The position numbers were made by a program, and so were the translations under genes. Shown here piece by piece: positions 1-64,000 of a stretch of DNA of 64,000 bases (the first letter of the stretch is position 1; each line of letters opens with the position of its first letter). The notes under the pieces are model-generated. The model had not been told where the DNA came from and searched no databases. It saw only the letters and a list, made by a program, of their open reading frames with translations. This stretch comes from an uncultured Eudoraea sp. (lineage in GTDB: Bacteria; Bacteroidota; Bacteroidia; Flavobacteriales; Flavobacteriaceae). The stretch is from contig NZ_CANLGX010000002.1 of the NCBI RefSeq assembly GCF_947490415.1, positions 372,001 to 436,000 on the forward strand, read 5' to 3'.

Positions 1-575
1 AGGTAAATAGCTATTAAAGCGCCCCATCCACCAACGGAATGTACCAGAGTTGAACCTGCAAAATCATAAAAACCTCCGTCTTCTCCACCTAATGTAGACA
101 GGAATCCGCCACCCCATTGCCATGAACCGGCTATAGGATATATAAGACCTACATAAATGATTGTAAAAATCATAAAAGGACCTATTTTAATACGCTCGGC
201 AACCGCTCCTGAGACAATTGTTGCGGCTGTGGCTGCAAACATTCCCTGGAACAGAAAATCTGTCCACCAGGTATAACCTCCATCGGCGTATTCAGCCGTC
301 ATGCCATTTTCAGGGGCGTCAATACCAAAACCTGCAAATTCGAAAATACCCATCGAACCTTCTTCAAATCCGGGGTACATTAAATTAAAGCCACCTATAT
401 AGTACAATAGCAGTCCTACTGTAATAATAAAGATGTTTTTAAAAAGTATATTAATTGTGTTTTTTTGTCTGGTGAGGCCAATTTCTAAAAAGGCAAACCC
501 TGTATGCATAAAAAATACAAGGGCGGTACATACCATCATCCAAACATTATTAGCTGTAAATAATCCTGCTTCCAT
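1..575 (-). CDS. amt: Ammonium transporter (Amt family), 3'-truncated by window edge
   Basis: Imports ammonium across the inner membrane. The visible 191 codons start MEAGLFTANNVWMMVCTALV and continue through four or more hydrophobic segments. The first membrane helix carries GFAFLEIGLTRQKN, the AMT1-like form of the Amt N-terminal signature. Near the truncated end, DFAGSTLVHSVGGW contains the conserved DFAGS...H..GG stretch with the first pore histidine. The C-terminal half lies outside the window. The gene follows glnK by 27 nt on the same strand, the classic glnK-amtB pairing in which the P-II protein gates the channel. Family identity is seen directly; transport specificity is inferred from the family. 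Confidence 0.95.
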   Translation of the reverse strand, partial: MEAGLFTANNVWMMVCTALVFFMHTGFAFLEIGLTRQKNTINILFKNIFIITVGLLLYYIGGFNLMYPGFEEGSMGIFEFAGFGIDAPENGMTAEYADGGYTWWTDFLFQGMFAATAATIVSGAVAERIKIGPFMIFTIIYVGLIYPIAGSWQWGGGFLSTLGGEDGGFYDFAGSTLVHSVGGWGALIAIY

Positions 576-602
576 TTCTTTTAAGTATTAGTTAGTTACT
601 TT

Positions 603-941
603 TTAGTTAATTCCGGCCTGGCCGTTTTCCTTGGTTCTTATTCGAAAAGCTTGCAGGACATCGGAAACAAAGATCTTACCATCACCCACATTTCCTGTGT
701 AAGCGGCTTCCAGTACAGTGTTTACAGTTCTTTCAAGAAATTCGTCAGACACTACTATTTCCAGATACCTTCTTTGGATGTCTGTAGTACTGTATGAAAT
801 ACCACGATAGACATGACCTTGTTTTTCATTTCCTACTCCAGTTACGTCCCAGTAACTAAAGAAATTTACCTCAATCTCATGAAGTGCATTTTTCACATCA
901 TCAAATTTGGATTTTCTAATAATTGCTTCAACTTTTTTCAT
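603..941 (-). CDS. glnK: P-II family nitrogen regulatory protein
   Basis: A 112-residue P-II signal protein, the usual family length, beginning MKKVEAIIRKSKFDDVK. The T-loop region (about residues 35-58) contains YRGISY, with Tyr50 at the position of the uridylylated Tyr51 of enterobacterial P-II. The B-loop-like TGNVGDGKIFV (about residues 82-92) and C-terminal AFRIRT match the ATP/2-oxoglutarate-binding core. It precedes amt by 27 nt, so it is probably co-transcribed and regulates ammonium uptake. Upstream are a TATATTTG -7 box and the dyad ACCCTA-N13-TAGGGT, a likely control site. Whether Tyr50 is modified in this organism cannot be told from sequence. Confidence 0.95.
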   Translation of the reverse strand: MKKVEAIIRKSKFDDVKNALHEIEVNFFSYWDVTGVGNEKQGHVYRGISYSTTDIQRRYLEIVVSDEFLERTVNTVLEAAYTGNVGDGKIFVSDVLQAFRIRTKENGQAGIN

Positions 942-966
942 TTGTTAGTTTTATTGTTGATCGCCG

Positions 967-1015
967 CAAATATATATTAAATAAATTAACACCCTAAAAA
1001 AATTGGGGGTAGGGT
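967..1015 (-). promoter_or_regulatory. glnK-amt promoter with dyad operator
   Basis: Read on the minus strand: ACCCTA-N13-TAGGGT (1015 down to 991), 16 nt, then TATATTTG (974-967), which matches the Bacteroidota -7 consensus TAnnTTTG, then 25 nt to the glnK ATG. No TTG lies at -33; the proximal TAGGGT arm occupies that place. The same dyad with the same 13-nt spacing and nearly the same offset lies upstream of sucC (43812-43861). The box is seen directly; a bound activator replacing the -33 contact is inference. Confidence 0.6.
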
Positions 1016-1222
1016 TGTTATTTTTATAATAATTATAATTTGACCCCATTAATTTTAAGGGTATACTATTAAAAACAATAAAAAATGTTTATTTGATGAT
1101 TTTGTGAGGCAGTATTAACTAAACTTGTAGGAAAGTAAAAAAGCCTGATCATTTTTAATAAAACGGTGAGGCAATAAGAATGCTATTCTAAGGATAAAAA
1201 AGTGTTTGAATTACTGAGACGA

Positions 1223-1594
1223 TTATACTAACCTGGAAAGCCAAAGTCCCAATGCAATCGCCAGAACACCTACTGTTATGCTGGTTATAGTATAAAAAGA
1301 AAAATGCAGTAATTGGCCGGATTGTAGCAATCCATGATTCTCAAGCGTAAATGCAGAAAAAGTAGTAAATCCTCCGCAGAATCCTGTAGACAGGATGAGG
1401 ATTTGATCTTTTGAAAGCAGGTTTCCTTTCATTGAAGTGCCCAGTAGAAAACCAATTATCAGGCAACCAATGATATTAACCAGGAATGTGCCAAGGTAAA
1501 AATTTTGAAAATAATCGTTGAAAGTTTTGCCAATAATAAAACGAAGAAAGCTACCAAACCCACCTCCGATAAAAACAAGTAAAAATTGTTTCAT
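1223..1594 (-). CDS. crcB: Fluoride efflux channel CrcB/Fluc
   Basis: A 123-residue, four-helix membrane protein of the CrcB/Fluc family, which forms dual-topology dimeric fluoride channels in the inner membrane. Seen in sequence: N-terminal GGGFGSFLRFIIGK, the NIIGCLIIGFLLG helix with the conserved Asn, and the signature STGFCGGFTTFSAFTLEN (about residues 70-87) carrying the Phe-box and TTFS break. Length is typical. It precedes glnK on the same strand but 281 nt separates them and glnK has its own promoter box. I looked for a fluoride riboswitch upstream and did not recognise one. Confidence 0.95.
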   Translation of the reverse strand: MKQFLLVFIGGGFGSFLRFIIGKTFNDYFQNFYLGTFLVNIIGCLIIGFLLGTSMKGNLLSKDQILILSTGFCGGFTTFSAFTLENHGLLQSGQLLHFSFYTITSITVGVLAIALGLWLSRLV

Positions 1595-1611
1595 ACCCTA
1601 AAGGTAAAAAA

Positions 1612-1791
1612 CTAAATGGCTTTTTTGTACTTGGTTGGATTTAAATCCAGAGGATAAATTTTAGTCAGGGATTGATCTGAAATACTTTTTCGCAACTTAC
1701 TTACTCTCTGTCTTGCGTTTGTTACGCTAAAGAATAAAAGTGCCGCATTAAAAAATACTAGAACAAAAAATATAGTTAAAAAAGTGGTCAT
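1612..1791 (-). CDS. Small single-helix membrane protein (59 aa), unknown function
   Basis: A 59-codon open frame with ATG at 1791 and TAG at 1612-1614. The product begins MTTFLTIFFVLVFFNAALLF, a strongly hydrophobic segment (residues 3-21), followed by a basic Arg/Lys/Ser-rich tail containing NARQRVSKLRKS. The predicted form is one membrane helix with a positively charged cytoplasmic tail. It ends 17 nt before the crcB start, so the two may be co-transcribed. A TAATTTTG box (1820-1827, minus strand) lies 29 nt upstream of the ATG, which supports a real gene. I do not recognise the family. Confidence 0.55.
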   Translation of the reverse strand: MTTFLTIFFVLVFFNAALLFFSVTNARQRVSKLRKSISDQSLTKIYPLDLNPTKYKKAI

Positions 1792-1819
1792 TTGAAAATA
1801 ATGATATAATTGGTTAACG

Positions 1820-1827
1820 CAAAATTA
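1820..1827 (-). promoter_or_regulatory. -7 promoter box (TAATTTTG) for the 59-aa gene and possibly crcB
   Basis: The minus strand reads TAATTTTG, matching TAnnTTTG, 28 nt upstream of the small-gene ATG. No TTG at the expected -33 spacing is visible, so confidence is moderate. Confidence 0.4.
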
Positions 1828-1907
1828 CTTCTTTTCTTGTATTTTACGAATGAAAAGCTATAATTGTTGTGATTTACCTAATTTTTGTGGTGTTCTCAGT
1901 AATTGCG

Positions 1908-2096
1908 TTAATTTTTGAGGATGTACTTAATTGCAAATAAGAATATTACGAATATTACAAAGACAATTCCCACCCATTTTACACCACGGTAATTTTTTGC
2001 ATGTAGTTTTTTGTCTTTTCGATAAGAAAATATCAGGATCAATGTGAATAACAAAATGAAAAATACCGCAAATGCCACTTGTCCTGTGCTAAACAT
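1908..2096 (-). CDS. Small two-helix membrane protein (62 aa), conserved flavobacterial type
   Basis: A 62-residue protein with two hydrophobic segments (about residues 6-24 and 41-58) joined by a basic loop, YRKDKKLHAKNYRG, so both ends probably face the same side. I recall similar short proteins with this YRKD..LH..Y.G loop in other Bacteroidota, but know of no function. It is divergent from the MazG-like gene with only 37 nt between the two ATGs. A TAGTTTTG promoter box for this gene (2113-2120) sits inside that gap. Coding status is well supported by composition and promoter. Confidence 0.7.
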   Translation of the reverse strand: MFSTGQVAFAVFFILLFTLILIFSYRKDKKLHAKNYRGVKWVGIVFVIFVIFLFAIKYILKN

Positions 2097-2112
2097 ATTT
2101 ATTATTTTTACG

Positions 2113-2120
2113 CAAAACTA
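2113..2120 (-). promoter_or_regulatory. -7 promoter box (TAGTTTTG) for the 62-aa membrane protein
   Basis: TAGTTTTG on the minus strand, 16 nt upstream of the ATG. Any -33 contact would lie inside the first codons of the divergent MazG-like gene at 2134, so the two transcription units overlap. Confidence 0.45.
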
Positions 2121-2133
2121 AAACAAAAAATCC

Positions 2134-2520
2134 ATGAAAAAGAAAATTGCTTCTGTTGAGCTTTTTCATAAATCTTTTGGCCTTGGAGTGTCTCACTCTA
2201 TGAAAGCAGATCTGGGCGCAGCAAAGAACAAGTTGCGATTCAACCTAATGGATGAGGAAAATAGGGAATATTTTGAGGCAGCCCAAAATAATGATTTGGC
2301 TGAGGTAGCCGATGCTTTAGGGGATATGCTTTATATTCTTTGTGGAACTATCCTTGAACACGGTATGCAACATAAAATTGAGGAAGTGTTTGAAGAAATA
2401 CAGCGCAGCAATATGAGTAAATTGGGAAAAGATGGTAAGCCTATTTACAGGGAAGATGGTAAAGTGCTTAAAGGGCCAAAATATTTTAAACCAAATATTC
2501 AGGCTATTCTTGATAAATAA
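2134..2520 (+). CDS. MazG-like nucleoside triphosphate pyrophosphohydrolase
   Basis: A 128-residue all-alpha NTP pyrophosphohydrolase-like protein. The helical core has the acidic metal-binding pattern seen in MazG/HisE-type enzymes: DEENREYFEAA (about residues 39-49) followed by EVADALGDMLYIL (about 56-68), giving the paired ExxE and ExxD helices. The C-terminal part, GKDGKPIYREDGKVLKGPKYFKPN, is typical of the flavobacterial and phage-like small MazG relatives. The family hydrolyses non-canonical or excess (d)NTPs to NMP and pyrophosphate; the actual substrate here is unknown. It is a single gene between a divergent membrane protein and convergent ilvE. Confidence 0.8.
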   Translation: MKKKIASVELFHKSFGLGVSHSMKADLGAAKNKLRFNLMDEENREYFEAAQNNDLAEVADALGDMLYILCGTILEHGMQHKIEEVFEEIQRSNMSKLGKDGKPIYREDGKVLKGPKYFKPNIQAILDK

Positions 2521-2558
2521 AATGGACACTAATTTTAAGTGCCCATTTCTTTTTGTTT
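2520..2558. terminator. Bidirectional terminator between the MazG-like gene and ilvE
   Basis: An 11-bp stem, AAATGGACACT / AGTGCCCATTT, with a 7-nt loop (2531-2537). On the plus strand it has one A-C mismatch and is followed by a T-rich tract (TTTCTTTTTG); on the minus strand the mismatch becomes a G-U pair and a TTTTATTT tail follows. It separates convergent genes. Confidence 0.6.
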
Positions 2559-2565
2559 TATTGGA

Positions 2566-3633
2566 TTATTGTACTTTATACCTCCAGCCAAATTTATCCT
2601 CAATCTTATTGTATTGTATATCCAATAATTGTTGCTTGAGTATTGATGCGTACGAATTTTCAATTTTTGGTAATTCATAGCGTTCATCTTTATAACCAAA
2701 GCCCAGAATTGGATTAATCACCGCCGCTGTTCCACTGCCAAACATTTCTTTTAATGTATTATTCTTTATGCCATTAACCAACTCAGATACTTTTATAGGT
2801 CTTACTTCTACTTCAATTCCTCTGTCTTTTGCTAATTCAATGATACTTTTTCTGGTTATACCATCCAAAATTCTATCCCCGGTAGGACAGGTAATGAGTT
2901 TGTTATCCAGTCGAATAAAAATATTCATTGTGCCTGCCTCTTCAATATACTCATGCGTGCTGGCATCTGTCCAAACCACTTGTTGAAACCCTTCTTCCTT
3001 TGCCAGGTTTGTTGGATAAAATTGTCCTGCATAGTTACCCGCTGCTTTGGTAAAACCAAATCCACCATCCGCGGCCCGGCTAAATTTTTCGGCAATCTTA
3101 ACTCTTACTTCACCTCCATAGTAGGATTGTGCAGGAGAGCAAATAATAATAAATTTATATTCCTCAGAAGGAGAAGCAATAATGCCCGCTTGTGTAGCTA
3201 TAACAAAAGGACGGATATACAATGAATTACCTACACCTGGCTTAATCCACTTTTCATCTATTTGTAAAAGCTTTTTAAGACCATCAAAAAAATACTCTTC
3301 AGGAAATTCAGGCATTGCAAGTCGGACACTTGACTTATTTATGCGCCTGTAGTTTTCATCCGGTCTGAATAACCAAACACCACCTTCATCATCCCTGTAG
3401 GCTTTCATCCCTTCAAAAACTGCCTGACCGTAGTGAAATACCCTGGAGGAAGGTTCCATTTGCAAGGGCTGATAAGGAATTATTTTGGGCGTTTCCCATG
3501 CACCATTCTTATAATCACAGACGAACATATGATCTGTGAAATAGGCACCAAAAGGAAGCTGATCAAAATTAACCTTACTAATCTTAGATGTTTCAGCCTT
3601 CTGAACAATCAGGTTTTTTGCTACTGTATCCAT
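2566..3633 (-). CDS. ilvE: Branched-chain-amino-acid aminotransferase
   Basis: PLP-dependent fold-type IV transaminase performing the last step of Leu/Ile/Val synthesis and the first of their breakdown, in the cytoplasm. I chose ATG 3633 (355 aa, MDTVAKNLIVQ), matching the usual length of the eukaryote-like BCAT branch; an upstream in-frame ATG at 3681 would add 16 atypical residues. Motifs seen: FHYGQAVFEGMKAYR (67-81), the PLP lysine K196 in FTKAAGNYAGQFYP, EEAGTMNIF and LDGITRKSI. It is monocistronic: convergent with the MazG-like gene and divergent from the DUF4920 lipoprotein gene. Confidence 0.95.
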   Translation of the reverse strand: MDTVAKNLIVQKAETSKISKVNFDQLPFGAYFTDHMFVCDYKNGAWETPKIIPYQPLQMEPSSRVFHYGQAVFEGMKAYRDDEGGVWLFRPDENYRRINKSSVRLAMPEFPEEYFFDGLKKLLQIDEKWIKPGVGNSLYIRPFVIATQAGIIASPSEEYKFIIICSPAQSYYGGEVRVKIAEKFSRAADGGFGFTKAAGNYAGQFYPTNLAKEEGFQQVVWTDASTHEYIEEAGTMNIFIRLDNKLITCPTGDRILDGITRKSIIELAKDRGIEVEVRPIKVSELVNGIKNNTLKEMFGSGTAAVINPILGFGYKDERYELPKIENSYASILKQQLLDIQYNKIEDKFGWRYKVQ

Positions 3634-3741
3634 TGAAATCTCATTTTCTAAGATTAAAATTAAACAATTATCACCTTTCATGTCTTCTTTTTTCTAGGAA
3701 AAATCACCAGTTTTGCAGATGGATCATAAATATTATTAATA

Positions 3742-4245
3742 ATGAAAAGTTTTAACATATTACTTGTGTTTTTAGTACTCTTAGTGGGATGTAAGAATAA
3801 ACACAAGCCATCTGAAGTAAGTGAAAATGCCCAAAGTGAAAGGAATTTTGCTTCATTTGGTAAATTAATTGACTATAAAGGGGCTATTGGCAGCGAAGTA
3901 ATGCTAGATCAATTCCAGTCGCTTAGGAAAGCAGATACTCTGGAAACAAAATTTTCAGCCATAGTTACTGATGTCTGTAAATCTAAAGGATGCTGGATGA
4001 AACTGAATTTGAAAAATGGAGAAGAGGTAATGGTGAAATTTAAAGATTATGGCTTTTTTGTTCCTATGGATATAGAGGGCCGGGAAGTTGTTGTAAATGG
4101 AATTGCTTTTGTTGATAACATGAGTGTTGAAGACCAAAGGCATTATGCCAAAGATGCCGGGGAATCACCAGAAGATATCAAGCAGATTAAACTACCTAAA
4201 AAAACCTTTGAGTTTGAGGCAGATGGAGTGCTAATAGGGCAATAA
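3742..4245 (+). CDS. DUF4920-domain lipoprotein
   Basis: A 167-residue exported protein with a lipoprotein signal peptide: hydrophobic MKSFNILLVFLVLLVGC ending in a lipobox with the acylated Cys at residue 17. The mature part matches the DUF4920 family, with the hallmark VCKSKGCWMKL (about residues 76-86) and a C-terminal KTFEFEADGVLI. DUF4920 proteins are widespread in Bacteroidota; the fold is OB-like, and the two cysteines of CxxxGCW could bind metal or form a disulfide, but no function is established. The stop is 1 nt from the mnmD start, so the two are co-transcribed and probably translationally coupled. Confidence 0.85.
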   Translation: MKSFNILLVFLVLLVGCKNKHKPSEVSENAQSERNFASFGKLIDYKGAIGSEVMLDQFQSLRKADTLETKFSAIVTDVCKSKGCWMKLNLKNGEEVMVKFKDYGFFVPMDIEGREVVVNGIAFVDNMSVEDQRHYAKDAGESPEDIKQIKLPKKTFEFEADGVLIGQ

Positions 4246-4246
4246 G

Positions 4247-4915
4247 TTGATAAGAAAGATAATTACCACCGGAGATGGTTCTAAAACCATCCAAATAGAG
4301 GATTGGAACGAGCAATATCATTCCATACATGGTGCCGTAAATGAGGCATATCACGTTTTTATTGATAAAGGCTTTTCATATTTGGCCAATGAGGCCATAA
4401 GTATTTTGGAGATTGGTTTTGGCACAGGTCTTAACGCCCTCATTACATTGATTGAGGCTGAAAAGAGTAACAGACAAGTTGATTATACGGGCATAGAGGC
4501 ATATCCCATAACTAATGAGGAAATAACACAATTAGATTATATTGAAACTTTAAAAGCATCCCCTTTTAAAGAGGCCTTTTTTGAAATGCATAAAAGTGAC
4601 TGGGAGAGCAAAATAGAGCTTACTTCATATTTTTCGTTTAACAAACAAAAAAAGAATTTCCAGGAAATTTCAGACCGTAATCTTTACGACCTTATTTATT
4701 TCGATGCTTTTGGAGCAAGGGTACAACCGGAACTATGGACCGAAATAATTTTTGATAAGATGTACAATGCGCTAACTGAAAATGGAATTTTAGTAACCTA
4801 TTCGGCCAAAGGAAGTGTGAGAAGAGCCATGCAAGCCGTTGGTTTTGTCGTTGAAAGGTTACCCGGACCACCTGGTAAAAGGGAAATGCTGAGAGCCCTA
4901 AAAGTATCCGGATAA
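4247..4915 (+). CDS. mnmD: tRNA (mnm5s2U34) methyltransferase MnmD (stand-alone)
   Basis: SAM-dependent methyltransferase that finishes mnm5s2U at the tRNA wobble position by methylating the nm5 group. The 222-residue protein has the start pattern IITTGDGSKTIQ...WNEQYHSIHGA, the SAM-binding ILEIGFGTGLNALIT (about residues 52-66), the catalytic region LIYFDAFGARVQPELW (about 148-163) and C-terminal PPGKREMLRA. It lacks the FAD-oxidase half (MnmC1) fused to it in enterobacteria. The start is TTG at 4247, 1 nt after the upstream stop; no in-frame ATG exists before the conserved N-terminus, so TTG is well supported. Confidence 0.9.
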   Translation: MIRKIITTGDGSKTIQIEDWNEQYHSIHGAVNEAYHVFIDKGFSYLANEAISILEIGFGTGLNALITLIEAEKSNRQVDYTGIEAYPITNEEITQLDYIETLKASPFKEAFFEMHKSDWESKIELTSYFSFNKQKKNFQEISDRNLYDLIYFDAFGARVQPELWTEIIFDKMYNALTENGILVTYSAKGSVRRAMQAVGFVVERLPGPPGKREMLRALKVSG

Positions 4916-5013
4916 ACCAATTTCGGCAATAATTCATACACGATACTGTTAAATCCAAATTAAACCTGATTGTTACAGGTATAAAAACCAATATCTTTAG
5001 CCAAAATTATGCG

Positions 5014-5973
5014 ATGAAAGTTTTAATCACTGGGGCCACTGGATTAATAGGGGGTGCGATAACCGATTTATGTCGTGAAAAAGGGTATTCGGTAAATTAT
5101 CTTACTACTGATAAGTCCAAAATAAAAAACGAACTAAATTATAAGGGATTTTATTGGGAACCAAAGACATACGACATTGATGTAAATTGTTTTGAAGGAG
5201 TCACGGCAATCATCAATTTGGCTGGGGCTAATATTGCCAAAAGATGGTCTAAATCTTATAAAAAGGAAATCCTGTCGAGCAGAGTAGATAGCTTAAAGAC
5301 ACTTTATATTGCTCTTAAAAGTCTTAATCTGGAAGAAAGTATTTCACTTATTTCGGCATCTGCCATAGGTATCTACCCAAATTCCTTATCTAATTTTTAT
5401 ACAGAAGAATCAACAAACCGGGATTCTAGTTTTTTAGGGGACGTAACTGAGATTTGGGAAAAAGAAATTGATAAATTTCAGGCACTTAACTGCACTGTCA
5501 CTAAAATACGAATAGGTCTTGTTCTGTCATCGGAAGGTGGGGCTTTGCCAAATATGGCCAATGCAGTGAGAAGATATATAGGAGCCTCATTTGGTTCAGG
5601 TGAACAATGGCAATCTTGGATTCATGTAAACGATCTTGCCCGAATGTTCCTATTTATAGTCGAAAACAGATTGTCTGGTGTTTATAACGGGGTTGCACCA
5701 AACCCGGTTACCAATTCAAAAATGGTTAAAGAACTGGCTAAAGTTCTTGAGAGACCCTTGTTTTTGCCTAATATTCCTCAATTTGCAATGAGACTTATTC
5801 TGGGTGAGATGTCTTATCTTTTATTTGTTAGTCAGCGTGTAAGCAGTAAAAAAATAGAAAAAAAAGGCTTTATTTTTAAATTTAATAATATTTGCAGAGC
5901 GCTGGAAAACATATACTTAGAGGAAGTTAATGAGGATAATACAGATGATGTGTTGGCCAAAGAATATATATAG
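5014..5973 (+). CDS. TIGR01777-type NAD-dependent epimerase/dehydratase (SDR)
   Basis: A 319-residue extended short-chain dehydrogenase-like protein. Rossmann motif MKVLITGATGLIGGAI at the N-terminus, IINLAGANIAKRWSKSYKKEI (about residues 67-87) and SWIHVNDLARMF (about 202-213) are characteristic of the YfcH/SulA subfamily. The C-terminal PFLPNIPQFAMRLILGEMS-like region is the DUF1731 tail (here LFLPNIPQF...LGEMS). The substrate is unknown for this subfamily. The last roughly 25 residues, acidic and Asn-rich, extend beyond the family norm. It lies 98 nt after mnmD, so operon membership is uncertain; a hairpin terminator follows. Confidence 0.85.
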   Translation: MKVLITGATGLIGGAITDLCREKGYSVNYLTTDKSKIKNELNYKGFYWEPKTYDIDVNCFEGVTAIINLAGANIAKRWSKSYKKEILSSRVDSLKTLYIALKSLNLEESISLISASAIGIYPNSLSNFYTEESTNRDSSFLGDVTEIWEKEIDKFQALNCTVTKIRIGLVLSSEGGALPNMANAVRRYIGASFGSGEQWQSWIHVNDLARMFLFIVENRLSGVYNGVAPNPVTNSKMVKELAKVLERPLFLPNIPQFAMRLILGEMSYLLFVSQRVSSKKIEKKGFIFKFNNICRALENIYLEEVNEDNTDDVLAKEYI

Positions 5974-6005
5974 ATTTTAACAAAAATAAAGGCAGTGGCC
6001 TTTTG

Positions 6006-6034
6006 AACATCCTTCAATCAGGATGTTTTTTTTT
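6006..6034 (+). terminator. Rho-independent terminator after the epimerase gene
   Basis: Stem AACATCC (6006-6012) / GGATGTT (6021-6027), 8-nt loop, then an uninterrupted T run. It lies directly before the grpE promoter. Confidence 0.85.
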
Positions 6035-6041
6035 GTGACAT

Positions 6042-6074
6042 TTTGACATTTTTGAAGAATTGGCAGTACTTTTG
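6042..6074 (+). promoter_or_regulatory. grpE-dnaJ promoter
   Basis: TTTG (6042-6045), 21-nt spacer, TACTTTTG (6067-6074): a full match to the Bacteroidota TTTG / TAnnTTTG promoter. About 30 nt of leader precedes the grpE ATG. No heat-shock CIRCE or HAIR element is visible, so any heat induction must act in another way. Confidence 0.75.
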
Positions 6075-6108
6075 CCATCCTTAATTGAGTTTTATAAAGC
6101 TATATCCA

Positions 6109-6663
6109 ATGAACACAGAAGATAAGTCAGAAGAGATAAATGAAATGATTCCCGAGGAGCAGGAAGAGCTGGATTTGGAATCAGATGATAATGAGCACCA
6201 AGAGGAGATAAAATCCATTGAAGAGCAATTACAGGAAGATCTGAATAAAGAAAAAGATAAGTTTTTAAGACTTTTTGCGGAGTTTGAAAATTATAAAAAA
6301 CGTACTTCGAAAGAACGTATGGATCTTTTTAAAACTGCGGGTCAGGAGGTCATAGTAGCCCTTTTGCCTATTATGGACGATTTTGACAGGGCTTTAAAGG
6401 AAATATCTAAGTCTACGGATAAAGAATTGTTTAAAGGGGTTGATCTTATTAGCAATAAATTTAAAGAAACGCTTAAATCCAAGGGCTTGCAGGAGATAAC
6501 AACCAAAGAAGGCGATGCTTTTGACGCTGAAGTGCACGATGCAATTACTCAGATTCCTGCCCCTAGCAAAAAGTTAAAAGGTAAAATTATAGATGTTGTT
6601 GAGAAGGGATTTAAACTTGGAGATAAAATAATCCGACATCCAAAAGTAGTTGTTGGCAATTAA
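6109..6663 (+). CDS. grpE: Nucleotide exchange factor GrpE
   Basis: Co-chaperone that releases ADP from DnaK. ATG 6109 gives 184 residues starting MNTEDKSEEINEM; a TTG at 6085 upstream is less likely and falls close to the promoter. Layout: acidic N-terminal tail (1-40, many Glu/Asp), long coiled-coil helix with EFENYKKRTSKERMDL (about 63-78), and the beta-wing with LLPIMDDFDRAL, GVDLISNKF and C-terminal GFKLGDKIIRHPKVVVG, the standard GrpE signature. It is followed by dnaJ after 15 nt: the usual chaperone operon. dnaK is not in this window. Confidence 0.95.
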   Translation: MNTEDKSEEINEMIPEEQEELDLESDDNEHQEEIKSIEEQLQEDLNKEKDKFLRLFAEFENYKKRTSKERMDLFKTAGQEVIVALLPIMDDFDRALKEISKSTDKELFKGVDLISNKFKETLKSKGLQEITTKEGDAFDAEVHDAITQIPAPSKKLKGKIIDVVEKGFKLGDKIIRHPKVVVGN

Positions 6664-6678
6664 ATTTACAAAAGACTT

Positions 6679-7791
6679 ATGAAGCAGGATTTCTACGAAA
6701 TATTGGGTATTTCCAAAAATGCCACGGCAGCCGAGATCAAAAAAGCATATCGCAAGAAAGCCATAGAATTTCACCCGGATAAAAACCCCGGAGATGACAA
6801 GGCAGAAGAAATGTTTAAAAAGGCAGCTGAGGCTTATGAAGTTTTGAGTGATCCTGATAAGAAAGCCAGGTATGATCAATATGGGCATGCTGCATTTGAA
6901 GGAGGCGGTTTTGGCGGTGGAGGTATGAATATGGAGGATATCTTTAGTCAATTTGGTGATATTTTTGGCAGTGCATTTGGGGGTGGATTTGGAGGATTTG
7001 GAGGATTTAGTGGCGGTCAGCGAAGGATGAAAGGCAGTAATTTGAGAATTCACGTCAGCTTAACCCTTGAAGAGATTGCTCACGGTGTAGAGAAAAAGGT
7101 TAAAGTAAAGCGCAAAAAGCAGGCGGCCGGTGTGACCTATAAAACGTGTGCTACATGCAATGGTGCAGGGCAGGTAACAAAAATAACCAATACAATTCTG
7201 GGAAGGATGCAAACGGCAGCTACCTGCAGCAGTTGTGGCGGAAGTGGCCAAATAATAGATAATAGACCAAATGATGCTGACGCTCAGGGCTTGAAAATAG
7301 TTGAAGAGACAGTTTCTATAAAAATACCTCCAGGTGTGGAGCAGGGCATGCAGTTAAAGGTATCCGGAAAGGGTAACGAAGCTCCTGGTAATGGAATATC
7401 GGGAGATTTGCTGGTTGCAATAGAGACCTTGGAACATGGAACCTTAAAAAGGGAAGGTGATAATTTGCATTATGATTTATACATAAGTATTTCGGATGCC
7501 GTTTTGGGTACAACAAAGGAGATTGATACCGTAACCGGTCAGGTTCGTATTAAATTAGAATCCGGGATTCAATCGGGCAAGATTTTAAGATTAAGGGGAA
7601 AAGGTATTACCAGTATTAATGGTTATGGAACAGGGGATCTTTTAGTACACGTGAATGTCTGGACCCCAAAGGAACTAAATAAGGAACAACGCGAATTTTT
7701 TGAGAAGATGCAGAATAATGAGAACTTTGAACCTAAACCTGAAAAATCGGATAAATCCTTTTTTGAAAAAGTAAAAGATATGTTCTCTTAA
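6679..7791 (+). CDS. dnaJ: Chaperone DnaJ with a single zinc centre
   Basis: Hsp40 co-chaperone stimulating DnaK ATPase. 370 residues: J domain 1-70 with HPD at 32-34; Gly/Phe-rich linker about 74-113; cysteine-rich domain about 150-192; C-terminal substrate-binding barrels and dimerisation tail. Only two CxxCxGxG motifs are present (Cys157/160 and Cys183/186) instead of four; they correspond to motifs 2 and 3, so zinc centre II is retained and centre I (motifs 1 and 4) is missing. I believe this is usual in flavobacteria rather than a local lesion. It is co-transcribed with grpE. Confidence 0.95.
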   Translation: MKQDFYEILGISKNATAAEIKKAYRKKAIEFHPDKNPGDDKAEEMFKKAAEAYEVLSDPDKKARYDQYGHAAFEGGGFGGGGMNMEDIFSQFGDIFGSAFGGGFGGFGGFSGGQRRMKGSNLRIHVSLTLEEIAHGVEKKVKVKRKKQAAGVTYKTCATCNGAGQVTKITNTILGRMQTAATCSSCGGSGQIIDNRPNDADAQGLKIVEETVSIKIPPGVEQGMQLKVSGKGNEAPGNGISGDLLVAIETLEHGTLKREGDNLHYDLYISISDAVLGTTKEIDTVTGQVRIKLESGIQSGKILRLRGKGITSINGYGTGDLLVHVNVWTPKELNKEQREFFEKMQNNENFEPKPEKSDKSFFEKVKDMFS

Positions 7792-7835
7792 CGAATTAAA
7801 GTTTTCTTTTTAAATAAAAAACGTATATTTGAATC

Positions 7836-7870
7836 AATATTGGGAAACCAATATTAATTTTCTTTTTCAT
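7836..7870 (+). terminator. GAAA-tetraloop hairpin after dnaJ
   Basis: Perfect 8-bp stem AATATTGG (7836-7843) / CCAATATT (7848-7855) capped by GAAA, followed by the T-rich AATTTTCTTTTT. It is probably the first of two tandem terminators for grpE-dnaJ. The stem is AT-rich, so it may act as an mRNA 3'-end stabiliser instead. Confidence 0.5.
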
Positions 7871-7882
7871 AGCAATTTTTTT

Positions 7883-7913
7883 CCCATCCTTAATCCTTTT
7901 AAGGGTGGGTTTT
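7883..7913 (+). terminator. Second terminator after dnaJ
   Basis: 11-bp stem CCCATCCTTAA (7883-7893) / TTAAGGGTGGG (7899-7909) with one G-T pair and a 5-nt loop, then TTTTGTTATTT. Confidence 0.75.
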
Positions 7914-8328
7914 GTTATTTATGGGGTTAGACGACATAAAACACAGCTCTTTTATTTAATATAAAATTGATTTTGAGTCGATTAATTCTCCAGATGAAAT
8001 ATTGATGATCTTTGATCTTATCAGAAATTTTAGATCTATTATCATTACTCATGTGCACTATTGGATGGCATAATAGGAATGATTGCTATAAGCTTTTATC
8101 CGCTCTTCAATGGCGCTAAAAACAAAATACTATGAATTTCAAAACCATTTTAATGCATTTCTATATCTTTGAATCCTATTAAGAGCCAATAATAGTATAT
8201 GATAAATTCTAAGCTTAGTAATATCCTATAAGCTGTAATTGTAGTTTGTTCTATTTGATCTTTCTTAATTCAATACTCATTTTGAACAATTTACAGATAC
8301 AATCAAAATGTAAAAAAAAATTGCTTGA
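7914..8328. other. 415-nt AT-rich gap before the ABC transporter operon
   Basis: No open frame with protein-like content, no tRNA-like or riboswitch-like fold and no strong TAnnTTTG box that I can recognise. The promoter of the downstream ABC operon should lie here; CATTTTG near 8279-8285 is only a partial match. Otherwise I see nothing in it. Confidence 0.4.
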
Positions 8329-9264
8329 ATGAATGATATCCTTGTTGCTAATAATGTTACTAAAAAATTCGGCAACCAAATCGCGCTAAATAATGTTTCT
8401 CTGGCAATACCAAAGAATAGTATTTACGGGCTCTTAGGTCCAAATGGCGCTGGTAAGACTACCTTAATAAGGATAATAAATCAAATTACCTTTCCAGATT
8501 CCGGTGAAGTTATTTTTGATGGAGAATTACTGCAGCCCCATCATATTGCAAGTATTGGTTATCTTCCGGAAGAGAGGGGTCTTTATAAAAGCATGAAAGT
8601 TGGCGAGCAGGCGCTATATCTTGCACAGCTTAAGGGATTGAGCAAATCCGATGCAAAACAGAAGCTCAAGTATTGGTTTGATAAGTTCGAGATAGGTGAT
8701 TGGTGGAATAGAAAAATTCAGGAACTTTCAAAAGGTATGGCGCAAAAAATTCAGTTTATTGTAACAGTTTTGCATGAGCCTAAACTCCTTATTTTTGATG
8801 AGCCTTTTAGCGGTTTCGATCCAATAAATGCCAATATTATAAAGGATGAGATTATTAAGCTAAAAGAAAAAGGGACATCTATTATTTTTTCAACTCACAG
8901 AATGGAATCTGTTGAAGAATTATGTGAATATATTGCCCTGTTGCACAATGCGGAAAAGATTTTGGACGGGAGGCTTGTTGATATCAAAAAACAGTACAAA
9001 AACAATATGTTTAGGGTTGGGCTGGAATTGGAAAATGGAGAAAATTTTTTAAAACTGATTTCGGATAAATTTGATATTTCCTCTTCACACTATGATGTAA
9101 ACAGCAAACAATTAGATTTTACGGTTCAATTGCCTACAGATGATACCAGATCTTTTTTGGCATTGCTGTCTTCAAAGTCAAGCATAAATAATTTTGTAGA
9201 GACGATCCCTACGGCTAATGATATTTTTATTCAAACAGTACAACGCAAAACTGACCATGAATAA
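8329..9264 (+). CDS. ABC-2 transporter ATP-binding protein (NatA-like)
   Basis: Cytoplasmic ATPase subunit of an ABC-2 exporter, 311 residues. Walker A GLLGPNGAGKTT (about 33-44), signature LSKGMAQKIQ (about 136-145), Walker B LLIFDEPFSGFDP (about 155-167) and the switch histidine in FSTHRMES. The C-terminal 70 residues form the extra domain (DUF4162) typical of the NatA/sodium-export group. It overlaps the permease gene by 8 nt, so the two are translationally coupled. The substrate cannot be inferred: close relatives have been linked to Na+ export, but most members are uncharacterised. Confidence 0.9.
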   Translation: MNDILVANNVTKKFGNQIALNNVSLAIPKNSIYGLLGPNGAGKTTLIRIINQITFPDSGEVIFDGELLQPHHIASIGYLPEERGLYKSMKVGEQALYLAQLKGLSKSDAKQKLKYWFDKFEIGDWWNRKIQELSKGMAQKIQFIVTVLHEPKLLIFDEPFSGFDPINANIIKDEIIKLKEKGTSIIFSTHRMESVEELCEYIALLHNAEKILDGRLVDIKKQYKNNMFRVGLELENGENFLKLISDKFDISSSHYDVNSKQLDFTVQLPTDDTRSFLALLSSKSSINNFVETIPTANDIFIQTVQRKTDHE

Positions 9265-10594
9265 ATTATTTCTTATCATTAGGCGCGAATATCTTGCCAA
9301 AGTTCGAAACAAATCATTTGTGATCATGACTTTTCTAAGTCCTATTCTGATGGTGGGAATGATTGTACTTATTGCTTATCTCACCAAGATAAACGATAGT
9401 CAGAAAAGAATAATTGCGGTATTTAATGAAAGTAATTATTTCTCTACTGACTTCAATACTACTGAAAGAACTTCCTATATTTTTTTTAAAGATATATCAT
9501 TGCAAGCCGCTAAGGATTCTACATTAAGTCTTGGTTTTTCCGGTCTACTGCATATTCCTAAACGGAGCGACCTCGAAGAGGTAGCCCAAAATTCCTACTT
9601 TTATTCAAAAGATGCGCCAAGTAATATCGTTCTGGATCCTTTAGAAGATATATTTGAGGAACGCTTAAGACAAAGAAAACTTATAGATATTGGAGTTTCT
9701 ACAGAGGAATTTACTACAATAAATGACAGATTCGAAATTAATATAGCCACCTTTACCGGGGAGCAGAATATAAAGGGAATAAATGAAATGAAAGCCTTTA
9801 TAGGCGGCGGTTTTGGTTATTTGATAATGATGTTCATTATAATTTATGGTGGTTTTGTGATGCGCAGTGTTATTGAAGAGAAAACGAGTCGTATTATTGA
9901 AGTAATAATCTCATCCGTAAAACCATTTCAATTAATGTTAGGTAAAATTATCGGGACTTCCCTGGCGGGAATAACACAATTTGCAATCTGGATAATATCT
10001 GCATCCTTATTACTGTTTGGGGTATTTTTGGTTTTTGGAATAGATCTGACTGGGCTTAGTGATCCGTCAGCCATAACTACGAATCCTATGAGCAGTATGT
10101 CTCCCATGCCAACGACAACAAATGCGATGCAATTGTATGCACTTGAATTTCTGCAGATACCTTGGTTTATGCTTATTTCTCTGTTTTTGGTGTATTTTAT
10201 TCTCGGTTATTTAATTTATAGCTCTATTTACGCGGCTATAGGGGCTGCAGTGGATAACGAGACTGATACTCAGCAATTTATTTTTCCAATTATACTGCCT
10301 TTAATGTTAGCCATATATGTTGGATTCTTTTCTGTATTTAGTAACCCCAATGGTCCTATTGCTGTTGGGTTTTCTCTATTTCCATTAACCTCACCAATTG
10401 TTATGCTCATGCGCTTACCCGGGGGGATTGGAGAAGGTGGAGTTCCATTGTGGCAGGTAATTTTATCCATTGTATTTTTAATTGTAACTTTTATTGGTAT
10501 CGTATGGCTTGCAGCTAAAATCTACCGGGTGGGAATTTTAATGTATGGTAAAAAACCTACCTATAAAGAGCTATATAAATGGCTGAAATACTAA
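9257..10594 (+). CDS. ABC-2 transporter permease (NatB-like)
   Basis: Membrane partner of the preceding ATPase. ATG 9257 (445 aa, MNKLFLIIRREYLAKVRNKSF) overlaps the upstream stop by 8 nt; a longer frame from 9218 would overlap much further and is less likely. Layout: first helix about residues 22-42, a large extracytoplasmic domain about 43-175, then five or so helices, beginning with GYLIMMFIIIYGGFVMRSVIEEKTSRIIEVIISS, which holds the conserved EEKxSRxxEV cytoplasmic loop of ABC-2 permeases. A Met/Pro/Thr-rich stretch (about residues 275-295) sits in one external loop. Substrate unknown. Confidence 0.88.
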   Translation: MNKLFLIIRREYLAKVRNKSFVIMTFLSPILMVGMIVLIAYLTKINDSQKRIIAVFNESNYFSTDFNTTERTSYIFFKDISLQAAKDSTLSLGFSGLLHIPKRSDLEEVAQNSYFYSKDAPSNIVLDPLEDIFEERLRQRKLIDIGVSTEEFTTINDRFEINIATFTGEQNIKGINEMKAFIGGGFGYLIMMFIIIYGGFVMRSVIEEKTSRIIEVIISSVKPFQLMLGKIIGTSLAGITQFAIWIISASLLLFGVFLVFGIDLTGLSDPSAITTNPMSSMSPMPTTTNAMQLYALEFLQIPWFMLISLFLVYFILGYLIYSSIYAAIGAAVDNETDTQQFIFPIILPLMLAIYVGFFSVFSNPNGPIAVGFSLFPLTSPIVMLMRLPGGIGEGGVPLWQVILSIVFLIVTFIGIVWLAAKIYRVGILMYGKKPTYKELYKWLKY

Positions 10595-10693
10595 ACATGC
10601 AAGATCCCTTGCCCGCTCAATATGTTCATTTACTTAAACATTAAACACTTTAAATTAAATGATAAATTTATATAGTAAGTCTGGAATAATAAA

Positions 10694-11572
10694 ATGGTAA
10701 AACGTATTGGTTTATTCTGGTGTTTACTTATAGTAAGTGGAATTTGTTTTGCGCAAAGTACAGATATTTTGAGGGTGGAATATACTTCGCTCCCGAGAGA
10801 AGAAACGGGTAATACCGCATCACGTTACCGATTTTTACTAAATGTTCCAGTTAAAGTTGGTTTCGATAAGTATCTGGTGCTTGGTGGTGAGTTTAATCTT
10901 ATTGATTTTGAAATTACTAAGGAATATCCATTCGACTCCAGTGAGTTGAATACCCTTTATGTCATTGATCTCAATGTCGGTTATATTTTTAAGCTGAATG
11001 AAGATTGGCGATTTGTGGGTATTGTAACTCCAAGAATAGCATCCAATTTGGTTAATGGCCTTCAGGGAGATGACTTTTTATTAAATCTTACTGCAACTAT
11101 ATGGAAGGAAGAGAAGGATATTGATAAACCTTATAGATTAATTTTGGGGCTTACTTATAATAGTACTACCGGTCTTCCTTTTCCCCTGCCACTTATAAAT
11201 TATCACAGACGGTTTCACAGGTCCTGGTCGTACTCCCTCGGAATTCCCAGGACAGATTTCAGATATCACTTTAAAGATAGACACACCTTACAAATGGCAT
11301 TATTTTTGGACGGATACTTTGTAAATGTCCAAAATGACATTCTTTTACCTGACGGTGAATTCGGATCCTCCGTTTCGCTTTCGGCCATAGTTAGTGCCAT
11401 AGGCTACCAGTATAATATTAATAGACGAATGTCTTTTTATGGGATTGCCGGGGTTACGCTAAACCAGCAAGGGTTGCTGAGAAATGCGAAGAGGAAAAAA
11501 GTTTATACTTTAAATGAAAAAAACGCTGGAGGATTTTACTGGAAAGCAGGATTTAAAATTTCAATTTTTTAA
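10694..11572 (+). CDS. Outer-membrane beta-barrel protein, DUF6268-like
   Basis: A 292-residue exported protein: signal peptide MVKRIGLFWCLLIVSGICFA followed by Gln at the cleavage site, typical of Bacteroidota. The mature chain has alternating hydrophobic/polar strands with turn residues and ends in Phe (GFYWKAGFKISIF), as expected for an outer-membrane barrel. It resembles the DUF6268 group, though this assignment is from memory of the pattern. It ends 10 nt before the sigma-54 activator start and lies 99 nt after the ABC permease, so all four genes may form one transcription unit. Confidence 0.65.
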   Translation: MVKRIGLFWCLLIVSGICFAQSTDILRVEYTSLPREETGNTASRYRFLLNVPVKVGFDKYLVLGGEFNLIDFEITKEYPFDSSELNTLYVIDLNVGYIFKLNEDWRFVGIVTPRIASNLVNGLQGDDFLLNLTATIWKEEKDIDKPYRLILGLTYNSTTGLPFPLPLINYHRRFHRSWSYSLGIPRTDFRYHFKDRHTLQMALFLDGYFVNVQNDILLPDGEFGSSVSLSAIVSAIGYQYNINRRMSFYGIAGVTLNQQGLLRNAKRKKVYTLNEKNAGGFYWKAGFKISIF

Positions 11573-11582
11573 TAATAAAAAC

Positions 11583-12746
11583 ATGTCAAAAATACTGGTT
11601 ATAGAAGATGAAGCAGCTATCCGTAGGGTTTTAGTTAAGATTTTATCTGAAGAAAGCGAAATGTATGAAGTGGATGAGGCAGAAGATGGTTCAATTGGTC
11701 TGGAGATGATTAAAAAAACAGACTATGACCTTGCCCTTTGTGATATAAAAATGCCTAAAATGGATGGTGTTGAAGTCTTGCAGGCAGCCAAAAAAATAAG
11801 ACCGGAGATACCATTTATTATGATTTCAGGACATGGGGATTTGGATACTGCTGTAAATACAATGAGGTTAGGGGCTTTTGACTACATTTCCAAACCACCT
11901 GATTTAAACAGACTTCTAACAACTGTGCGGAATGCGCTGGATAAGAAAGAACTTGTTCAGGAAAACAAGAGCTTAAAGAAAAGAGTTAGTAAAGGTTATG
12001 AAATGATTGGGAAAAGTAAGGAGATTACCACGATCAAGGATATGATAGATAAGGTTGCTCCAACAGATGCAAGAGTTTTAATCACCGGATCAAATGGTAC
12101 CGGTAAGGAACTTGTTGCCCATTGGCTGCATGAAAAAAGTGAGCGCAGTGGAGGGCCATTTATTGAAGTAAATTGTGCGGCAATCCCTTCAGAATTGATT
12201 GAAAGTGAATTATTTGGTCACGTAAAAGGGGCCTTTACTTCGGCAGTCAGGGATAGAGCCGGTAAATTTGAGGCCGCTAACAAAGGCACCATCTTTTTGG
12301 ATGAGATAGGAGATATGAGCCTTTCGGCTCAGGCTAAAGTACTTAGGGCTTTACAAGAGAGTAAAATCTCCAGGGTTGGCACGGACAAAGATATTAAGGT
12401 CGATGTTCGTGTAATTGCGGCGACCAACAAGGATCTTCAGCATGAAATTGCCGAAGGAAAATTTAGGGAAGATCTATATCATCGTCTGGCTGTTATACTC
12501 ATCAATGTACCATCATTGAATGATAGGAGGGAAGATATTCCACTCCTAATAGATCATTTTGCCGCCAAAATTGCCTCTGAACAAGGGGTAGTGACCAAAA
12601 AGTTTACCAAAAAAGCGCTTGAGCTTTTAAAAAGTTATGATTGGACTGGTAATATTCGCGAATTAAGAAACGTGGTGGAACGCTTAATCATACTTGGTGG
12701 TACAGAAATTACTGAAGAAGACGTTAACCTGTTTGCAAGTAAATAG
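11583..12746 (+). CDS. Sigma-54-dependent response regulator lacking a DNA-binding domain
   Basis: NtrC-family bacterial enhancer-binding protein, 387 aa from ATG 11583 (MSKILVIEDE). Receiver domain 1-120 with phospho-acceptor Asp54 and Lys104; AAA+ domain about 140-375 with Walker A GSNGTGKE (169-176), the sigma-54 loop GAFTSA (216-221, canonical GAFTGA) and Walker B GTIFLDEIGD (235-244). The chain stops at the AAA+ lid (GGTEITEEDVNLFASK); there is no Fis-type helix-turn-helix. It should therefore activate RNA polymerase-sigma54 from solution or through a partner, as known for H. pylori FlgR. No histidine kinase is adjacent. Confidence 0.92.
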   Translation: MSKILVIEDEAAIRRVLVKILSEESEMYEVDEAEDGSIGLEMIKKTDYDLALCDIKMPKMDGVEVLQAAKKIRPEIPFIMISGHGDLDTAVNTMRLGAFDYISKPPDLNRLLTTVRNALDKKELVQENKSLKKRVSKGYEMIGKSKEITTIKDMIDKVAPTDARVLITGSNGTGKELVAHWLHEKSERSGGPFIEVNCAAIPSELIESELFGHVKGAFTSAVRDRAGKFEAANKGTIFLDEIGDMSLSAQAKVLRALQESKISRVGTDKDIKVDVRVIAATNKDLQHEIAEGKFREDLYHRLAVILINVPSLNDRREDIPLLIDHFAAKIASEQGVVTKKFTKKALELLKSYDWTGNIRELRNVVERLIILGGTEITEEDVNLFASK

Positions 12747-12796
12747 TTGATTTAGGAATAGGTGAATAAAGTACTCTCAGGAAACCCTTCAGCGCA

Positions 12797-13489
12797 TTAT
12801 TTATTGCAATCCTTTAATTTATCAAGTGCAAGTGCTGTAATTTGTTTTGTTCTTAAATTGTAATACTTTTTGGCTTCGGTAAGTTTCGGTTTTAGAAGTT
12901 CCTGTTCACAATGGGCGTAAATTTTACTGGCAAACTCATAGGCCTCTTTGCATTCTACGCTGTTGACGACTTCGTTAAGAGAATTTTGGTAATTTACAAG
13001 CGACAGATCAATTTTTCTTTCCAATTCCTTGCCCACAGGCATAACCATACTTAATTTTTCTTTTTCTGCGGTTTTTGTGTTCATTGCCAGCATATCATTG
13101 TCATAAAGACTTTCCCCGTGTTCATCGTGTTCTCTAATGGCCTCAAGGCTTCCTAAAGAGTTATCCAAAGCTCGTGTTAAAAGTATTTTAGCGCTGTTTA
13201 AAGAAGAAACTCTTGTAGCTTTCTTTAGGTTATCCAAGCCTTCATAAATACTCTCTTTAGCATAATCGCAACCGCAAGCTTCAATTTGCTCTTTCGATTT
13301 TTCAATGGCATTAAGGGCTTTGTAAGCAAAGAAACGCGAAGAATTAAGGTCTTCTGCAGCAAGAGCTCGTTCTGTCTGGGATTTGATGTACCCAATATTT
13401 GATCCCGCATATTCACATGCCTTGGTCATATCAAAAGAAGACATGCTGAAAAGCACAAGGAACATCAGAATGGCACACAGTACCTTCAT
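12797..13489 (-). CDS. Exported, cysteine-containing helical protein, unknown function
   Basis: A 230-residue protein with a signal peptide (MKVLCAILMFLVLFSMSS) and a mature chain that looks almost entirely alpha-helical. Tetratricopeptide-like spacing of Ala/Leu is visible (FFAYKALNAIEKSKEQIEAC, ILLTRALDNSLGSLEAI), but I cannot assign TPR with confidence. Six cysteines in the mature part (e.g. EACGCDY, VECKEAY, AHCEQEL, KDCNK) suggest periplasmic disulfides. It is a single gene, convergent with the sigma-54 regulator and divergent from ppk2. I do not recognise a named family. Confidence 0.7.
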   Translation of the reverse strand: MKVLCAILMFLVLFSMSSFDMTKACEYAGSNIGYIKSQTERALAAEDLNSSRFFAYKALNAIEKSKEQIEACGCDYAKESIYEGLDNLKKATRVSSLNSAKILLTRALDNSLGSLEAIREHDEHGESLYDNDMLAMNTKTAEKEKLSMVMPVGKELERKIDLSLVNYQNSLNEVVNSVECKEAYEFASKIYAHCEQELLKPKLTEAKKYYNLRTKQITALALDKLKDCNK

Positions 13490-13678
13490 AGTTTAAAGTA
13501 TTGGTTATGTAAGATTTAGGCATTGTAAAGATAAAGAGAGTCATCCCCGGCACCTTATTTATTCGTTTAATTAACCGGTCTTTCCTGATTAAAGGTCGAA
13601 TGGCACATTATTGAGGATAAAAGGTTATTTTTAAATTTGGGCCTTTATTAGGACCACAAAATATTATATATTCAACCC

Positions 13679-14560
13679 ATGAAGAAAATCAATATAGCCT
13701 CCTATAAAGTAGTTTCTGATATTAAATTGGAAGATCTCAGTACTTCGGAGAATCTTGACAGCACAGACAGGGAACTCAAAAAAAACCTGGAAAAATTACG
13801 TGAAGATTTAGGCGATTTTCAAAATACATTATACGCCCATGGCAAATACGCGGTCCTGATTTGTTTTCAGGGGATGGATACTTCTGGTAAGGACAGCCTG
13901 ATTCGTGAAGTGTTTAAAGATTGCAATGTTAGAGGAGTGGTTGTGCATAGCTTTAAAGTGCCAACAGAACTTGAGCTGGATCATGATTATATTTGGAGAC
14001 ACTATATTGCGCTCCCACCAAAAGGAAAATTTGGGGTATTTAACAGAACCCATTATGAAAATGTGTTGGTAACCAAGGTCCATCCGGAGTATATTTTAAG
14101 CGAGAATATTCCAAACATAAATACGGTGGCAGATATTGATGAATCATTCTGGGATAAACGGTATAGGCAGATTAATGATTTTGAACGCCATATCACAGAA
14201 AATGGCACCCTTGTTTTTAAATTCTTTTTAAACATTTCTAAAGAAGAACAAAGACAGCGATTATTAAGGAGATTACGTCTGCAAGAAAAAAATTGGAAAT
14301 TCTCACCTGGTGATCTTAAAGAGCGCAATCTTTGGGATAAATATCAGCAGTGCTATGAGGAAGCGATTAACAGAACGTCCAAAACCAATGCACCGTGGTT
14401 TGTGATTCCTGCAGATAATAAGAGTGCCTCGAGATTAATTGTAGCCACTATTTTGCTGGAATCGTTAAAAAAATACAAAGATATTAAGGAACCAGAGCTT
14501 GATGATAAAATAAAGGCTAATATTGAAACCTATAAATCCCAATTAGAAAAAGAACAATGA
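13679..14560 (+). CDS. ppk2: Polyphosphate kinase 2 family protein
   Basis: PPK2 enzymes transfer phosphate between polyphosphate and nucleoside mono- or diphosphates. The 293-residue protein has the P-loop GMDTSGKDS (65-73), FKVPTELELDHDYIWRHY (about 97-114), the Walker B-like FNRTHYENVLVTKVHP (about 119-134) and the basic lid RLLRRLRLQEKNWKFS (about 198-213). These are the PF03976 landmarks for a one-domain PPK2. Whether it belongs to the class phosphorylating NDPs, NMPs or both cannot be told reliably here. The stop overlaps the M28 peptidase start (ATGA, 4 nt), so the two are co-translated. Confidence 0.9.
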   Translation: MKKINIASYKVVSDIKLEDLSTSENLDSTDRELKKNLEKLREDLGDFQNTLYAHGKYAVLICFQGMDTSGKDSLIREVFKDCNVRGVVVHSFKVPTELELDHDYIWRHYIALPPKGKFGVFNRTHYENVLVTKVHPEYILSENIPNINTVADIDESFWDKRYRQINDFERHITENGTLVFKFFLNISKEEQRQRLLRRLRLQEKNWKFSPGDLKERNLWDKYQQCYEEAINRTSKTNAPWFVIPADNKSASRLIVATILLESLKKYKDIKEPELDDKIKANIETYKSQLEKEQ

Positions 14561-15954
14561 AAAATTTAGGCCTACTACTTCTATTAATGGTTGGACCTAT
14601 TTGGTCGCAAACGGATGACAAAGAACAGTTAAAAGCACTTTATAATGCATCACTTACTCAAGGAAAGGCCTATGATTGGCTGAATTATTTATCCAATCAG
14701 ATTGGGGGTCGACTTACAGGTTCGGTGCAGGCAGAACAAGCTGTTGAGTATACCAAACAAAAATTGGATTCCCTTGGACTGGATCGGGTGTGGTTGCAAC
14801 CCGTAATGGTTCCTAAATGGGTAAGAGGAGTACCAGAATTCGCCTATATTGAAAGTAAACCGGGAATTACGAATAACGTACCTATTTGTGCGTTGGGCGG
14901 GTCTGTTGCCACCCCTGCCGGAGGTATCAAGGCAAATGTTATTGAAGTAAGAGGTATTGAAGAATTAGAAGAGCTCGGTCGCAGTAAAATTGAAGGTAAA
15001 ATTGTCTTTTTCAATCGACCTATGGATCCAACGAATATTGATACACATAAATCCTATTCAGCTGCTGTGGATCAAAGGTCTTCCGGAGCTAAAGAAGCTT
15101 CAAAATATGGAGCTGTAGGAGTTATTGTTCGTTCTATGAGCCTTCGCCTGGATGATTATCCGCATACGGGAGCGATGCGTTATGGAGAAATCCCTTTAAA
15201 TAATAGAATTCCTGCAGCTGCCATAAGTACAAATGGTGCTGAATTGCTAAGCACTACATTGAAACTTAATCCGGATATAAAATTTTATTTTAAACAAAAT
15301 TGCAGGCAACTTCAGGATGTTCAATCTTACAATGTTATTGGAGAGATAAAGGGTAGTACATATCCTGAAGAAATAATAGTAGTTGGCGGCCACCTGGATT
15401 CCTGGGATCTTGGAGATGGTTCCCATGATGATGGCGCAGGCTGTGTTCAGAGTATGGAAGTTCTTCGGTTACTAAGAATAACCGGATATATCCCTAAGCG
15501 AACAATCCGTGTTGTACTTTTTATGAATGAAGAAAACGGCTTAAGAGGCGGAAATACCTATGCAGAGATTGCATTAAATAAAAAAGAGAAACATGTATTT
15601 GCTTTAGAAAGTGATTCTGGGGGCTTTACCCCTAGAGGTTTTTCTTTTGATTGCCAGGAAACCGATTTTGCCAAAATTTTACAGTGGAAACCTCTTTTTG
15701 AGCCATATCTAATTCATTTGTTTGAGAAAGGAGAGAGTGGTGCTGATATTGGTCCTTTAAAAAATGACCAAATTGTACTTGCGGGATTAAGTCCGGATCC
15801 GCAGCGGTATTTTGACCTTCACCATACGGAGATTGATACCTTTGAACATATTAATAGACGTGAACTGGAACTTGGTGCAGCCGCAATGGCCAGTTTAGTA
15901 TATCTATTTGATAAATATGGAACAAGTACATCAAATCTGGAAGGCGGCAAATAA
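14557..15954 (+). CDS. M28-family zinc metallopeptidase
   Basis: Exported di-zinc aminopeptidase/carboxypeptidase-type enzyme of 465 residues. Signal peptide MKNLGLLLLLMVGPIWSQ; a PA-like insert about 115-245; peptidase core with metal ligands H279 (GGHLDSWDLGDG), D291 (HDDGAG), catalytic E325/E326 (NEENGLRGG), D353 (ESDSGG) and a late His in DLHHTEIDTF. This matches the plasma glutamate carboxypeptidase-like subgroup. It starts inside the ppk2 stop (4-nt overlap), an odd pairing of a periplasmic peptidase with a cytoplasmic kinase. Peptide specificity is unknown. Confidence 0.9.
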   Translation: MKNLGLLLLLMVGPIWSQTDDKEQLKALYNASLTQGKAYDWLNYLSNQIGGRLTGSVQAEQAVEYTKQKLDSLGLDRVWLQPVMVPKWVRGVPEFAYIESKPGITNNVPICALGGSVATPAGGIKANVIEVRGIEELEELGRSKIEGKIVFFNRPMDPTNIDTHKSYSAAVDQRSSGAKEASKYGAVGVIVRSMSLRLDDYPHTGAMRYGEIPLNNRIPAAAISTNGAELLSTTLKLNPDIKFYFKQNCRQLQDVQSYNVIGEIKGSTYPEEIIVVGGHLDSWDLGDGSHDDGAGCVQSMEVLRLLRITGYIPKRTIRVVLFMNEENGLRGGNTYAEIALNKKEKHVFALESDSGGFTPRGFSFDCQETDFAKILQWKPLFEPYLIHLFEKGESGADIGPLKNDQIVLAGLSPDPQRYFDLHHTEIDTFEHINRRELELGAAAMASLVYLFDKYGTSTSNLEGGK

Positions 15955-16034
15955 TACCTCCCCTCTAATTCTATGTTACTTTAAATTACGGGTTGTAAGA
16001 AGGATAAAATACACACCTGTCTATTAAAATTTAT

Positions 16035-16042
16035 TACCTTTG
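16035..16042 (+). promoter_or_regulatory. -7 box (TACCTTTG) upstream of the dual PPIase
   Basis: TACCTTTG matches TAnnTTTG, 22 nt before the ATG at 16065. No TTG is found at the -33 spacing. Confidence 0.45.
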
Positions 16043-16064
16043 CAGCTTATTAAAAAAATGAGAT

Positions 16065-16997
16065 ATGCAAGACGGAATTTACGCAAAATTCAATACTTCA
16101 AAAGGAGAAATTACAGTAAAATTAGCCTACGATAAGACCCCTGGTACTGTGGGTAATTTTGTAGCACTGGCGGAAGGAAAACTGGAAAATAGTGCCAAAC
16201 CAAAAAACACACCTTATTATGACGGACTCAGCTTTCACAGGGTAATCCCGGATTTTATGATTCAAGGTGGATGTCCTCAGGGGACCGGGACAGGAGATCC
16301 CGGTTATAAATTTGATGACGAGTTTCACCCGGACCTGAAACATTCAGGACCTGGAGTACTTTCTATGGCAAATGCAGGGCCTGGCACCAATGGAAGTCAG
16401 TTCTTTATTACACATGTGGCTACTCCATGGTTAGATAATAAGCACACAGTTTTTGGTAATGTTATTGAGGGACAGAAGATTGTTGATGAAATTGCTCAGG
16501 GAGATTCAATTGAAAGCCTTGAGATTGTTCGAATTGGAACTGAAGCAGAATCCTGGAATGCCGTTGAAGCCTTTAAATCCTTTGAAAGTTCACGGGAACT
16601 AAGACTTCAGGAAGAAAAGAGTAAAGCAGAGGCTGAATTAGACAAAGTTGCTTCTGGATTTGATAAAACAAACAGTGGACTTCGTTACAAGATTCTTAAA
16701 AAGGGAGATGGTAATAAAGCAGCTAAAGGAAATACGGTTTCTGTACATTATGAAGGTTCATTGACTAACGGGCAAGTATTTGATTCATCATACCAGCGAA
16801 ATCAACCTATTGATTTTCAATTGGGGATAGGACAAGTAATTCCGGGATGGGATGAAGGAATTAGTTTATTAAAAGTAGGTGATAAGGCACGTTTTGTAAT
16901 CCCATCTGAACTTGGTTACGGAAGTGCTGGTGCTGGTGGTGTGATACCTCCAAACGCTACCCTGGTTTTTGATGTTGAACTTATGGAAGTTAAATAA
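16065..16997 (+). CDS. Cyclophilin-FKBP fusion peptidylprolyl isomerase
   Basis: A 310-residue protein joining two unrelated prolyl isomerase folds. Residues 1-165 are a cyclophilin ([13 protein letters not shown] with the catalytic Arg, [27 protein letters not shown]). Residues about 165-205 form a charged helical linker. Residues about 205-310 are an FKBP domain ([64 protein letters not shown]). No signal peptide, so cytoplasmic. Dual-family immunophilins of this order have been described in flavobacteria. Expected role: folding and cis-trans proline isomerisation. It is monocistronic, with its own promoter box and terminator. Confidence 0.93.
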
Positions 16998-17062
16998 ACG
17001 GACATATCCAATAAAATTAATAGAGCAGGGGAGGCATTAAAAGCTACCTGTTAAATACTGTA

Positions 17063-17094
17063 AACTTCTTTCATTTATTTGAAAGAAGTTTTTT
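17063..17094 (+). terminator. Terminator after the dual PPIase
   Basis: 11-bp stem AACTTCTTTCA (17063-17073) / TGAAAGAAGTT (17080-17090), 6-nt loop, then TTTT. Confidence 0.8.
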
Positions 17095-17471
17095 ATTTAG
17101 ACCTATTAATACTAAAAACAATAAGAATTAAATTGATGGCCAACAAAAAGAAGACAATCACAAAAAAAACAGACATAACATCTTAATTAGGTTATTTGGT
17201 GGGGGATTTTCTTTTTTATATAACACCTTTGCAGTTGTAAACCCTACTTATTATCTCTTAAAAAGAGTAATTCTTGAAGCTGTTTACAAAAAGGGGGAAT
17301 ATTTCTTTATTCAAGACAATGATAAAGTTAAAGCAGTTTGGTAATAAGATCAAGTTTAAGGCTGTTAAAATATTAAATTTTATTAACCAAGTTCTTTATC
17401 TGTCTTTCATGATCCAACACCGGAAAACCTGTTTTTGGTATCAATTAATAGTATAGCCATATACAAGACAC
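17095..17471. other. 377-nt gap with a start-less open frame and promoter-like box
   Basis: Between two terminators. It holds CACCTTTG (about 17225-17232), one base off the -7 consensus, with a TTTG 24 nt upstream. An open plus-strand frame of about 66 codons covers roughly 17133-17334 but has no ATG, GTG or TTG start; its last residues read protein-like (VILEAVYKKGEYFFIQDNDK). It could be a degraded gene, a small RNA ending at the downstream hairpin, or chance. No confident gene. Confidence 0.3.
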
Positions 17472-17503
17472 AAAAAAAAGTCTCCTGAGATAAGGAGACT
17501 TTT
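17472..17503 (-). terminator. Terminator of the peroxiredoxin gene
   Basis: Stem AAAAGTCTCCT (17476-17486) / AGGAGACTTTT (17493-17503) with a 6-nt loop. Read on the minus strand it is followed by an eight-base T run, 18 nt after the peroxiredoxin stop. On the plus strand the tail TTTTATT could also function weakly. Confidence 0.8.
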
Positions 17504-17521
17504 ATTCATGCTAAAATTCTG

Positions 17522-18163
17522 TTATACCGTTGAAGGATCGGGAGTCATACGGAGGTAAGGTTTAATTTCTTCTACACCTTTGGTAAAGATATTACGTGCT
17601 TCATCAGTGGGTATAGATGGACTTACCACTACATCCTCGCCATGGTTCCAGTTGGCCGGAGTAGCTACCTTGTGATAGGCAGTTAGTTGGAGAGAATCAA
17701 TAACCCTTAATAATTCGTGAAAATTACGTCCGGTAGAAGCAGGATAGGTAATAATTAGTTTAACTGTCTTATCCGGTGCAATTATGTATACTGAACGAAC
17801 CGTAAGATTATTATCGGCATTAGGATGTATCATATCGTATAAGGAGGAAACCTTCTTATCCTCATCAGCAATTATCGGAAAGTTGACCGTTGTATGTTGT
17901 GTCTCATTAATATCTTTTATCCATTCATGGTGAGAAGCTATACCATCAACACTAAGAGCTAACATCTTTACATTTCGTTTGTCAAATTCTTCCTTAAATT
18001 TAGAAGCTGTCCCAAGTTCAGTGGTACATACAGGGGTGAAGTCTGCTGGATGTGAAAAAAGAATACCCCATCCATCACCTAAATAATCATAAAGATTAAT
18101 CTTTCCTAAAGAGCTTTCAGCGGTAAAATCAGGGGCGATGTCGCCCAATCGAATTGTTGCCAT
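17522..18163 (-). CDS. 1-Cys peroxiredoxin (Prx6 type)
   Basis: Thiol peroxidase that reduces H2O2 and organic hydroperoxides. 213 residues, the length typical of the Prx6 subfamily. The peroxidatic Cys46 lies in SHPADFTPVCTTEL, the Prx active site. The C-terminal region TPANWNHGEDVVVSPSIPTDEA is characteristic of Prx6, and there is no second (resolving) Cys in the chain, so an external thiol is needed. No signal peptide: cytoplasmic. It is monocistronic, divergent from the DinB-like gene, with a clean terminator. Confidence 0.93.
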   Translation of the reverse strand: MATIRLGDIAPDFTAESSLGKINLYDYLGDGWGILFSHPADFTPVCTTELGTASKFKEEFDKRNVKMLALSVDGIASHHEWIKDINETQHTTVNFPIIADEDKKVSSLYDMIHPNADNNLTVRSVYIIAPDKTVKLIITYPASTGRNFHELLRVIDSLQLTAYHKVATPANWNHGEDVVVSPSIPTDEARNIFTKGVEEIKPYLRMTPDPSTV

Positions 18164-18312
18164 ATTTAATTTTTTTAAGTTAGAATTTAAAACTCTATAA
18201 AATTAGTAGTTAATGAAATGATTTTGATCAATACCAGGTTAAATCTCTATTAAAGTTTAATAGATTAAACTGTCCTGACTACTGAAAATAAAAAGTACTG
18301 CAAGGGTTTTGT

Positions 18313-18345
18313 TTTGGCTTCAGGATCTCAAAATCACTATTTTTG
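18313..18345 (+). promoter_or_regulatory. Promoter immediately before the DinB-like gene (possible leaderless mRNA)
   Basis: TTTG (18313-18316), 21-nt spacer, TATTTTTG (18338-18345). Only 3 nt separate the box from the ATG at 18349, so transcription should begin at or next to the start codon. Confidence 0.6.
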
Positions 18346-18348
18346 AAT

Positions 18349-18894
18349 ATGGAAAAAACAAAACTAGAAGAGTTGCGGTATCCCATCGGTAAATATGAGG
18401 TGCCTTCTACCATTTCAGAAGATCAAGTTTTAGAATGGATTCGTATTTTAGAACATTACCCGAATAAATTGGAGCTGCTGGTAAAAGAATTGTCAACGAC
18501 TCAATTAGAGACCCCCTATCGACCGGACGGCTGGACTGTACGCCAGGTTATTCATCATGTTGCCGATAGCCATCACCATAGCTATATTCGTTTTAAGTGG
18601 GCGTTAACAGAAGAAACTCCTGTAATAAAACCCTATCTTGAAAAGAAATGGGCAGCGCTTTTTGACTCAAGGACCGCCCCTATTGAATTATCACTGAAAC
18701 ATCTCAGTGCAGTACATGCTAAATTAGTGTATTTACTTAAAGGGCTTTCTTCTTCAGATTTGAAACGCAGTTTTGTTCATCCTGAGAGTCAAGAATCAAC
18801 TACAATTATAGAAAATATAGGTCGATATGTCTGGCATGGCAACCATCATTACAATCATATTAAAAACCTTTTAAAAAGAGAGGGTTGGATTTGA
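18349..18894 (+). CDS. DinB/YfiT-like putative metal-dependent hydrolase
   Basis: A 181-residue four-helix-bundle protein of the DinB/YfiT (BstA) superfamily. Typical features: N-terminal LRYPIGKYEVPS, YRPDGWTVRQVIHHVADSH (about 57-75) with metal-binding His, and C-terminal WHGNHHYNHIKNLLKR (about 163-178) with the remaining His ligands. Relatives bind Zn or Ni; some act as bacillithiol- or mycothiol-dependent transferases, but the substrate here is unknown. The ATG at 18349 follows the promoter box by 3 nt; a TTG at 18343 lies inside the box and was rejected. Confidence 0.85.
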   Translation: MEKTKLEELRYPIGKYEVPSTISEDQVLEWIRILEHYPNKLELLVKELSTTQLETPYRPDGWTVRQVIHHVADSHHHSYIRFKWALTEETPVIKPYLEKKWAALFDSRTAPIELSLKHLSAVHAKLVYLLKGLSSSDLKRSFVHPESQESTTIIENIGRYVWHGNHHYNHIKNLLKREGWI

Positions 18895-18932
18895 CAGGGC
18901 AGGTTAAATAAATGTCAACTAAAAAACTAAGG

Positions 18933-19457
18933 TCAATTTATTTTTTTCAAAAGCACATACATTGGCTTTTGTTTATCCAAAACCAGATCAAATTTCAATT
19001 GTTTCTCTTTTAGTATTTGATATCCGTTTTTAAGATAGAAATTCAATGCGGGTCCTTTTTGCATGGTTTCCAACCATAACACCTGTTTGTCAGAGTTCTG
19101 GCAGTATGTTTCAACCCAACTAAGCGCAAGGCTCCCTATACCTTTACCGGAGAATTTATTTAGGATGTATATTTTTTCAAGTAAGGTAGCTTCCTTTGAA
19201 TTATAGGGTCCTATTGGAGCATCTTTGATGAGTTTAAGAATACCAACCGCTGTATCTCCCATATACAATAACCAAAGAGATGATAAATTATCTTTCAATT
19301 CATTTACGACAACATCTAAAGTAAAGCTTTCTTCAATGTAAGGGGTGGGATCATTATTTTTCCATAAGTGCAAATAGTGCTCTTTGTAAGCCTTTATTCC
19401 GAGTTTACAATAGAGCTCACAGGTTTTACTTGCTACTGCCTCAAATTTTACTTCCAT
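18933..19457 (-). CDS. GNAT-family N-acetyltransferase
   Basis: A 174-residue acetyl-CoA-dependent acyltransferase. GNAT motif A is visible as LEKIYILNKFSGKGIGSLALSW (first 20 residues IYILNKFSGKGIGSLALSWV), with the pyrophosphate-binding GKGIG; motif B follows as LWLETMQKGPALNFYLKNGY, including the usual A..FY.K.GY ending. Substrate unknown. ATG 19457 was chosen; it overlaps the upstream redoxin gene stop by 10 nt, indicating coupling. An upstream TTG (19469) is possible but unnecessary. It is convergent with the DinB-like gene. Confidence 0.85.
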   Translation of the reverse strand: MEVKFEAVASKTCELYCKLGIKAYKEHYLHLWKNNDPTPYIEESFTLDVVVNELKDNLSSLWLLYMGDTAVGILKLIKDAPIGPYNSKEATLLEKIYILNKFSGKGIGSLALSWVETYCQNSDKQVLWLETMQKGPALNFYLKNGYQILKEKQLKFDLVLDKQKPMYVLLKKIN

Positions 19458-20002
19458 TTTATATTGCAACCAATGCTCGGTTTTTGAACCGGATCTATTG
19501 GTTCATTATTTAGCAGCGCCTCAAAAGCATTACGTAAATCCAATCCGGTTGAAGGTATTCCATTTCCTGGCCTGGAATCGTCTATTTGGCCTCTATAAAC
19601 AAGTCTTAGGTTTTTGTCAAAAAGATAAAAATCCGGAGTACATGCGGCCTCATATGACTTGGCTACGGCCTGCGTTTCATCGAATAAATATGGAAAGCTA
19701 TATCTTTCCAGCAATGCTGTTTGTTTCATGAGTTCCGGGGCATCCTGAGGATAATTTACCACATCATTACTGGAGATTGCAATAAAAGCTATTCCTTGGG
19801 TTTGGTAATTAGTTGCCAGTTGTGTTATGGTAGAATTTACGTGTTTAACAAATGGACAATGATTGCAAATAAACATAATCAGGGTACCATTTACACCTTT
19901 AACTTGATCAAGACTGACTATTTTGTCTGTTACGGTATCTGGTAAATTAAAACCAGGGGCAATTGTTCCTAAAGGCAACATATTACTTGGTGTTCTTGAC
20001 AT
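19448..20002 (-). CDS. Thioredoxin-fold redoxin (AhpC/TSA-related)
   Basis: A 184-residue cytoplasmic protein of the thioredoxin superfamily, PRX-like1 group. It opens with the redoxin element LPLGTIAPGFNLPDT and has the active site MFICNHCPFVKHV (about 42-54, CxxC spacing), followed by AISSNDVVNYPQDAPE and a cis-Pro-like ACTPDFYLFDKN (about 120-131). This CNHCPFV subgroup is usually annotated as thioredoxin family protein; its reductant and substrate are unknown. It forms a two-gene operon with the overlapping GNAT gene. Confidence 0.87.
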   Translation of the reverse strand: MSRTPSNMLPLGTIAPGFNLPDTVTDKIVSLDQVKGVNGTLIMFICNHCPFVKHVNSTITQLATNYQTQGIAFIAISSNDVVNYPQDAPELMKQTALLERYSFPYLFDETQAVAKSYEAACTPDFYLFDKNLRLVYRGQIDDSRPGNGIPSTGLDLRNAFEALLNNEPIDPVQKPSIGCNIKWK

Positions 20003-20144
20003 CTTTTAAAGCTTCATTTTAAACAGGATTAAAGTTAGTAGTTATAAGCTAAAAAAACGAAACTTCATAAACTCTAATTTCACCGCCTATTAACTGCTTA
20101 GTCGTAATTTAGATTAAATTTTTGGAATTATAAATTGGAGGTTT

Positions 20145-22670
20145 TTACATTATTTTTCCAAAGAAAATAGCGTTCATAAGAAATTTATTTGTTCCATACC
20201 AAAAGGCCCTGAAGTTAGTGTTATCTGTAAATAAAATAACGCGGCCCTTGCCAAGTCTTTCTACCTTAAATGGAACACTGCCTTTAATCATTTCCAAATT
20301 TTCTTCCGAAATATAGCCGCTTTGTAAAGGTTGATTGGTATACCTAATAGGATTGTTATAACTATCCTTATCTGGTTCAATATAAACGTTTGTATTTCTA
20401 AACAAGGATACTTTATCGTTTTTGTATCCAAAATTAATGGGGTGAGAGCGATCTTGTTTAGCCTCAAATATTGCACCGCCTGTAACCTGAGCCCCGAGAA
20501 AATCAGACTTCTGTTCGAATGATATATCCCTGGCTTCCAGGGTATCCTTTCTGAATTTTAAGTTCATGAACTCATGTTTATTAAACCAATCCGCCATATT
20601 TCCATAACCAATAAGCGTTCCACCTTCTTTCACCCAATCATTTAACTTTTTAGCCAGAATTTTATCATTTGCATTTTTACCTGATGACCTGGGTATTATA
20701 ATATCTGTGTAAGAACTCAAATCAACAGAATTAATATATTCCTTATCAATTTTGGTAATCTCCATATTATAACGGGTGTCAAATAAATGCCAAATTTCTC
20801 CCGCATCATAAGATCGTATCCCGCTACCTACCACTATGGCAACTTTTTGTTTTTTAACCGGATCAAATTCGTTACTACCCAGGTCAATTCCCTTTGATAA
20901 ACCTGTATTTACACCCCTTATCATTATCTTACTGTCTTCAGCTACTTCTTTTAGAAAAATATGCAAATCATTGCTGTTTAATACTTGATTTTGAACCGGA
21001 ATCATTATTGTTCCGTAATCATATGTGTTATTTTCCAGGGTAAACCGCGACTTTGCTACTTTGGCCCTAAGTCCTTTGGATAAAATTTGATTTAGTGCTC
21101 TGGGCGTATAGTATTCATGCCATTCAAATAAATACGCATAACTACTTTGTTGACTCACACTCCCGGTTAACGGTTTAAAGTCGGTTATTTGTGGTCCTGC
21201 ATTCGTCAGGGATTCCAATTCTGCATAATCAACATTAAAGGCAAGGGGAAATGTCCATGCTGAAATATCATAAAACAAACTATCTGTAAATGTTGTTCGC
21301 TTCTCAAACATAGCTTTTATTAACCTATGATTTTTCTGATTCATAGGAACTACATAGCTATGATCTTTTTTAAATGACTTACCGGTCAAAGAAACATCGG
21401 CAGCAAGTTCATGGAAGTTTATTTTGTGTCTGCTAAGTATTTCTGCAAGATGCCAGGTTTTGGCGGCATCCTTGCTATCTCCAAAAACTATGGCCTTAGT
21501 CCTGCTTTTGGTTGCTTCGTTTCTCATGTTTCGGTAAAATTCCTGCTGATAGGAAAGAATCTTTACACGCATATTTTTAGCAGCTTCTATAGTTGATAAT
21601 GCGGTTGTAAATTGATTTCTGATTGTAAATGGAAAAGTAAGAATGCCGTTTTCAGTGTCTTGAATATGACCCCTTGAACTGGCTTGTTCAAACAATATTC
21701 CAATACCACCGTTGACATCGGGAAAAGTAGATCCCTTGCCATAATAGTAGTCATCATATCTTTCCTCCGAAAAATAAAGAGAACCTATTTTGTCCAATGC
21801 TTTGGCATGGTAGCTTCCAATTTGTGCTGTTAATTCCTGGTTCATGGCAGGAGTTAAAGGATGAACTCTTGTTGGTTCGCCGGGTTGAAAAAAGAAAGTG
21901 GCATTAGTAACCATTTCGTGATGGTCTGTTAGAATATTTGGCAACCATTTATGGAATGTTTTTATTCTGGCGCGGCTTTCCGGTAGTTGCACTGGAAGCC
22001 AATCCCGATTTATGTCAAACCAGTAATGATTAGTCCGGCCACCAGGCCAAACTTCATGATACTCTCTTTCATTATTATCCGAATTTAGGTTGATGCTTCT
22101 ATTGGTATTAGCCCAATATGCAAAACGCTGAAGCCCATCCGGATTGAAAGACGGATCCATAAGAATTACTAAATTGTCCAGTAAATTCTCAATTTCGGGG
22201 CCCTGAGCTGCTGCCAGGTAGTAAGCGTAAGCTAAACCAGCATTTGCTCCACTGGGTTCGTTGCCGTGAACAGAGAATCCCTGGTAAACTATAATGGGCA
22301 TATTTTCTATGGAAACTGAGGTGTCTCCATTCTCTGTAAGTGCTATATGATCTTCTCGAATTTGTTCGAGGTTTTTATGATTTTCAGGGGAAGTGATAGT
22401 AAGTAATAAGATAGGCCTGCCTTCAAAGGTAGATCCGCGGTTTTCAATACTTATGCGATTACTTTTCTCGGCTAATGTTTGCATATAAAACATCAACTTG
22501 TCATGCGTAACATGCCATTCACCTACTTCATGACCAATTATATCGGCCGGTCTGGGAATGTTATTATCATAGGTGATATTCTGTGGTAAATAATAGTCAA
22601 GATCAACTGAATTCTGAGCAATGCCTGTAAAGGAGAAGAAAAGGAGTAATGTTGTGATTGTTTTTCTCAT
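20145..22670 (-). CDS. M14-family zinc carboxypeptidase, exported, large
   Basis: An 841-residue exported metallopeptidase. Signal peptide MRKTITTLLLFFSFTGIAQ. The M14 core (about 45-380) shows the zinc motif HGNEPSG (HxxE, about 136-142), substrate residues in WANTNRSINLNSDNNERE, and NILTDHHEM with a further zinc His. The C-terminal half (about 400-841) contains a glutamine-amidotransferase-like/DUF4350-type region (KVAIVVGSGIRSYDAGEIWHL, DIIIPRSS) ending in GRVILFTDNTNFRAFWYGTN. This two-part architecture is common in Bacteroidota. Probable role: extracellular or periplasmic peptide degradation. It lies 89 nt downstream of the PUR gene, whose terminator separates them. Confidence 0.88.
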   Translation of the reverse strand: MRKTITTLLLFFSFTGIAQNSVDLDYYLPQNITYDNNIPRPADIIGHEVGEWHVTHDKLMFYMQTLAEKSNRISIENRGSTFEGRPILLLTITSPENHKNLEQIREDHIALTENGDTSVSIENMPIIVYQGFSVHGNEPSGANAGLAYAYYLAAAQGPEIENLLDNLVILMDPSFNPDGLQRFAYWANTNRSINLNSDNNEREYHEVWPGGRTNHYWFDINRDWLPVQLPESRARIKTFHKWLPNILTDHHEMVTNATFFFQPGEPTRVHPLTPAMNQELTAQIGSYHAKALDKIGSLYFSEERYDDYYYGKGSTFPDVNGGIGILFEQASSRGHIQDTENGILTFPFTIRNQFTTALSTIEAAKNMRVKILSYQQEFYRNMRNEATKSRTKAIVFGDSKDAAKTWHLAEILSRHKINFHELAADVSLTGKSFKKDHSYVVPMNQKNHRLIKAMFEKRTTFTDSLFYDISAWTFPLAFNVDYAELESLTNAGPQITDFKPLTGSVSQQSSYAYLFEWHEYYTPRALNQILSKGLRAKVAKSRFTLENNTYDYGTIMIPVQNQVLNSNDLHIFLKEVAEDSKIMIRGVNTGLSKGIDLGSNEFDPVKKQKVAIVVGSGIRSYDAGEIWHLFDTRYNMEITKIDKEYINSVDLSSYTDIIIPRSSGKNANDKILAKKLNDWVKEGGTLIGYGNMADWFNKHEFMNLKFRKDTLEARDISFEQKSDFLGAQVTGGAIFEAKQDRSHPINFGYKNDKVSLFRNTNVYIEPDKDSYNNPIRYTNQPLQSGYISEENLEMIKGSVPFKVERLGKGRVILFTDNTNFRAFWYGTNKFLMNAIFFGKIM

Positions 22671-22702
22671 TTGTTATGCAGATATTGATAAGTTAAGGTA
22701 TA

Positions 22703-22737
22703 AAAACAAAAAACGACCTTTGAATACAAAGATCGTT
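22703..22737 (-). terminator. Terminator of the DUF3276 gene
   Basis: On the minus strand AACGATCTTTG-TATT-CAAAGGTCGTT forms a full 11-bp stem with one G-U pair and a T-rich tail (TTTTTTGTTTTT). On the plus strand the G-U becomes a C-A mismatch, so the element is directional. Confidence 0.75.
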
Positions 22738-22759
22738 TAGTTATTTAAGTGATATGAGG

Positions 22760-23131
22760 TTAGATATCATCAAAATCTAAATCTGTAAAATTATCTGTGG
22801 ATGAAATCTCTCCGTTCTGACTCGGCTCTTCCTTTTTGAAGTCCTTTTGATGTCTTTCTGAGATGACTTCATGTCCTTTCTCGTCAATAATATAGTCCAT
22901 CATTTCTTCCATGATTTCTCTAAATGATTGAAAGTCTTCTTTATAGAGATATATTTTGTGTTTCTTATAATGAAAAGAGCCATCATCATGCGTAAATTTT
23001 TTACTCTCTGTAATGGTCAGATAATAATCTCCTGCCTTTGTACTCCTTACATCAAAAAAATACGTCCTCCTCCCAGCTCTTAAAACTTTTGAGAAAATTT
23101 CTTCCTGATCCATTAAATCTTTATCGCTCAT
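22760..23131 (-). CDS. DUF3276/PUR-domain nucleic-acid-binding protein
   Basis: A 123-residue protein of the DUF3276 family, whose members have a PUR-alpha-like whirly fold and bind single-stranded or structured nucleic acid. Seen: EEIFSKVLRAGRRTYFFDVRST (with the basic RAGRRTYFFDV strand), DYYLTITESKKF, HKIYLYKEDFQSFREIMEEMMDYI, and a disordered acidic tail ending TDLDFDDI. Borrelia BpuR is a characterised relative. Cytoplasmic. It is monocistronic with its own terminator. Regulatory targets unknown. Confidence 0.88.
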   Translation of the reverse strand: MSDKDLMDQEEIFSKVLRAGRRTYFFDVRSTKAGDYYLTITESKKFTHDDGSFHYKKHKIYLYKEDFQSFREIMEEMMDYIIDEKGHEVISERHQKDFKKEEPSQNGEISSTDNFTDLDFDDI

Positions 23132-23209
23132 TTGTTAAATATATAGTTAGTATTTATACCTAAAATATATTCAAAAATGAAAAAAAAAAGCGTATCCAGC
23201 AACATTTTT

Positions 23210-24964
23210 CTAGATTTCTTTCCCTGATAGTTGATTGATATATAGCTCCTTGTAATAGCCGTTTATTTCTATCAACTCATTGTGAGTACCCTCCTGGAGT
23301 ACCTTTCCGTCTTCCAGGACTATAATTTTATCTGCATTTTTAGCCGAAGAAACACGATGACTCACTATTAGGGTGGTCCTTAGATGTGAAGCTTGTTTTA
23401 GGTTGTGTAAAATTTCTTCTTCAGTCTCTGTGTCCACAGCAGACAGGCAATCATCGAAAAGATATATCCTGGGGTCTTTTAGTAGAGCCCTGGCTATTGA
23501 AACCCGCTGTTTTTGACCTCCACTAAGGGTTATGCCCCTTTCGCCCAGAATTGTATCATACTTTTTAGAAAAGCCCATGATGTTTTCATGCACAGCTGCC
23601 TTTTTCGCAACTTCCAGGATTTCATTTTCCGTTGCGGACTCCTTACCGAATTTAATGTTATTTTTAATAGTGTCAGAAAATAGAAATGCATCTTGCGGAA
23701 CGGCACCAATAGATTCTCTCAGGCTGTGTAAATTTAATCTTTGAACAGGGACATTATCAATTAAAATTTCTCCTGAAGAGGTGTCATATAGCCGGGCAAT
23801 AAGATCCAGAATAGTGGATTTCCCTGAACCGGTTTTTCCTATTATAGCAACCGTTTCTCCTTCATTTATAATAAAAGATATATCATTGAGTGCGGTAATA
23901 TTAGTGTCGTCATAAGTAAACGTGACATTCCTGAATTCTATGGTTCCCTTAATTGGAGTGTCTTCTAAAACTTCATTTCTTATCTCGGGTTGTTCTTTCA
24001 AGAACTCATTTATTCTCTTTTGTGAAGCTTCTGCACGCTGCACAATAGAAGTTAGCCAACCTACAACAGCTACCGGCCATGTTAACATATTCACATAAAG
24101 TATGAATTCAGCAATGGTACCAATAGATGAGATTTCACCATTTATATATTGTTTACCCCCTACATAAATAACAAAAATATTGCTGATTCCAATTAACAGA
24201 ATCATTAATGGAAAAAACCAGGCGTTTACTTTGGCCAGATCCATACTTTTCTCTTTTCCTTCATTGGCCAGTATGATTACCTCATTGTTTATCTGAGGCT
24301 CCAGACTATATGCCTTTATAACTGATACTCCGGAAAAGGTTTCCTGGGCAAAGGTTGACAAAGTTGACAGGTATTCCTGGACTTTAGTACTGCGCTTATG
24401 AATTATTTTACTTATCTGATATATTAAAACGGATAGTATGGGTAATGGTAATAAAGAATAAAATGCAATGGTTGGAGCCTTAATAAACATTAGGGGTATC
24501 AGGCAAACGAATAAGGTGAGTGTCTGAATTCCATACATTATTGCTGGTCCGGTATAAAGCCTTACCTGACCAACATCCTCACTTATCCTGTTCATTAAGT
24601 CACCAGTACGGTTCTTTTTATAAAAATTCAGACTTAAAAGCTGGTAATGATCGAAAACTTCGTTTTTTAAATCATATTCAATATATCGTGAAACATTTAT
24701 AATGGTCTGTCGCATTAAGAAGGTAAAGAATCCCGAAAGTAAAGCTGCCCCAACGATGATCAGGATATATTCCAGAAGTAGATCTCTTGCCTGGGGTTCT
24801 GTAATTTGTGAAGCCACGTAATTTTCAACAACTTCTATAGATTTTTTTACAAAAGAAGGCATTACCAATTGAAATATTCTGGCAATAATGGTGATGATAA
24901 TACCGATGAGTAATTTAAAACCGTATTTTTTGAAGTATTTGTCTAAGTGCCTGAGTTCTTTCAT
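23210..24964 (-). CDS. ABC exporter half-transporter, MsbA-like (ATPase fused to permease)
   Basis: A 584-residue type-I ABC exporter subunit that works as a dimer in the inner membrane. The membrane domain (about 1-320) has six helices and the coupling region RTGDLMNRISEDVGQVR. The nucleotide-binding domain (about 335-575) has Walker A IIGKTGSGKST, Q-loop GAVPQDAFLFSDTI, signature LSGGQKQR, Walker B IYLFDDCLSAVD and SHRVSSAKNAD. Lipid A/lipid flipping or peptide export are possibilities; it resembles MsbA and the YheH/YheI-type multidrug exporters equally. A full promoter precedes it, divergent from nusB. Confidence 0.9.
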   Translation of the reverse strand: MKELRHLDKYFKKYGFKLLIGIIITIIARIFQLVMPSFVKKSIEVVENYVASQITEPQARDLLLEYILIIVGAALLSGFFTFLMRQTIINVSRYIEYDLKNEVFDHYQLLSLNFYKKNRTGDLMNRISEDVGQVRLYTGPAIMYGIQTLTLFVCLIPLMFIKAPTIAFYSLLPLPILSVLIYQISKIIHKRSTKVQEYLSTLSTFAQETFSGVSVIKAYSLEPQINNEVIILANEGKEKSMDLAKVNAWFFPLMILLIGISNIFVIYVGGKQYINGEISSIGTIAEFILYVNMLTWPVAVVGWLTSIVQRAEASQKRINEFLKEQPEIRNEVLEDTPIKGTIEFRNVTFTYDDTNITALNDISFIINEGETVAIIGKTGSGKSTILDLIARLYDTSSGEILIDNVPVQRLNLHSLRESIGAVPQDAFLFSDTIKNNIKFGKESATENEILEVAKKAAVHENIMGFSKKYDTILGERGITLSGGQKQRVSIARALLKDPRIYLFDDCLSAVDTETEEEILHNLKQASHLRTTLIVSHRVSSAKNADKIIVLEDGKVLQEGTHNELIEINGYYKELYINQLSGKEI

Positions 24965-25003
24965 TAAAATGGCTGGTAATGCAAATAGGATTTATCTAAT
25001 GGA

Positions 25004-25032
25004 CAAATATAGCTGATTGGTCCCAAAGCAAA
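25004..25032 (-). promoter_or_regulatory. Promoter of the MsbA-like exporter
   Basis: Minus strand: TTTG (25032-25029), 17-nt spacer, TATATTTG (25011-25004). About 33 nt of leader before the ATG. Confidence 0.65.
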
Positions 25033-25067
25033 TGTTATAAAACTTATAAGATAAACTGAGAATTAGT

Positions 25068-25096
25068 TTTGGATTTAAAATAGATTAGTATTTTTG
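25068..25096 (+). promoter_or_regulatory. nusB promoter
   Basis: TTTG (25068-25071), 17-nt spacer, TATTTTTG (25089-25096), 40 nt before the nusB ATG. It lies back to back with the exporter promoter. Confidence 0.65.
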
Positions 25097-25136
25097 CTGC
25101 GTTTTGTATTTCTAATTTAACACAAGGTTCTTTAAA

Positions 25137-26084
25137 ATGCTTACACGAAGGCAAATCAGGGTAAAAGTGATGCAATGCATTTATGCCTTAACCTTATCGC
25201 ACGATGAATCATTAGAAAAGCAGAAAAAATTTCTCCGAATAAGCATTGACAACACCTATATCCTCTATTTACTTGTTTTAAGTCTTCTCATGGAACTCCA
25301 TAAAATGGAGGAAAATTTCATCAGATTATCTTTCAAGAAATATATACATGAAAATGACGAAAAATATCCTAATAAAGAAAAATTTCTGAATAATGCAGTG
25401 CTTAATCAAATTGTTAACAATTCCCTGTTGCAAAATGAATTGGTTAAACGGAAATTGAATAATTGGGATCTGCACCAGGATTATGTTAAAATAGTATTTA
25501 ATGAAATAAAAAAGAGTGAACTCTTTGAGCAATATATGCTTTTGGGTGAACAAAGCTATGAAGATGATAAAAATCTAATTGCAAATCTCTTTAAGGAGGT
25601 TATAGCTCCAAATGAAAGGATTTATGAATATTTTGAGGATGATAAATTAACCTGGGTAGACGACATTCCCCTGGTAAATACCTTTGTTCTGAAACAATTG
25701 AGGAAAGTGAATGAAGAATATAGTCAATCCTTCTTTTTACCAAAGCTTTTAAAAGACTCGGATGATATGGTTTTTGCTGATCAATTATTAACAAAAACCC
25801 TATTAAATAATAAAAAATTTGAAGAAGAAATTCAAATAAAAACACCAAACTGGGATAAGGATAGAATTGCAGATATAGATGCAATACTTTTAAAAATGGC
25901 CATTTGTGAGCTTACTGGTTTTTCTTCCATACCCGAACGAGTCACTATTAATGAGTATTTAGAAATTGCTAAAGAGTATTCTACACCTAAGAGCAGCATC
26001 TTTATAAATGGGATTTTGGATAAATTGGTAAAGGAATATAGAATTAATGGAAAATTGAAAAAAACGGGGAGAGGCTTATTATAA
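25137..26084 (+). CDS. nusB: Transcription antitermination factor NusB (long Bacteroidota form)
   Basis: Part of the antitermination complex on rRNA and other transcripts, binding boxA RNA with NusE. The 315-residue chain is about twice the enterobacterial length: residues 1-20 hold the usual MLTRRQIRVKVMQCIYAL start, about 30-190 form a Bacteroidota-specific helical insert, and the C-terminal NusB core is seen in WDKDRIADIDAILLKMAICEL, PERVTINEYLEIAKEYST and SSIFINGILDKLVKEY. This long form is normal for the phylum. It is probably first in a nusB-DUF1573-yajC cluster, though the second gene has its own -7 box. Confidence 0.93.
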   Translation: MLTRRQIRVKVMQCIYALTLSHDESLEKQKKFLRISIDNTYILYLLVLSLLMELHKMEENFIRLSFKKYIHENDEKYPNKEKFLNNAVLNQIVNNSLLQNELVKRKLNNWDLHQDYVKIVFNEIKKSELFEQYMLLGEQSYEDDKNLIANLFKEVIAPNERIYEYFEDDKLTWVDDIPLVNTFVLKQLRKVNEEYSQSFFLPKLLKDSDDMVFADQLLTKTLLNNKKFEEEIQIKTPNWDKDRIADIDAILLKMAICELTGFSSIPERVTINEYLEIAKEYSTPKSSIFINGILDKLVKEYRINGKLKKTGRGLL

Positions 26085-26096
26085 ACAAATATTCCT

Positions 26097-26104
26097 TAAT
26101 TTTG
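26097..26104 (+). promoter_or_regulatory. -7 box (TAATTTTG) before the DUF1573 lipoprotein
   Basis: TAATTTTG, 26 nt before the ATG; no -33 TTG at the right distance. It could be an internal promoter of the nusB cluster. Confidence 0.4.
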
Positions 26105-26130
26105 CATGCAAATCTTAAACTTAAATTACA

Positions 26131-26610
26131 ATGAAAAGATTATTTATTGCCCTCGGTTTAGCCGCTGTGTTAGTACTTAGCTCATGTAAGGAGAATGCTT
26201 CCAGCAAGGTAAATACTGAAAACGTTGAAGTAGCAGCCGAAAGAGACTTGCAGGCCAAAAACCTGCCTGTAATGAATTTTGAAAAAACGGAACACGATTT
26301 CGGAACCATCACACAAGGTACTCCACAGGAGACTATCTTTAAATTCACAAACGCAGGTAATGCGCCCTTAATAATTACCAATGCAACCAGTAGTTGCGGG
26401 TGTACAGTTCCTAATCCTCCTAAAGATCCTATTGCACCAGGTGAAACAGGCGAACTTATTGTGAAGTTTAATGGTTCTGGTCAAAATCAGGTTACCAAGA
26501 CCATTACCGTAACAGCGAATACGGAAAAAGGAAAGGAAATTTTAAGAATTAAAGCATTTGTTAACCCTAAAGACGCGGGACCCTCAGCAGCATTGGGGCC
26601 TGTTAAATAG
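26131..26610 (+). CDS. DUF1573-domain lipoprotein
   Basis: A 159-residue exported protein with a lipobox (VLVLSSC, acylated Cys about residue 16). The mature part is one DUF1573 domain, an Ig/ASH-like beta-sandwich: NFEKTEHDFGTITQGTPQETIFKF begins the domain (here about residues 49-72) and ITNATSSCGCTVPNPPKDPIAPGE carries the characteristic SSCGCT. The family is very common in Bacteroidota; function unknown. It lies between nusB and yajC on the same strand, 46 nt and 25 nt apart respectively, a conserved neighbourhood in flavobacteria as I recall it. Confidence 0.88.
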   Translation: MKRLFIALGLAAVLVLSSCKENASSKVNTENVEVAAERDLQAKNLPVMNFEKTEHDFGTITQGTPQETIFKFTNAGNAPLIITNATSSCGCTVPNPPKDPIAPGETGELIVKFNGSGQNQVTKTITVTANTEKGKEILRIKAFVNPKDAGPSAALGPVK

Positions 26611-26635
26611 GTAGGACAAAACTTAACAAAAAACT

Positions 26636-26926
26636 ATGGGTGATATAGGACAATTTCTTCCGATGATACTCATCTTTGCCGTGGCATATTTTTTTATGAT
26701 ACGTCCTCAGATGAAACGTCAAAAAGATGAAAAGAAATTTGCGCAAGCATTAAAGAAAGGTGATAAAATAGTAACTAAAAGTGGCTTGCATGGCAAAGTT
26801 GTGGATTTGAACGATAAGGATTTTTCCTGTATAATCGAGACCATGGCCGGAAGACTAAAATTTGACAGATCAGCCATTTCCATGGAAATGAGCTCCAAGT
26901 TAAATGTTGTTCCGAAGGAAAAATAG
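26636..26926 (+). CDS. yajC: Preprotein translocase accessory subunit YajC
   Basis: A 96-residue single-pass membrane protein that associates with SecDF. One N-terminal helix (FLPMILIFAVAYFFMIRPQMKRQKDEKKF) with the hallmark FxxRPQxKRxK junction, then the small soluble domain (LKKGDKIVTKSGLHGKVVDL). The length fits. It is last in the nusB cluster and is followed by a strong terminator. Confidence 0.95.
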   Translation: MGDIGQFLPMILIFAVAYFFMIRPQMKRQKDEKKFAQALKKGDKIVTKSGLHGKVVDLNDKDFSCIIETMAGRLKFDRSAISMEMSSKLNVVPKEK

Positions 26927-26948
26927 GAATAAAAACAATTTTATTAAA

Positions 26949-26978
26949 AAACACCGGCCACTGCCGGTGTTTTTTTTT
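26949..26978 (+). terminator. Terminator after yajC
   Basis: GC-rich stem AAACACCGGC (26949-26958) / GCCGGTGTTT (26963-26972), 4-nt loop CACT, followed by eight T. Strongest terminator in the window. Confidence 0.92.
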
Positions 26979-27032
26979 GATCGATTAATTGGTTGAATTT
27001 TTTTATATTAAGCTTTTCAATAAAACAATTGT

Positions 27033-28379
27033 ATGTACACGAACAGAAGAAGATTTATTAAGAAAAGCTCATTATATCTTTTAGGATCAGCAACTTCGTT
27101 TCTATTTCCTGTTGAACTTTTAGCTTCAATGCGCAAAAAAGTTGGCCCGAACGATCAGATTAATATGGGATTAATTGGGTGTAATGGAATGGGATTTAGT
27201 AATCTGCTTTCTCTTTTAAAAATAAACGAAGTCAACGTCATAGCACTTTGTGATGTAGATGAAAACGTACTTTCTCGACGTACTTCTGAGCTTGAAAAAG
27301 CCGGTATTAAGAAACCCCAATGGTATAAGGATTATCGGAAAATGTTGGATAATAAGGATATTGATTTTGTGGTTATTGGGACCCCTGATCACTGGCATTG
27401 CCTGCAATTGACAGATGCTTTAAATGCTGGAAAAGATGTGTATTGTGAAAAACCAATTGCTAATTCAATGCAGGAATGTGAAATTATGCTGAATACTGTT
27501 CAGAATAGTAAAAGAATTGTACAGATTGGGCAATGGCAACGCAGTCAACCTCATTTTGTAGATGCAATTAATTTTGTACATTCTGGAAAACTGGGCGAAA
27601 TAAGACTGGCAAAAGCCTGGGCATATCAGGGATGGATGAAGCCGGTTCCTATACAGGCAGACGCGAATGCTCCTGCCGGTGTTGATTACAAAATGTGGTT
27701 GGGACCTGCACCGGAACGTTTATTTAATCCTAACAGGTTTCATTTTAATTTCAGGTGGTTTTGGGATTATGCAGGTGGACTTATGACAGATTGGGGTGTT
27801 CATCTTATTGATTATGCTTTATACGGAATGAAGGCCGGAACGCCTAAATCTGTTATGGCTCTGGGAGGTAAGTTCGCCTATCCGAATGATGCTTCAGAAA
27901 CACCAGATTCATTACAAGCGGTTTTTGAATATGATGATTTTTCCATACTATGGGAGCATGCTACAGGTATCGACGGCGGAAATTATGGAAGAAATCACGG
28001 GATAGCCTTTATTGGGAATAATGGCACCTTGGTTTTAGATAGAAGCGGCTGGGAAGTAATTCCGGAAAAGGAATTTCAGGGCTGGGGCAAAGAAGGCACC
28101 CCAAGAATGGAATCACTGCCGCTGCAACAGAATCAGGGAAATGGTCTGGATCTTCATACTAAGAATTTTATAGAGGCGGTAATGAGCAGAGACCCAAAGA
28201 ACCTTAATGCCCCGATTAAAGTAGGTTACGATGCAGCCATGGTGTCTCATATGGGAAATGTTGCATATAAATCCGGGAATCGAATATATTGGGATACAGA
28301 TAAAGGCAGATTTACTGATAAAACATCTAATGATATTATGATGGCTTCATATCATAATGGCTGGAAATTGCCTCAATAA
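27033..28379 (+). CDS. Gfo/Idh/MocA-family oxidoreductase with Tat-like signal
   Basis: A 448-residue NAD(P)-dependent oxidoreductase of the glucose-fructose oxidoreductase type. The N-terminus MYTNRRRFIKKSSLYLLGSA carries a twin-arginine motif (RRRFIK), suggesting folded export with bound cofactor. Rossmann motif MGLIGCNGMG (about 46-55), the conserved YCEKPIANS (about 134-142) with the catalytic Lys, and the C-terminal domain with WFWDYAGGLMTDWGVHLIDYAL (His of the active site) follow. The exported subgroup in Bacteroidota is linked with carbohydrate or inositol turnover, but the substrate here is unknown. Monocistronic. Confidence 0.9.
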   Translation: MYTNRRRFIKKSSLYLLGSATSFLFPVELLASMRKKVGPNDQINMGLIGCNGMGFSNLLSLLKINEVNVIALCDVDENVLSRRTSELEKAGIKKPQWYKDYRKMLDNKDIDFVVIGTPDHWHCLQLTDALNAGKDVYCEKPIANSMQECEIMLNTVQNSKRIVQIGQWQRSQPHFVDAINFVHSGKLGEIRLAKAWAYQGWMKPVPIQADANAPAGVDYKMWLGPAPERLFNPNRFHFNFRWFWDYAGGLMTDWGVHLIDYALYGMKAGTPKSVMALGGKFAYPNDASETPDSLQAVFEYDDFSILWEHATGIDGGNYGRNHGIAFIGNNGTLVLDRSGWEVIPEKEFQGWGKEGTPRMESLPLQQNQGNGLDLHTKNFIEAVMSRDPKNLNAPIKVGYDAAMVSHMGNVAYKSGNRIYWDTDKGRFTDKTSNDIMMASYHNGWKLPQ

Positions 28380-28443
28380 AGACAAAAATAAACTTAGCTT
28401 ATTAGGAATTTACACCCATAAGTTTTAATAGTAAGTTGCTGAT

Positions 28444-29034
28444 TTATTTGTATTTATCATTCAACCCCAGGCCCCTTAAGATCATAGGAATTATCTTTTC
28501 TAGTCGTGATTCCTTTGTTTTTTGTTGTTTCGCCCCTTCAATATATTCACTATAATCCTTTTGCTTATAGGGGCTTAGAGCCTTAAATTGTTCGTTAAGC
28601 CTAGTGTTTGCTAATAAAGATTCCCTTAAAAGTTCAGGGATGATGATTTCTGTCTTACGCGATGGTTTTAGCTCCAGTCCTTTCTTTTGATTTGCTATTG
28701 CTTCTTCTATATAGTTGAGAACATCTACGTTGTCTATATCGCTAACGGCCTTAAATTTCCAATGTCTCATCGATTTTGTTTTGCCTTCCTGAGCATTTTG
28801 CAGAACCCCCTTAGGATCACTGAGGAATACCCCATTAAAAAACCAAAGGCCAAAATGATTTTTAAAAGCCATTATTCCCAACACGTTTTTATTTTCGAAA
28901 GTATATACGGGAGAACCCCATTTCAGAGTTTCTGCCAATTGGGTTTTCAAGGCAATTTCCCTTAGTTGTGCAATTCCCTCTTTATATTTATGATTTTTGG
29001 AATAGTAGGCATCTATTTTTTCTTCAATATCCAT
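28444..29034 (-). CDS. YdeI/OmdA-family protein with DUF1801 domain
   Basis: A 196-residue protein. The N-terminal half (MDIEEKIDAYYSKN...LKWGSPVYTFENKNVLGIMAFKNHFGLWFF) is a DUF1801 domain; the C-terminal half, with GLELKPSRKTEIIIPELLRESL and the FKALSPYKQKDYSEYIEGAKQQKTKESRLEKI pattern, is the OmdA/YdeI module. ATG 29034 was chosen because it starts 8 nt after the pepT stop and begins the conserved domain; an upstream ATG at 29067 would overlap pepT. Function unknown. Probably co-transcribed with pepT. Confidence 0.85.
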   Translation of the reverse strand: MDIEEKIDAYYSKNHKYKEGIAQLREIALKTQLAETLKWGSPVYTFENKNVLGIMAFKNHFGLWFFNGVFLSDPKGVLQNAQEGKTKSMRHWKFKAVSDIDNVDVLNYIEEAIANQKKGLELKPSRKTEIIIPELLRESLLANTRLNEQFKALSPYKQKDYSEYIEGAKQQKTKESRLEKIIPMILRGLGLNDKYK

Positions 29035-29042
29035 AGCCCCAT

Positions 29043-30266
29043 CTATTTGCTGGCTACAATTTCGCAAATTTTCACGATAACCTCAACAGACTTTTGCATA
29101 CTTTCAACTGGTATGTATTCGTACTTTCCATGAAAATTATGCCCCCCCGCAAAAATATTTGGACAAGGTAGTCCCATATAACTGAGTTGTGAACCATCTG
29201 TGCCACCCCTAATAGGTTTTATAATTGGTTCTATGCCCAGTACCTGCATGGCTTCTTTTGCAATTTCAACGACATGAAAAACTGGTTCTATCTTTTCCCG
29301 CATATTGAAGTACTGATCTTTTATCTCTACAGTGAAGAAATCTCCGTGTTTTACATTCAGATCATTAACAATATCCTTTAGCAATTTTTTCCTCTTCTCA
29401 AATAAAGTCCTGTCGTGATCTCTGATTATAAGTTCCAATTCTGCTTTTTCAATTTCACCTCGGAGGTGATTTATATGAAAAAATCCTTCCCGGCCTTCTG
29501 TTTGTTCCGGCACTTCTTTGTTTGGCAATAAATTCATTAACTCATTAATAAGGCCAATGGCATTTACCATTTTTCCTTTTGCATATCCAGGATGTACACT
29601 TTTACCTATAACGGTAATTTTTGCTCCGGCAGCATTAAAATTCTCATATTCCAATTCCCCTATCTGGCTCCCGTCTATAGTATATGCCCAATCTGCACTA
29701 AATTTTTTAACATCAAATTTATGGGCTCCACGTCCTATCTCTTCATCCGGAGTAAACCCAATACGGATAGGGCCGTGTTTAATTTCCGGGTGCTGAATAA
29801 GATACTCCATCGCTGTCATTATTTCAGTAATACCGGCTTTATCGTCTGCTCCCAGGAGTGTAGTGCCATCTGTAACAATGAGGGTTTGTCCTTTGTAAAG
29901 CAGTAAATCATCAAAATAATCCGGTGAGAGTACAATGTTGTTTTCTTTATTCAGGACGATATCCCTTCCGTCATAATTATGAATCAAACGGGGTTTTACA
30001 TTGGTTCCTGTAAAATCCGGGGTTGTATCAAAATGCGAAATAAAGCCAACAGTAGGCACCACTTTTTTAATATTTGAAGGAAGGGTAGCCATGATGTAGC
30101 TGTTCTTATCAATAGATACATCTTCCAAACCAATTTGTTTTAGTTCCTCAGTAAGTTTATGGGCCAGGACCCATTGTTTTTCTGTACTCGGGGTACTATT
30201 TGAATTTGGATCACTCTGGGTATCTATAGTTACATAGCTAATAAACCGGTCGATAATTTTTTGCAT
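29043..30266 (-). CDS. pepT: Peptidase T (tripeptide aminopeptidase)
   Basis: Cytoplasmic M20 di-zinc aminopeptidase releasing N-terminal residues from tripeptides. 407 residues, the family norm. Zinc and catalytic motifs: FISHFDTTPDFTG (His and Asp), LLGADDKAGITEIMTAM (metal Asp), GFTPDEEIGRGA (catalytic Glu pair), WAYTIDGSQIGELEYENFNAA, and IRGGTDGSQLSYMGLPCPN near the C-terminus. It is followed after 8 nt by the YdeI-like gene. A complete promoter lies 17 nt upstream of the ATG. Confidence 0.95.
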   Translation of the reverse strand: MQKIIDRFISYVTIDTQSDPNSNSTPSTEKQWVLAHKLTEELKQIGLEDVSIDKNSYIMATLPSNIKKVVPTVGFISHFDTTPDFTGTNVKPRLIHNYDGRDIVLNKENNIVLSPDYFDDLLLYKGQTLIVTDGTTLLGADDKAGITEIMTAMEYLIQHPEIKHGPIRIGFTPDEEIGRGAHKFDVKKFSADWAYTIDGSQIGELEYENFNAAGAKITVIGKSVHPGYAKGKMVNAIGLINELMNLLPNKEVPEQTEGREGFFHINHLRGEIEKAELELIIRDHDRTLFEKRKKLLKDIVNDLNVKHGDFFTVEIKDQYFNMREKIEPVFHVVEIAKEAMQVLGIEPIIKPIRGGTDGSQLSYMGLPCPNIFAGGHNFHGKYEYIPVESMQKSVEVIVKICEIVASK

Positions 30267-30282
30267 ACTACTAAGTTTGTAT

Positions 30283-30312
30283 CAAAATTACAATATTATT
30301 TAAAGCCTCAAA
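30283..30312 (-). promoter_or_regulatory. pepT promoter
   Basis: Minus strand: TTTG (30312-30309), 18-nt spacer, TAATTTTG (30290-30283). The leader would be only about 10 nt. Confidence 0.65.
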
Positions 30313-30426
30313 CAGCGCAATAATAGCATATTGTGCAAGATCCAAATGAAAAAAGAATAATATAACGGACGGTTTAAAATAAGTTTTGTCTACCTTATGA
30401 GGATATTAACTCAAATTAGATAACAT

Positions 30427-33297
30427 ATGAAACAATATTACTTAGTTATTTTGGTCCTTGTTTTCGGTGCTATTTGCGCTGCAAATGGGCAGATAAGTGG
30501 AACGGTTACAGATGATCAGGGGGTTCCGCTTGTTGGAGCTTCAGTTGTAAAAAAGGGTACGACCATTGGTACTACAACAGATTTTGATGGAAATTACAGT
30601 ATAGATGCTATCCTTGGCGACAGGTTAACGGTTTCTTTTATAGGGTACGAACCTCAAGAAGTTTTAGTAAATAGTACTATTCTAAACATCACACTGGTTT
30701 CCGGTTTGGCGTTGAGTGAGGTTATTATTACAGGTTCACGAAACCCTAACAGAGTTGCTACAGAGAGCACGGTTCCTGTAGATGTTATAGATGTTAAGGA
30801 ACTATCAAGTGTTGGGCCTCAGGTAAATTTAAATCAGATTTTAAATTATGTAGCCCCCTCGTTTACTTCCAATACACAAACCATTTCAGATGGAACGGAT
30901 CATATAGACCCTGCCTCACTTAGAGGATTAGGACCTGATCAGGTATTGGTTTTGATTAATGGAAAAAGAAGACATACATCTTCGCTGGTAAATGTGAATG
31001 GCACATTTGGTAGAGGAAGTGTTGGGACAGATTTAAATTCTATTCCAGCAGCTTCAATAGAACGTGTTGAGGTACTTAGAGATGGAGCTGCGGCACAATA
31101 TGGGTCGGATGCAATTGCAGGCGTAATCAATATTATTCTAAATAAAGATTCAGGTGAATTAAACCTTACGGTAACTTCAGGTGCGAATTTTTCAAAGAAT
31201 GCCAATGGGCAAACAGGTGGCTCAGATGGTGAAGCTACTAATATAGCTGGTAGTTATGGAGTTTCTTTGGGCGAAAGAGGAGGCTATATAAACTTTTCCG
31301 GAGATTTTGATGTTCGTCAGGACTATAGTCGAATGAAAGAATGGGAAGGCGATGTATTTAATCAATACAATACTGTTGAACGATTTGCAAACGCTGATGG
31401 ATACGATGTTGCTGCCTTATTAGATGACGATGTAACCGATGTAATTCAATATGCAAATGCAGCAGGGATTGATACAGGGGGAGCAACAACTAAAGCAGAA
31501 TTGCAGCCTATTCTCTCTGCTGATAATACAGAATCTGAATTAACAGCCAGGGGATTGGTAAGAAGTGATTTTAATATGAGAGTAGGTCAGTCCGCCTTAA
31601 GAGGGGGTCGTTTTTTCGCTAATTTTGCACTTCCTTTAGACGACTATGGAACAGAACTGTATTCTTTTGCCGGGATTAGTTCAAGAACGGGTAATTCTGC
31701 AGGTTTTTACAGGCTTCCTAATCAGAGTAGAACATATACACCGGCATATCTTAACGGATTTCTGCCAGAAATAAATTCTAATATTAAAGATCAGTCTATA
31801 GCAGTAGGTATCAAGGGCAAAATAGGAGATTGGAGTGTCGATTTCAGTAATACGTATGGAAAGAATGCGTTTCTTTATACTATAGGAAATACCTATAATG
31901 CTTCCCTGCAAAGTGCATCACCTACAATCTTTGATGCTGGTGGGTTTTCCTTTTCACAAAATACAACCAACCTGGATATTACCCAGTTTTATGATGATAT
32001 CTTTAGTGGTTTTAATGTCGCTTTCGGTGGGGAATACCGTTTGGAGAACTATGAAATTGTTGCCGGGCAAGAATCCTCTTATGCTCAATATACTGACGCG
32101 GGAGAAGTAATCACACTTGCTACTCAGGAACCGTCACAGGATTTCTTTGGAAGTTCAAGACCCGGGGGATCGCAGGTATTTCCTGGATTTAGTCCTAATA
32201 ATGAATTATCCAGGGGCCGTAGTAGTGTTGCAGGATATGTTGATTTAGAAGCTGATTTTTCTGAAAGTGTTCTTGTGAGTTTTGCAACCCGCTTCGAAAA
32301 TTACAGTGATTTTGGATCAACCATAAATTTCAAAGTTTCATCACGTGTTAAAATTACCGATAATTTTAATCTTCGGGGAGCATTAAATACTGGATTTAGG
32401 GCACCATCCCTGCATCAGATTTATTTTAATTCAACTTCCACGATTTTTGATCAGGATGGGAACCCGCAAGAGGTAGGTACTTTTTCCAACGACAGTAAAG
32501 CTGCAAAACTTTTAGGGATACCTGAATTAAAGGAAGAAACATCAAGTAGTGTTAGTTTGGGTTTAACGGGTAAAATACCTGATGCTAATCTTACGGTTAC
32601 TGTGGACGGTTATTTTGTTAAAATTGATGACAGGGTCGTGTATACAGGACAGTTCGCAGGTCCCGGTACCGGATCGGAATTGGATAATCTTCTTAGACAG
32701 GCAAATGCTTCGGCAGCTTCGTTTTTTGCCAACGCAATTGACACAGAATCAAGAGGTATTGATTTAGTTCTTACTCAAAGGGCTAATGTGTGGGACGGAT
32801 GGATGCTCAATTCAACTTTGGCAGCTACTTTTTCTAAGACCCAGCAGGTAGGAGAGATAAAGGCATCTCAGGTACTTGAAGACGCAGGGCTGGTAGACAC
32901 GTACTTCCCTGAAGATAGCAGGGTTTACCTCGAAGAAGCAGTGCCAAGAACAAAAGTGAATTTGACTTTTAATCTGTCTTCAGATAAATTAATATTCTTT
33001 TTAAGAGGTGTATATTTCGGAAAAGTTACCGAAGCAACTACAAATATTGATAGACAACAGGTTTTTAGTTCCAAGTTTGTAACAGATCTCTCTGTGGGCT
33101 ATAAGGCAACGCCTTCTCTAACTTTTACAGTTGGGGCAAACAATTTGTTTGACACTTATCCGGACAGAGCGGCAGAGGCTTTGGCCGACGGCGGAAATAA
33201 CCGAAGTAGCGGTCGTTTTGATTGGTCCCGTAGAGCGCAGCAGTTTGGTATTGGAGGTAGATTCTTATTTGCAAGAGTAAATTTCATTTTAAGATAA
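30427..33297 (+). CDS. TonB-dependent receptor with carboxypeptidase-like N-terminal domain
   Basis: A 956-residue outer-membrane active transporter. Signal peptide [22 protein letters not shown]; CarboxypepD_reg-like beta-sandwich about 23-105 ([31 protein letters not shown]); plug about 110-240 ([46 protein letters not shown]); then a 22-strand barrel with TonB-dependent receptor C-terminal pattern [16 protein letters not shown]. It is not followed by a SusD gene, so it is not a SusC of a polysaccharide-utilisation locus; the plug resembles the iron/cobalamin class. Substrate unknown. Monocistronic, with a terminator after it. Confidence 0.93.
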
Positions 33298-33317
33298 ACC
33301 ACAGATTGAAAATTATA

Positions 33318-33347
33318 TAAAAAGCTACCAAATTTGGTAGCTTTTTA
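33318..33347 (+). terminator. Terminator after the large TonB-dependent receptor
   Basis: Stem AAAAGCTACC (33320-33329) / GGTAGCTTTT (33336-33345) with loop AAATTT (itself self-complementary), then T. The A run before it makes it nearly symmetrical. Confidence 0.85.
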
Positions 33348-33444
33348 TATTCATAGCCTTAAATTGGCGGCCTGGATACTTTTTGTCAAAAAACACAGTT
33401 TTATGATAAGTTTATTTGATAAATTCTTAAAAAGATTTGAGATT

Positions 33445-33882
33445 ATGAAATTGAAATATATTAATTCTATTCTCCTGTTTTTTATCTTCTTCACAGTCTT
33501 GGGTCAAACAGAAGATTGTACCTTAGGTATTGGGGGTAAGGATACTGAAACCATTATAAAAGTATTTCAACTTAATGATGAACAGAGAGTTCAAATGGAA
33601 TCCTGGATTCAGGAATTGAACAAAGCCAATGAAGTAATTGAGGAACAAATTGATGTTCTTTTGGAAAAACATCCTCAAAGTAACAAAGAGGAATTGCAGG
33701 CCATGGCAGAAAAATTTAAACCACTTCGTGCACAGATTATTGCCAATTCTAAAATATACGACCAAAAACTAGTGGGTATACTTAACGAAAATCAATACTT
33801 GCGGTATATTAATTTATGTAACGAGGCGTTGCGTGTACCACTCAAGAGATTATCCTCTAAGGAGGATCTGCTGCCGGAGTGA
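33445..33882 (+). CDS. Small exported helical protein, unknown function
   Basis: A 145-residue protein from ATG 33445: signal peptide MKLKYINSILLFFIFFTVLGQ followed by a helical, charged mature domain. Upstream in-frame starts (33334 onward) would run into the terminator and make an implausible N-terminus. The pattern LNDEQRVQMESWIQELNKAN...LLEKHPQSNKEELQAMAEKF...IYDQKLVGILNENQYLRY resembles the periplasmic Spy/CpxP-like helical proteins only loosely, so I do not assign a family. Two cysteines (EDCTLG and NLCNEA) could pair. It is followed 89 nt later by pyrD. Confidence 0.7.
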   Translation: MKLKYINSILLFFIFFTVLGQTEDCTLGIGGKDTETIIKVFQLNDEQRVQMESWIQELNKANEVIEEQIDVLLEKHPQSNKEELQAMAEKFKPLRAQIIANSKIYDQKLVGILNENQYLRYINLCNEALRVPLKRLSSKEDLLPE

Positions 33883-33944
33883 TTATTAACACTTCAGGAA
33901 AGACGAATTAGTTGGTAATGGTGCGCTAACCTAATGGAAGTTTG

Positions 33945-33952
33945 TATTTTTG
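33945..33952 (+). promoter_or_regulatory. -7 box (TATTTTTG) upstream of pyrD
   Basis: TATTTTTG 19 nt before the pyrD ATG. The nearest upstream TTG is about 30 nt away, too far for a standard promoter. Confidence 0.4.
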
Positions 33953-33971
33953 AACAAAGTTTTTTTAGATT

Positions 33972-35009
33972 ATGTACAAGCTCCTGATTAGACCTATTCT
34001 GTTTCTTTTGGACCCGGAAAAAGTGCACCACCTGTCATTTACCTTTGTTAAATTGCTATCTAAAATGGGATTTTCAGGTCTCTTTAGGTCTTTGTATCTC
34101 GTAAATGATAAACGGTTGGAAAGAGAGGTTTTTGGAATAAAATTTAAAAACCCCGTTGGCCTTGCAGCCGGATTTGATAAGGATGCTAAATTATATAATG
34201 AACTCTCTAATTTTGGATTTGGTTTTATTGAAATTGGTACGGTAACACCTAAACCACAAGATGGTAATCCGAAAAAAAGACTTTTCAGATTAAAAGCAGA
34301 TCACGCAATAATAAACAGAATGGGCTTTAATAACCTTGGTGTTTATGAAGCCGTTGAAAACTTAAAGAAAAATCATAATGTTATAATAGGCGGCAATATT
34401 GGTAAGAACAAAATCACACCAAATCATCTTGCGACCAAAGATTATTTAATATGTTTTGATGCCCTTTTTGATCATGTTGATTATTTTGTGGTGAATGTAA
34501 GTTCTCCAAACACCCCGGGCCTTAGAGAATTACAGGATAAGGAGCCTCTTACGGCACTCCTGATGGCTTTAAAACGTGAAAACCATAAATACGCACAAAA
34601 TAAACAAGTAATTGAGAAACCAATTCTTCTAAAAATAGCTCCCGACCTTACGAATGATCAGTTATCAGATATAATTCAAATTGTTGAAGACACCAGAATT
34701 TCAGGTATAATTGCTACTAATACTACTATAGCCAGAGAAAATCTAAAATCAGATTATGATCTCGTGGAAGAAAAAGGTGGATTAAGTGGAAAACCCCTTT
34801 CGAAAAGAAGTACTGAGGTAATTAGATTCTTGTCTGAAAAAAGTAATAAGGCTTTTCCAATTATTGGGGTTGGGGGAATTCATTCTGCGGAAGATGCCCT
34901 TGAAAAACTGGAAGCAGGTGCAGATTTGATTCAGTTATGGACAGGATTTGTCTATGAAGGACCAGCATTGGTAAAAAGGATAAATAAAGCCATTCTAGAC
35001 CAAACCTAA
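33972..35009 (+). CDS. pyrD: Quinone-dependent dihydroorotate dehydrogenase (class 2)
   Basis: Fourth step of pyrimidine synthesis: dihydroorotate to orotate with FMN, passing electrons to the quinone pool at the inner membrane. 345 residues. The N-terminal helical extension ([20 protein letters not shown]) is the membrane/quinone module of class 2. FMN/orotate motifs: [13 protein letters not shown] (60-72), [10 protein letters not shown] (about 114-123), [15 protein letters not shown] (173-187) with the catalytic Ser, ATNTTI, and [27 protein letters not shown] at the end (phosphate loop). Convergent with the Dabb gene. Confidence 0.95.
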
Positions 35010-35074
35010 TCGCGACCAATTTATTTCACTGGAGTACTATTTGCATTCTGTTACTTCAAAAATGGCAATATATT

Positions 35075-35500
35075 CTATTGTTCCGTCCAATAATCAACAA
35101 CCAATACGTCATCTACGGACGGACCAATAAGACTGACAAACGCCTTATGATCGGGATGCGGCAAATATATGGCACGATCTTCTTCACTTTTAAAACTGAC
35201 AAAAAAGCAATGTGTAAATCCTTTATCCAGTCCTTCCGGACTATTGTTTAAACCCCATTCGAAAGCAAAGATCTCTGGTATTTTACCCGCTAAAGCGCCA
35301 AAGGCCTCTTCATACGAAACTATTTGATCCTCTGATGTTTCTTCTTTAAACTTAAAAAGGACCACATGTCGTAAAACGCTGTCCTTCGAATTTTGTAATT
35401 CCGTTTTTGTCTGATTTATTTTATTATCCATTTTTATAGAAGTAAAGCTAAGTGAGACTAGGCCAAGGACCGCCGTGATAAGAAGTATTTTAGTTTTCAT
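35075..35500 (-). CDS. Exported Dabb-domain (stress-responsive A/B barrel) protein
   Basis: A 141-residue protein with signal peptide MKTKILLITAVLGLVSLSFTS and one dimeric alpha/beta-barrel domain: VLRHVVLFKFKEETSEDQI (the RHVVLFKFK strand is the Dabb hallmark), FEWGLNNSPEGLDKGFTHCFFVSF, and HPDHKAFVSLIGPSVDDVLVVDYW. Dabb proteins include plant stress proteins and small-molecule cyclases; exported flavobacterial members have no known function. Monocistronic and convergent with pyrD. Confidence 0.85.
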   Translation of the reverse strand: MKTKILLITAVLGLVSLSFTSIKMDNKINQTKTELQNSKDSVLRHVVLFKFKEETSEDQIVSYEEAFGALAGKIPEIFAFEWGLNNSPEGLDKGFTHCFFVSFKSEEDRAIYLPHPDHKAFVSLIGPSVDDVLVVDYWTEQ

Positions 35501-35575
35501 AAATAAAATTTTTGTAAGATAAAGAAAAGCAGGAAACTTTTGTATTTTGAGCTATAATTCATATAAATTCTAAGC

Positions 35576-36202
35576 TTGAATTACGAAATACTTTCCGCCT
35601 TTATCCTGGCAACGGCTGCCCTGGCAATAGCACCGGGACCCGATAATATTTATGTCTTAACACAAAGCATATCCAATGGTATAAAATATGGCCTTTCAAC
35701 CACCGCCGGACTAATTACAGGATGTATTGTCCATACTACTTTCCTGGCATTTGGTGTCTCAGTACTAATTAAGGAAAACGATCAGATATTTTTCGTCGTT
35801 AAACTATTTGGAGCGTTTTATTTGTTTTACCTGGCTTATAAGGTATACCGTAATAGGGCGCATATTACTTTAGATAATACAGAGATTCCTAAAAAGTCCT
35901 TAAGTCAATTATTCAGACAGGGTTTTATTATGAATGTGCTCAATCCGAAGGTTACTATTTTCTTTCTTGCTTTTTTCCCCGGATTCCTTTTTAGCGAAGA
36001 TTTGAATACAGTAATTCAATTTTATGTACTTGGTTTGTTATTTATGATTGTTACATTCATCATTTTTTCTTCGATTGCAATACTTTCCGGGGCTATTGCA
36101 GAACAAATAAAAAAGCATTCTGGTATTGAATTATTTCTAAGGTGGTTACAAATTGTTGTCTTTTCCGGCATCGGAATCTTCCTGTTGTTTTCGGATAATT
36201 AA
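35576..36202 (+). CDS. LysE-family exporter (TTG start)
   Basis: A 208-residue, six-helix inner-membrane exporter of the LysE/RhtB family for amino acids or similar small molecules. The family signature ALAIAPGPDNIYVLTQSISNGIKYGLSTTAGLITG is present (its core APGPDNIYVLTQSI at about residues 18-31), followed by NVLNPKVTIFFLAFFPGFL (about 122-140). The start appears to be TTG at 35576: it gives the normal distance to the APGPDN motif, and no in-frame ATG precedes the motif. It ends 31 nt before the HMG-CoA lyase gene. Substrate unknown. Confidence 0.87.
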   Translation: MNYEILSAFILATAALAIAPGPDNIYVLTQSISNGIKYGLSTTAGLITGCIVHTTFLAFGVSVLIKENDQIFFVVKLFGAFYLFYLAYKVYRNRAHITLDNTEIPKKSLSQLFRQGFIMNVLNPKVTIFFLAFFPGFLFSEDLNTVIQFYVLGLLFMIVTFIIFSSIAILSGAIAEQIKKHSGIELFLRWLQIVVFSGIGIFLLFSDN

Positions 36203-36233
36203 TGCTAATTTTGGTAAATACTAGATTCAGCGT

Positions 36234-37100
36234 ATGCCCGAAAAAGTGAAGATTATTGAATGCCCAAGAGATGCTATGCAAGGCATTAAAAGCTTTATTC
36301 CTACAGAAAGGAAAATAGCTTACATTCAGTCACTACTGGGTTGTGGCTTTGACACCATAGATTTTGGTAGTTTTGTATCTCCAAGGGCCATACCCCAAAT
36401 GGCCGATACTGCTGAGGTGCTTTCAAGATTAGATCTTTCCAAATCAAAGAGCAAGTTATTGGCCATTGTGGCTAATGTTCGCGGTGCAAATGAAGCAAGT
36501 ATACACCCGGCAATTGATTATTTGGGATATCCTTTTTCTATTTCTGAAAACTTTCAAATGCGGAACACGCATAAAACCATTGCACAATCCATAGATGTTC
36601 TGAGTGAGATTCTTGAAATAGCCAATGCAACTAACAAAGAAGTAGTTACTTATCTCTCCATGGGATTCGGGAATCCATATGGTGATCCATGGAGTGTAGA
36701 AGTTGTTGGAGAATGGGCAGAAAAATTGGCAACTATGGGAGCTCGGATACTTTCTTTGTCTGATACGGTTGGGACCTCTACCCCTGAGGATATTAACTAT
36801 TTATTTTCACATTTAATTCCTAAATACCCCAATGTTGAATTTGGAGCCCATTTGCATACAACACCAGGCAGATGGTATGAAAAAGTAAATGCTGCATATA
36901 AAGCAGGTTGTCGAAGGTTTGATGGCGCAATACAGGGGTTTGGGGGTTGTCCAATGGCAAAAGATGAATTAACCGGAAATATGCCAACTGAAAAAATGTT
37001 GTCTTATTTTACCGAAAACAAAGTAGATACCGGAGTCCAATGGATGGTTTTCGAAGCAGCACATAATAAGGCCTCCGAGCTGTTTTCCAACTATCAATAA
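36234..37100 (+). CDS. Hydroxymethylglutaryl-CoA lyase
   Basis: Cleaves HMG-CoA to acetyl-CoA and acetoacetate, the last step of leucine breakdown. A 288-residue TIM-barrel of the HMGL-like family. Catalytic residues line up with the characterised enzymes: ECPRDAMQG gives Arg12-Asp13, AHLHTTPG gives metal ligands His206/His208, and GFGGCPMAKDELTGNM gives the active-site Cys239 and ligand Asn249. The N-terminus is shorter than mitochondrial forms, as expected. It is downstream of the LysE-like gene (31 nt); ilvE, its pathway partner, is elsewhere in the window at 2.6 kb. Confidence 0.93.
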   Translation: MPEKVKIIECPRDAMQGIKSFIPTERKIAYIQSLLGCGFDTIDFGSFVSPRAIPQMADTAEVLSRLDLSKSKSKLLAIVANVRGANEASIHPAIDYLGYPFSISENFQMRNTHKTIAQSIDVLSEILEIANATNKEVVTYLSMGFGNPYGDPWSVEVVGEWAEKLATMGARILSLSDTVGTSTPEDINYLFSHLIPKYPNVEFGAHLHTTPGRWYEKVNAAYKAGCRRFDGAIQGFGGCPMAKDELTGNMPTEKMLSYFTENKVDTGVQWMVFEAAHNKASELFSNYQ

Positions 37101-37154
37101 AGGTGTGCACAAGAATTGCCTATTGCTAGTATAACTCTCTTTATAAACCCTTAT

Positions 37155-39386
37155 TTAATATCTCAAGAAGATCCCAATAAAAGCTCCAAAAGGATGGCCG
37201 GGGCGCAAACCTGCAGGAACGCGGGATACAGCATATGTCTCATCCAATAGATTAATGATTCTTCCATTAATACTGAAATGATCATTAAGATGATACTTTG
37301 CTGAAAAATCTACTACAAAACTAGATGGTACTAATTCATTGGCAGGAATACTGCCACTTCCGGCTTTGGTTCTAAAGGCGCCATTGTATCTTCCGCTGAG
37401 ATTTAATTCATAGGAAGGGTGCTCCAAAGAAATCAAGACATTAAACTGATGTTTGGGGATATAAGGCATTTCATCACCCTTAGTAACTTCTCCCCAGATA
37501 TCATTGGGACTATCAAAACTGCTTCTGAATTCTGCATTAGTGAGAGTATAAGCAACAGTTATGGGAAGCCTTAGCTTTTTGTGGTTATTTAAGGCATTGT
37601 AATTTAATAAGACTTCTAACCCTGTCACATTTACTTCTCCGGCATTGAACTGTTCCAAACTACCAGTACCTCCTGTAGCAGCCAGGTCACTTCCTAAAAG
37701 ATTGCTATAGTCATTAAAAAACCCTACAAGTTCCCCTGAAAAGTTTCCCAGTGTAAACCGGGATCCTAGTTCATAATTGACACTTTCTTCCGGCTGTTCA
37801 CCTTCTTTGCTTGTTGGAGGTGAAAACCCTTTGTGAATACCACCAAAAATAGATATCCGGTTGAAATTATAATTCAAACCCATTCCTGGAATCCAGACGT
37901 TGACCTGGTTTTCACGGGTAGAGAGGTCAATGCCTTCACGTGAGACATCATTCTTACCATAGTCTTTTCGTCCCAAGGAAATAGACTCATACCTTAATCC
38001 TGGGGTAATGGTAAGGTTTCTGTATTTAAGTTTATATAACAAATAACTGGAGAAGGCATTAGCATCGCTAATCCGATTGGCATCAGTACCTGGGGTTCCC
38101 GCGGTAGTTAGGTTCATAATACCATTGTTAATCCCATAGCCATCAACCCATTGAAATCTGTCTTCTTGGTCATAATGAAAACGAGCGCCCAATTCCAGAT
38201 CATGAAAAGTATTATCACCACTCCAATGGTAGTCAAACTTCGTCTGAATACCTTGGGAAACATATTTTCTGTTATTGGCTTTTACTAATAAGGCATCGGC
38301 TCCCGCATCCTGATTACCGGAGATAACGTTGTAATATTCCTGATTAGTTATGGGGTTTTCAAGAATATTTGCAATACCCTTGCGGTCTCCATTCAGTGTT
38401 ACGGCGTCTAGTTTATACCAGTTTCGGCTAAATCCATTGTAATAGGCTGTAGTAGTGATATGGAAATAATCGCTGAAATCCAACGCATAGGTGGTCGACA
38501 CCTGAATATGATCATTGACCATTTCATCTTCCTGAGACCCGGCATATCTCCTAAATGGCGTATTTTCAAAATCATTATCTGTAAGACCAATATAAGTTTC
38601 ATTGGACTCCTCATCAGAATATTGGAATTTCATGTCCAGAATATGCTTTACATTGGCTTCGGGGGCAGAATTTAATCTAAATTTTGCAACAAGATCATTT
38701 TTATCAAAACCTGTATTTCCGCCATTATCCAGATCTTTGAAACCATCAGAATTAAAGTTTAAATATTCAATGCTATATCCAAAATGCTTTTTGTAATCCC
38801 CTAATTTTACATGTAGTTCTCCGCTGTTATAACTACCATAACTGGCCAGCAGTGAGGCTTGAAAAGTATTGGGAATTGTTGAAGAAATCATATTTATGGC
38901 CCCACCGGTAGTAAAGGGGCCGTATTGAACCTGGCTACTTCCCTTAAGAATTTCTACGGCCTGCATCCGGGCAACTGATGGGAAATAATAAGCAGCCGGA
39001 GCACTGTACGGTGCAGGAGCAATTAGTACACCATCTTCCATCAAAGTTATTTTTGCACTCCTTTCCGGAGAAGTACCCCTTAAACTAATATTTGGACGTA
39101 AGCCAAAACCGTCTTCTTCAACAAGGGTTACTCCAGGTACAGATCGCAATACCCGATTAATATCCGTATAGTTATACTTAAGTAATTCAGGTTGTGCGGC
39201 ATAGTAGGCAGAACCAGTTCTGTTCTTCGCCTGGAATTTGCTTCCCAGGATGACATTGGCAGATAATACTACTTCCTCCAGTTTTATAAGGTTGGAATCC
39301 TGGGCTTTAGTAATAAGGCGGGTTGATTGTCCATAGGAAAAATTCAAAGCAAAACCGGTTAAGAGAAAGGCAAGAAAAGACTTCAT
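37155..39386 (-). CDS. FecA-like TonB-dependent siderophore receptor
   Basis: A 743-residue outer-membrane iron-chelate receptor. Signal peptide MKSFLAFLLTGFALNFSYGQ; no carboxypeptidase-like domain. The plug (about 35-180) is strongly FecA-like: NRTGSAYYAAQPELLKYNYT, SVPGVTLVEEDGFGLRPNIS, RGTSPERSAKITLMEDGVLI, VEILKGSSQVQYGPFTTGGA. The barrel ends in INLLDETYAVSRVPAGLRPG and a terminal aromatic (FLRY). No FecR/FecI pair is adjacent and there is no N-terminal signalling extension. Operator-like repeats flank its promoter (39391-39476), consistent with iron control. Ferric citrate is the likely class of substrate; the exact chelate is unproven. Confidence 0.92.
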   Translation of the reverse strand: MKSFLAFLLTGFALNFSYGQSTRLITKAQDSNLIKLEEVVLSANVILGSKFQAKNRTGSAYYAAQPELLKYNYTDINRVLRSVPGVTLVEEDGFGLRPNISLRGTSPERSAKITLMEDGVLIAPAPYSAPAAYYFPSVARMQAVEILKGSSQVQYGPFTTGGAINMISSTIPNTFQASLLASYGSYNSGELHVKLGDYKKHFGYSIEYLNFNSDGFKDLDNGGNTGFDKNDLVAKFRLNSAPEANVKHILDMKFQYSDEESNETYIGLTDNDFENTPFRRYAGSQEDEMVNDHIQVSTTYALDFSDYFHITTTAYYNGFSRNWYKLDAVTLNGDRKGIANILENPITNQEYYNVISGNQDAGADALLVKANNRKYVSQGIQTKFDYHWSGDNTFHDLELGARFHYDQEDRFQWVDGYGINNGIMNLTTAGTPGTDANRISDANAFSSYLLYKLKYRNLTITPGLRYESISLGRKDYGKNDVSREGIDLSTRENQVNVWIPGMGLNYNFNRISIFGGIHKGFSPPTSKEGEQPEESVNYELGSRFTLGNFSGELVGFFNDYSNLLGSDLAATGGTGSLEQFNAGEVNVTGLEVLLNYNALNNHKKLRLPITVAYTLTNAEFRSSFDSPNDIWGEVTKGDEMPYIPKHQFNVLISLEHPSYELNLSGRYNGAFRTKAGSGSIPANELVPSSFVVDFSAKYHLNDHFSINGRIINLLDETYAVSRVPAGLRPGHPFGAFIGIFLRY

Positions 39387-39390
39387 TTAA

Positions 39391-39403
39391 TTTAGACTAA
39401 TTA
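39391..39403. repeat. Proximal operator-like repeat of the FecA-like gene
   Basis: TTTAGACTAATTA, 4 nt upstream of the ATG in the leader. It matches the distal copy TTTAGATTAAATA (39463-39475) at 11 of 13 positions. Probably a second binding site of the same repressor. Confidence 0.4.
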
Positions 39404-39426
39404 TAAATAGTGTTAAATGTAGATGT

Positions 39427-39434
39427 CAAAATTA
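39427..39434 (-). promoter_or_regulatory. -7 box (TAATTTTG) of the FecA-like receptor
   Basis: TAATTTTG on the minus strand, 40 nt upstream of the ATG, lying between the two operator-like repeats. No TTG at -33. Confidence 0.45.
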
Positions 39435-39459
39435 GCAACTAAATTTAAAATAAAAAAGC

Positions 39460-39476
39460 TTATTTAGATTAAATAA
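39460..39476. promoter_or_regulatory. Palindromic operator upstream of the FecA-like receptor
   Basis: TTATTTA-GAT-TAAATAA: a perfect 7-bp inverted repeat with a 3-nt centre, 25 nt upstream of the -7 box, i.e. over or just beyond the -33 position. A Fur- or DtxR-type iron regulator is the natural guess from the gene it controls; that is inference. Confidence 0.5.
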
Positions 39477-39583
39477 AAATAAATTTATTCAATATTTTCA
39501 TTTTGAGAGGGTTGCATCTTACAAAGAAAAAAGGTCTGCAGCTAAAATGATTTTTTCCAAAAAAATCTTCTGGTAAAAAAGTG

Positions 39584-39591
39584 TATATTTG
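39584..39591 (+). promoter_or_regulatory. -7 box (TATATTTG) of guaB
   Basis: TATATTTG, 23 nt before the guaB ATG. No clear -33 TTG. Confidence 0.45.
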
Positions 39592-39614
39592 CACGCAATT
39601 AATCCTTAATTGCC

Positions 39615-41087
39615 ATGGAAGCTCACCTTAAAAAAATTCTCGGAGAAGGCCTCACATACGATGACGTCCTTTTAGTACCTGCTTATTCCGAAATTCTCCC
39701 CAGAGAAGTAAGTATTCAGACAAAGTTTACCAAGAACATTACTATAAATATTCCTATTGTTTCGGCGGCTATGGATACAGTTACCGAATCACAAATGGCC
39801 ATTGCTATGGCCAGGGAAGGAGGTATTGGGGTATTACATAAGAATATGTCAATTGAGCAGCAGGCAATAAAGGTGCGAAAAGTAAAAAGAGCTGAAAGCG
39901 GGATGATTTTGGATCCGGTGACATTACATCTTGATGCATTGGTCGGCGACGCCAAAGCAAATATGCGGGAACATAGTATAGGGGGCATACCTATTGTTGA
40001 TGAAAATCAAAAACTTATCGGTATTGTAACCAATAGAGACCTTAGGTTTGAAAAGGACAATAGCCGTCCTATTTCTGAGGTAATGACAAAATCCAATCTT
40101 ATCACAGTCGCAGAAGGGACTTCCCTGGAGCAGGCAGAGGGTATCCTTCAGACCAATAAAATTGAAAAACTTCCGGTTGTAGATAGTACAAATAAACTTG
40201 TTGGACTTATCACATTCCGAGATATTACAAAACTAACCCAAAAACCAATATCAAATAAAGATCAATATGGAAGGCTAAGAGTGGCAGCGGCTATAGGTGT
40301 AACTCCCGATGCCTTGAAAAGGACAGAGGCCTTGGTTGCAGCCGGCGTTGATGCGGTTGTTATAGATACAGCCCACGGCCATACAAAGGGTGTAGTTAAT
40401 GTACTTAAGGAAGTAAAGAAAAAATTCCCGGAGCTGGATGTTATAGTAGGTAATATTGCCACAGCAGCTGCCGCAAAATATCTGGTAGAGGCCGGAGCTG
40501 ATGCGGTTAAAGTGGGGATAGGACCTGGGTCAATTTGCACGACAAGAGTAGTGGCTGGTGTCGGATTTCCGCAATTCTCAGCGGTATTGGAGGTTGCTGC
40601 AGCTATTAAGGGCAGTGGGATTCCTGTTATTGCCGATGGTGGAATACGTTATACGGGAGATATCCCAAAAGCCATTGCGGCAGGAGCAGATTGCGTTATG
40701 CTGGGATCTTTATTAGCTGGAACAAAAGAATCTCCGGGAGAGACAATAATCTACGAAGGTCGAAAATTTAAGTCCTACAGAGGAATGGGATCTGTGGAGG
40801 CCATGAAGGAGGGAAGTAAGGACCGTTATTTCCAGGACGTGGAAGATGATATTAATAAATTGGTTCCTGAAGGCATTGTAGGTCGTGTTCCTTATAAAGG
40901 AGAGCTATATGAAAGTATACATCAATTTGTTGGCGGTCTCAGGGCTGGTATGGGTTATTGCGGTTCCAAAGATATTGCCACTTTAAAAGAAATAGGAAGA
41001 TTTATTAAGATTACTGCCAGCGGTATTAATGAAGGCCATCCTCATGATGTAACAATTACCAAGGAATCTCCCAACTACAGCAGGTAA
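39615..41087 (+). CDS. guaB: IMP dehydrogenase
   Basis: NAD-dependent oxidation of IMP to XMP, the committed step of guanine nucleotide synthesis. 490 residues: catalytic barrel 1-95 and 215-490, with two CBS domains inserted at about 96-210 ([40 protein letters not shown]). The active-site loop [17 protein letters not shown] has the catalytic Cys308; [24 protein letters not shown] binds phosphate and [10 protein letters not shown] is present. Cytoplasmic tetramer or octamer. Divergent from the FecA-like gene; its stop lies 1 nt from the convergent thioredoxin gene. Confidence 0.97.
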
Positions 41088-41088
41088 T

Positions 41089-41622
41089 CTATTTCACATT
41101 ACCACTATAGGTTTTCCAGTCTTTTTCCAGGTAGATATTATCTCCAAAGTATCGGGCAATATTTAAAAAGGGATCTGGTTTTTGATATCCGGGAACAGGA
41201 GAGAGCATATTAAGTTGCTCATCCATAAATACAACAGTCGGGTAGCTCAAACGACCTTGCAACAATGCCGCAGCTAACTCGTGGTAGCCTCTTTTACCTG
41301 ATGGAACATATTTATAAGTCTTGCCTTTAAAATCAATAGGTTCTTTCCCTTCTCCATCCATTTTAACCATATAAAAGTTATTGGTCATATATTCTGCCAC
41401 TTCCGCATTTTGAAAAGTATCCTTATCCATTTTTTTACACCAGCCGCACCAATCGGTATAGACGTCAATAAATATTTTCTTTGGATTCTTGTCTGTTGCC
41501 GCCAGGGCTGTAGCTTCATTCCAGCTAAGCCAATTAACTTCCTGAGCATTTGACGTAAAGGTTAAAAAACCGAGAATGACTACAAGTGTAGTTTTAGAAA
41601 TTGCCGGGGCCTTAATTTTCAT
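41089..41622 (-). CDS. Periplasmic thioredoxin-like protein (CGWC)
   Basis: A 177-residue exported thioredoxin-fold protein. Signal peptide (KTTLVVILGFLTFTSNAQ, cleavage near residue 26) and active site DVYTDWCGWCKKMDKDTFQN (about 53-72) with CxxC. The later region LQGRLSYPTVVFMDEQL has the cis-Pro. It resembles the DUF255/thioredoxin_7 group. Likely role: reducing or shuffling periplasmic disulfides; the electron donor is not evident. A TAGTTTTG box lies 37 nt upstream. Confidence 0.87.
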   Translation of the reverse strand: MKIKAPAISKTTLVVILGFLTFTSNAQEVNWLSWNEATALAATDKNPKKIFIDVYTDWCGWCKKMDKDTFQNAEVAEYMTNNFYMVKMDGEGKEPIDFKGKTYKYVPSGKRGYHELAAALLQGRLSYPTVVFMDEQLNMLSPVPGYQKPDPFLNIARYFGDNIYLEKDWKTYSGNVK

Positions 41623-41658
41623 AAGATTTGATTTGAGTTATCAGTCCAATTACTGTAC

Positions 41659-41666
41659 CAAAACTA
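41659..41666 (-). promoter_or_regulatory. -7 box (TAGTTTTG) of the periplasmic thioredoxin gene
   Basis: TAGTTTTG on the minus strand, 36 nt upstream of the ATG. Its -33 region would fall at the lysA stop codon. Confidence 0.4.
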
Positions 41667-41683
41667 ACGAAAATTTAGCTGCT

Positions 41684-42925
41684 TTATTTTATCGAGGCTT
41701 TTTGATTCTTCGCGGCGAACAAATCTTTTACATCAATTTGGTTTCTGATGAGATCATCAAATGATTCTCTTTCCCGTATAAGTACAGATTTACCCTCGTA
41801 CCATAGGACTTCGGCCGGCCTGTATCTGGAATTATAATTACTGGCCATAGTAAAGCAATAAGCCCCTGCATTTTTAAAACATAGGATATCACCTTCAGAA
41901 ATTTCATTGATTCTCCTGTTATTTGCAAAAGTATCGGTTTCACAGATATAACCAACTACGGAATAATAGCGTTCCCTTCCTTCCGGATTAGAGATGTTAA
42001 AAATTTGATGATTGGCACCATATAACATGGGCCGAATTAAATGGTTAAAGCCCGAATCTACACTGGCAAAAACAGTAGAAGTAGTTTGTTTTACAACATT
42101 TACTTTTGCAAGAAAGTAACCGGCTTCACTTACAAGAAATTTTCCTGGTTCAAATGCCAAAGTCAGGTCTTTTCCATACTCTTCACAAAACTCATTGAAC
42201 CTGCTACTTAATTTTTCGCCCAATTCCTCAATATTGGTCTCTATATCTCCATCTTTATAGGGAACTTTAAATCCACTTCCGAAATCTATAAACTCCAGTT
42301 CTCTAAAATTTTTGGCAGTTTCAAAGAGAATTTCAGAGGCATATAAAAACACATCAATATCCAAAATGTCACTCCCGGTATGCATATGTATGCCATTAAT
42401 TTTCATTTTGGTTAATTCAACAATCCTCAATAAATGAGGAATTTGATGGATGCTAACGCCAAATTTTGAATCAATGTGGCCTACGGATATATTCGAATTG
42501 CCACCAGCCATTACATGTGGGTTTATTCTAATACATACAGGTATATCGGGGTGTGTGCTCCCAAATTGCTCCAGGATAGAAAGATTGTCAATGTTTATTC
42601 GCACACCTAAAGCTGCAGCTTCTTCTATTTCTTCTAAAGAGACGCCGTTGGGTGTAAAAATGATTGATTCAGGTTTAAAACCAGCAAGTAGACCTAGTTT
42701 TACTTCTTGTATTGATACGGTGTCTAAACCACTTCCAAGGTCATTCATTAACCTCAGAATGGTAAGATTAGAAAGTGCTTTGGCCGCGTAATTTAATTTT
42801 AAATTTTTAACCGTTTTAAAGGCGTTGGTCAGCCTGTTGAACTGAGATTTTATCTTTCCAGCGTCGTAAACATATACAGGATTTCCGAATTCTTTTGTAA
42901 TGTTTAATAGATCGGTATACTTCAT
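41684..42925 (-). CDS. lysA: Diaminopimelate decarboxylase
   Basis: Last step of lysine synthesis: meso-diaminopimelate to L-lysine, PLP-dependent, cytoplasmic. A 413-residue fold-type III decarboxylase. PLP Lys49 in LNYAAKALSN; glycine loop FIDFGSGFKVPY; EPGKFLVSEAGYFLAKV; and the partner-subunit active site CETDTFANNRRI (standard CESGDxF, here Glu-Thr-Asp-Thr-Phe). The final PAEVLWYEGKSVLIRERES is typical. Monocistronic, with a full promoter upstream. Confidence 0.94.
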   Translation of the reverse strand: MKYTDLLNITKEFGNPVYVYDAGKIKSQFNRLTNAFKTVKNLKLNYAAKALSNLTILRLMNDLGSGLDTVSIQEVKLGLLAGFKPESIIFTPNGVSLEEIEEAAALGVRINIDNLSILEQFGSTHPDIPVCIRINPHVMAGGNSNISVGHIDSKFGVSIHQIPHLLRIVELTKMKINGIHMHTGSDILDIDVFLYASEILFETAKNFRELEFIDFGSGFKVPYKDGDIETNIEELGEKLSSRFNEFCEEYGKDLTLAFEPGKFLVSEAGYFLAKVNVVKQTTSTVFASVDSGFNHLIRPMLYGANHQIFNISNPEGRERYYSVVGYICETDTFANNRRINEISEGDILCFKNAGAYCFTMASNYNSRYRPAEVLWYEGKSVLIRERESFDDLIRNQIDVKDLFAAKNQKASIK

Positions 42926-42944
42926 CTTTAACCTAACTTTTAAA

Positions 42945-42976
42945 CAAAACTAAAATACTTGGAGATGTTACGCAAA
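42945..42976 (-). promoter_or_regulatory. lysA promoter
   Basis: Minus strand: TTTG (42976-42973), 20-nt spacer, TAGTTTTG (42952-42945), 19 nt before the ATG. Confidence 0.65.
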
Positions 42977-43090
42977 ATAAAACGCAGAATAATTATAAAT
43001 AAAACAAATAGTTACAAATATAACAATCTAAATTAATGTGCCATTTGCGACTATGTAGTTCACTTTGTATTTTTAGAAAAAATATTTACT

Positions 43091-43729
43091 ATGAAACTCC
43101 CTTTTTTTCCTTTGCAATCTGTTTTCTTTCCCGGTGAAAAGGTGCCTTTACACATTTTTGAAGAAAGGTATAAACAACTAATCCAGGATTGTCGGAGAGA
43201 GGCTATTACTTTTGGCATACCGGTGTATATAAATGACAATATTGCTTATGGAACGGAGGTTCAGTTGATGGAAGTTGTAAATACCTATGAGAGTGGGGCT
43301 ATGGATGTAGTATGTGTTGCGAGACAGATATTTAGAGTGATTACCTTTGATAACACTCTGGAAAATAGGTTATATGCGGGTGGTGAGGTACAATTCATAG
43401 ATAATATTAATGATAGTGAATTATCTGCGAAACAAGAAGTATTTCAGAAACTTAAAGAGTTATATCAACTAATGGAAGTTCCTTTTGCACCCATTGAAAT
43501 AGAAATGTTTAATAGCTATACCCTTGCCCACAAAATGGGCCTTTCATTTGAACAGGAATACCAGCTATTACAGTTAGCAAGTGAAAAGGAACGTTTACAA
43601 TTTATATTAAATCATTTATTGACAACCATTCAGGTTCTAAATGAAGTTAATAGAACTAAGGTACTTATAGAATTGAATGGTCATTTCAGAAATTTTGATC
43701 CATTAGATTTTAAAGCTTTTAAGATTTAG
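43091..43729 (+). CDS. LON-peptidase substrate-binding-domain protein
   Basis: A 212-residue protein consisting of the N-terminal LON substrate-binding (LAN) domain only, without ATPase or protease. Seen: LPFFPLQSVFFPGEKVPLHIFEERYKQLI (start of the domain), EVVNTYESGAMDVVCVARQIFRVI, and a helical C-terminus (LLQLASEKERLQFILNHLLTTI). Stand-alone members are common; suggested roles include protein quality control, but none is proven. Monocistronic, 157 nt before sucC. Confidence 0.88.
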   Translation: MKLPFFPLQSVFFPGEKVPLHIFEERYKQLIQDCRREAITFGIPVYINDNIAYGTEVQLMEVVNTYESGAMDVVCVARQIFRVITFDNTLENRLYAGGEVQFIDNINDSELSAKQEVFQKLKELYQLMEVPFAPIEIEMFNSYTLAHKMGLSFEQEYQLLQLASEKERLQFILNHLLTTIQVLNEVNRTKVLIELNGHFRNFDPLDFKAFKI

Positions 43730-43752
43730 GAATAAATACTGATTGTTCGTCT

Positions 43753-43776
43753 GTTTGTTTTCCTTTTAAAACAAAC
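43753..43776 (+). other. Inverted repeat between the LON-domain gene and sucC
   Basis: GTTTGTTTT (43753-43761) / AAAACAAAC (43768-43776) with a 6-nt loop CCTTTT: a perfect 9-bp stem, 23 nt after the stop. There is no T run after it, so it is either an inefficient terminator/3'-end stabiliser or a DNA operator. Confidence 0.45.
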
Positions 43777-43811
43777 CAATTCCAAAGTTTGTGGATTCTT
43801 AAAAAGATTAA

Positions 43812-43861
43812 ACCCTATTTATCGTTTTATTAGGGTAAATGCAGTCCGTTTCCTATTTTTG
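43812..43861 (+). promoter_or_regulatory. sucC promoter with dyad operator
   Basis: ACCCTA (43812-43817), 13 nt, TAGGGT (43831-43836), 17 nt, TATTTTTG (43854-43861), then 25 nt to the sucC ATG. The dyad arms, their spacing and the distance to the -7 box repeat the glnK-amt promoter (967-1015). There is no TTG at -33. Confidence 0.6.
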
Positions 43862-43886
43862 CTTCTTAACGAACACAAATTTTAAT

Positions 43887-45086
43887 ATGAATCTTCACGA
43901 ATACCAGGGAAAAGAAATTTTAGCAAGTTTTGGAGTACGAATCCAACGGGGTCTTGTCGCCCACAATCCGCAGGAAGCCGTAGATGCAGCAAAACAACTT
44001 ACACAGGAGACCGGAACTAAATGGTTTGTGATAAAAGCACAAGTGCATGCAGGAGGAAGAGGTAAAGGAGGAGGCGTAAAGCTGGCTAAAAATTTAACAG
44101 AAGTAGAGGAGATAGCAGGTAATATTATAGGAATGAATTTGATTACTCCTCAAACTTCAGCAGAGGGTAAAAAAGTGCATCAGGTATTGATCGCGGAAGA
44201 TGTCTATTATCCGGGAGAAAGTGAAACCAGTGAGTTTTATATGTCTGTTTTACTGAATAGGGCTAGTGGAAGAAATATGATAATGTACTCAACAGAAGGG
44301 GGTATGGATATTGAAGAAGTAGCGGATAAAACCCCACATCTTATTTTTACAGAGGAAATTGATCCGGCGGTGGGATTATTGCCATTCCAGGCCAGAAAAA
44401 TTGCTTTCAATCTGGGTTTATCCGGAATTGCTTTTAAAGAAATGACCAAATTTGTAACTGCACTTTACAAGGCCTATGATCAAAGTGATTCGAATTTGTT
44501 TGAAATAAATCCGGTATTGAAGACTTCAGATAATTTAATAATGGCTGTTGATGCCAAGGTTTCTATAGATGATAATTCACTTTACAGAAGAAAGCAATAT
44601 TCTGAAATGAGGGATTTACGTGAAGAAAGCCCTATTGAAGTAGAAGCACGTGCTGTAGGATTGAATTACGTGGATCTTGATGGAAACGTCGGATGTATGG
44701 TTAATGGAGCTGGATTGGCAATGGCTACAATGGATCTGATCAAAATGGCTGGTGGTGAACCGGCTAATTTTCTGGATGTTGGTGGTACTGCTGATGCAAA
44801 AAGGGTAGAAGAAGCTTTTCGTATTATATTAAAAGATACTGCAGTCAAGGCTATCCTTATAAATATTTTTGGTGGTATCGTAAGATGCGACCGGGTAGCA
44901 CAGGGGGTAGTAGATGCATATAAAAATATGGGAGATGCTATTAAAATTCCTATTATTGTTAGATTGCAAGGCACTAATGCCGAATTGGCCAAGGAGATAA
45001 TTGATAATTCCGGATTGGCCGTACATTCAGCTGTTCAATTCCAGGAAGCCGCAGATAAAGTAAAAGAAGTTTTAGCGGATATATAG
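43887..45086 (+). CDS. sucC: Succinyl-CoA synthetase beta subunit (ADP-forming)
   Basis: TCA-cycle enzyme coupling succinyl-CoA cleavage to nucleotide phosphorylation. ATG 43887 gives 399 residues, MNLHEYQGKEILASFGV, the universal SucC N-terminus; an upstream ATG at 43839 lies in the promoter. ATP-grasp features: VIKAQVHAGGRGKGGGVKLA (about 47-66), FEINPVLKT metal-binding region, and the C-terminal domain GGGEPANFLDVGG-like segment (here GGEPANFLDVGGTADAKRVE) with INIFGGIVRCDRVAQG. The alpha subunit sucD is not adjacent, as is usual in flavobacteria. Terminator follows. Confidence 0.96.
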   Translation: MNLHEYQGKEILASFGVRIQRGLVAHNPQEAVDAAKQLTQETGTKWFVIKAQVHAGGRGKGGGVKLAKNLTEVEEIAGNIIGMNLITPQTSAEGKKVHQVLIAEDVYYPGESETSEFYMSVLLNRASGRNMIMYSTEGGMDIEEVADKTPHLIFTEEIDPAVGLLPFQARKIAFNLGLSGIAFKEMTKFVTALYKAYDQSDSNLFEINPVLKTSDNLIMAVDAKVSIDDNSLYRRKQYSEMRDLREESPIEVEARAVGLNYVDLDGNVGCMVNGAGLAMATMDLIKMAGGEPANFLDVGGTADAKRVEEAFRIILKDTAVKAILINIFGGIVRCDRVAQGVVDAYKNMGDAIKIPIIVRLQGTNAELAKEIIDNSGLAVHSAVQFQEAADKVKEVLADI

Positions 45087-45105
45087 GTTAACTAAGATTC
45101 TATAA

Positions 45106-45139
45106 TTAAGGGCGATGTTATAAACATTGCCCTTTTTTA
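45106..45139 (+). terminator. Terminator after sucC
   Basis: Stem AAGGGCGATGT / ACATTGCCCTT with one G-T pair (arms 45108-45118 and 45124-45134), followed by TTTTT. Confidence 0.88.
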
Positions 45140-45281
45140 TTTGGGAATAATTCTTTAATTGAAATGAAAATTCTTTATTAAAATAATGTTAAAAAAGTTT
45201 AATAACTGTAACATATTTAATCTGGGGCCGTCTATTAATGCATATTCCTCAATTAATCATTAATCATTAAACAAACAAATC

Positions 45282-45617
45282 ATGAGAAAATTCAGTTTAA
45301 TTTTAGTGGCTGCAACGCTGCTTGTATCAGGAAGTATTTTTGCAAATGACTCGGACACAAAAGATCCTCAAAAAAGTCTGGCGACCCAAATCGGGGAAAT
45401 TTTAAAAGAAAACCAATTAGTAGTTGACAATTATGAATTGACAGCTGAAGTCCTTTTTACTGTAAATAGTGAAGCGGAAATTGTTGTCATTTCTGTAGAT
45501 ACAGGGGATTCAGATTTGGAATCATTTGTCAAAGGCAAACTTAATTACAAAAAAGTTCAATTGGAAGAAGTAGTAGTAGGAAGAATGTATAGACTGCCTG
45601 TGCGCATTAAAGCATAA
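45282..45617 (+). CDS. Small exported protein with TonB-C-terminus-like pattern
   Basis: A 111-residue protein with signal peptide MRKFSLILVAATLLVSGSIFA. The mature 90 residues show a beta-alpha-beta-beta pattern resembling the TonB C-terminal fold: TAEVLFTVNSEAEIVVISVDTGDSDLESFVKGKLN, then VVGRMYRLPVRI as the last strand. This resemblance is by eye only. It lacks any membrane anchor or proline-rich spacer, so it is not TonB itself. Similar short exported proteins occur in many flavobacteria, function unknown. Monocistronic; a GAAA-tetraloop terminator follows. Confidence 0.7.
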   Translation: MRKFSLILVAATLLVSGSIFANDSDTKDPQKSLATQIGEILKENQLVVDNYELTAEVLFTVNSEAEIVVISVDTGDSDLESFVKGKLNYKKVQLEEVVVGRMYRLPVRIKA

Positions 45618-45632
45618 TGAAGTTAAGTGAAA

Positions 45633-45664
45633 AAAAGTCCTGAAGAAATTCAGGACTTTTTTTT
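45633..45664. terminator. Shared terminator with GAAA tetraloop
   Basis: Stem AAAAGTCCTGAA (45633-45644) / TTCAGGACTTTT (45649-45660), 12 perfect base pairs capped by GAAA (45645-45648), then TTTTG. It terminates the plus-strand gene; the minus-strand DUF1456 stop codon (45650-45652) lies inside its right arm. Confidence 0.88.
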
Positions 45665-46000
45665 GTTTTTGTATTTGACATAACTAAGATCCGGCTTTTT
45701 CTTTGGTTTTTCGTATTTCCTTGCAGGACTACTTACCGGGGATTTAGTTTGCTTTAATACTTCTTTTGGGATTTTTGGATTTTCTTTTGTGCCTCTTAAA
45801 TGAATGACTAAACCATTGAGGAAATTACGTAATACCTGATCGCCGCATTCGCGGTATTTAGGATGCCCTTCTTTTCGGCAAAAGGCACCGATTTCACTTT
45901 TTGAAATTCTAAAATCAACTAATTCAAGAATTTCAACAATTTCATCATCCCGAAGCATTAATGCCACCCGAAGTTTTTTTAATATATCATTATTGGTCAT
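45650..46000 (-). CDS. DUF1456-family protein (YehS-like)
   Basis: A 116-residue protein from ATG 46000 (MTNNDILKKLRVALMLRDDE), matching the YehS N-terminus; ATGs at 46009 and 46018 are possible but less conserved. Two DUF1456 repeats are seen: NNDILKKLRVALMLRDDEIVEIL and the helix set ISKSEIGAFCRKEGHPKYRECGDQVLRNFLNGLVIHLRG with the typical GHPxYxxCxD motif. The basic tail (KKPDLSYVKYKNKKKS) suggests nucleic acid contact. Function unknown. Its stop overlaps the convergent terminator. Confidence 0.88.
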   Translation of the reverse strand: MTNNDILKKLRVALMLRDDEIVEILELVDFRISKSEIGAFCRKEGHPKYRECGDQVLRNFLNGLVIHLRGTKENPKIPKEVLKQTKSPVSSPARKYEKPKKKPDLSYVKYKNKKKS

Positions 46001-46135
46001 ATCAAGCATTTTATGCAAGTTATTATAAATAAACCAAGCTATTGGCGTTTTTAGGTCATTTTGGGCTATTTTTTATACGAAATTAGGCGTTTTGATGTTA
46101 TACATATGAGTAAATTAAGGGAAGGATTAACAAAT

Positions 46136-46543
46136 ATGGCAATGAGTACTTATAAAGAAAAACTTAGCATCTTATCCGAAATGATTGCTTTTGCAAAGGC
46201 CGATCATGCTTTAAAAGATACTGAATATAATTTCCTATTCGGTGTTGCCGTTAGTTTAGGTATTAATAAGGAAATATTTGATTCTCTGCTCGACAAACAG
46301 GTAAAAATAATAGTACCTAAAACACAGGCCGATCGTATTCTGCAATTCCATAGACTCGTGCTCCTAATGAATATTGACCAGGAACGAAATAAAATTGAAA
46401 TTAGTAAATTACACAATATTGGATTGGGTATGGGTCTACCTCCATCCGCTATAGAACAGGTTCTTACTGTTATGCACGATTATCCTGATATGATAATACC
46501 CCCTGAGGTGCTTATTAATATTTTTAAAGCACATTACAACTAA
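46136..46543 (+). CDS. TerB-like (tellurite-resistance domain) protein
   Basis: A 135-residue all-helical protein. STYKEKLSILSEMIAFAKADHALKDTEYNFLFGVAVSLGI resembles the TerB/DjlA N-terminal fold: helix with acidic metal site (ADHALKDTE) as in the family. Start uncertain: ATG 46136 is preceded by GGAAGGA, ATG 46142 is equally possible, and a longer form from 46061 or 46106 extends into non-conserved sequence. It is not part of a ter operon, so tellurite resistance should not be inferred. Divergent from the DUF1456 gene. Confidence 0.7.
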   Translation: MAMSTYKEKLSILSEMIAFAKADHALKDTEYNFLFGVAVSLGINKEIFDSLLDKQVKIIVPKTQADRILQFHRLVLLMNIDQERNKIEISKLHNIGLGMGLPPSAIEQVLTVMHDYPDMIIPPEVLINIFKAHYN

Positions 46544-46619
46544 TTTCAAGCATCAATATTCCATTAAACTCTTTCTTCTGAGTAGCTAATCCATGGTTTT
46601 CAAAAATCATTATAGCGAC

Positions 46620-46662
46620 TAAAGGATGTTCCTTTATGATTAAGTAATTGCGCCATAATGGC
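46620..46662. promoter_or_regulatory. Two short palindromes upstream of hsp20
   Basis: TAAAGGA-TGT-TCCTTTA (46620-46636, perfect 7-bp arms) and GCCAT-A-ATGGC (46652-46662), 105-147 nt before the hsp20 ATG. Possible operators; also possibly a weak end of the upstream TerB-like transcript. The rest of the 223-nt gap shows no clear TAnnTTTG box. Confidence 0.35.
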
Positions 46663-46766
46663 ACTAAGAGAGCCTATTAATAAGCCAAAAAGGCAGTTAA
46701 TTAAGCTTGGTATATGATTTGTCTATTCTTAGGCAGGTATATAAGTTTAATTAAAAATATAACACC

Positions 46767-47219
46767 ATGAGTATAGTTAAAAGAAATAATTTGGTTTTTC
46801 CAGCCCTAATGAATGAAATCCTTAAACCAGATTGGTTTGGTGGATTGGAAAATTATAAGGACACATTTCCTACAGTATACAAGGACACATTTCCTCCGGT
46901 AAACATTCAGGAGAATGAAACAAGTTTTGAATTGGAGTTATCAGTTCCCGGAAGAAAAAAAGAAGATTTCAATATCGAGATTGATGAGCAGGTTTTGACA
47001 ATTACCAGTGAAACGAAAAAAGAAGAAGAAGTTAAAGACGCGAGATACACTCGGAAAGAATTTACTTATTCTTCATTTAAAAGATCGTTTACGCTTCCAG
47101 AAACAGTTAGTGAGGAGGGTATTAAAGCTTCCTACGAAAACGGGATTTTAAGATTCACCCTACCTAAGAAAGAAGAAGCGCTACCTAAACCCAAAAGATT
47201 AATTGAGATTGGGAAATAG
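46767..47219 (+). CDS. Hsp20/alpha-crystallin small heat-shock protein
   Basis: ATP-independent holdase chaperone of 150 residues. Short N-terminal arm (1-45), alpha-crystallin domain about 46-135 (NIQENETSFELELSVPGRKKEDFNIEID, with the VPGRKKEDF pattern; FKRSFTLPETVSEEGIKASYENGILRFTLPK containing the conserved GIL/NGIL motif) and a short tail. The N-terminal arm contains an in-frame tandem duplication, YKDTFPTV-YKDTFPPV, from a 24-nt repeat. A wobble-containing terminator follows, shared with convergent uvrB. Confidence 0.93.
   Translation: MSIVKRNNLVFPALMNEILKPDWFGGLENYKDTFPTVYKDTFPPVNIQENETSFELELSVPGRKKEDFNIEIDEQVLTITSETKKEEEVKDARYTRKEFTYSSFKRSFTLPETVSEEGIKASYENGILRFTLPKKEEALPKPKRLIEIGK
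46854..46901. repeat. 24-bp tandem duplication within hsp20
   Basis: Two adjacent 24-nt units (46854-46877 and 46878-46901), 21 of 24 bases identical, encoding YKDTFPTV and YKDTFPPV. In frame. Confidence 0.9.
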
Positions 47220-47288
47220 GTATAAGAATTACTATGTGGTGCCCTTTTAAGAGCATTCATAATGGTTGGTTTGTTTTAGTTGGTTAGG

Positions 47289-47322
47289 AAGAGCGTCTTG
47301 TTTATTCAGGGCGCTCTTTTTT
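47289..47322 (+). terminator. Terminator after hsp20
   Basis: Stem AAGAGCGTCTTG (47289-47300) / CAGGGCGCTCTT (47307-47318): 12 bp in the plus-strand RNA using two U-G pairs, 6-nt loop, then TTTT. On the minus strand those become C-A mismatches, so it favours hsp20. It ends at the uvrB stop. Confidence 0.82.
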
Positions 47323-49309
47323 AGCTCTGGTACTGCAGCATTTTTATTTCATCTCTGAGTTTTGCAGCATGCATAAAATCTAATTCCTTTGCTGCTTTTT
47401 CCATTGCTTTTCTCTTGTCGCGGATAAGCTTTTCCCTTTGCTCTTTCGTAATATATTGTAAGTCAGGTTCGGCAGCTCTAATTTCTTCTTTGATAAAGTG
47501 GTAGGTGGAAACAGAATTTTTGGCTAGTGCATTGTCCAGACTTTTGTTAAGTGCCTTGGGAATAATATTATTTGAAATATTATACGCTGTTTGTTTTTCC
47601 CTTCGGTAATTCGTCTCATCAATTGTTTTTTGCATGCTTGCTGTAATTCTGTCGGCGTACATTATTGCTTTACCGTTTAAATGACGAGCTGCTCTTCCTA
47701 CAGTTTGAGTTAATGAGCGGTTACTTCTCAGAAATCCTTCTTTGTCTGCGTCCAATATAGCCACAAGAGATACCTCTGGCAAGTCCAACCCTTCTCTTAA
47801 TAAATTAACTCCAATTAAGACGTCAAATATACCTTTTCGTAAATCCTGCATTATTTCAACCCTTTCCAAAGTGTCCACGTCACTATGTATATATCTACAC
47901 CGAACATTGATCCTTGTAAGGTATTTAGCGAGCTCCTCCGCCATTCTTTTGGTAAGAGTGGTTACAAGGGTGCGTTCGTCTAATTCTACCCGTTGTTGTA
48001 TTTCCTCTACCAGATCATCAATTTGATTTAAACTTGGCCGGATATCTATTTCCGGATCTAAAAGACCTGTAGGTCGTATTACTTGTTCCACAAAAACACC
48101 CTGACTGTTCTGCAATTCGTAATCTGCGGGGGTAGCACTAGCATAGATTACCTGATTCTGAAGGGCTTCAAATTCTTCAAATTTTAAAGGACGGTTGTCC
48201 ATTGCAGCCGGTAAGCGAAATCCATACTCCACAAGATTTTCTTTTCTAGACCTGTCACCACCATACATTGCATGCACCTGAGGTATAGTAACATGACTTT
48301 CGTCAACAACCATTAAGTAGTCATCCGGGAAGTAGTCCAGCAAACAGAATGGCCTGGTACCGGGTTCACGACCATCCAGATACCTCGAATAATTTTCGAT
48401 ACCTGAGCAGTAACCTAATTCACGAATCATTTCCAAATCAAAATTGGTCCGCTCTTCCAGTCGTTTGGCTTCAAGAGGTTTAGAAATACTTCTAAAGTAT
48501 TCTACCTGATTTACAAGATCTTCCTGTATCTGATGTATGGCCCCCTGAAGGATGTCTGGAGAGGTAACAAACATATTTGCAGGATATATGTTTAGGTTTT
48601 CATAGCGCTCCAATGCCTTATTCTTATAAGGATCAAATGCTTCAATTTCTTCTATCTCATCCCCGAAGAAATGGATTCTGTAGGCGTGATCGGCATAGCT
48701 TGGAAATACATCTACGACATCCCCTTTTACTCTGAAATTCCCATTTCGGAAATCTGCTGTCGTTCTTGAATAAAGACTTTGTACAAGTTGATGAAGGAAT
48801 TTCGTTCGGGAAATAACCTGATCTTTCTGCACTGAGATTACATTTTTTTGAAACTCCACCGGGTTCCCGATACCGTATAAACAGGAAACTGAAGCCACTA
48901 CAATAACATCTCTTCTTCCGGATAATAGAGACGATGTAGCACTTAGTCGCAGTTTCTCTATGTCCTCATTTATCGAAAGATCTTTTTCAATATATAATCC
49001 CGAGGTAGGAATATAAGCTTCAGGTTGATAGTAATCATAATAGGAGACAAAATATTCTACGGCATTTTCAGGAAAAAACTGTTTGAATTCAGAATAAAGT
49101 TGGGCTGCTAATGTTTTATTATGTGCCAAAACCAGTGTTGGCCGCTGTACTTCTTCAATTACCTTGGCCACAGTAAACGTTTTACCGGATCCGGTAACTC
49201 CCAATAATGTTTGATAACGTTCACCAGATTCTATACCTTCTGTCAGCTGTTTAATTGCTTCAGGCTGGTCTCCTGTTGGATCAAATTCCGATACTACCTT
49301 AAATTTCAT
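47321..49309 (-). CDS. uvrB: Excinuclease ABC subunit B
   Basis: Damage-verification helicase of nucleotide excision repair. 662 residues, normal length. Helicase motifs: LLGVTGSGKTF (Walker A about 35-45), the beta-hairpin YYDYYQPEAYIPTSGLYIEKD (about 92-112), MVVDESHVTIPQ (DESH), YASATPADYE, and VSLVAILDADKEGFLRSNRSLTQTVGRAARH (motif VI). The C-terminal UVR domain (KAMEKAAKELDFMHAAKLRDEIKML) binds UvrC. A TAACTTTG box ends 4 nt from the ATG, so the mRNA may be leaderless. Confidence 0.97.
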   Translation of the reverse strand: MKFKVVSEFDPTGDQPEAIKQLTEGIESGERYQTLLGVTGSGKTFTVAKVIEEVQRPTLVLAHNKTLAAQLYSEFKQFFPENAVEYFVSYYDYYQPEAYIPTSGLYIEKDLSINEDIEKLRLSATSSLLSGRRDVIVVASVSCLYGIGNPVEFQKNVISVQKDQVISRTKFLHQLVQSLYSRTTADFRNGNFRVKGDVVDVFPSYADHAYRIHFFGDEIEEIEAFDPYKNKALERYENLNIYPANMFVTSPDILQGAIHQIQEDLVNQVEYFRSISKPLEAKRLEERTNFDLEMIRELGYCSGIENYSRYLDGREPGTRPFCLLDYFPDDYLMVVDESHVTIPQVHAMYGGDRSRKENLVEYGFRLPAAMDNRPLKFEEFEALQNQVIYASATPADYELQNSQGVFVEQVIRPTGLLDPEIDIRPSLNQIDDLVEEIQQRVELDERTLVTTLTKRMAEELAKYLTRINVRCRYIHSDVDTLERVEIMQDLRKGIFDVLIGVNLLREGLDLPEVSLVAILDADKEGFLRSNRSLTQTVGRAARHLNGKAIMYADRITASMQKTIDETNYRREKQTAYNISNNIIPKALNKSLDNALAKNSVSTYHFIKEEIRAAEPDLQYITKEQREKLIRDKRKAMEKAAKELDFMHAAKLRDEIKMLQYQS

Positions 49310-49313
49310 TTAA

Positions 49314-49321
49314 CAAAGTTA
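49314..49321 (-). promoter_or_regulatory. -7 box (TAACTTTG) directly before uvrB
   Basis: Minus strand reads TAACTTTG-TTAA-ATG. Box and start codon are so close that the transcript would begin at or beside the ATG. No -33 TTG at standard spacing. Confidence 0.45.
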
Positions 49322-49367
49322 CAAAAGGGTGAATATTATTATTGGAAGAATATTTGTTATCTGTGTT

Positions 49368-50828
49368 TTACCTTTTTAAGGCAAAAAATCCCATGATTTC
49401 GTTATTTAAGTTATCCCTTGCCTTAAACCAATAACTGGACGCCGGTAGTGGCTGTCCGTTAAATGTGCCATCCCATCCCTTTGAAGTAGGCAAAATCTGG
49501 GTTAATAACATCCCGTACCTATCAAAAACCTGAATATAGGAAAGCTGAATTTCATTGCTTTCACGAGGGGCAATATATTGCCAAAAGTCGTTTATGCCAT
49601 CCCCGTTGGGAGTGAAAAACTTTGGAAAATCATCAGGGCGCAATTCCCTTTCAATGATCCGCTCTGCAATTCCGCAACCATTCTTATCGTTGACATAAAT
49701 AGTATGGGTGCCTTCAGTAATCCCGTTAAAGATGGCTCTATCCTGAAATGGACCCTCAATATTGTCCAGTGCGTACTCATAATCTCCAAGTCCGCTGACT
49801 TCAATCTGAATTTGTCTTCCATCTACTTCCTGCGAGGTGCTAACCGAAGTAATCTGCGCTATTTCAGATAATACTACATTAAAATCCTTAAATGTACTGC
49901 ACTCAAATGTTTCCCCTCCCTGAACAACTAAATTATATGCCTCGTAGCGATAAGGCCCTACCTCAGAAAGTGAGACTTCTGAGGATGAAGAAAGTAAAGA
50001 CTCAGTACCGTCTTCATTGATTTTAAACCATCTAAAACCATCCGCGGTATCATCGCTTTTAATCAGAGTCGGGATTTCATTTTTACAGATTCCGATCTGA
50101 CCTGGAAAATTGGTTTCTGGTTTTCTTGGGACAATTTCGCCACTTACAGAATCAAAATAGGCATTACAATCAACAACAGTATTCCCTGTTGTAAAACTTT
50201 CTTCTGTGCAAGATCCGGCATCCCCATTTTCATTATATGGGGTAATGGTTACAAAAACAGTACTCTCTTGTGGAAAATCATCCAAAGGATTAAAGGTTAA
50301 TACATTCCCCACATCTAAATTATTCAGTAAATCGGTAGCTCCGGCCGAAGTGCCAATAGATAATCTATAGCCTGTTGCAGTCGGAGCATAGGCCCATCGG
50401 ATTTCGGTCTTAACGGATACATTTCCCTCGTTATTTAAAGGTTCCTCTAATGAGGTACAGGGTGGTGGGGTGGTTACCTCTTCAGTTGTAAATGATTCAC
50501 TACCACAAATTACAAGTTGTTGATTAGGGAAAAATATGCTTATAGTTACATAAATTAGAGTGTTTTCGGGGAGCCCAACTTCCGGGGTATAGCTATTAGT
50601 CTGGCCAGCTGAACGACCATTCAGAATATTCACGCGTTCAGGTAAGTCAGGGCCGGTTCCCAGTGATATCAAATATCCTACTGAGCCCGGGACAGAAGGC
50701 CATGTTATAGTCGTATTTACGGGTACTGACAAAGAGCCATTGGAAGGACTGGTTATATTGGGGCAAACCTGTCCCATGGCCAATGCTGCATGACCTATGA
50801 ATAATATACTTAGTACTAACTTTTTCAT
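49368..50828 (-). CDS. T9SS type B sorting-domain protein with fibronectin-like repeats (486 aa)
   Basis: Secreted or surface protein. Signal peptide MKKLVLSILFIGHAALAMGQ from ATG 50828 (an earlier ATG at 50867 adds residues before the signal and was rejected). Two repeats of about 95 aa follow (about 21-115 and 117-215; markers TITWPSVPGSVGYLISLGTG, EIRWAYAPTATGYRLSIGTS, FVTITPYNENGDAGSC), then a unique Ig-like part, and the type B sorting domain at about 400-486 (FPKFFTPNGDGINDFWQYI, FDRYGMLLTQILPTSKGWDG, FFALKR). Last gene of the five-gene operon, and paralogous to the gene before it. Substrate or partner unknown. Confidence 0.9.
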   Translation of the reverse strand: MKKLVLSILFIGHAALAMGQVCPNITSPSNGSLSVPVNTTITWPSVPGSVGYLISLGTGPDLPERVNILNGRSAGQTNSYTPEVGLPENTLIYVTISIFFPNQQLVICGSESFTTEEVTTPPPCTSLEEPLNNEGNVSVKTEIRWAYAPTATGYRLSIGTSAGATDLLNNLDVGNVLTFNPLDDFPQESTVFVTITPYNENGDAGSCTEESFTTGNTVVDCNAYFDSVSGEIVPRKPETNFPGQIGICKNEIPTLIKSDDTADGFRWFKINEDGTESLLSSSSEVSLSEVGPYRYEAYNLVVQGGETFECSTFKDFNVVLSEIAQITSVSTSQEVDGRQIQIEVSGLGDYEYALDNIEGPFQDRAIFNGITEGTHTIYVNDKNGCGIAERIIERELRPDDFPKFFTPNGDGINDFWQYIAPRESNEIQLSYIQVFDRYGMLLTQILPTSKGWDGTFNGQPLPASSYWFKARDNLNNEIMGFFALKR

Positions 50829-50866
50829 TTGATAAAAACTATCAATCGGAACATTTTTCATTACCA

Positions 50867-52621
50867 TTATCTTTTTAATGCAAAATGTCCTTGAATTTGA
50901 CCGCTGCTGTCAGAAATTGCCCGGAACCAATAATCATTAGAAGGCAAGGGTCTGCCATTAAAATTTCCATCCCAGCCGTTAGAGTTTGGTTCTATTTGCG
51001 CCAGAAGTCTTCCATACCGATCAAAAATATGTATTATGTCTATATTTATTTCACCTGTCATAAGCGTTGGAATAAACTGCCAGAAGTCATTAACCCCGTC
51101 ACCGTTGGGTGTAAAGAATTTAGGAAATCCTTCCAGCGTTAAATCCTGTTCTACTCGTTCCTGAGCAATTCCGCAACCGTTTTTATCCTTCACATATACG
51201 GTATATGAACCAACGGAAACAGTATTAAAAACATTACTATCCTGATATGGTCCGTTTATATCGTTTAGTGCATATTCGTAGTCGCCAATACCACTTGCAT
51301 CTATCGTAATTCTTATCTCCTCTCCTTGGTCGGTTATATTTACAGAATTAATCGTTGCTATTTCCGAAGATACCACATTAAAAAATTTAGATGTGGGACA
51401 TTCAAAGGTGCCACTTGCCTGCAAAACAGTATTATAGGCTTCATAACGGTACTCACCTGCCTCCATGAGGGCTACTTCAGAAGTATCTGAGATCAGGGTT
51501 TCATTCCCAAATTGATCTATCTGAAACCACCTGAAGCCATCTGCTGTATCTGTTGAGGATACTAAAAATGGCAGTTCGTCCTGACAAAAGGAAATAGTGT
51601 CGGGAAAAGATATTTCAGGATTTATGGTGATAAGTTCTCCTGTAACTGAATCAAAATAGGGACCGCAACCGATTATCGTGGAGAAAGATTCTTGAGTGCA
51701 ACCAATAGCATCCCCAGCTGCATTAAATGGGATAATGGTTACAAAGAAAGTACGATTTGGTGCAAAATCTATCACAAAGGTTGAATTCGATGTAAATACA
51801 GTATTGTCCAGTACTTCCGCTGAAAAAGGGGAACTTCCTATGGTCACTCTATATCCGGCAGCTCCTGCCACGGCTGTCCATTCTATCAAAGGGGTAAGCG
51901 GTACATTAATTTCGCCATTCAAAGGGTTAACTAGTGATGTGCATCCCGGAAGGCTTGCTACAGCACCGGTAGTAAAACTTTGTTCCGGACAGGGTGAAAG
52001 ATCCCCATTTTCATTAAAAGGGGTAATTTGAACAAATATCAGTGTACTTGGTGGCAGGTCGAGAATTGGACTATAAGACAAAACATTACCGACGATCTCA
52101 TTATTTACAATATTACCCGTGCCAGAGACGGTACTCACAGAGATTCGATAGCTAGTTGCTGTAGGCGAATAATTCCATGAAATATTTGAGGCAACATTTA
52201 CATTTATAGCTCCATTAACAGGGTTTGACATTATGGTACAGGCTGGAGGATTAGTAACATTCTCAGTCCGAAAAGTTGAGCTTGGGCATACCACATCGGC
52301 AATCGCGGGGTCAAAAAAGAAAAGTGATATGGTCACATATATCTGAGTATTCTCAGGGAAACCTAAAGGTGGTGTGTAAGAATCGGTATTTCCAACATTC
52401 CTTCGATTTACAATATCCACTCCACCCGGAGTTGTTCCTATAGATATAATATAACCAGGAACGCCTACTACAGTATTCCAGGTAATGGTGGAATTGACAG
52501 GAATATTAGTGGCGTTGTTCAAGGGATATGTCAACACAGGAGAATTACATACCTGTGCCGATAAATAAAATGACCAGCATAGTAATAAATAAAAGACGGT
52601 ATATTTCTTGTCTATTCCCAA
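50867..52621 (-). CDS. T9SS type B sorting-domain protein with fibronectin-like repeats (584 aa)
   Basis: Longer paralogue of the next gene downstream. Signal peptide MGIDKKYTVFYLLLCWSFYLSA; three repeats of about 97 residues (about 25-120, 123-220, 224-315; TITWNTVVGVPGYIISIGTT, NISWNYSPTATSYRISVSTV, LIEWTAVAGAAGYRVTIGSS), an Ig-like section sharing DTADGFRW and YRYEAYNTVLQ with its paralogue, and the sorting domain from FPKFFTPNGDGVNDFWQFI to FALKR. The two proteins differ chiefly by one repeat, so one probably arose by duplication plus repeat loss or gain. Probably exported by T9SS and attached to the cell surface via SprF/PorP-type partners. Confidence 0.9.
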   Translation of the reverse strand: MGIDKKYTVFYLLLCWSFYLSAQVCNSPVLTYPLNNATNIPVNSTITWNTVVGVPGYIISIGTTPGGVDIVNRRNVGNTDSYTPPLGFPENTQIYVTISLFFFDPAIADVVCPSSTFRTENVTNPPACTIMSNPVNGAINVNVASNISWNYSPTATSYRISVSTVSGTGNIVNNEIVGNVLSYSPILDLPPSTLIFVQITPFNENGDLSPCPEQSFTTGAVASLPGCTSLVNPLNGEINVPLTPLIEWTAVAGAAGYRVTIGSSPFSAEVLDNTVFTSNSTFVIDFAPNRTFFVTIIPFNAAGDAIGCTQESFSTIIGCGPYFDSVTGELITINPEISFPDTISFCQDELPFLVSSTDTADGFRWFQIDQFGNETLISDTSEVALMEAGEYRYEAYNTVLQASGTFECPTSKFFNVVSSEIATINSVNITDQGEEIRITIDASGIGDYEYALNDINGPYQDSNVFNTVSVGSYTVYVKDKNGCGIAQERVEQDLTLEGFPKFFTPNGDGVNDFWQFIPTLMTGEINIDIIHIFDRYGRLLAQIEPNSNGWDGNFNGRPLPSNDYWFRAISDSSGQIQGHFALKR

Positions 52622-52670
52622 TTTGTATTTTCTATATCCAAGTTCACAACAATTTTTAATTACTTTCTAT

Positions 52671-55370
52671 TTACCTTTTTAGGGTAAAGTGACCCTTAAT
52701 TTCTCTGCCATCCTGCAATCTTAGCTTAAACCAATAATCAGAGGCAGGCAGTATGTTAGAACTTGATGTGCCGTTCCAACCTTGTTCTTCGGGATTGATT
52801 TGTGTAACAAATTTTCCATAACGATCAAAAATAGCGATCAAGGCATTAGGTTGAAACTGTTCATTTATTCCTGTAATTTGCCAGTAGTCATTTACTCCAT
52901 CTCCGTTTGGAGTGAAAAATTTGGGATAGCCCATAACAGATATATCTTTTGCCACTTCTCCACAACCATTAGTATCCCTTATTGTCAGGGTTAAAAAACC
53001 CGGCTCAATATTGTTAAAAATATTCTCTGTTTGATAGGTAATTCCGTCAAGTGAATATTCATAAATACCTTCTCCTTCCACCTCAATCTCCACGGAATTA
53101 TTATTCGAAAAATCAGTAATATTGATATTCTGAATTATGGGTTTGCCCGAAGAAATTACGGTGAATTTCGTACTATTTTCACAGCGTACTTCCGAACCTC
53201 CTATCTCATAAATGAAAGTTGTTTCAAGAATATAATCCCCAGCTTCTGTTATGTTAACCCCCGGCTTTTCGGATATAAGTTCTTCCCGGTTGTTTATTTG
53301 CTGTGACCATCGGTAAGTACTAAAACCTTCCGGGCCATTTATAAAAAGCTCCTTGCCCTCACATATTGTATATTTCTCTGTTAAGAATAATTTGGGAGAT
53401 TCAGTAACCACTAATTCTATAACATCCACGCCCAAACACTGTCCGGAACTTTCCCGTAAACCGTAGATAGTCGATGTTTCGGAAATGTAGAGATTGTTTA
53501 CTTCGTTCTTTTCTAATGCCACGTCCTCAATCGTTTCATAAAATCTAATTTCTTCATTTGTATATTTTTCGGCAATAGCTTCAAGGTCAAAGCTGCTTAA
53601 TAGAATATCGTCTTTCGAAATTTCATCGCAACTGTAAAATGGACCATATGGACTTGCCCCAATACTGACCGGGGATATTTCAAGCAGTAATTCCCCTAAG
53701 TATGTGCATCCCAGAATATTGACAGCTTTGTAATACAGCATTTGGTTAAATGCGGAAGTGTTTTGGTACCCGGTAGTATTGGGAATTCTGATGTCATTAT
53801 CTCTGTTTGATATACTTTCATAGAAATAAAAAAGGATATCCGGATCAGTATTGATTTTTTCCAAATTAATAGTGGTTATACCATCCATTGAATTGGCAAC
53901 ATCAAGATCACACTTGGTTCGCGAAATTATGGGGTCCGGAACAGTATGTATTTTCACCAGGGCCTCACCAAGAATAGGACATTCAGAAGGATTAGAGGGC
54001 ATAATGTCCACACTGTAACGCCCGGAATCATCACTATCTGAATTTATTATTTCCAAATAATAACCAGTTGGGACAACAATTGGCAATCCATTTTTAAACC
54101 AGGAATAAGTTGCCCCCGGAATTTCTTCGGCTTCCAGTCTAAAAGCTTCCCCTGAACATCTTGACAGGGTACTGCTTCTGGTTCCATCATTGTTTAGGAC
54201 CAATTGCATTTTACCAAAAAACGACTGAATAAAAGGGGGTAACCCCTGGGTAGCATTCCTTTCCAAAAAAACAGCATTATGTTCATAATTGGCAGCTGCT
54301 CCCTTTTCATCCGGATTATTGATTACACCTAAATATGGCGTACCCTGATTATAGCTCTTTGCTATCGTTCGGTATATTTTTCCATTATTTGCTAATTGCA
54401 ACGCCCCGCGAAAGATTGCCCTTGAATCTAGTATTACCTCCGAAGCAGCAATATCAGGGGCATTCAAGTCAAATTGCAGTAAGTTGGATTTATGCCCTGA
54501 GTCTTGAAGATTATCATTTGAAGTATGCACATAAAGATAATCTCCTTCTGGGGAAAACTCCACCCCATAGGGAAATTGGTTTTGTTCAGATATGGTTATT
54601 TGTTGTTGATTGGTGAGTATTCCAGTTGATGCATCAAAATTATATAGATAAAGCCCATCTCTAACATTTGCACTTGCTATTTTCGTGCCGTCTGAAGAAA
54701 ATTTTAAATAACCTCTTGGATCAGTAATGGCTAAATTATCAAATGCTGTTTTGACGGGGTCATTCAGCACACCTGCAGCATTTATTTCGTAGGAGTAATA
54801 GGTGTTTAATGTGCCTGAACCTCCTCTGGTCGAGCCAAGTGTTAGTACCCATACTGAATTATCTGAGCAATCCTTTAGTACGGCTGTTATTTTTTCTGAA
54901 CTGTCTTTGAGTAATTTAACATTTTTCTGAATTACGGATCCACTGCCGTTGTTCAGAGAAATATCAACTACGGTATAATTAAATCCAAAATCGGGATCAA
55001 TTTCCGCTATTGATGTGTCTACAGTAAATATGTAGAATTGATTTGGGTCCTCAGGTTTAGGAACGATAAGTGCGGATTGGGTGCTGGTAGGGTCCCCGAG
55101 CAGGCCTTCGCCATTTTCCATTATTTCATCCGTGCGGTCGTAAACGGTAATCCCATCCGTATAGAAAAGTAGATTACCGAAAGTATCAGAAATGGCTGCA
55201 CAACCTTCAAAGGTATTTAGTTTACCATTTTTAAGTGCGGTGACACTGCCGTCATTATTAAACCTTAACCCGGCTTCATTCCCAAAATACCAATTAGACG
55301 CTTCGCCCTGGCCAGAGACAAAAACGGGGCAAAGAATCAGAAAGAGCAATAATGTCCCAATCTTTTTCAT
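52671..55370 (-). CDS. Large T9SS type B protein with N-terminal propeller-like region
   Basis: An 899-residue exported protein from ATG 55370 (signal peptide MKKIGTLLLFLILCPVFVSGQ; a start at 55454 would overlap the upstream permease gene). The N-terminal 400 residues look like a beta-propeller: repeating strands such as NWYFGNEAGLRFNNDG, YIFTVDTS, LKFSSDGTKIASANVRDGLY and FSPEGDYLYVHTSND. The middle holds Ig/PKD-like segments (ATYSWFKNGLPIV), and the last 85 residues are the type B sorting domain (YPKFFTPNGDGVNDYWQI ... GHFTLKR). Third gene of the operon, 26 nt after the permease. Function unknown. Confidence 0.88.
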   Translation of the reverse strand: MKKIGTLLLFLILCPVFVSGQGEASNWYFGNEAGLRFNNDGSVTALKNGKLNTFEGCAAISDTFGNLLFYTDGITVYDRTDEIMENGEGLLGDPTSTQSALIVPKPEDPNQFYIFTVDTSIAEIDPDFGFNYTVVDISLNNGSGSVIQKNVKLLKDSSEKITAVLKDCSDNSVWVLTLGSTRGGSGTLNTYYSYEINAAGVLNDPVKTAFDNLAITDPRGYLKFSSDGTKIASANVRDGLYLYNFDASTGILTNQQQITISEQNQFPYGVEFSPEGDYLYVHTSNDNLQDSGHKSNLLQFDLNAPDIAASEVILDSRAIFRGALQLANNGKIYRTIAKSYNQGTPYLGVINNPDEKGAAANYEHNAVFLERNATQGLPPFIQSFFGKMQLVLNNDGTRSSTLSRCSGEAFRLEAEEIPGATYSWFKNGLPIVVPTGYYLEIINSDSDDSGRYSVDIMPSNPSECPILGEALVKIHTVPDPIISRTKCDLDVANSMDGITTINLEKINTDPDILFYFYESISNRDNDIRIPNTTGYQNTSAFNQMLYYKAVNILGCTYLGELLLEISPVSIGASPYGPFYSCDEISKDDILLSSFDLEAIAEKYTNEEIRFYETIEDVALEKNEVNNLYISETSTIYGLRESSGQCLGVDVIELVVTESPKLFLTEKYTICEGKELFINGPEGFSTYRWSQQINNREELISEKPGVNITEAGDYILETTFIYEIGGSEVRCENSTKFTVISSGKPIIQNINITDFSNNNSVEIEVEGEGIYEYSLDGITYQTENIFNNIEPGFLTLTIRDTNGCGEVAKDISVMGYPKFFTPNGDGVNDYWQITGINEQFQPNALIAIFDRYGKFVTQINPEEQGWNGTSSSNILPASDYWFKLRLQDGREIKGHFTLKR

Positions 55371-55396
55371 AGTGTTCTTCCAAACACCACAAGATA

Positions 55397-56230
55397 CTAT
55401 AAATCCCTCTTTTTTAGTAATGCATACGATAAATAGACAAAAATGGCAGTCCAACCAATGACAATAAGTATTTCATAGAGTTGAACATGGTAGTCCAGTG
55501 CAAGTTCCTCACCAATTTGATCTGCTACTGTTTGTACTGCGCTCAATCTTGAAAAAGGCTCTTTAATCAGATTAAACATGGAGTTTAATGGAAAAAAGCC
55601 CATGATAGCATCAGTAGTTTCACCATCAAATAATTTCCATCGGATCATACCCCGTACAAATCCTTCTAAAACCTGCCATAAAATTAGAAAACCTAATGCA
55701 AATGCGGAGCGCTTAACAAGAATTCCAAGAAACAGGCAAAATGAAAAGAATCCAACGAGTTTTATAAAAAATGCCAAGAGGAATTCCATATCTGAAAAAA
55801 TAATGGAAATTTCATTATAATCTGAATAGATAAGCCCAAGTATCATTGACACCACAAATACAAATACTGTCGAAATTAATGCAAATGAAATGACCGTAAG
55901 GAATTTTGAAAGAATGAATTCCTTTTTGGAAAGTCCATCAATCAGGTTCTGTTTTATTGTTTTGTTGCTGTATTCATTCGCCATCATAGAAACTATGACT
56001 ATGGCCAAGAAAAGTTTAAAAAAAGCAGTAATAAATGTGTTGAAATGCCAGATATAAGGGAAATTAAATATTCCCTGTTCTGCTAAATGAAATTTCACCG
56101 GTCCAATATCAAACTTTATGGCTGCAACAAGCGCAATGGAAGTAAGAAGCACAAAATAGGATAAGATAAGTGCTCTACTTGCCTTATTATTCCAAAGCTT
56201 TATAAATTCTATCTGCAATAACCTTTTCAT
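55397..56230 (-). CDS. ABC-2 transporter permease
   Basis: A 277-residue inner-membrane protein with six hydrophobic segments (about 20-40, 60-80, 105-130, 145-165, 172-190, 250-270). MKRLLQIEFIKLWNNKASRALILSY is the typical cytoplasmic lead-in of ABC-2 permeases of the bacitracin/lantibiotic-export type (DUF/ABC2_membrane_4), and SMMANEYSNKTIKQNLIDGLSKKEFILSKF is the conserved loop contacting the ATPase. Starts 21 nt after the ATPase stop and ends 26 nt before the large T9SS gene. Substrate unknown. Confidence 0.87.
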   Translation of the reverse strand: MKRLLQIEFIKLWNNKASRALILSYFVLLTSIALVAAIKFDIGPVKFHLAEQGIFNFPYIWHFNTFITAFFKLFLAIVIVSMMANEYSNKTIKQNLIDGLSKKEFILSKFLTVISFALISTVFVFVVSMILGLIYSDYNEISIIFSDMEFLLAFFIKLVGFFSFCLFLGILVKRSAFALGFLILWQVLEGFVRGMIRWKLFDGETTDAIMGFFPLNSMFNLIKEPFSRLSAVQTVADQIGEELALDYHVQLYEILIVIGWTAIFVYLSYALLKKRDL

Positions 56231-56251
56231 TAGTATTTAGTTTTGGAGATT

Positions 56252-57154
56252 TTATATTTGTGAATTTTCTGTAAGTGTCAGGAATTGTTCTTCCAGGCTT
56301 TCTCTTCTTTTGACCAAATGTGAGAGGACAATACCTTCTTTAAACAGCATATAATTTAATTCACGGGCATTCATCTCCTTTTTTAGAAAGGCGGTAGTAA
56401 GTCCGTTCTCTGTTTTGATTTCGCCAAAATTTGGATGCTCCTTCAGAAAATTTATCAATAATTCGTTATTATCTGATTTTAATTCAAAGAATCCAAAACT
56501 CGCTAACATACCGTCCACACTACCAGAATAAAGTTTTTTACCCTTTCTGAGAATGACTACATGACTGCATACTTTTTCAACCTCGTCTAATAAATGCGAT
56601 GCTAAAAGAATAGTCGTGCCTTGTGAAGCAATTTTTTTTATGATTTCCCGAATTTGATGAATGCCCTGAGGATCCAAACCATTGGTTGGTTCATCTAAAA
56701 TGAGAATTTCCGGATCATTTAACAAAGCAGAAGCAATTGCAAGACGTTGTTTCATCCCGAGGGAATATGTCCTGAACTTACTGTCTTTCCTTTCCCATAA
56801 TCCGACGAGTTGCAATTTGTCTTTTATTTTCTCTTCGGGGACTTCTTTAATTTTACAGACCAATTTTAAATTTTGAATTGCGGTCATATAAGGGTAGAAG
56901 TTGGGCCGCTCTATTATTGCTCCCACCTTTTTTAAGGCTTCATGGGTTGAAGTATTTCCATCAAACCAGGAAAAACTTCCGTTTGTACTATTGACCACAT
57001 TCAAAACAATTCCAAGGGTGGTTGATTTTCCACTTCCATTGGGTCCCAGAATACCATAAACGTTGCCTTTTTCAATAGAAAAAGACAGATCCTGAACAGC
57101 CGTAAGGTATCCGAATTTCTTTGTAAGATTGTTAACCGTTAGAATTGTTTCCAA
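56252..57154 (-). CDS. ABC-2 transporter ATP-binding protein
   Basis: A 300-residue ATPase subunit. Walker A GILGPNGSGKSTT (about 36-48), Q-loop region AIIERPNFYPYMTA, signature YSLGMKQRLAIASAL, Walker B ILILDEPTNGLDPQ and switch His in LLASHLLDEVEK. It resembles the CcmA/BcrA class of exporters. It is first in a tightly packed minus-strand operon with the permease and three T9SS cargo genes, and divergent (88 nt) from the kinase-like orphan. ATP binding is certain from motifs; the exported substrate is not. Confidence 0.9.
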   Translation of the reverse strand: METILTVNNLTKKFGYLTAVQDLSFSIEKGNVYGILGPNGSGKSTTLGIVLNVVNSTNGSFSWFDGNTSTHEALKKVGAIIERPNFYPYMTAIQNLKLVCKIKEVPEEKIKDKLQLVGLWERKDSKFRTYSLGMKQRLAIASALLNDPEILILDEPTNGLDPQGIHQIREIIKKIASQGTTILLASHLLDEVEKVCSHVVILRKGKKLYSGSVDGMLASFGFFELKSDNNELLINFLKEHPNFGEIKTENGLTTAFLKKEMNARELNYMLFKEGIVLSHLVKRRESLEEQFLTLTENSQI

Positions 57155-57242
57155 ATTAAAAGGAGTTTTTAGGTGGTGTCTAGTATACTTGACGAAGAAA
57201 TCGTTATTTTGTTACAGAAGCAATTAAAAAATAATTTTACTT

Positions 57243-58328
57243 ATGTCAGGAGAGCGATTAATGTCGAAGAAAAAACCTGCTTATCCAGTAAGCCCTAAGT
57301 TGGATGCTTATTTGGACCAGTATAACCGAAAAATTGATTTACCAATTTTTTATGAGGACTTATTGCGTTTCGCTGGTTCAGTTGTGGTGTATGATGATGA
57401 TGGTAATGATACTTTATGGGTTAGAGCTTATTATTCGGATTCTGAAAGACTTGAGATTGATCAAAGCCTGAAACAGGTATACTCTATTTTACATTCTGAT
57501 GGCAGTGATAGGATATTTCAATATTTGAATATTGATGCTGTTGATTATTGCACTTTTGGTAATTCCAAACCCTTTCGTATCAAGGTCAGGAATATTCTTA
57601 ACGATAACTTTTTGTATTTCTACGTAAAAAAAACGGATGCATCCCGTATTTACGGCTTGGAATTAGAGCATCTGTTATCCCCTTATCACATAAATTTTCT
57701 GGTACATGAGGATACCCTGATAGAGGAGCATATTGCCGGAATTCCCGGGGATGTATTTATTAAAAATATGTTACCTAATTGTTCAGAATCTGAAAAAGCT
57801 CAGCTTGCAAAGGAGTTTGTGAAATTTAATGAACGATGTATGATCAGGCTTTTGGGGGATATGAGATCTTATAATTATGTAATTGTACCCATGCACGATT
57901 TTGATCATGTGGTATATAAAATAAGGGCTATTGATTTTGATCAGCAGAGTTTTGAGGGTAAACTCAAAGTTTACCGACCCCAGTTTTTTAAAGAGAACTA
58001 CATAATGGTTCAAATGGTTCAGAACAAATTACAACGTGATTCTGTTGATCAATATAAGATTGAAGAGCGCTCCATTGTCGCCAAAAGAATTATCAGTTCC
58101 GGAGATCGAATTAACAGATTAGTAAATATTTGTAAAGCTGATAATATATCGCTACCAGAAAATATTGAAGCGTTAAGCAAGCAGATTTATGAACTTACAT
58201 TAGATGTTAACTTTAAGAAGTGCAAAACCATGGGACAATTATTGGACCTGGCCCTTGATTTTGTAAAGCGCAATTACGAGGACGTGAGTATGAAGCAAAT
58301 TATTGAGAAGAAAATCAAAATTCAATAA
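57243..58328 (+). CDS. Uncharacterised protein with kinase-like catalytic residues
   Basis: A 361-residue cytoplasmic protein with no named family that I recognise. By eye it carries the ordered residues of a protein/aminoglycoside-kinase fold: Lys129/Lys130 in LYFYVKK, Glu140 or Glu142 in GLELEHLL, a hinge LIEEHIAGIPGD (159-170) like that of APH kinases, catalytic-loop LGDMRSYNYVIV with Asp206 and Asn211 (DxxxxN spacing), and Mg-binding Asp231 in RAIDFDQQSF. About 110 N-terminal and 110 C-terminal residues flank this core. Start: ATG 57243, or ATG 57261, which has AGGAG before it. Convergent with the nucleoid-protein gene (3 nt). Confidence 0.75.
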   Translation: MSGERLMSKKKPAYPVSPKLDAYLDQYNRKIDLPIFYEDLLRFAGSVVVYDDDGNDTLWVRAYYSDSERLEIDQSLKQVYSILHSDGSDRIFQYLNIDAVDYCTFGNSKPFRIKVRNILNDNFLYFYVKKTDASRIYGLELEHLLSPYHINFLVHEDTLIEEHIAGIPGDVFIKNMLPNCSESEKAQLAKEFVKFNERCMIRLLGDMRSYNYVIVPMHDFDHVVYKIRAIDFDQQSFEGKLKVYRPQFFKENYIMVQMVQNKLQRDSVDQYKIEERSIVAKRIISSGDRINRLVNICKADNISLPENIEALSKQIYELTLDVNFKKCKTMGQLLDLALDFVKRNYEDVSMKQIIEKKIKIQ

Positions 58329-58331
58329 GCA

Positions 58332-59390
58332 TTATGATTTTTGTTCTTTATTAAAATATAACAGGTAGTAATACATTTGCTTTTCCTCATCCCAACCCTT
58401 TTCCACAAATTTTTCTGCTGATTCAGGATTTATAAAATCCATTTTTATTTGAATATTGGTGTCGAGCTGAATGATATTTTTTATTTTTTTACGGGTGTCG
58501 GACACAGCTTTATTCGCAATATCAAAACTGGAAACATCTTCAATGCTGTATTTTGGTCCTTTTTCTGTTTTATAGTGCTTAAATTCAGGGATCAAATCAG
58601 GGTTCTCCATGACCTCATTCAGGAAATTATTTTCTTCAAAAGCATCATTTTTTGCAAAATGGTTTACAGCCCTGTTCATGAACATAACTTCCTGTTTTTT
58701 GTCCTCTGCAGGCAGTACGACGTCTTTAGCAAAATTTTGACAGAATTTCAAATAGTTTTTGGTGTAAAAATTATCATCTGCCAGGGCATCTACTCCAAGA
58801 AAACTCTCCAACCAGTATTTAGTATCATATCTATTGCTGTCAACAGACAATACTTTGTAACCATCGGACTTATTTACGTTAAATATCAGGCAGCCTTTAT
58901 CCAGTTTATTAAGATTAATTCCTTGTTGGACAAGTAAATCCAGATTGGTTCCATTTTCCGAGAATTGCAGAAAATCCTGTTTTATTTCACTTTTAAAGAT
59001 TCCGATCGCATCTGTTTTCTCATTGTCGAGAAGTATATCTGTGAGATAAGTAATATAAACCTCTCCACTTTTAATATGTGGGTGGTTGGATTGCTCATAC
59101 AAATGTTTGGTCAGATTTAGCGATATTTCGTGAGACCGCTCTGGCTTTTCAAAAATTTCAGAAACAAGCTTGTACACTTCGTTAAATTCAACATCAATCT
59201 CATGGGTAAGATGATAATAATTCTCCTCTTTTTCTCGAAAGGGTTTTAAGAAGAATTCCTTTAATAAACCATTAGTTTCATCATCCGGCATAAATGGTTT
59301 TTTAGAGAGAAATAGTGGTTCTGCTTTACTTTTATTTCCTATACGGTGCACTGATACACCTTCAATTTGGGTAGCATAGAGATTGATCAT
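58332..59390 (-). CDS. Nucleoid-associated protein NdpA (YejK family)
   Basis: A 352-residue DNA-associated protein of the YejK/NdpA family (PF04245). Typical features include an N-terminal INLYATQIEGVSVHRIGNKS, HIKSGEVYITYLTDILLDNEKTDAIGIFKSE (about 109-140), GCLIFNVNKSDGYKVLSVDSNRYDTKYW (about 182-209) and the C-terminal NIQIKMDFINPESAEKFVEKGWDEEKQMYYYLLYF. The family binds the nucleoid and is common in Bacteroidota; its precise role is unsettled. Convergent with the kinase-like gene; 110 nt downstream of the pRiA4b ORF-3 gene. Confidence 0.88.
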   Translation of the reverse strand: MINLYATQIEGVSVHRIGNKSKAEPLFLSKKPFMPDDETNGLLKEFFLKPFREKEENYYHLTHEIDVEFNEVYKLVSEIFEKPERSHEISLNLTKHLYEQSNHPHIKSGEVYITYLTDILLDNEKTDAIGIFKSEIKQDFLQFSENGTNLDLLVQQGINLNKLDKGCLIFNVNKSDGYKVLSVDSNRYDTKYWLESFLGVDALADDNFYTKNYLKFCQNFAKDVVLPAEDKKQEVMFMNRAVNHFAKNDAFEENNFLNEVMENPDLIPEFKHYKTEKGPKYSIEDVSSFDIANKAVSDTRKKIKNIIQLDTNIQIKMDFINPESAEKFVEKGWDEEKQMYYYLLYFNKEQKS

Positions 59391-59499
59391 AGTCTTTATC
59401 GGGGATTAGTCTTTTAGTTTGTTTAATGTTTTTTGTGGGGTACGGATTTGGTAGTGATGATATAAGGATCTGCCTGTTTTTGATTAAAGTCCAGGTAGC

Positions 59500-59994
59500 T
59501 TAATTCCAATTTTCATCAAAATCCATATCATCATAGTTTTCCAGAGGTTCATCAAAATCAAAGGATGGGTCCGATTCAAATTTCTTTTCCGGAGGAGCTT
59601 CCGGCAATTCACCAAAGCTGAATAGGACATTTGGATATGGCCTTCCATCTTCTTTTTCAACTACATCTGCCAATTCAACAAAGAATGTCCACATACTTAA
59701 AAAATCATATACATAAATGAGCTTAGGAGTTTGTTCGGTCAGAATATTCTCCAATGAAATCTCATTCATTAAGCGAACATTGGAACCATTTTCACTGGTG
59801 TCAAAAAGAGGAATTTCTTCATCCTGGTTCCACAATTCATCACAGGTGTAAAAAGAGGCCATCTCATTACCTAAAAAACCAAAGGCCTGAGTAATGGTAT
59901 TGTGAAAGTCCTCCAATGTCACATGGTGTTCTATTTCAATATCCCTAAAGATGTCTTCTTGAGTATCCAGGATTATCCTGATTTTATAGATCAT
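59500..59994 (-). CDS. Plasmid pRiA4b ORF-3 / IS1096 passenger TnpR-like protein
   Basis: A 164-residue protein of the pRiA4b ORF-3-like family (PF07929). The opening MIYKIRIILDTQEDIFRDIEIEHHVTLEDFHNTI and LIYVYDFLSMWTFFVELADV (about 91-110, family pattern YxYDFGDxWxHxVEL) fit well; the tail is strongly acidic (FDFDEPLENYDDMDFDENWN). Despite the family name there is no transposase, terminal repeat or resolvase here, so this is a chromosomal housekeeping-type member of unknown function. A TAACTTTG box lies at 60018-60025, overlapping the upstream ctaA stop region. Confidence 0.87.
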   Translation of the reverse strand: MIYKIRIILDTQEDIFRDIEIEHHVTLEDFHNTITQAFGFLGNEMASFYTCDELWNQDEEIPLFDTSENGSNVRLMNEISLENILTEQTPKLIYVYDFLSMWTFFVELADVVEKEDGRPYPNVLFSFGELPEAPPEKKFESDPSFDFDEPLENYDDMDFDENWN

Positions 59995-60022
59995 TAACTC
60001 TAATTTATGAGTAGGGGCAAAG

Positions 60023-61057
60023 TTACAAAGTTTTCTGACTTATTATTCCTTTAGTGGCTTCCAAAACTAAATAGAATTGTATCCCAAATAGAAATGCTGC
60101 CAATATCAAATGCAGTGGTTGACTTGCAAACGGGAAATCGAAATAATACATTACAATCCCGGTAATTACTTCAATTAGTAGAAGACCTAGAACCCATTGG
60201 ATTTTTGAATATCCCAAGCTTTTTTGAGATATAGCATATGCTAGGTAGAGATTAATTAATACTACCAAAATTGAAAAAGAACGATGGATGTAAAATTGTA
60301 ATGAGGGATTAACGAGCCAAATATCTTTGGCGTTTTCTCCAAATAAATCTATTTGATGGTCTATGAACTGTCTTACTTGTGTGCCTAAAATAATTTGTAT
60401 TAGGGTAAGACCTAATGCGACCCATAAGATTAATGCTACCTTTTTATCATATTTCCTATTTTGGGAAATAGAATCTGTTTTATAAATGAGATAGACCAGT
60501 AAAGCTACAATGACAAGGGCCATAACCATATGCATTGTTATTTTAACAGGTTCAAGGACGGAATAAACAACCGTTGCCCCCAACCATGCCTGAAAGCCCA
60601 TTCCAAATACAATAAGCCAGGAAATCAAGGTAACTTTTTTATCCTTTCGCCAAAAAGAAGTTGATGCCAGGGCTAAAAAAAGTGTTGCAATTCCGGCCAG
60701 TGCTCCAAAAAGACGGTTTATAAATTCGACCCATGTATGAAAGGCATTAAAAACGGCATAGTCATGTCTTTGATATGGCTCCCAATTAACTTTATTGTAT
60801 TTACTCCCTGTTGTAAAATCTGCTTTGGCCACCCATAGGGACTCTTCCCGAATAATCACCTGTCCGTCATTATAAGTAAACTCTGGTTGCCATTGTAACT
60901 GAGAAATATCTGTGGGGGGTATATAATAACCAAAACACTTTGGCCAATCCGGACAACCCATTCCGCTCCCTGTCATACGAACGACAGCTCCTGCTATGAT
61001 TACCATATAAACCAGTACCAATGAAGTTTTGGCAATTTTTCTAAAATTCTTTTGCAT
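60023..61057 (-). CDS. ctaA: Heme A synthase (COX15/CtaA)
   Basis: Oxidises heme O to heme A for cytochrome c oxidase, in the inner membrane. 344 residues, eight predicted helices. Start pattern VLVYMVIIAGAVVRMTGSGMGCPDWPKCFG is the COX15 signature (MTGSGMGCPDWPKCFG). Four heme-ligand histidines are visible, in NAFHTWVEFINR, KITMHMVMAL, FYIHRSFSIL and QPLHLILA. A long periplasmic loop after helix 1 (about residues 48-105) is typical of the Bacteroidota/mitochondrial type. Heme O synthase (ctaB) and oxidase genes are not nearby. Confidence 0.94.
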   Translation of the reverse strand: MQKNFRKIAKTSLVLVYMVIIAGAVVRMTGSGMGCPDWPKCFGYYIPPTDISQLQWQPEFTYNDGQVIIREESLWVAKADFTTGSKYNKVNWEPYQRHDYAVFNAFHTWVEFINRLFGALAGIATLFLALASTSFWRKDKKVTLISWLIVFGMGFQAWLGATVVYSVLEPVKITMHMVMALVIVALLVYLIYKTDSISQNRKYDKKVALILWVALGLTLIQIILGTQVRQFIDHQIDLFGENAKDIWLVNPSLQFYIHRSFSILVVLINLYLAYAISQKSLGYSKIQWVLGLLLIEVITGIVMYYFDFPFASQPLHLILAAFLFGIQFYLVLEATKGIISQKTL

Positions 61058-61076
61058 AGGAGCTTAAAATTCGAAT

Positions 61077-61084
61077 CAAAATTA
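61077..61084 (-). promoter_or_regulatory. -7 box (TAATTTTG) of ctaA
   Basis: TAATTTTG on the minus strand, 19 nt before the ATG. A TTTG upstream is only 13 nt away, shorter than usual. Confidence 0.4.
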
Positions 61085-61213
61085 CTATTCTTTTATTCAA
61101 ATACTTGCATAATTCTTTTTATGAGAAATAATAAAGAGCAGTAATAAAACTAATTCGATTAAAACTAAAGTGCTTATCTGCGCTTCCATCAACTTTCCCA
61201 AAAATTTGCCCAG

Positions 61214-62638
61214 TTACTTTTCATGTAGCCCCAATTCTTTGCCCTTTTTGATCATAAATTTGTAAGCCGGCTCATATTCATTTAGAATCTCACCTTCAAG
61301 AATTGCCTCTTTAATTGAATCTTTGATGATGCCGATTTCTTTCGAGGGTTTGAGATTAAACGTTTTCATAATTTCTTCACCACTTATTGGGGGTTGAAAG
61401 TTTCTTAAATGATCACGTTCTTCTACTTCAAGGATTTTTTGTCTTACAACTTTAAAATTGTTCTTATACTTATTCTGTTTTTTAGGATTTTTTGTGGTAA
61501 TATCTGCTTCGCAAAGGGTCATAAGATCGTCTACATTCTCCCCCGCATCAAATACTAACCTTCTAACTGCTGCATCCGTTACATTATCCTGTGAAAGAAT
61601 TATAGGTCTTGAACTCATTCGTACCATTTTCTGAACAAATTTCATTTTTTCGTTTAATGGCATATGCAATCTCTTAAATAATTTATAGACCATTTTAGAA
61701 CCCACAAATTCATGTGCGTGAAAGGTCCAACCTATCTTATTATCATACCTTTTGGTCGGGGCCTTACCTATATCGTGTAATAATGCTGCCCACCGTAACC
61801 ATAAATTGTCGGTTGTCTTAGCAATATTATCAACAACTTCAAGAGTGTGCCAAAAATTGTCTTTATGGCGTTGCCCCTCAATTTCTTCAATACCTTCCAA
61901 AGCAGTTAATTCGGGCAGTAAAAATGGCAATAACTCGGTGCTATGTAAAAGTTTTAGACCTATAGATGGCTGATCACATGCCAGAATTTTGTTTAGTTCA
62001 TCAACAATTCGTTCTTGCGATATTATTTCTATTCGCTCCTTATTTTCTAAAATAGCTTGAAGCGATTTTAATTCGATGTTAAAACGCAGCTGAGTAGCAA
62101 AACGAATAGCTCTCATCATTCTCAACGGATCATCAGAATAGGTTATGGAAGGAGCTAATGGGGTTCGAATTAGTTTATTTTTCAGGTCTTTAACCCCGTC
62201 AAATGGATCCAGTAGTTGGCCGAAATCTGATTCATTAAGTGATATGGCCATGGTATTTATTGTAAAGTCGCGTCTTTTCTGGTCATCTAAAAGTGTTCCA
62301 TCCTCGACAACGGGCTTTCGGCTATCTCTTGTATAACTTTCTGTTCTGGCACCCACAAATTCTATTTCCCAGTTATGATGTTTAATCATGGCGGTCCCAA
62401 AATTTTTGAAGACTGAAACTTTGGGTTTGCCATCAAGTTTTGAAGCTACTATTTTGGCGAGTTTTATTCCACTACCAACGGCAACAACATCTATATCTTT
62501 AGATTTACCCCGTTCCAATAGAAGATCCCTAACATAGCCGCCTATAACATAACTGTTAATCGAAAGTTCCTTTGCAGCGGCTGCAATAATTTGGAAAATG
62601 GGGTCCTGTAAGCTTTTTTTATAATTTGTCAGCGTCAT
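61214..62638 (-). CDS. cca: CCA-adding tRNA nucleotidyltransferase with HD domain
   Basis: Adds or repairs the 3' CCA end of tRNAs without a template. 474 residues: N-terminal polymerase head with YVIGGYVRDLLLERGKSKDIDVVAVGSG (GG..RD..L and the DxD metal pair), RRDFTINTMAISL, the RFATQLRFNIE / neck region, an HD phosphohydrolase domain (LRWAALLHDIGKAPTKR, about 276-292) and a C-terminal helical tail. The class II CCA enzyme plus HD domain layout is usual in Bacteroidota; a poly(A) polymerase role cannot be excluded by sequence alone. 77 nt downstream of tsaC. Confidence 0.93.
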   Translation of the reverse strand: MTLTNYKKSLQDPIFQIIAAAAKELSINSYVIGGYVRDLLLERGKSKDIDVVAVGSGIKLAKIVASKLDGKPKVSVFKNFGTAMIKHHNWEIEFVGARTESYTRDSRKPVVEDGTLLDDQKRRDFTINTMAISLNESDFGQLLDPFDGVKDLKNKLIRTPLAPSITYSDDPLRMMRAIRFATQLRFNIELKSLQAILENKERIEIISQERIVDELNKILACDQPSIGLKLLHSTELLPFLLPELTALEGIEEIEGQRHKDNFWHTLEVVDNIAKTTDNLWLRWAALLHDIGKAPTKRYDNKIGWTFHAHEFVGSKMVYKLFKRLHMPLNEKMKFVQKMVRMSSRPIILSQDNVTDAAVRRLVFDAGENVDDLMTLCEADITTKNPKKQNKYKNNFKVVRQKILEVEERDHLRNFQPPISGEEIMKTFNLKPSKEIGIIKDSIKEAILEGEILNEYEPAYKFMIKKGKELGLHEK

Positions 62639-62714
62639 AATTTAGATCACTTCTGAATTGAGTTGCCAGGGTGGGTAGAAATCCGGAATAATAAAACTAG
62701 AATTTTTTATTGTT

Positions 62715-63278
62715 CTACTTGCGGATAATTTTCACAGTTCCATCATTACCCAATTTAATAATGGAAGAAGGTAAACTATTGGTTGTTTTAGACTCCAAAT
62801 TTACCACATAGTCCACACCTTTTAAAATCAAATCACTTATTTCTGAAAAATTTCCCGGAGTAGGTTCACCACCGATATTTGCAGATGTAGAAACAATGGG
62901 TTTTTTAAAATTTTGAATTAACCGTTGGCAGAACTGATCAGATGCTACCCGTATGGCAAGTGTGTTATCTTCGGCAATAAGATTCTGAGCCACACCTTTT
63001 GGGTTGTCGTAAATAATGGTAACCGGTCTTTCAGATAAATCCATGATATCATAAGCCGGTTCAGGAACTTTTTCTACATATTGTTCCAGCATTAACTGAT
63101 TAGATACCAGACAAATCATTGTCTTTTTATCGGACCTTCTTTTGAGTTGGTATATCTTATCTACTGCACTCTTATTTGTTGCATCACAGCCAATACCCCA
63201 TACCGTATCGGTCGGATAAAGTATAATTCCTCCCTTTTTTAAAATTTCTATTGCTGCCGCTATTTCTTCTTTGACCAT
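62715..63278 (-). CDS. tsaC: L-threonylcarbamoyladenylate synthase (TsaC/Sua5/YrdC)
   Basis: Makes threonylcarbamoyl-AMP from threonine, bicarbonate and ATP for the t6A37 modification of ANN-reading tRNAs. 187 residues, YrdC domain only (no Sua5 extension). Motifs: GGIILYPTDTVWGIGCDATN (15-34), KRRSDKKTMICLVSN (KRxxxKP-like element, here KKT) and PIVSTSANIGGEPTPGNFSEI. Cytoplasmic. It lies between the glycosyltransferase (50 nt upstream) and cca on the same strand, so two tRNA genes are adjacent. Confidence 0.93.
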   Translation of the reverse strand: MVKEEIAAAIEILKKGGIILYPTDTVWGIGCDATNKSAVDKIYQLKRRSDKKTMICLVSNQLMLEQYVEKVPEPAYDIMDLSERPVTIIYDNPKGVAQNLIAEDNTLAIRVASDQFCQRLIQNFKKPIVSTSANIGGEPTPGNFSEISDLILKGVDYVVNLESKTTNSLPSSIIKLGNDGTVKIIRK

Positions 63279-63328
63279 TATTGTTTAAAATAAGATAAGG
63301 TTGTATTACGACTTAGTTCAGGTCTAAC

Positions 63329-64000
63329 CTATGGCAAAATAGGCTGTTCTTGTTTTAACGATTTTCCAATGGGAAGTCCAATTAATATACCATAGAATAA
63401 TTTAAAATATTTTGGTTTTATAATAGAAACCAGACCATAACGCAAAATAAAAAATATTCTTAGAATTTGATAATGCAAATACCCGTAATTCTTTCTAATA
63501 ACATAAAACATGGACGTTTTAAGCTCAATTTTTGTTCGAATATTCCATGTGGTCTTTTGTACACTTATTCCTTGATAATGAAGATAAGATGCAGTGGGAA
63601 TAAAATATGTTTTTCTGTTTTTCTTTTTTAGCCTATAGCAGATATCACTCTCCTCAAAGTACAAGAAAATTGTTGTATCAAATCCCCCCACGGAATCAAA
63701 ATCCTTAGCCCTAAAGAACATAAAGCTACCATTTACATAATCAACTGTTAATGGCATTGTATACTCCTTTCGCCTATTAGGCTTCGTTCTTGGATAAACA
63801 ATTTCAAGCATTTTTTTACCAAAAATTTCCCTTCCAATAGAAGTGAAATGATCAAAACTTACCTCTTTTTTTTGGTGTTCATTAAAAATTTGAGGCCCGC
63901 ATACTGCTGCATCCTCCGTTTTTTCCATAAAATCAAAGCATATTTTTATTGGATCTTTTATAAGTAAAGTGTCGTTGTTTAAGAACAGGTAATAGTTTGC
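63329..64000 (-). CDS. Family 2 glycosyltransferase, 5'-truncated by window edge
   Basis: The visible 223 residues are the C-terminal part of a GT-A fold transferase of the rhamnosyltransferase (WbbL) type. The frame is open to the window edge; the first visible residues are ANYYLFLNNDTLLIKDP, with the NND nucleotide-sugar/metal motif, then VNGSFMFFRAKDFDSVGGFD (about 112-131) and LYFEESDICYRLKKKNRKTYF with the EEsDlc..R acceptor-site motif. The C-terminus has two hydrophobic segments. Likely role: cell-surface polysaccharide synthesis; donor and acceptor unknown. The start lies beyond 64000. Confidence 0.9.
   Translation of the reverse strand, partial: ANYYLFLNNDTLLIKDPIKICFDFMEKTEDAAVCGPQIFNEHQKKEVSFDHFTSIGREIFGKKMLEIVYPRTKPNRRKEYTMPLTVDYVNGSFMFFRAKDFDSVGGFDTTIFLYFEESDICYRLKKKNRKTYFIPTASYLHYQGISVQKTTWNIRTKIELKTSMFYVIRKNYGYLHYQILRIFFILRYGLVSIIKPKYFKLFYGILIGLPIGKSLKQEQPILP

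Follow-up and report, generated by a model that had tools for sequence, protein, structure and literature searches.

A two-dyad promoter module as a putative nitrogen-control operator of glnK-amt and other ammonium-assimilation genes in Flavobacteriaceae

The promoter of glnK-amt in an uncultured Eudoraea sp. carries two dyads at fixed distances from a -7 box. Related sites are found upstream of several genes of ammonium assimilation and uptake, namely glnK-amt, GSII, GSIII, gltB and ald. Judged from sequence comparison, this two-dyad module is probably a nitrogen-control operator at which a bound dimer would activate transcription, with sucC lying outside the system. The targets GSII, GSIII, gltB and ald were found across Flavobacteriaceae, not every gene in every genome. 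An earlier note on this DNA had described a single dyad, ACCCTA-N13-TAGGGT, shared by the glnK-amt and sucC promoters. That observation is real as text and wrong as a shared operator, and it led to the conserved nitrogen-control module described here.

Results

The window, that is the whole stretch of 64,000 nucleotides analysed, begins within amt (1-575, minus strand), which encodes an ammonium transporter and is cut by the window edge (Pfam Ammonium_transp, 1.7e-111 for the whole gene, L227). It is the next gene downstream of the controlled gene glnK (603-941, minus strand), encoding a P-II protein of 112 aa (Pfam P-II, 2e-22). In the window's species, a porin gene (BBP2) lies downstream of amt. 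In the glnK promoter, the proximal dyad reads ACCCC-CAATTTTTTT-AGGGT (991-1010, minus strand) and the distal dyad ACCCT-TAAAATTAAT-GGGGT (1043-1062, minus strand). All eight genus members with this glnK have a dyad at -69 and another at -121 from the ATG. The two are 52 bp apart in the window. The -7 box TATATTTG (967-974, minus strand) is part of a match to the composite module GGGT-N31..34-ACCC-N30..34-TAnnTTTG (967-1046, minus strand). If this box spans -12 to -5, the position mapped for F. psychrophilum (PMC9723704), the dyad centres fall near -38.5 and -90.5. A weight matrix trained on 34 sites from named loci, with the four closest loci left out, scored the two glnK dyads at 24.6 and 23.9 bits, and no other place in the 64-kb window exceeded 12 bits. 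Elsewhere in the genome the composite matches once, at the GSII promoter (G000:C2:350285-350363), which the window does not include.

The space between the two glnK dyads (1020-1040) also holds a ATAAAAAT box. The box recurs at +34 to +36 between the dyads in 39 of 64 dyad-bearing glnK promoters. GSII promoters have GTTGATAA or GTTAATAA in its place, as do two promoters lacking the dyad (L316, L328). Boxes of this type may represent a second element.

Comparison of sister species defined the real element as ACCCY-N9-11-RGGGT with an A/T-rich centre and the core CCC-N11-GGG. A search for P-II proteins in 31 genomes produced matches in 15, including eight of the ten genus members (a distant second match in G152, at 28% identity, was set aside). 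Each of the eight genus glnK promoters contains two ACCCY-N9..11-RGGGT dyads, at positions -121 and -69 relative to the start codon. Among 80 named glnK loci, 79 were usable (L108 had no upstream DNA), and a dyad occurs within 300 bp of the glnK start in 64 of these, compared to a mean of 0.195 and a maximum of 2 in 200 dinucleotide shuffles. The regular expression found no dyad at the remaining 15 loci, one of which (L138) has a dyad before the preceding porin gene. Related species are non-independent samples in these counts. Whether 19, 20 or 21 bp long, the dyads share the one core, which was found in 61 of the 63 distal regions containing any CCC-N6..16-GGG. The ACC arms of the two dyads are most commonly spaced by 52 bp (28 pairs) or 53 bp (24 pairs), equal to five helical turns. 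The composite module matched 45 of the 79 loci and none in 50 shuffles. Two full dyads 50-54 bp apart were found at 22 of the 79 loci, while at 52 an ACCY lies some 51-54 bp downstream of a distal dyad, hence the proximal site is often degenerate. Several Flagellimonas/Muricauda loci retain the distal site with a degraded proximal one. A TTG in the -33 slot was found in six of 43 composite promoters, with 3.7 expected from shuffles.

The motif as given in the earlier note fared differently. ACCCTA-N13-TAGGGT is present as written at 991-1015 (glnK-amt) and 43812-43836 (sucC), followed by a TAnnTTTG box after N16 and N17, respectively. The whole genome (3,894,028 bases) has no further exact copy beside these two, which are both inside the window. 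Allowing up to one mismatch yields five places genome-wide, compared to 12 for a reversed control pattern, which means that the motif in this form shows no enrichment. Together with the -7 box it was found in one of 149 family genomes, namely its own. Conservation at glnK is restricted to the own genome (one of eight genus members, none of the 79 named loci), and at sucC to three of ten genus members and none of six genomes beyond the genus. The dyad recognized at glnK is real, with the correction that its left arm is ACCCC inside ACCCTACCCCC and not ACCCTA, and that a second dyad (1043-1062) had been overlooked. A dyad operator over the -33 region without a TTG, in a nitrogen context, is supported for the glnK-amt promoter. 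With the corrected motif, copies did turn up at amt and at the genes for glutamine synthetase and glutamate synthase, as the note had guessed.

Of the sucC look-alike (43812-43836, plus strand), the right arm, TTAGGGT, is kept in ten of ten genus members and both arms in three of ten; in the six genomes beyond the genus neither dyad form was found at sucC. The N9-11 dyad and the composite are absent from all 16 sucC promoters (the sucC counts leave out one locus, L040, for lack of an anchor). A single N13 operator common to glnK-amt and sucC, coupling nitrogen and TCA status, would draw on the two exact copies being the sole ones in the genome and lying at similar distances from the -7 box. 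We consider it highly improbable. The full dyad is unkept in sister species at both genes, the reversed control outnumbers the motif among near-matches, and the sucC upstream region scores -7.2 by the weight matrix (35 background upstream regions of the window reach at most 3.8). Moreover, ACCC and the -7 box are 42 bp apart at sucC, compared to 36 bp both at glnK of the own genome and at the G149 GSII. Given the arm conservation within the genus and the absence of either form further out, the sucC match is best read as a coincidence on an otherwise conserved core promoter. A shared operator, and with it the proposed nitrogen-TCA link, is not supported: under the refuting condition set in the note, conservation in sister species, the N13 dyad fails at both genes. 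The sucC core promoter block TTTTATTAGGGTAAATGCNGTCNGTTTCCTATTTTTGC (43826-43862) is nearly unchanged in nine of ten genus members and partly kept in the tenth (L033), a conservation that perhaps exceeds the need of a bare promoter.

Genome-wide searches point to the same set of nitrogen genes, with target proteins identified by Pfam and NCBIfam profiles. In 11 genomes, ACCCYN-W8-NRGGGT matched 22 places compared to three for the control. Eighteen of these belong to nitrogen genes, with 12 at glnK, three at ald, two at glutamine synthetase and one at gltB. Of the remaining four, three precede a SusC-like, a D-aminoacylase-like and an unknown gene, and one is inside an open reading frame. A looser pattern gave 82 places against 51 control places in 11 genomes, among the matches listed. 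In 14 further genomes, those reached through named loci, the strict pattern gave 23 places against 13 control places, seven of the latter in one genome. Fifteen of the 23 map to glnK, its porin gene, glutamine synthetase, gltB or ald (four of the glnK assignments were made by coordinates against named loci), and six are inside open reading frames. The composite matched 56 places in 31 genomes compared to 40 for the control, and two compared to two in the own genome. As this raw count is hardly enriched, the case is carried by the genes matched: GSII, glnK or porin-glnK account for 35 of the 56, a few of them assigned by sequence likeness only with the locus unopened.

Within the genus, the composite is found at glnK in eight of ten members and at GSII in eight of ten. 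Both promoters share one layout, with a distal dyad, 31-34 bp, a proximal ACCC site, 30-34 bp and TAnnTTTG; at the own-genome GSII the distal dyad is imperfect. The composite also precedes porin-glnK operons in G006 and G008. In these two genomes (G008, L261; G006, L266) and in Flavobacterium profundi (L232), the site is upstream of a porin-like gene preceding glnK, which makes this porin probably part of the glnK operon. Genus and family members also have dyads upstream of the genes for glutamate synthase, alanine dehydrogenase and the two glutamine synthetases. At six ald loci, chosen because the pattern matched there, the dyad is located 111-113 bp before the ATG. Exact patterns in the ten genus genomes were found at ald in four and at gltB in one, among the matches listed, which makes ald and gltB less regular targets. 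In Flavobacterium profundi a dyad lies between gltB and the porin-glnK-amt operon, in Aquimarina between gltB and a second glnK-amt, and in Christiangramia two dyads 53 bp apart precede GSIII.

Several matches stand apart from this set. A perfect dyad in the own genome (L142, 7755-7774; G000:C2:292754) precedes a SusC/RagA-type gene of a SusC-like operon. Neither this dyad nor the D-aminoacylase-like one (L144) has a sister copy among the matches listed, and the former possibly marks a nitrogen-scavenging locus or arose by chance. In Aquimarina, a perfect dyad (L230, 8097-8116) lies just 3' of a cluster that by eye resembles ABC-type uptake, possibly of nitrate, and precedes a small ORF of unknown function. 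Dyads of the form ACCCCTT..AAGGGGT were not counted as targets, being 20-29 bp past stop codons. Such look-alikes were seen after pnp (L163, 6595-6613; L164, 6286-6304) and before a permease (L162, 6767-6785; L181, 726-744), where the stop codons are those of a small secreted-protein gene. These conserved dyads are likely terminators mimicking the operator.

The taxonomic extent was assessed at GSII promoters. GSII was present in 16 of 34 genomes searched, and its promoters contained an exact dyad in five cases, an exact or near dyad by eye in 10 and none in six (the start codon of L325 in this set is only approximately placed). Among 60 genomes across the class, seven besides the own genome have a clear GSII, with one exact and one near dyad, both in one family. 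In Aureicoccus, glnK and GSII both lack the dyad. The predicted site is widespread in Flavobacteriaceae, absent from some lineages such as Aureicoccus, and perhaps present beyond the family.

Discussion

The conserved geometry suggests how the module might work. One dimeric DNA-binding protein would occupy both dyads cooperatively on the same face of the DNA. The distal site would anchor the protein, while the proximal site would place it where sigma would otherwise contact the -33 region. The bound protein, contacting polymerase at the -33 position, might then activate the promoter, most likely under nitrogen shortage. The protein is probably an activator substituting for the -33 contact, a direction suggested by the fixed distance to the -7 box and by the distal dyad being better kept than the proximal one.

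The same module could instead be bound by a repressor that blocks the -33 region until nitrogen shortage releases it, as happens with AmtR and GlnR elsewhere. The proximal dyad covers the -33 region, so that a repressor positioned there would look like an activator, and two phased sites would also fit repression by looping. We regard this as unlikely, though well worth weighing. A -33 TTG is no more frequent than chance in the composite promoters, which would leave them weak without help, and the Flagellimonas/Muricauda loci that keep the distal site with a degraded proximal one also argue against a blocking protein. A different reading takes the dyads as terminators or RNA hairpins, given their place between two minus-strand genes, crcB and glnK. 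However, they fold no better than shuffles (z-scores of 0.00 and -0.60), no T-run follows them on the minus strand, and they are upstream of the inferred start site. Dyads also occur between the divergent GSII and GSIII, a place that calls for no terminator. The folding scores and the absence of an Rfam match in the window led us to discard this reading, which has very little probability left. An activating dimer remains the preferred explanation.

For the protein that binds the module, an Lrp/AsnC-family member, either paralogue A (encoded beside ald) or paralogue C, is a doubtful candidate. In the own genome, ald and glnK each have an Lrp gene nearby. All 10 site-bearing Flavobacteriaceae genomes that were checked contain both A and C, and C has 83-96% identity among five genomes. 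Paralogues were assigned in 5 genomes and, out of a set of 13, in the 11 that have any, leaving out the partial match L208. However, G171, G064, G020 and G004 contain A and C just as well, though they have no site at GSII (nor, in G171, at glnK), and G191 has a near-dyad at GSII yet no HTH_AsnC match. An Lrp regulator is thus not established. Paralogue B was rejected as missing from the site-bearing G008, G043, G099, G137 and G172, and paralogue D as missing from the site-bearing G043. Clustering of open reading frames within 4 kb on each side of glnK at 80 loci recovered an Lrp gene at four. No autoregulated regulator gene was seen among the opened matches, within the matches listed, and, for the MerR family, a SoxR-like CCTC-N10-GAGG consensus was found in none of 79 glnK promoters.

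Among the papers listed in the literature searches, none gave an account of nitrogen-gene switching in Flavobacteriaceae or of this operator. The part of PMC9723704 used here covers the TAnnTTTG box along with sigma motifs, but no nitrogen operator. Having the operator and its targets defined would enable the putative regulator to be fished directly from cell extract. The module may also serve as a worked case of regulation at the Bacteroidota -33/-7 promoter.

Known nitrogen regulators share individual features with the module. NtrC with sigma-54 governs the nitrogen regulon of Proteobacteria through two dyads upstream of glnK-amt and glnA, and two dyads precede glnK-amt here as well. However, the promoter here is of the TAnnTTTG type, and neither the NtrC consensus TGCAC-N7-GTGCA nor a -24/-12 element was found in any of the 79 glnK promoters. 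TnrA/GlnR, of the MerR family, control glnA, amt-glnK and gltAB in Bacillus through a short dyad, resembling the short dyad at overlapping nitrogen genes described here. Their TGTNA-N7-TNACA, though, occurs in five of the 79 promoters compared to 0.5 in shuffles, is absent from the own promoter and is not the conserved element. The Lrp/AsnC family, including E. coli Lrp and AldR, regulates gltBD and ald, and an A/T-rich centre, phased sites and overlapping targets are points of likeness. The E. coli Lrp consensus was nonetheless found in none of the 79 promoters, the dyad here is 19-21 bp long, and the distribution of Lrp genes gives no support. NtcA of cyanobacteria binds a dyad near -41 of nitrogen promoters that have a -10 box and no -35, and the proximal dyad here is near that position, again without a -35-type contact. 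GTA-N8-TAC is at chance level, however (three of 79 compared to 3.0), and the arms here are ACCC/GGGT. It is conceivable, though we hold this only tentatively, that Flavobacteriaceae, and perhaps further Bacteroidia, use a master regulator of their own. Such a regulator would not be of the NtrC, NtcA, GlnR, AmtR or Lrp kind and would act via a fixed two-dyad module (CCC-N11-GGG, five turns, a weaker copy and the -7 box), replacing the -33 contact of sigma-A.
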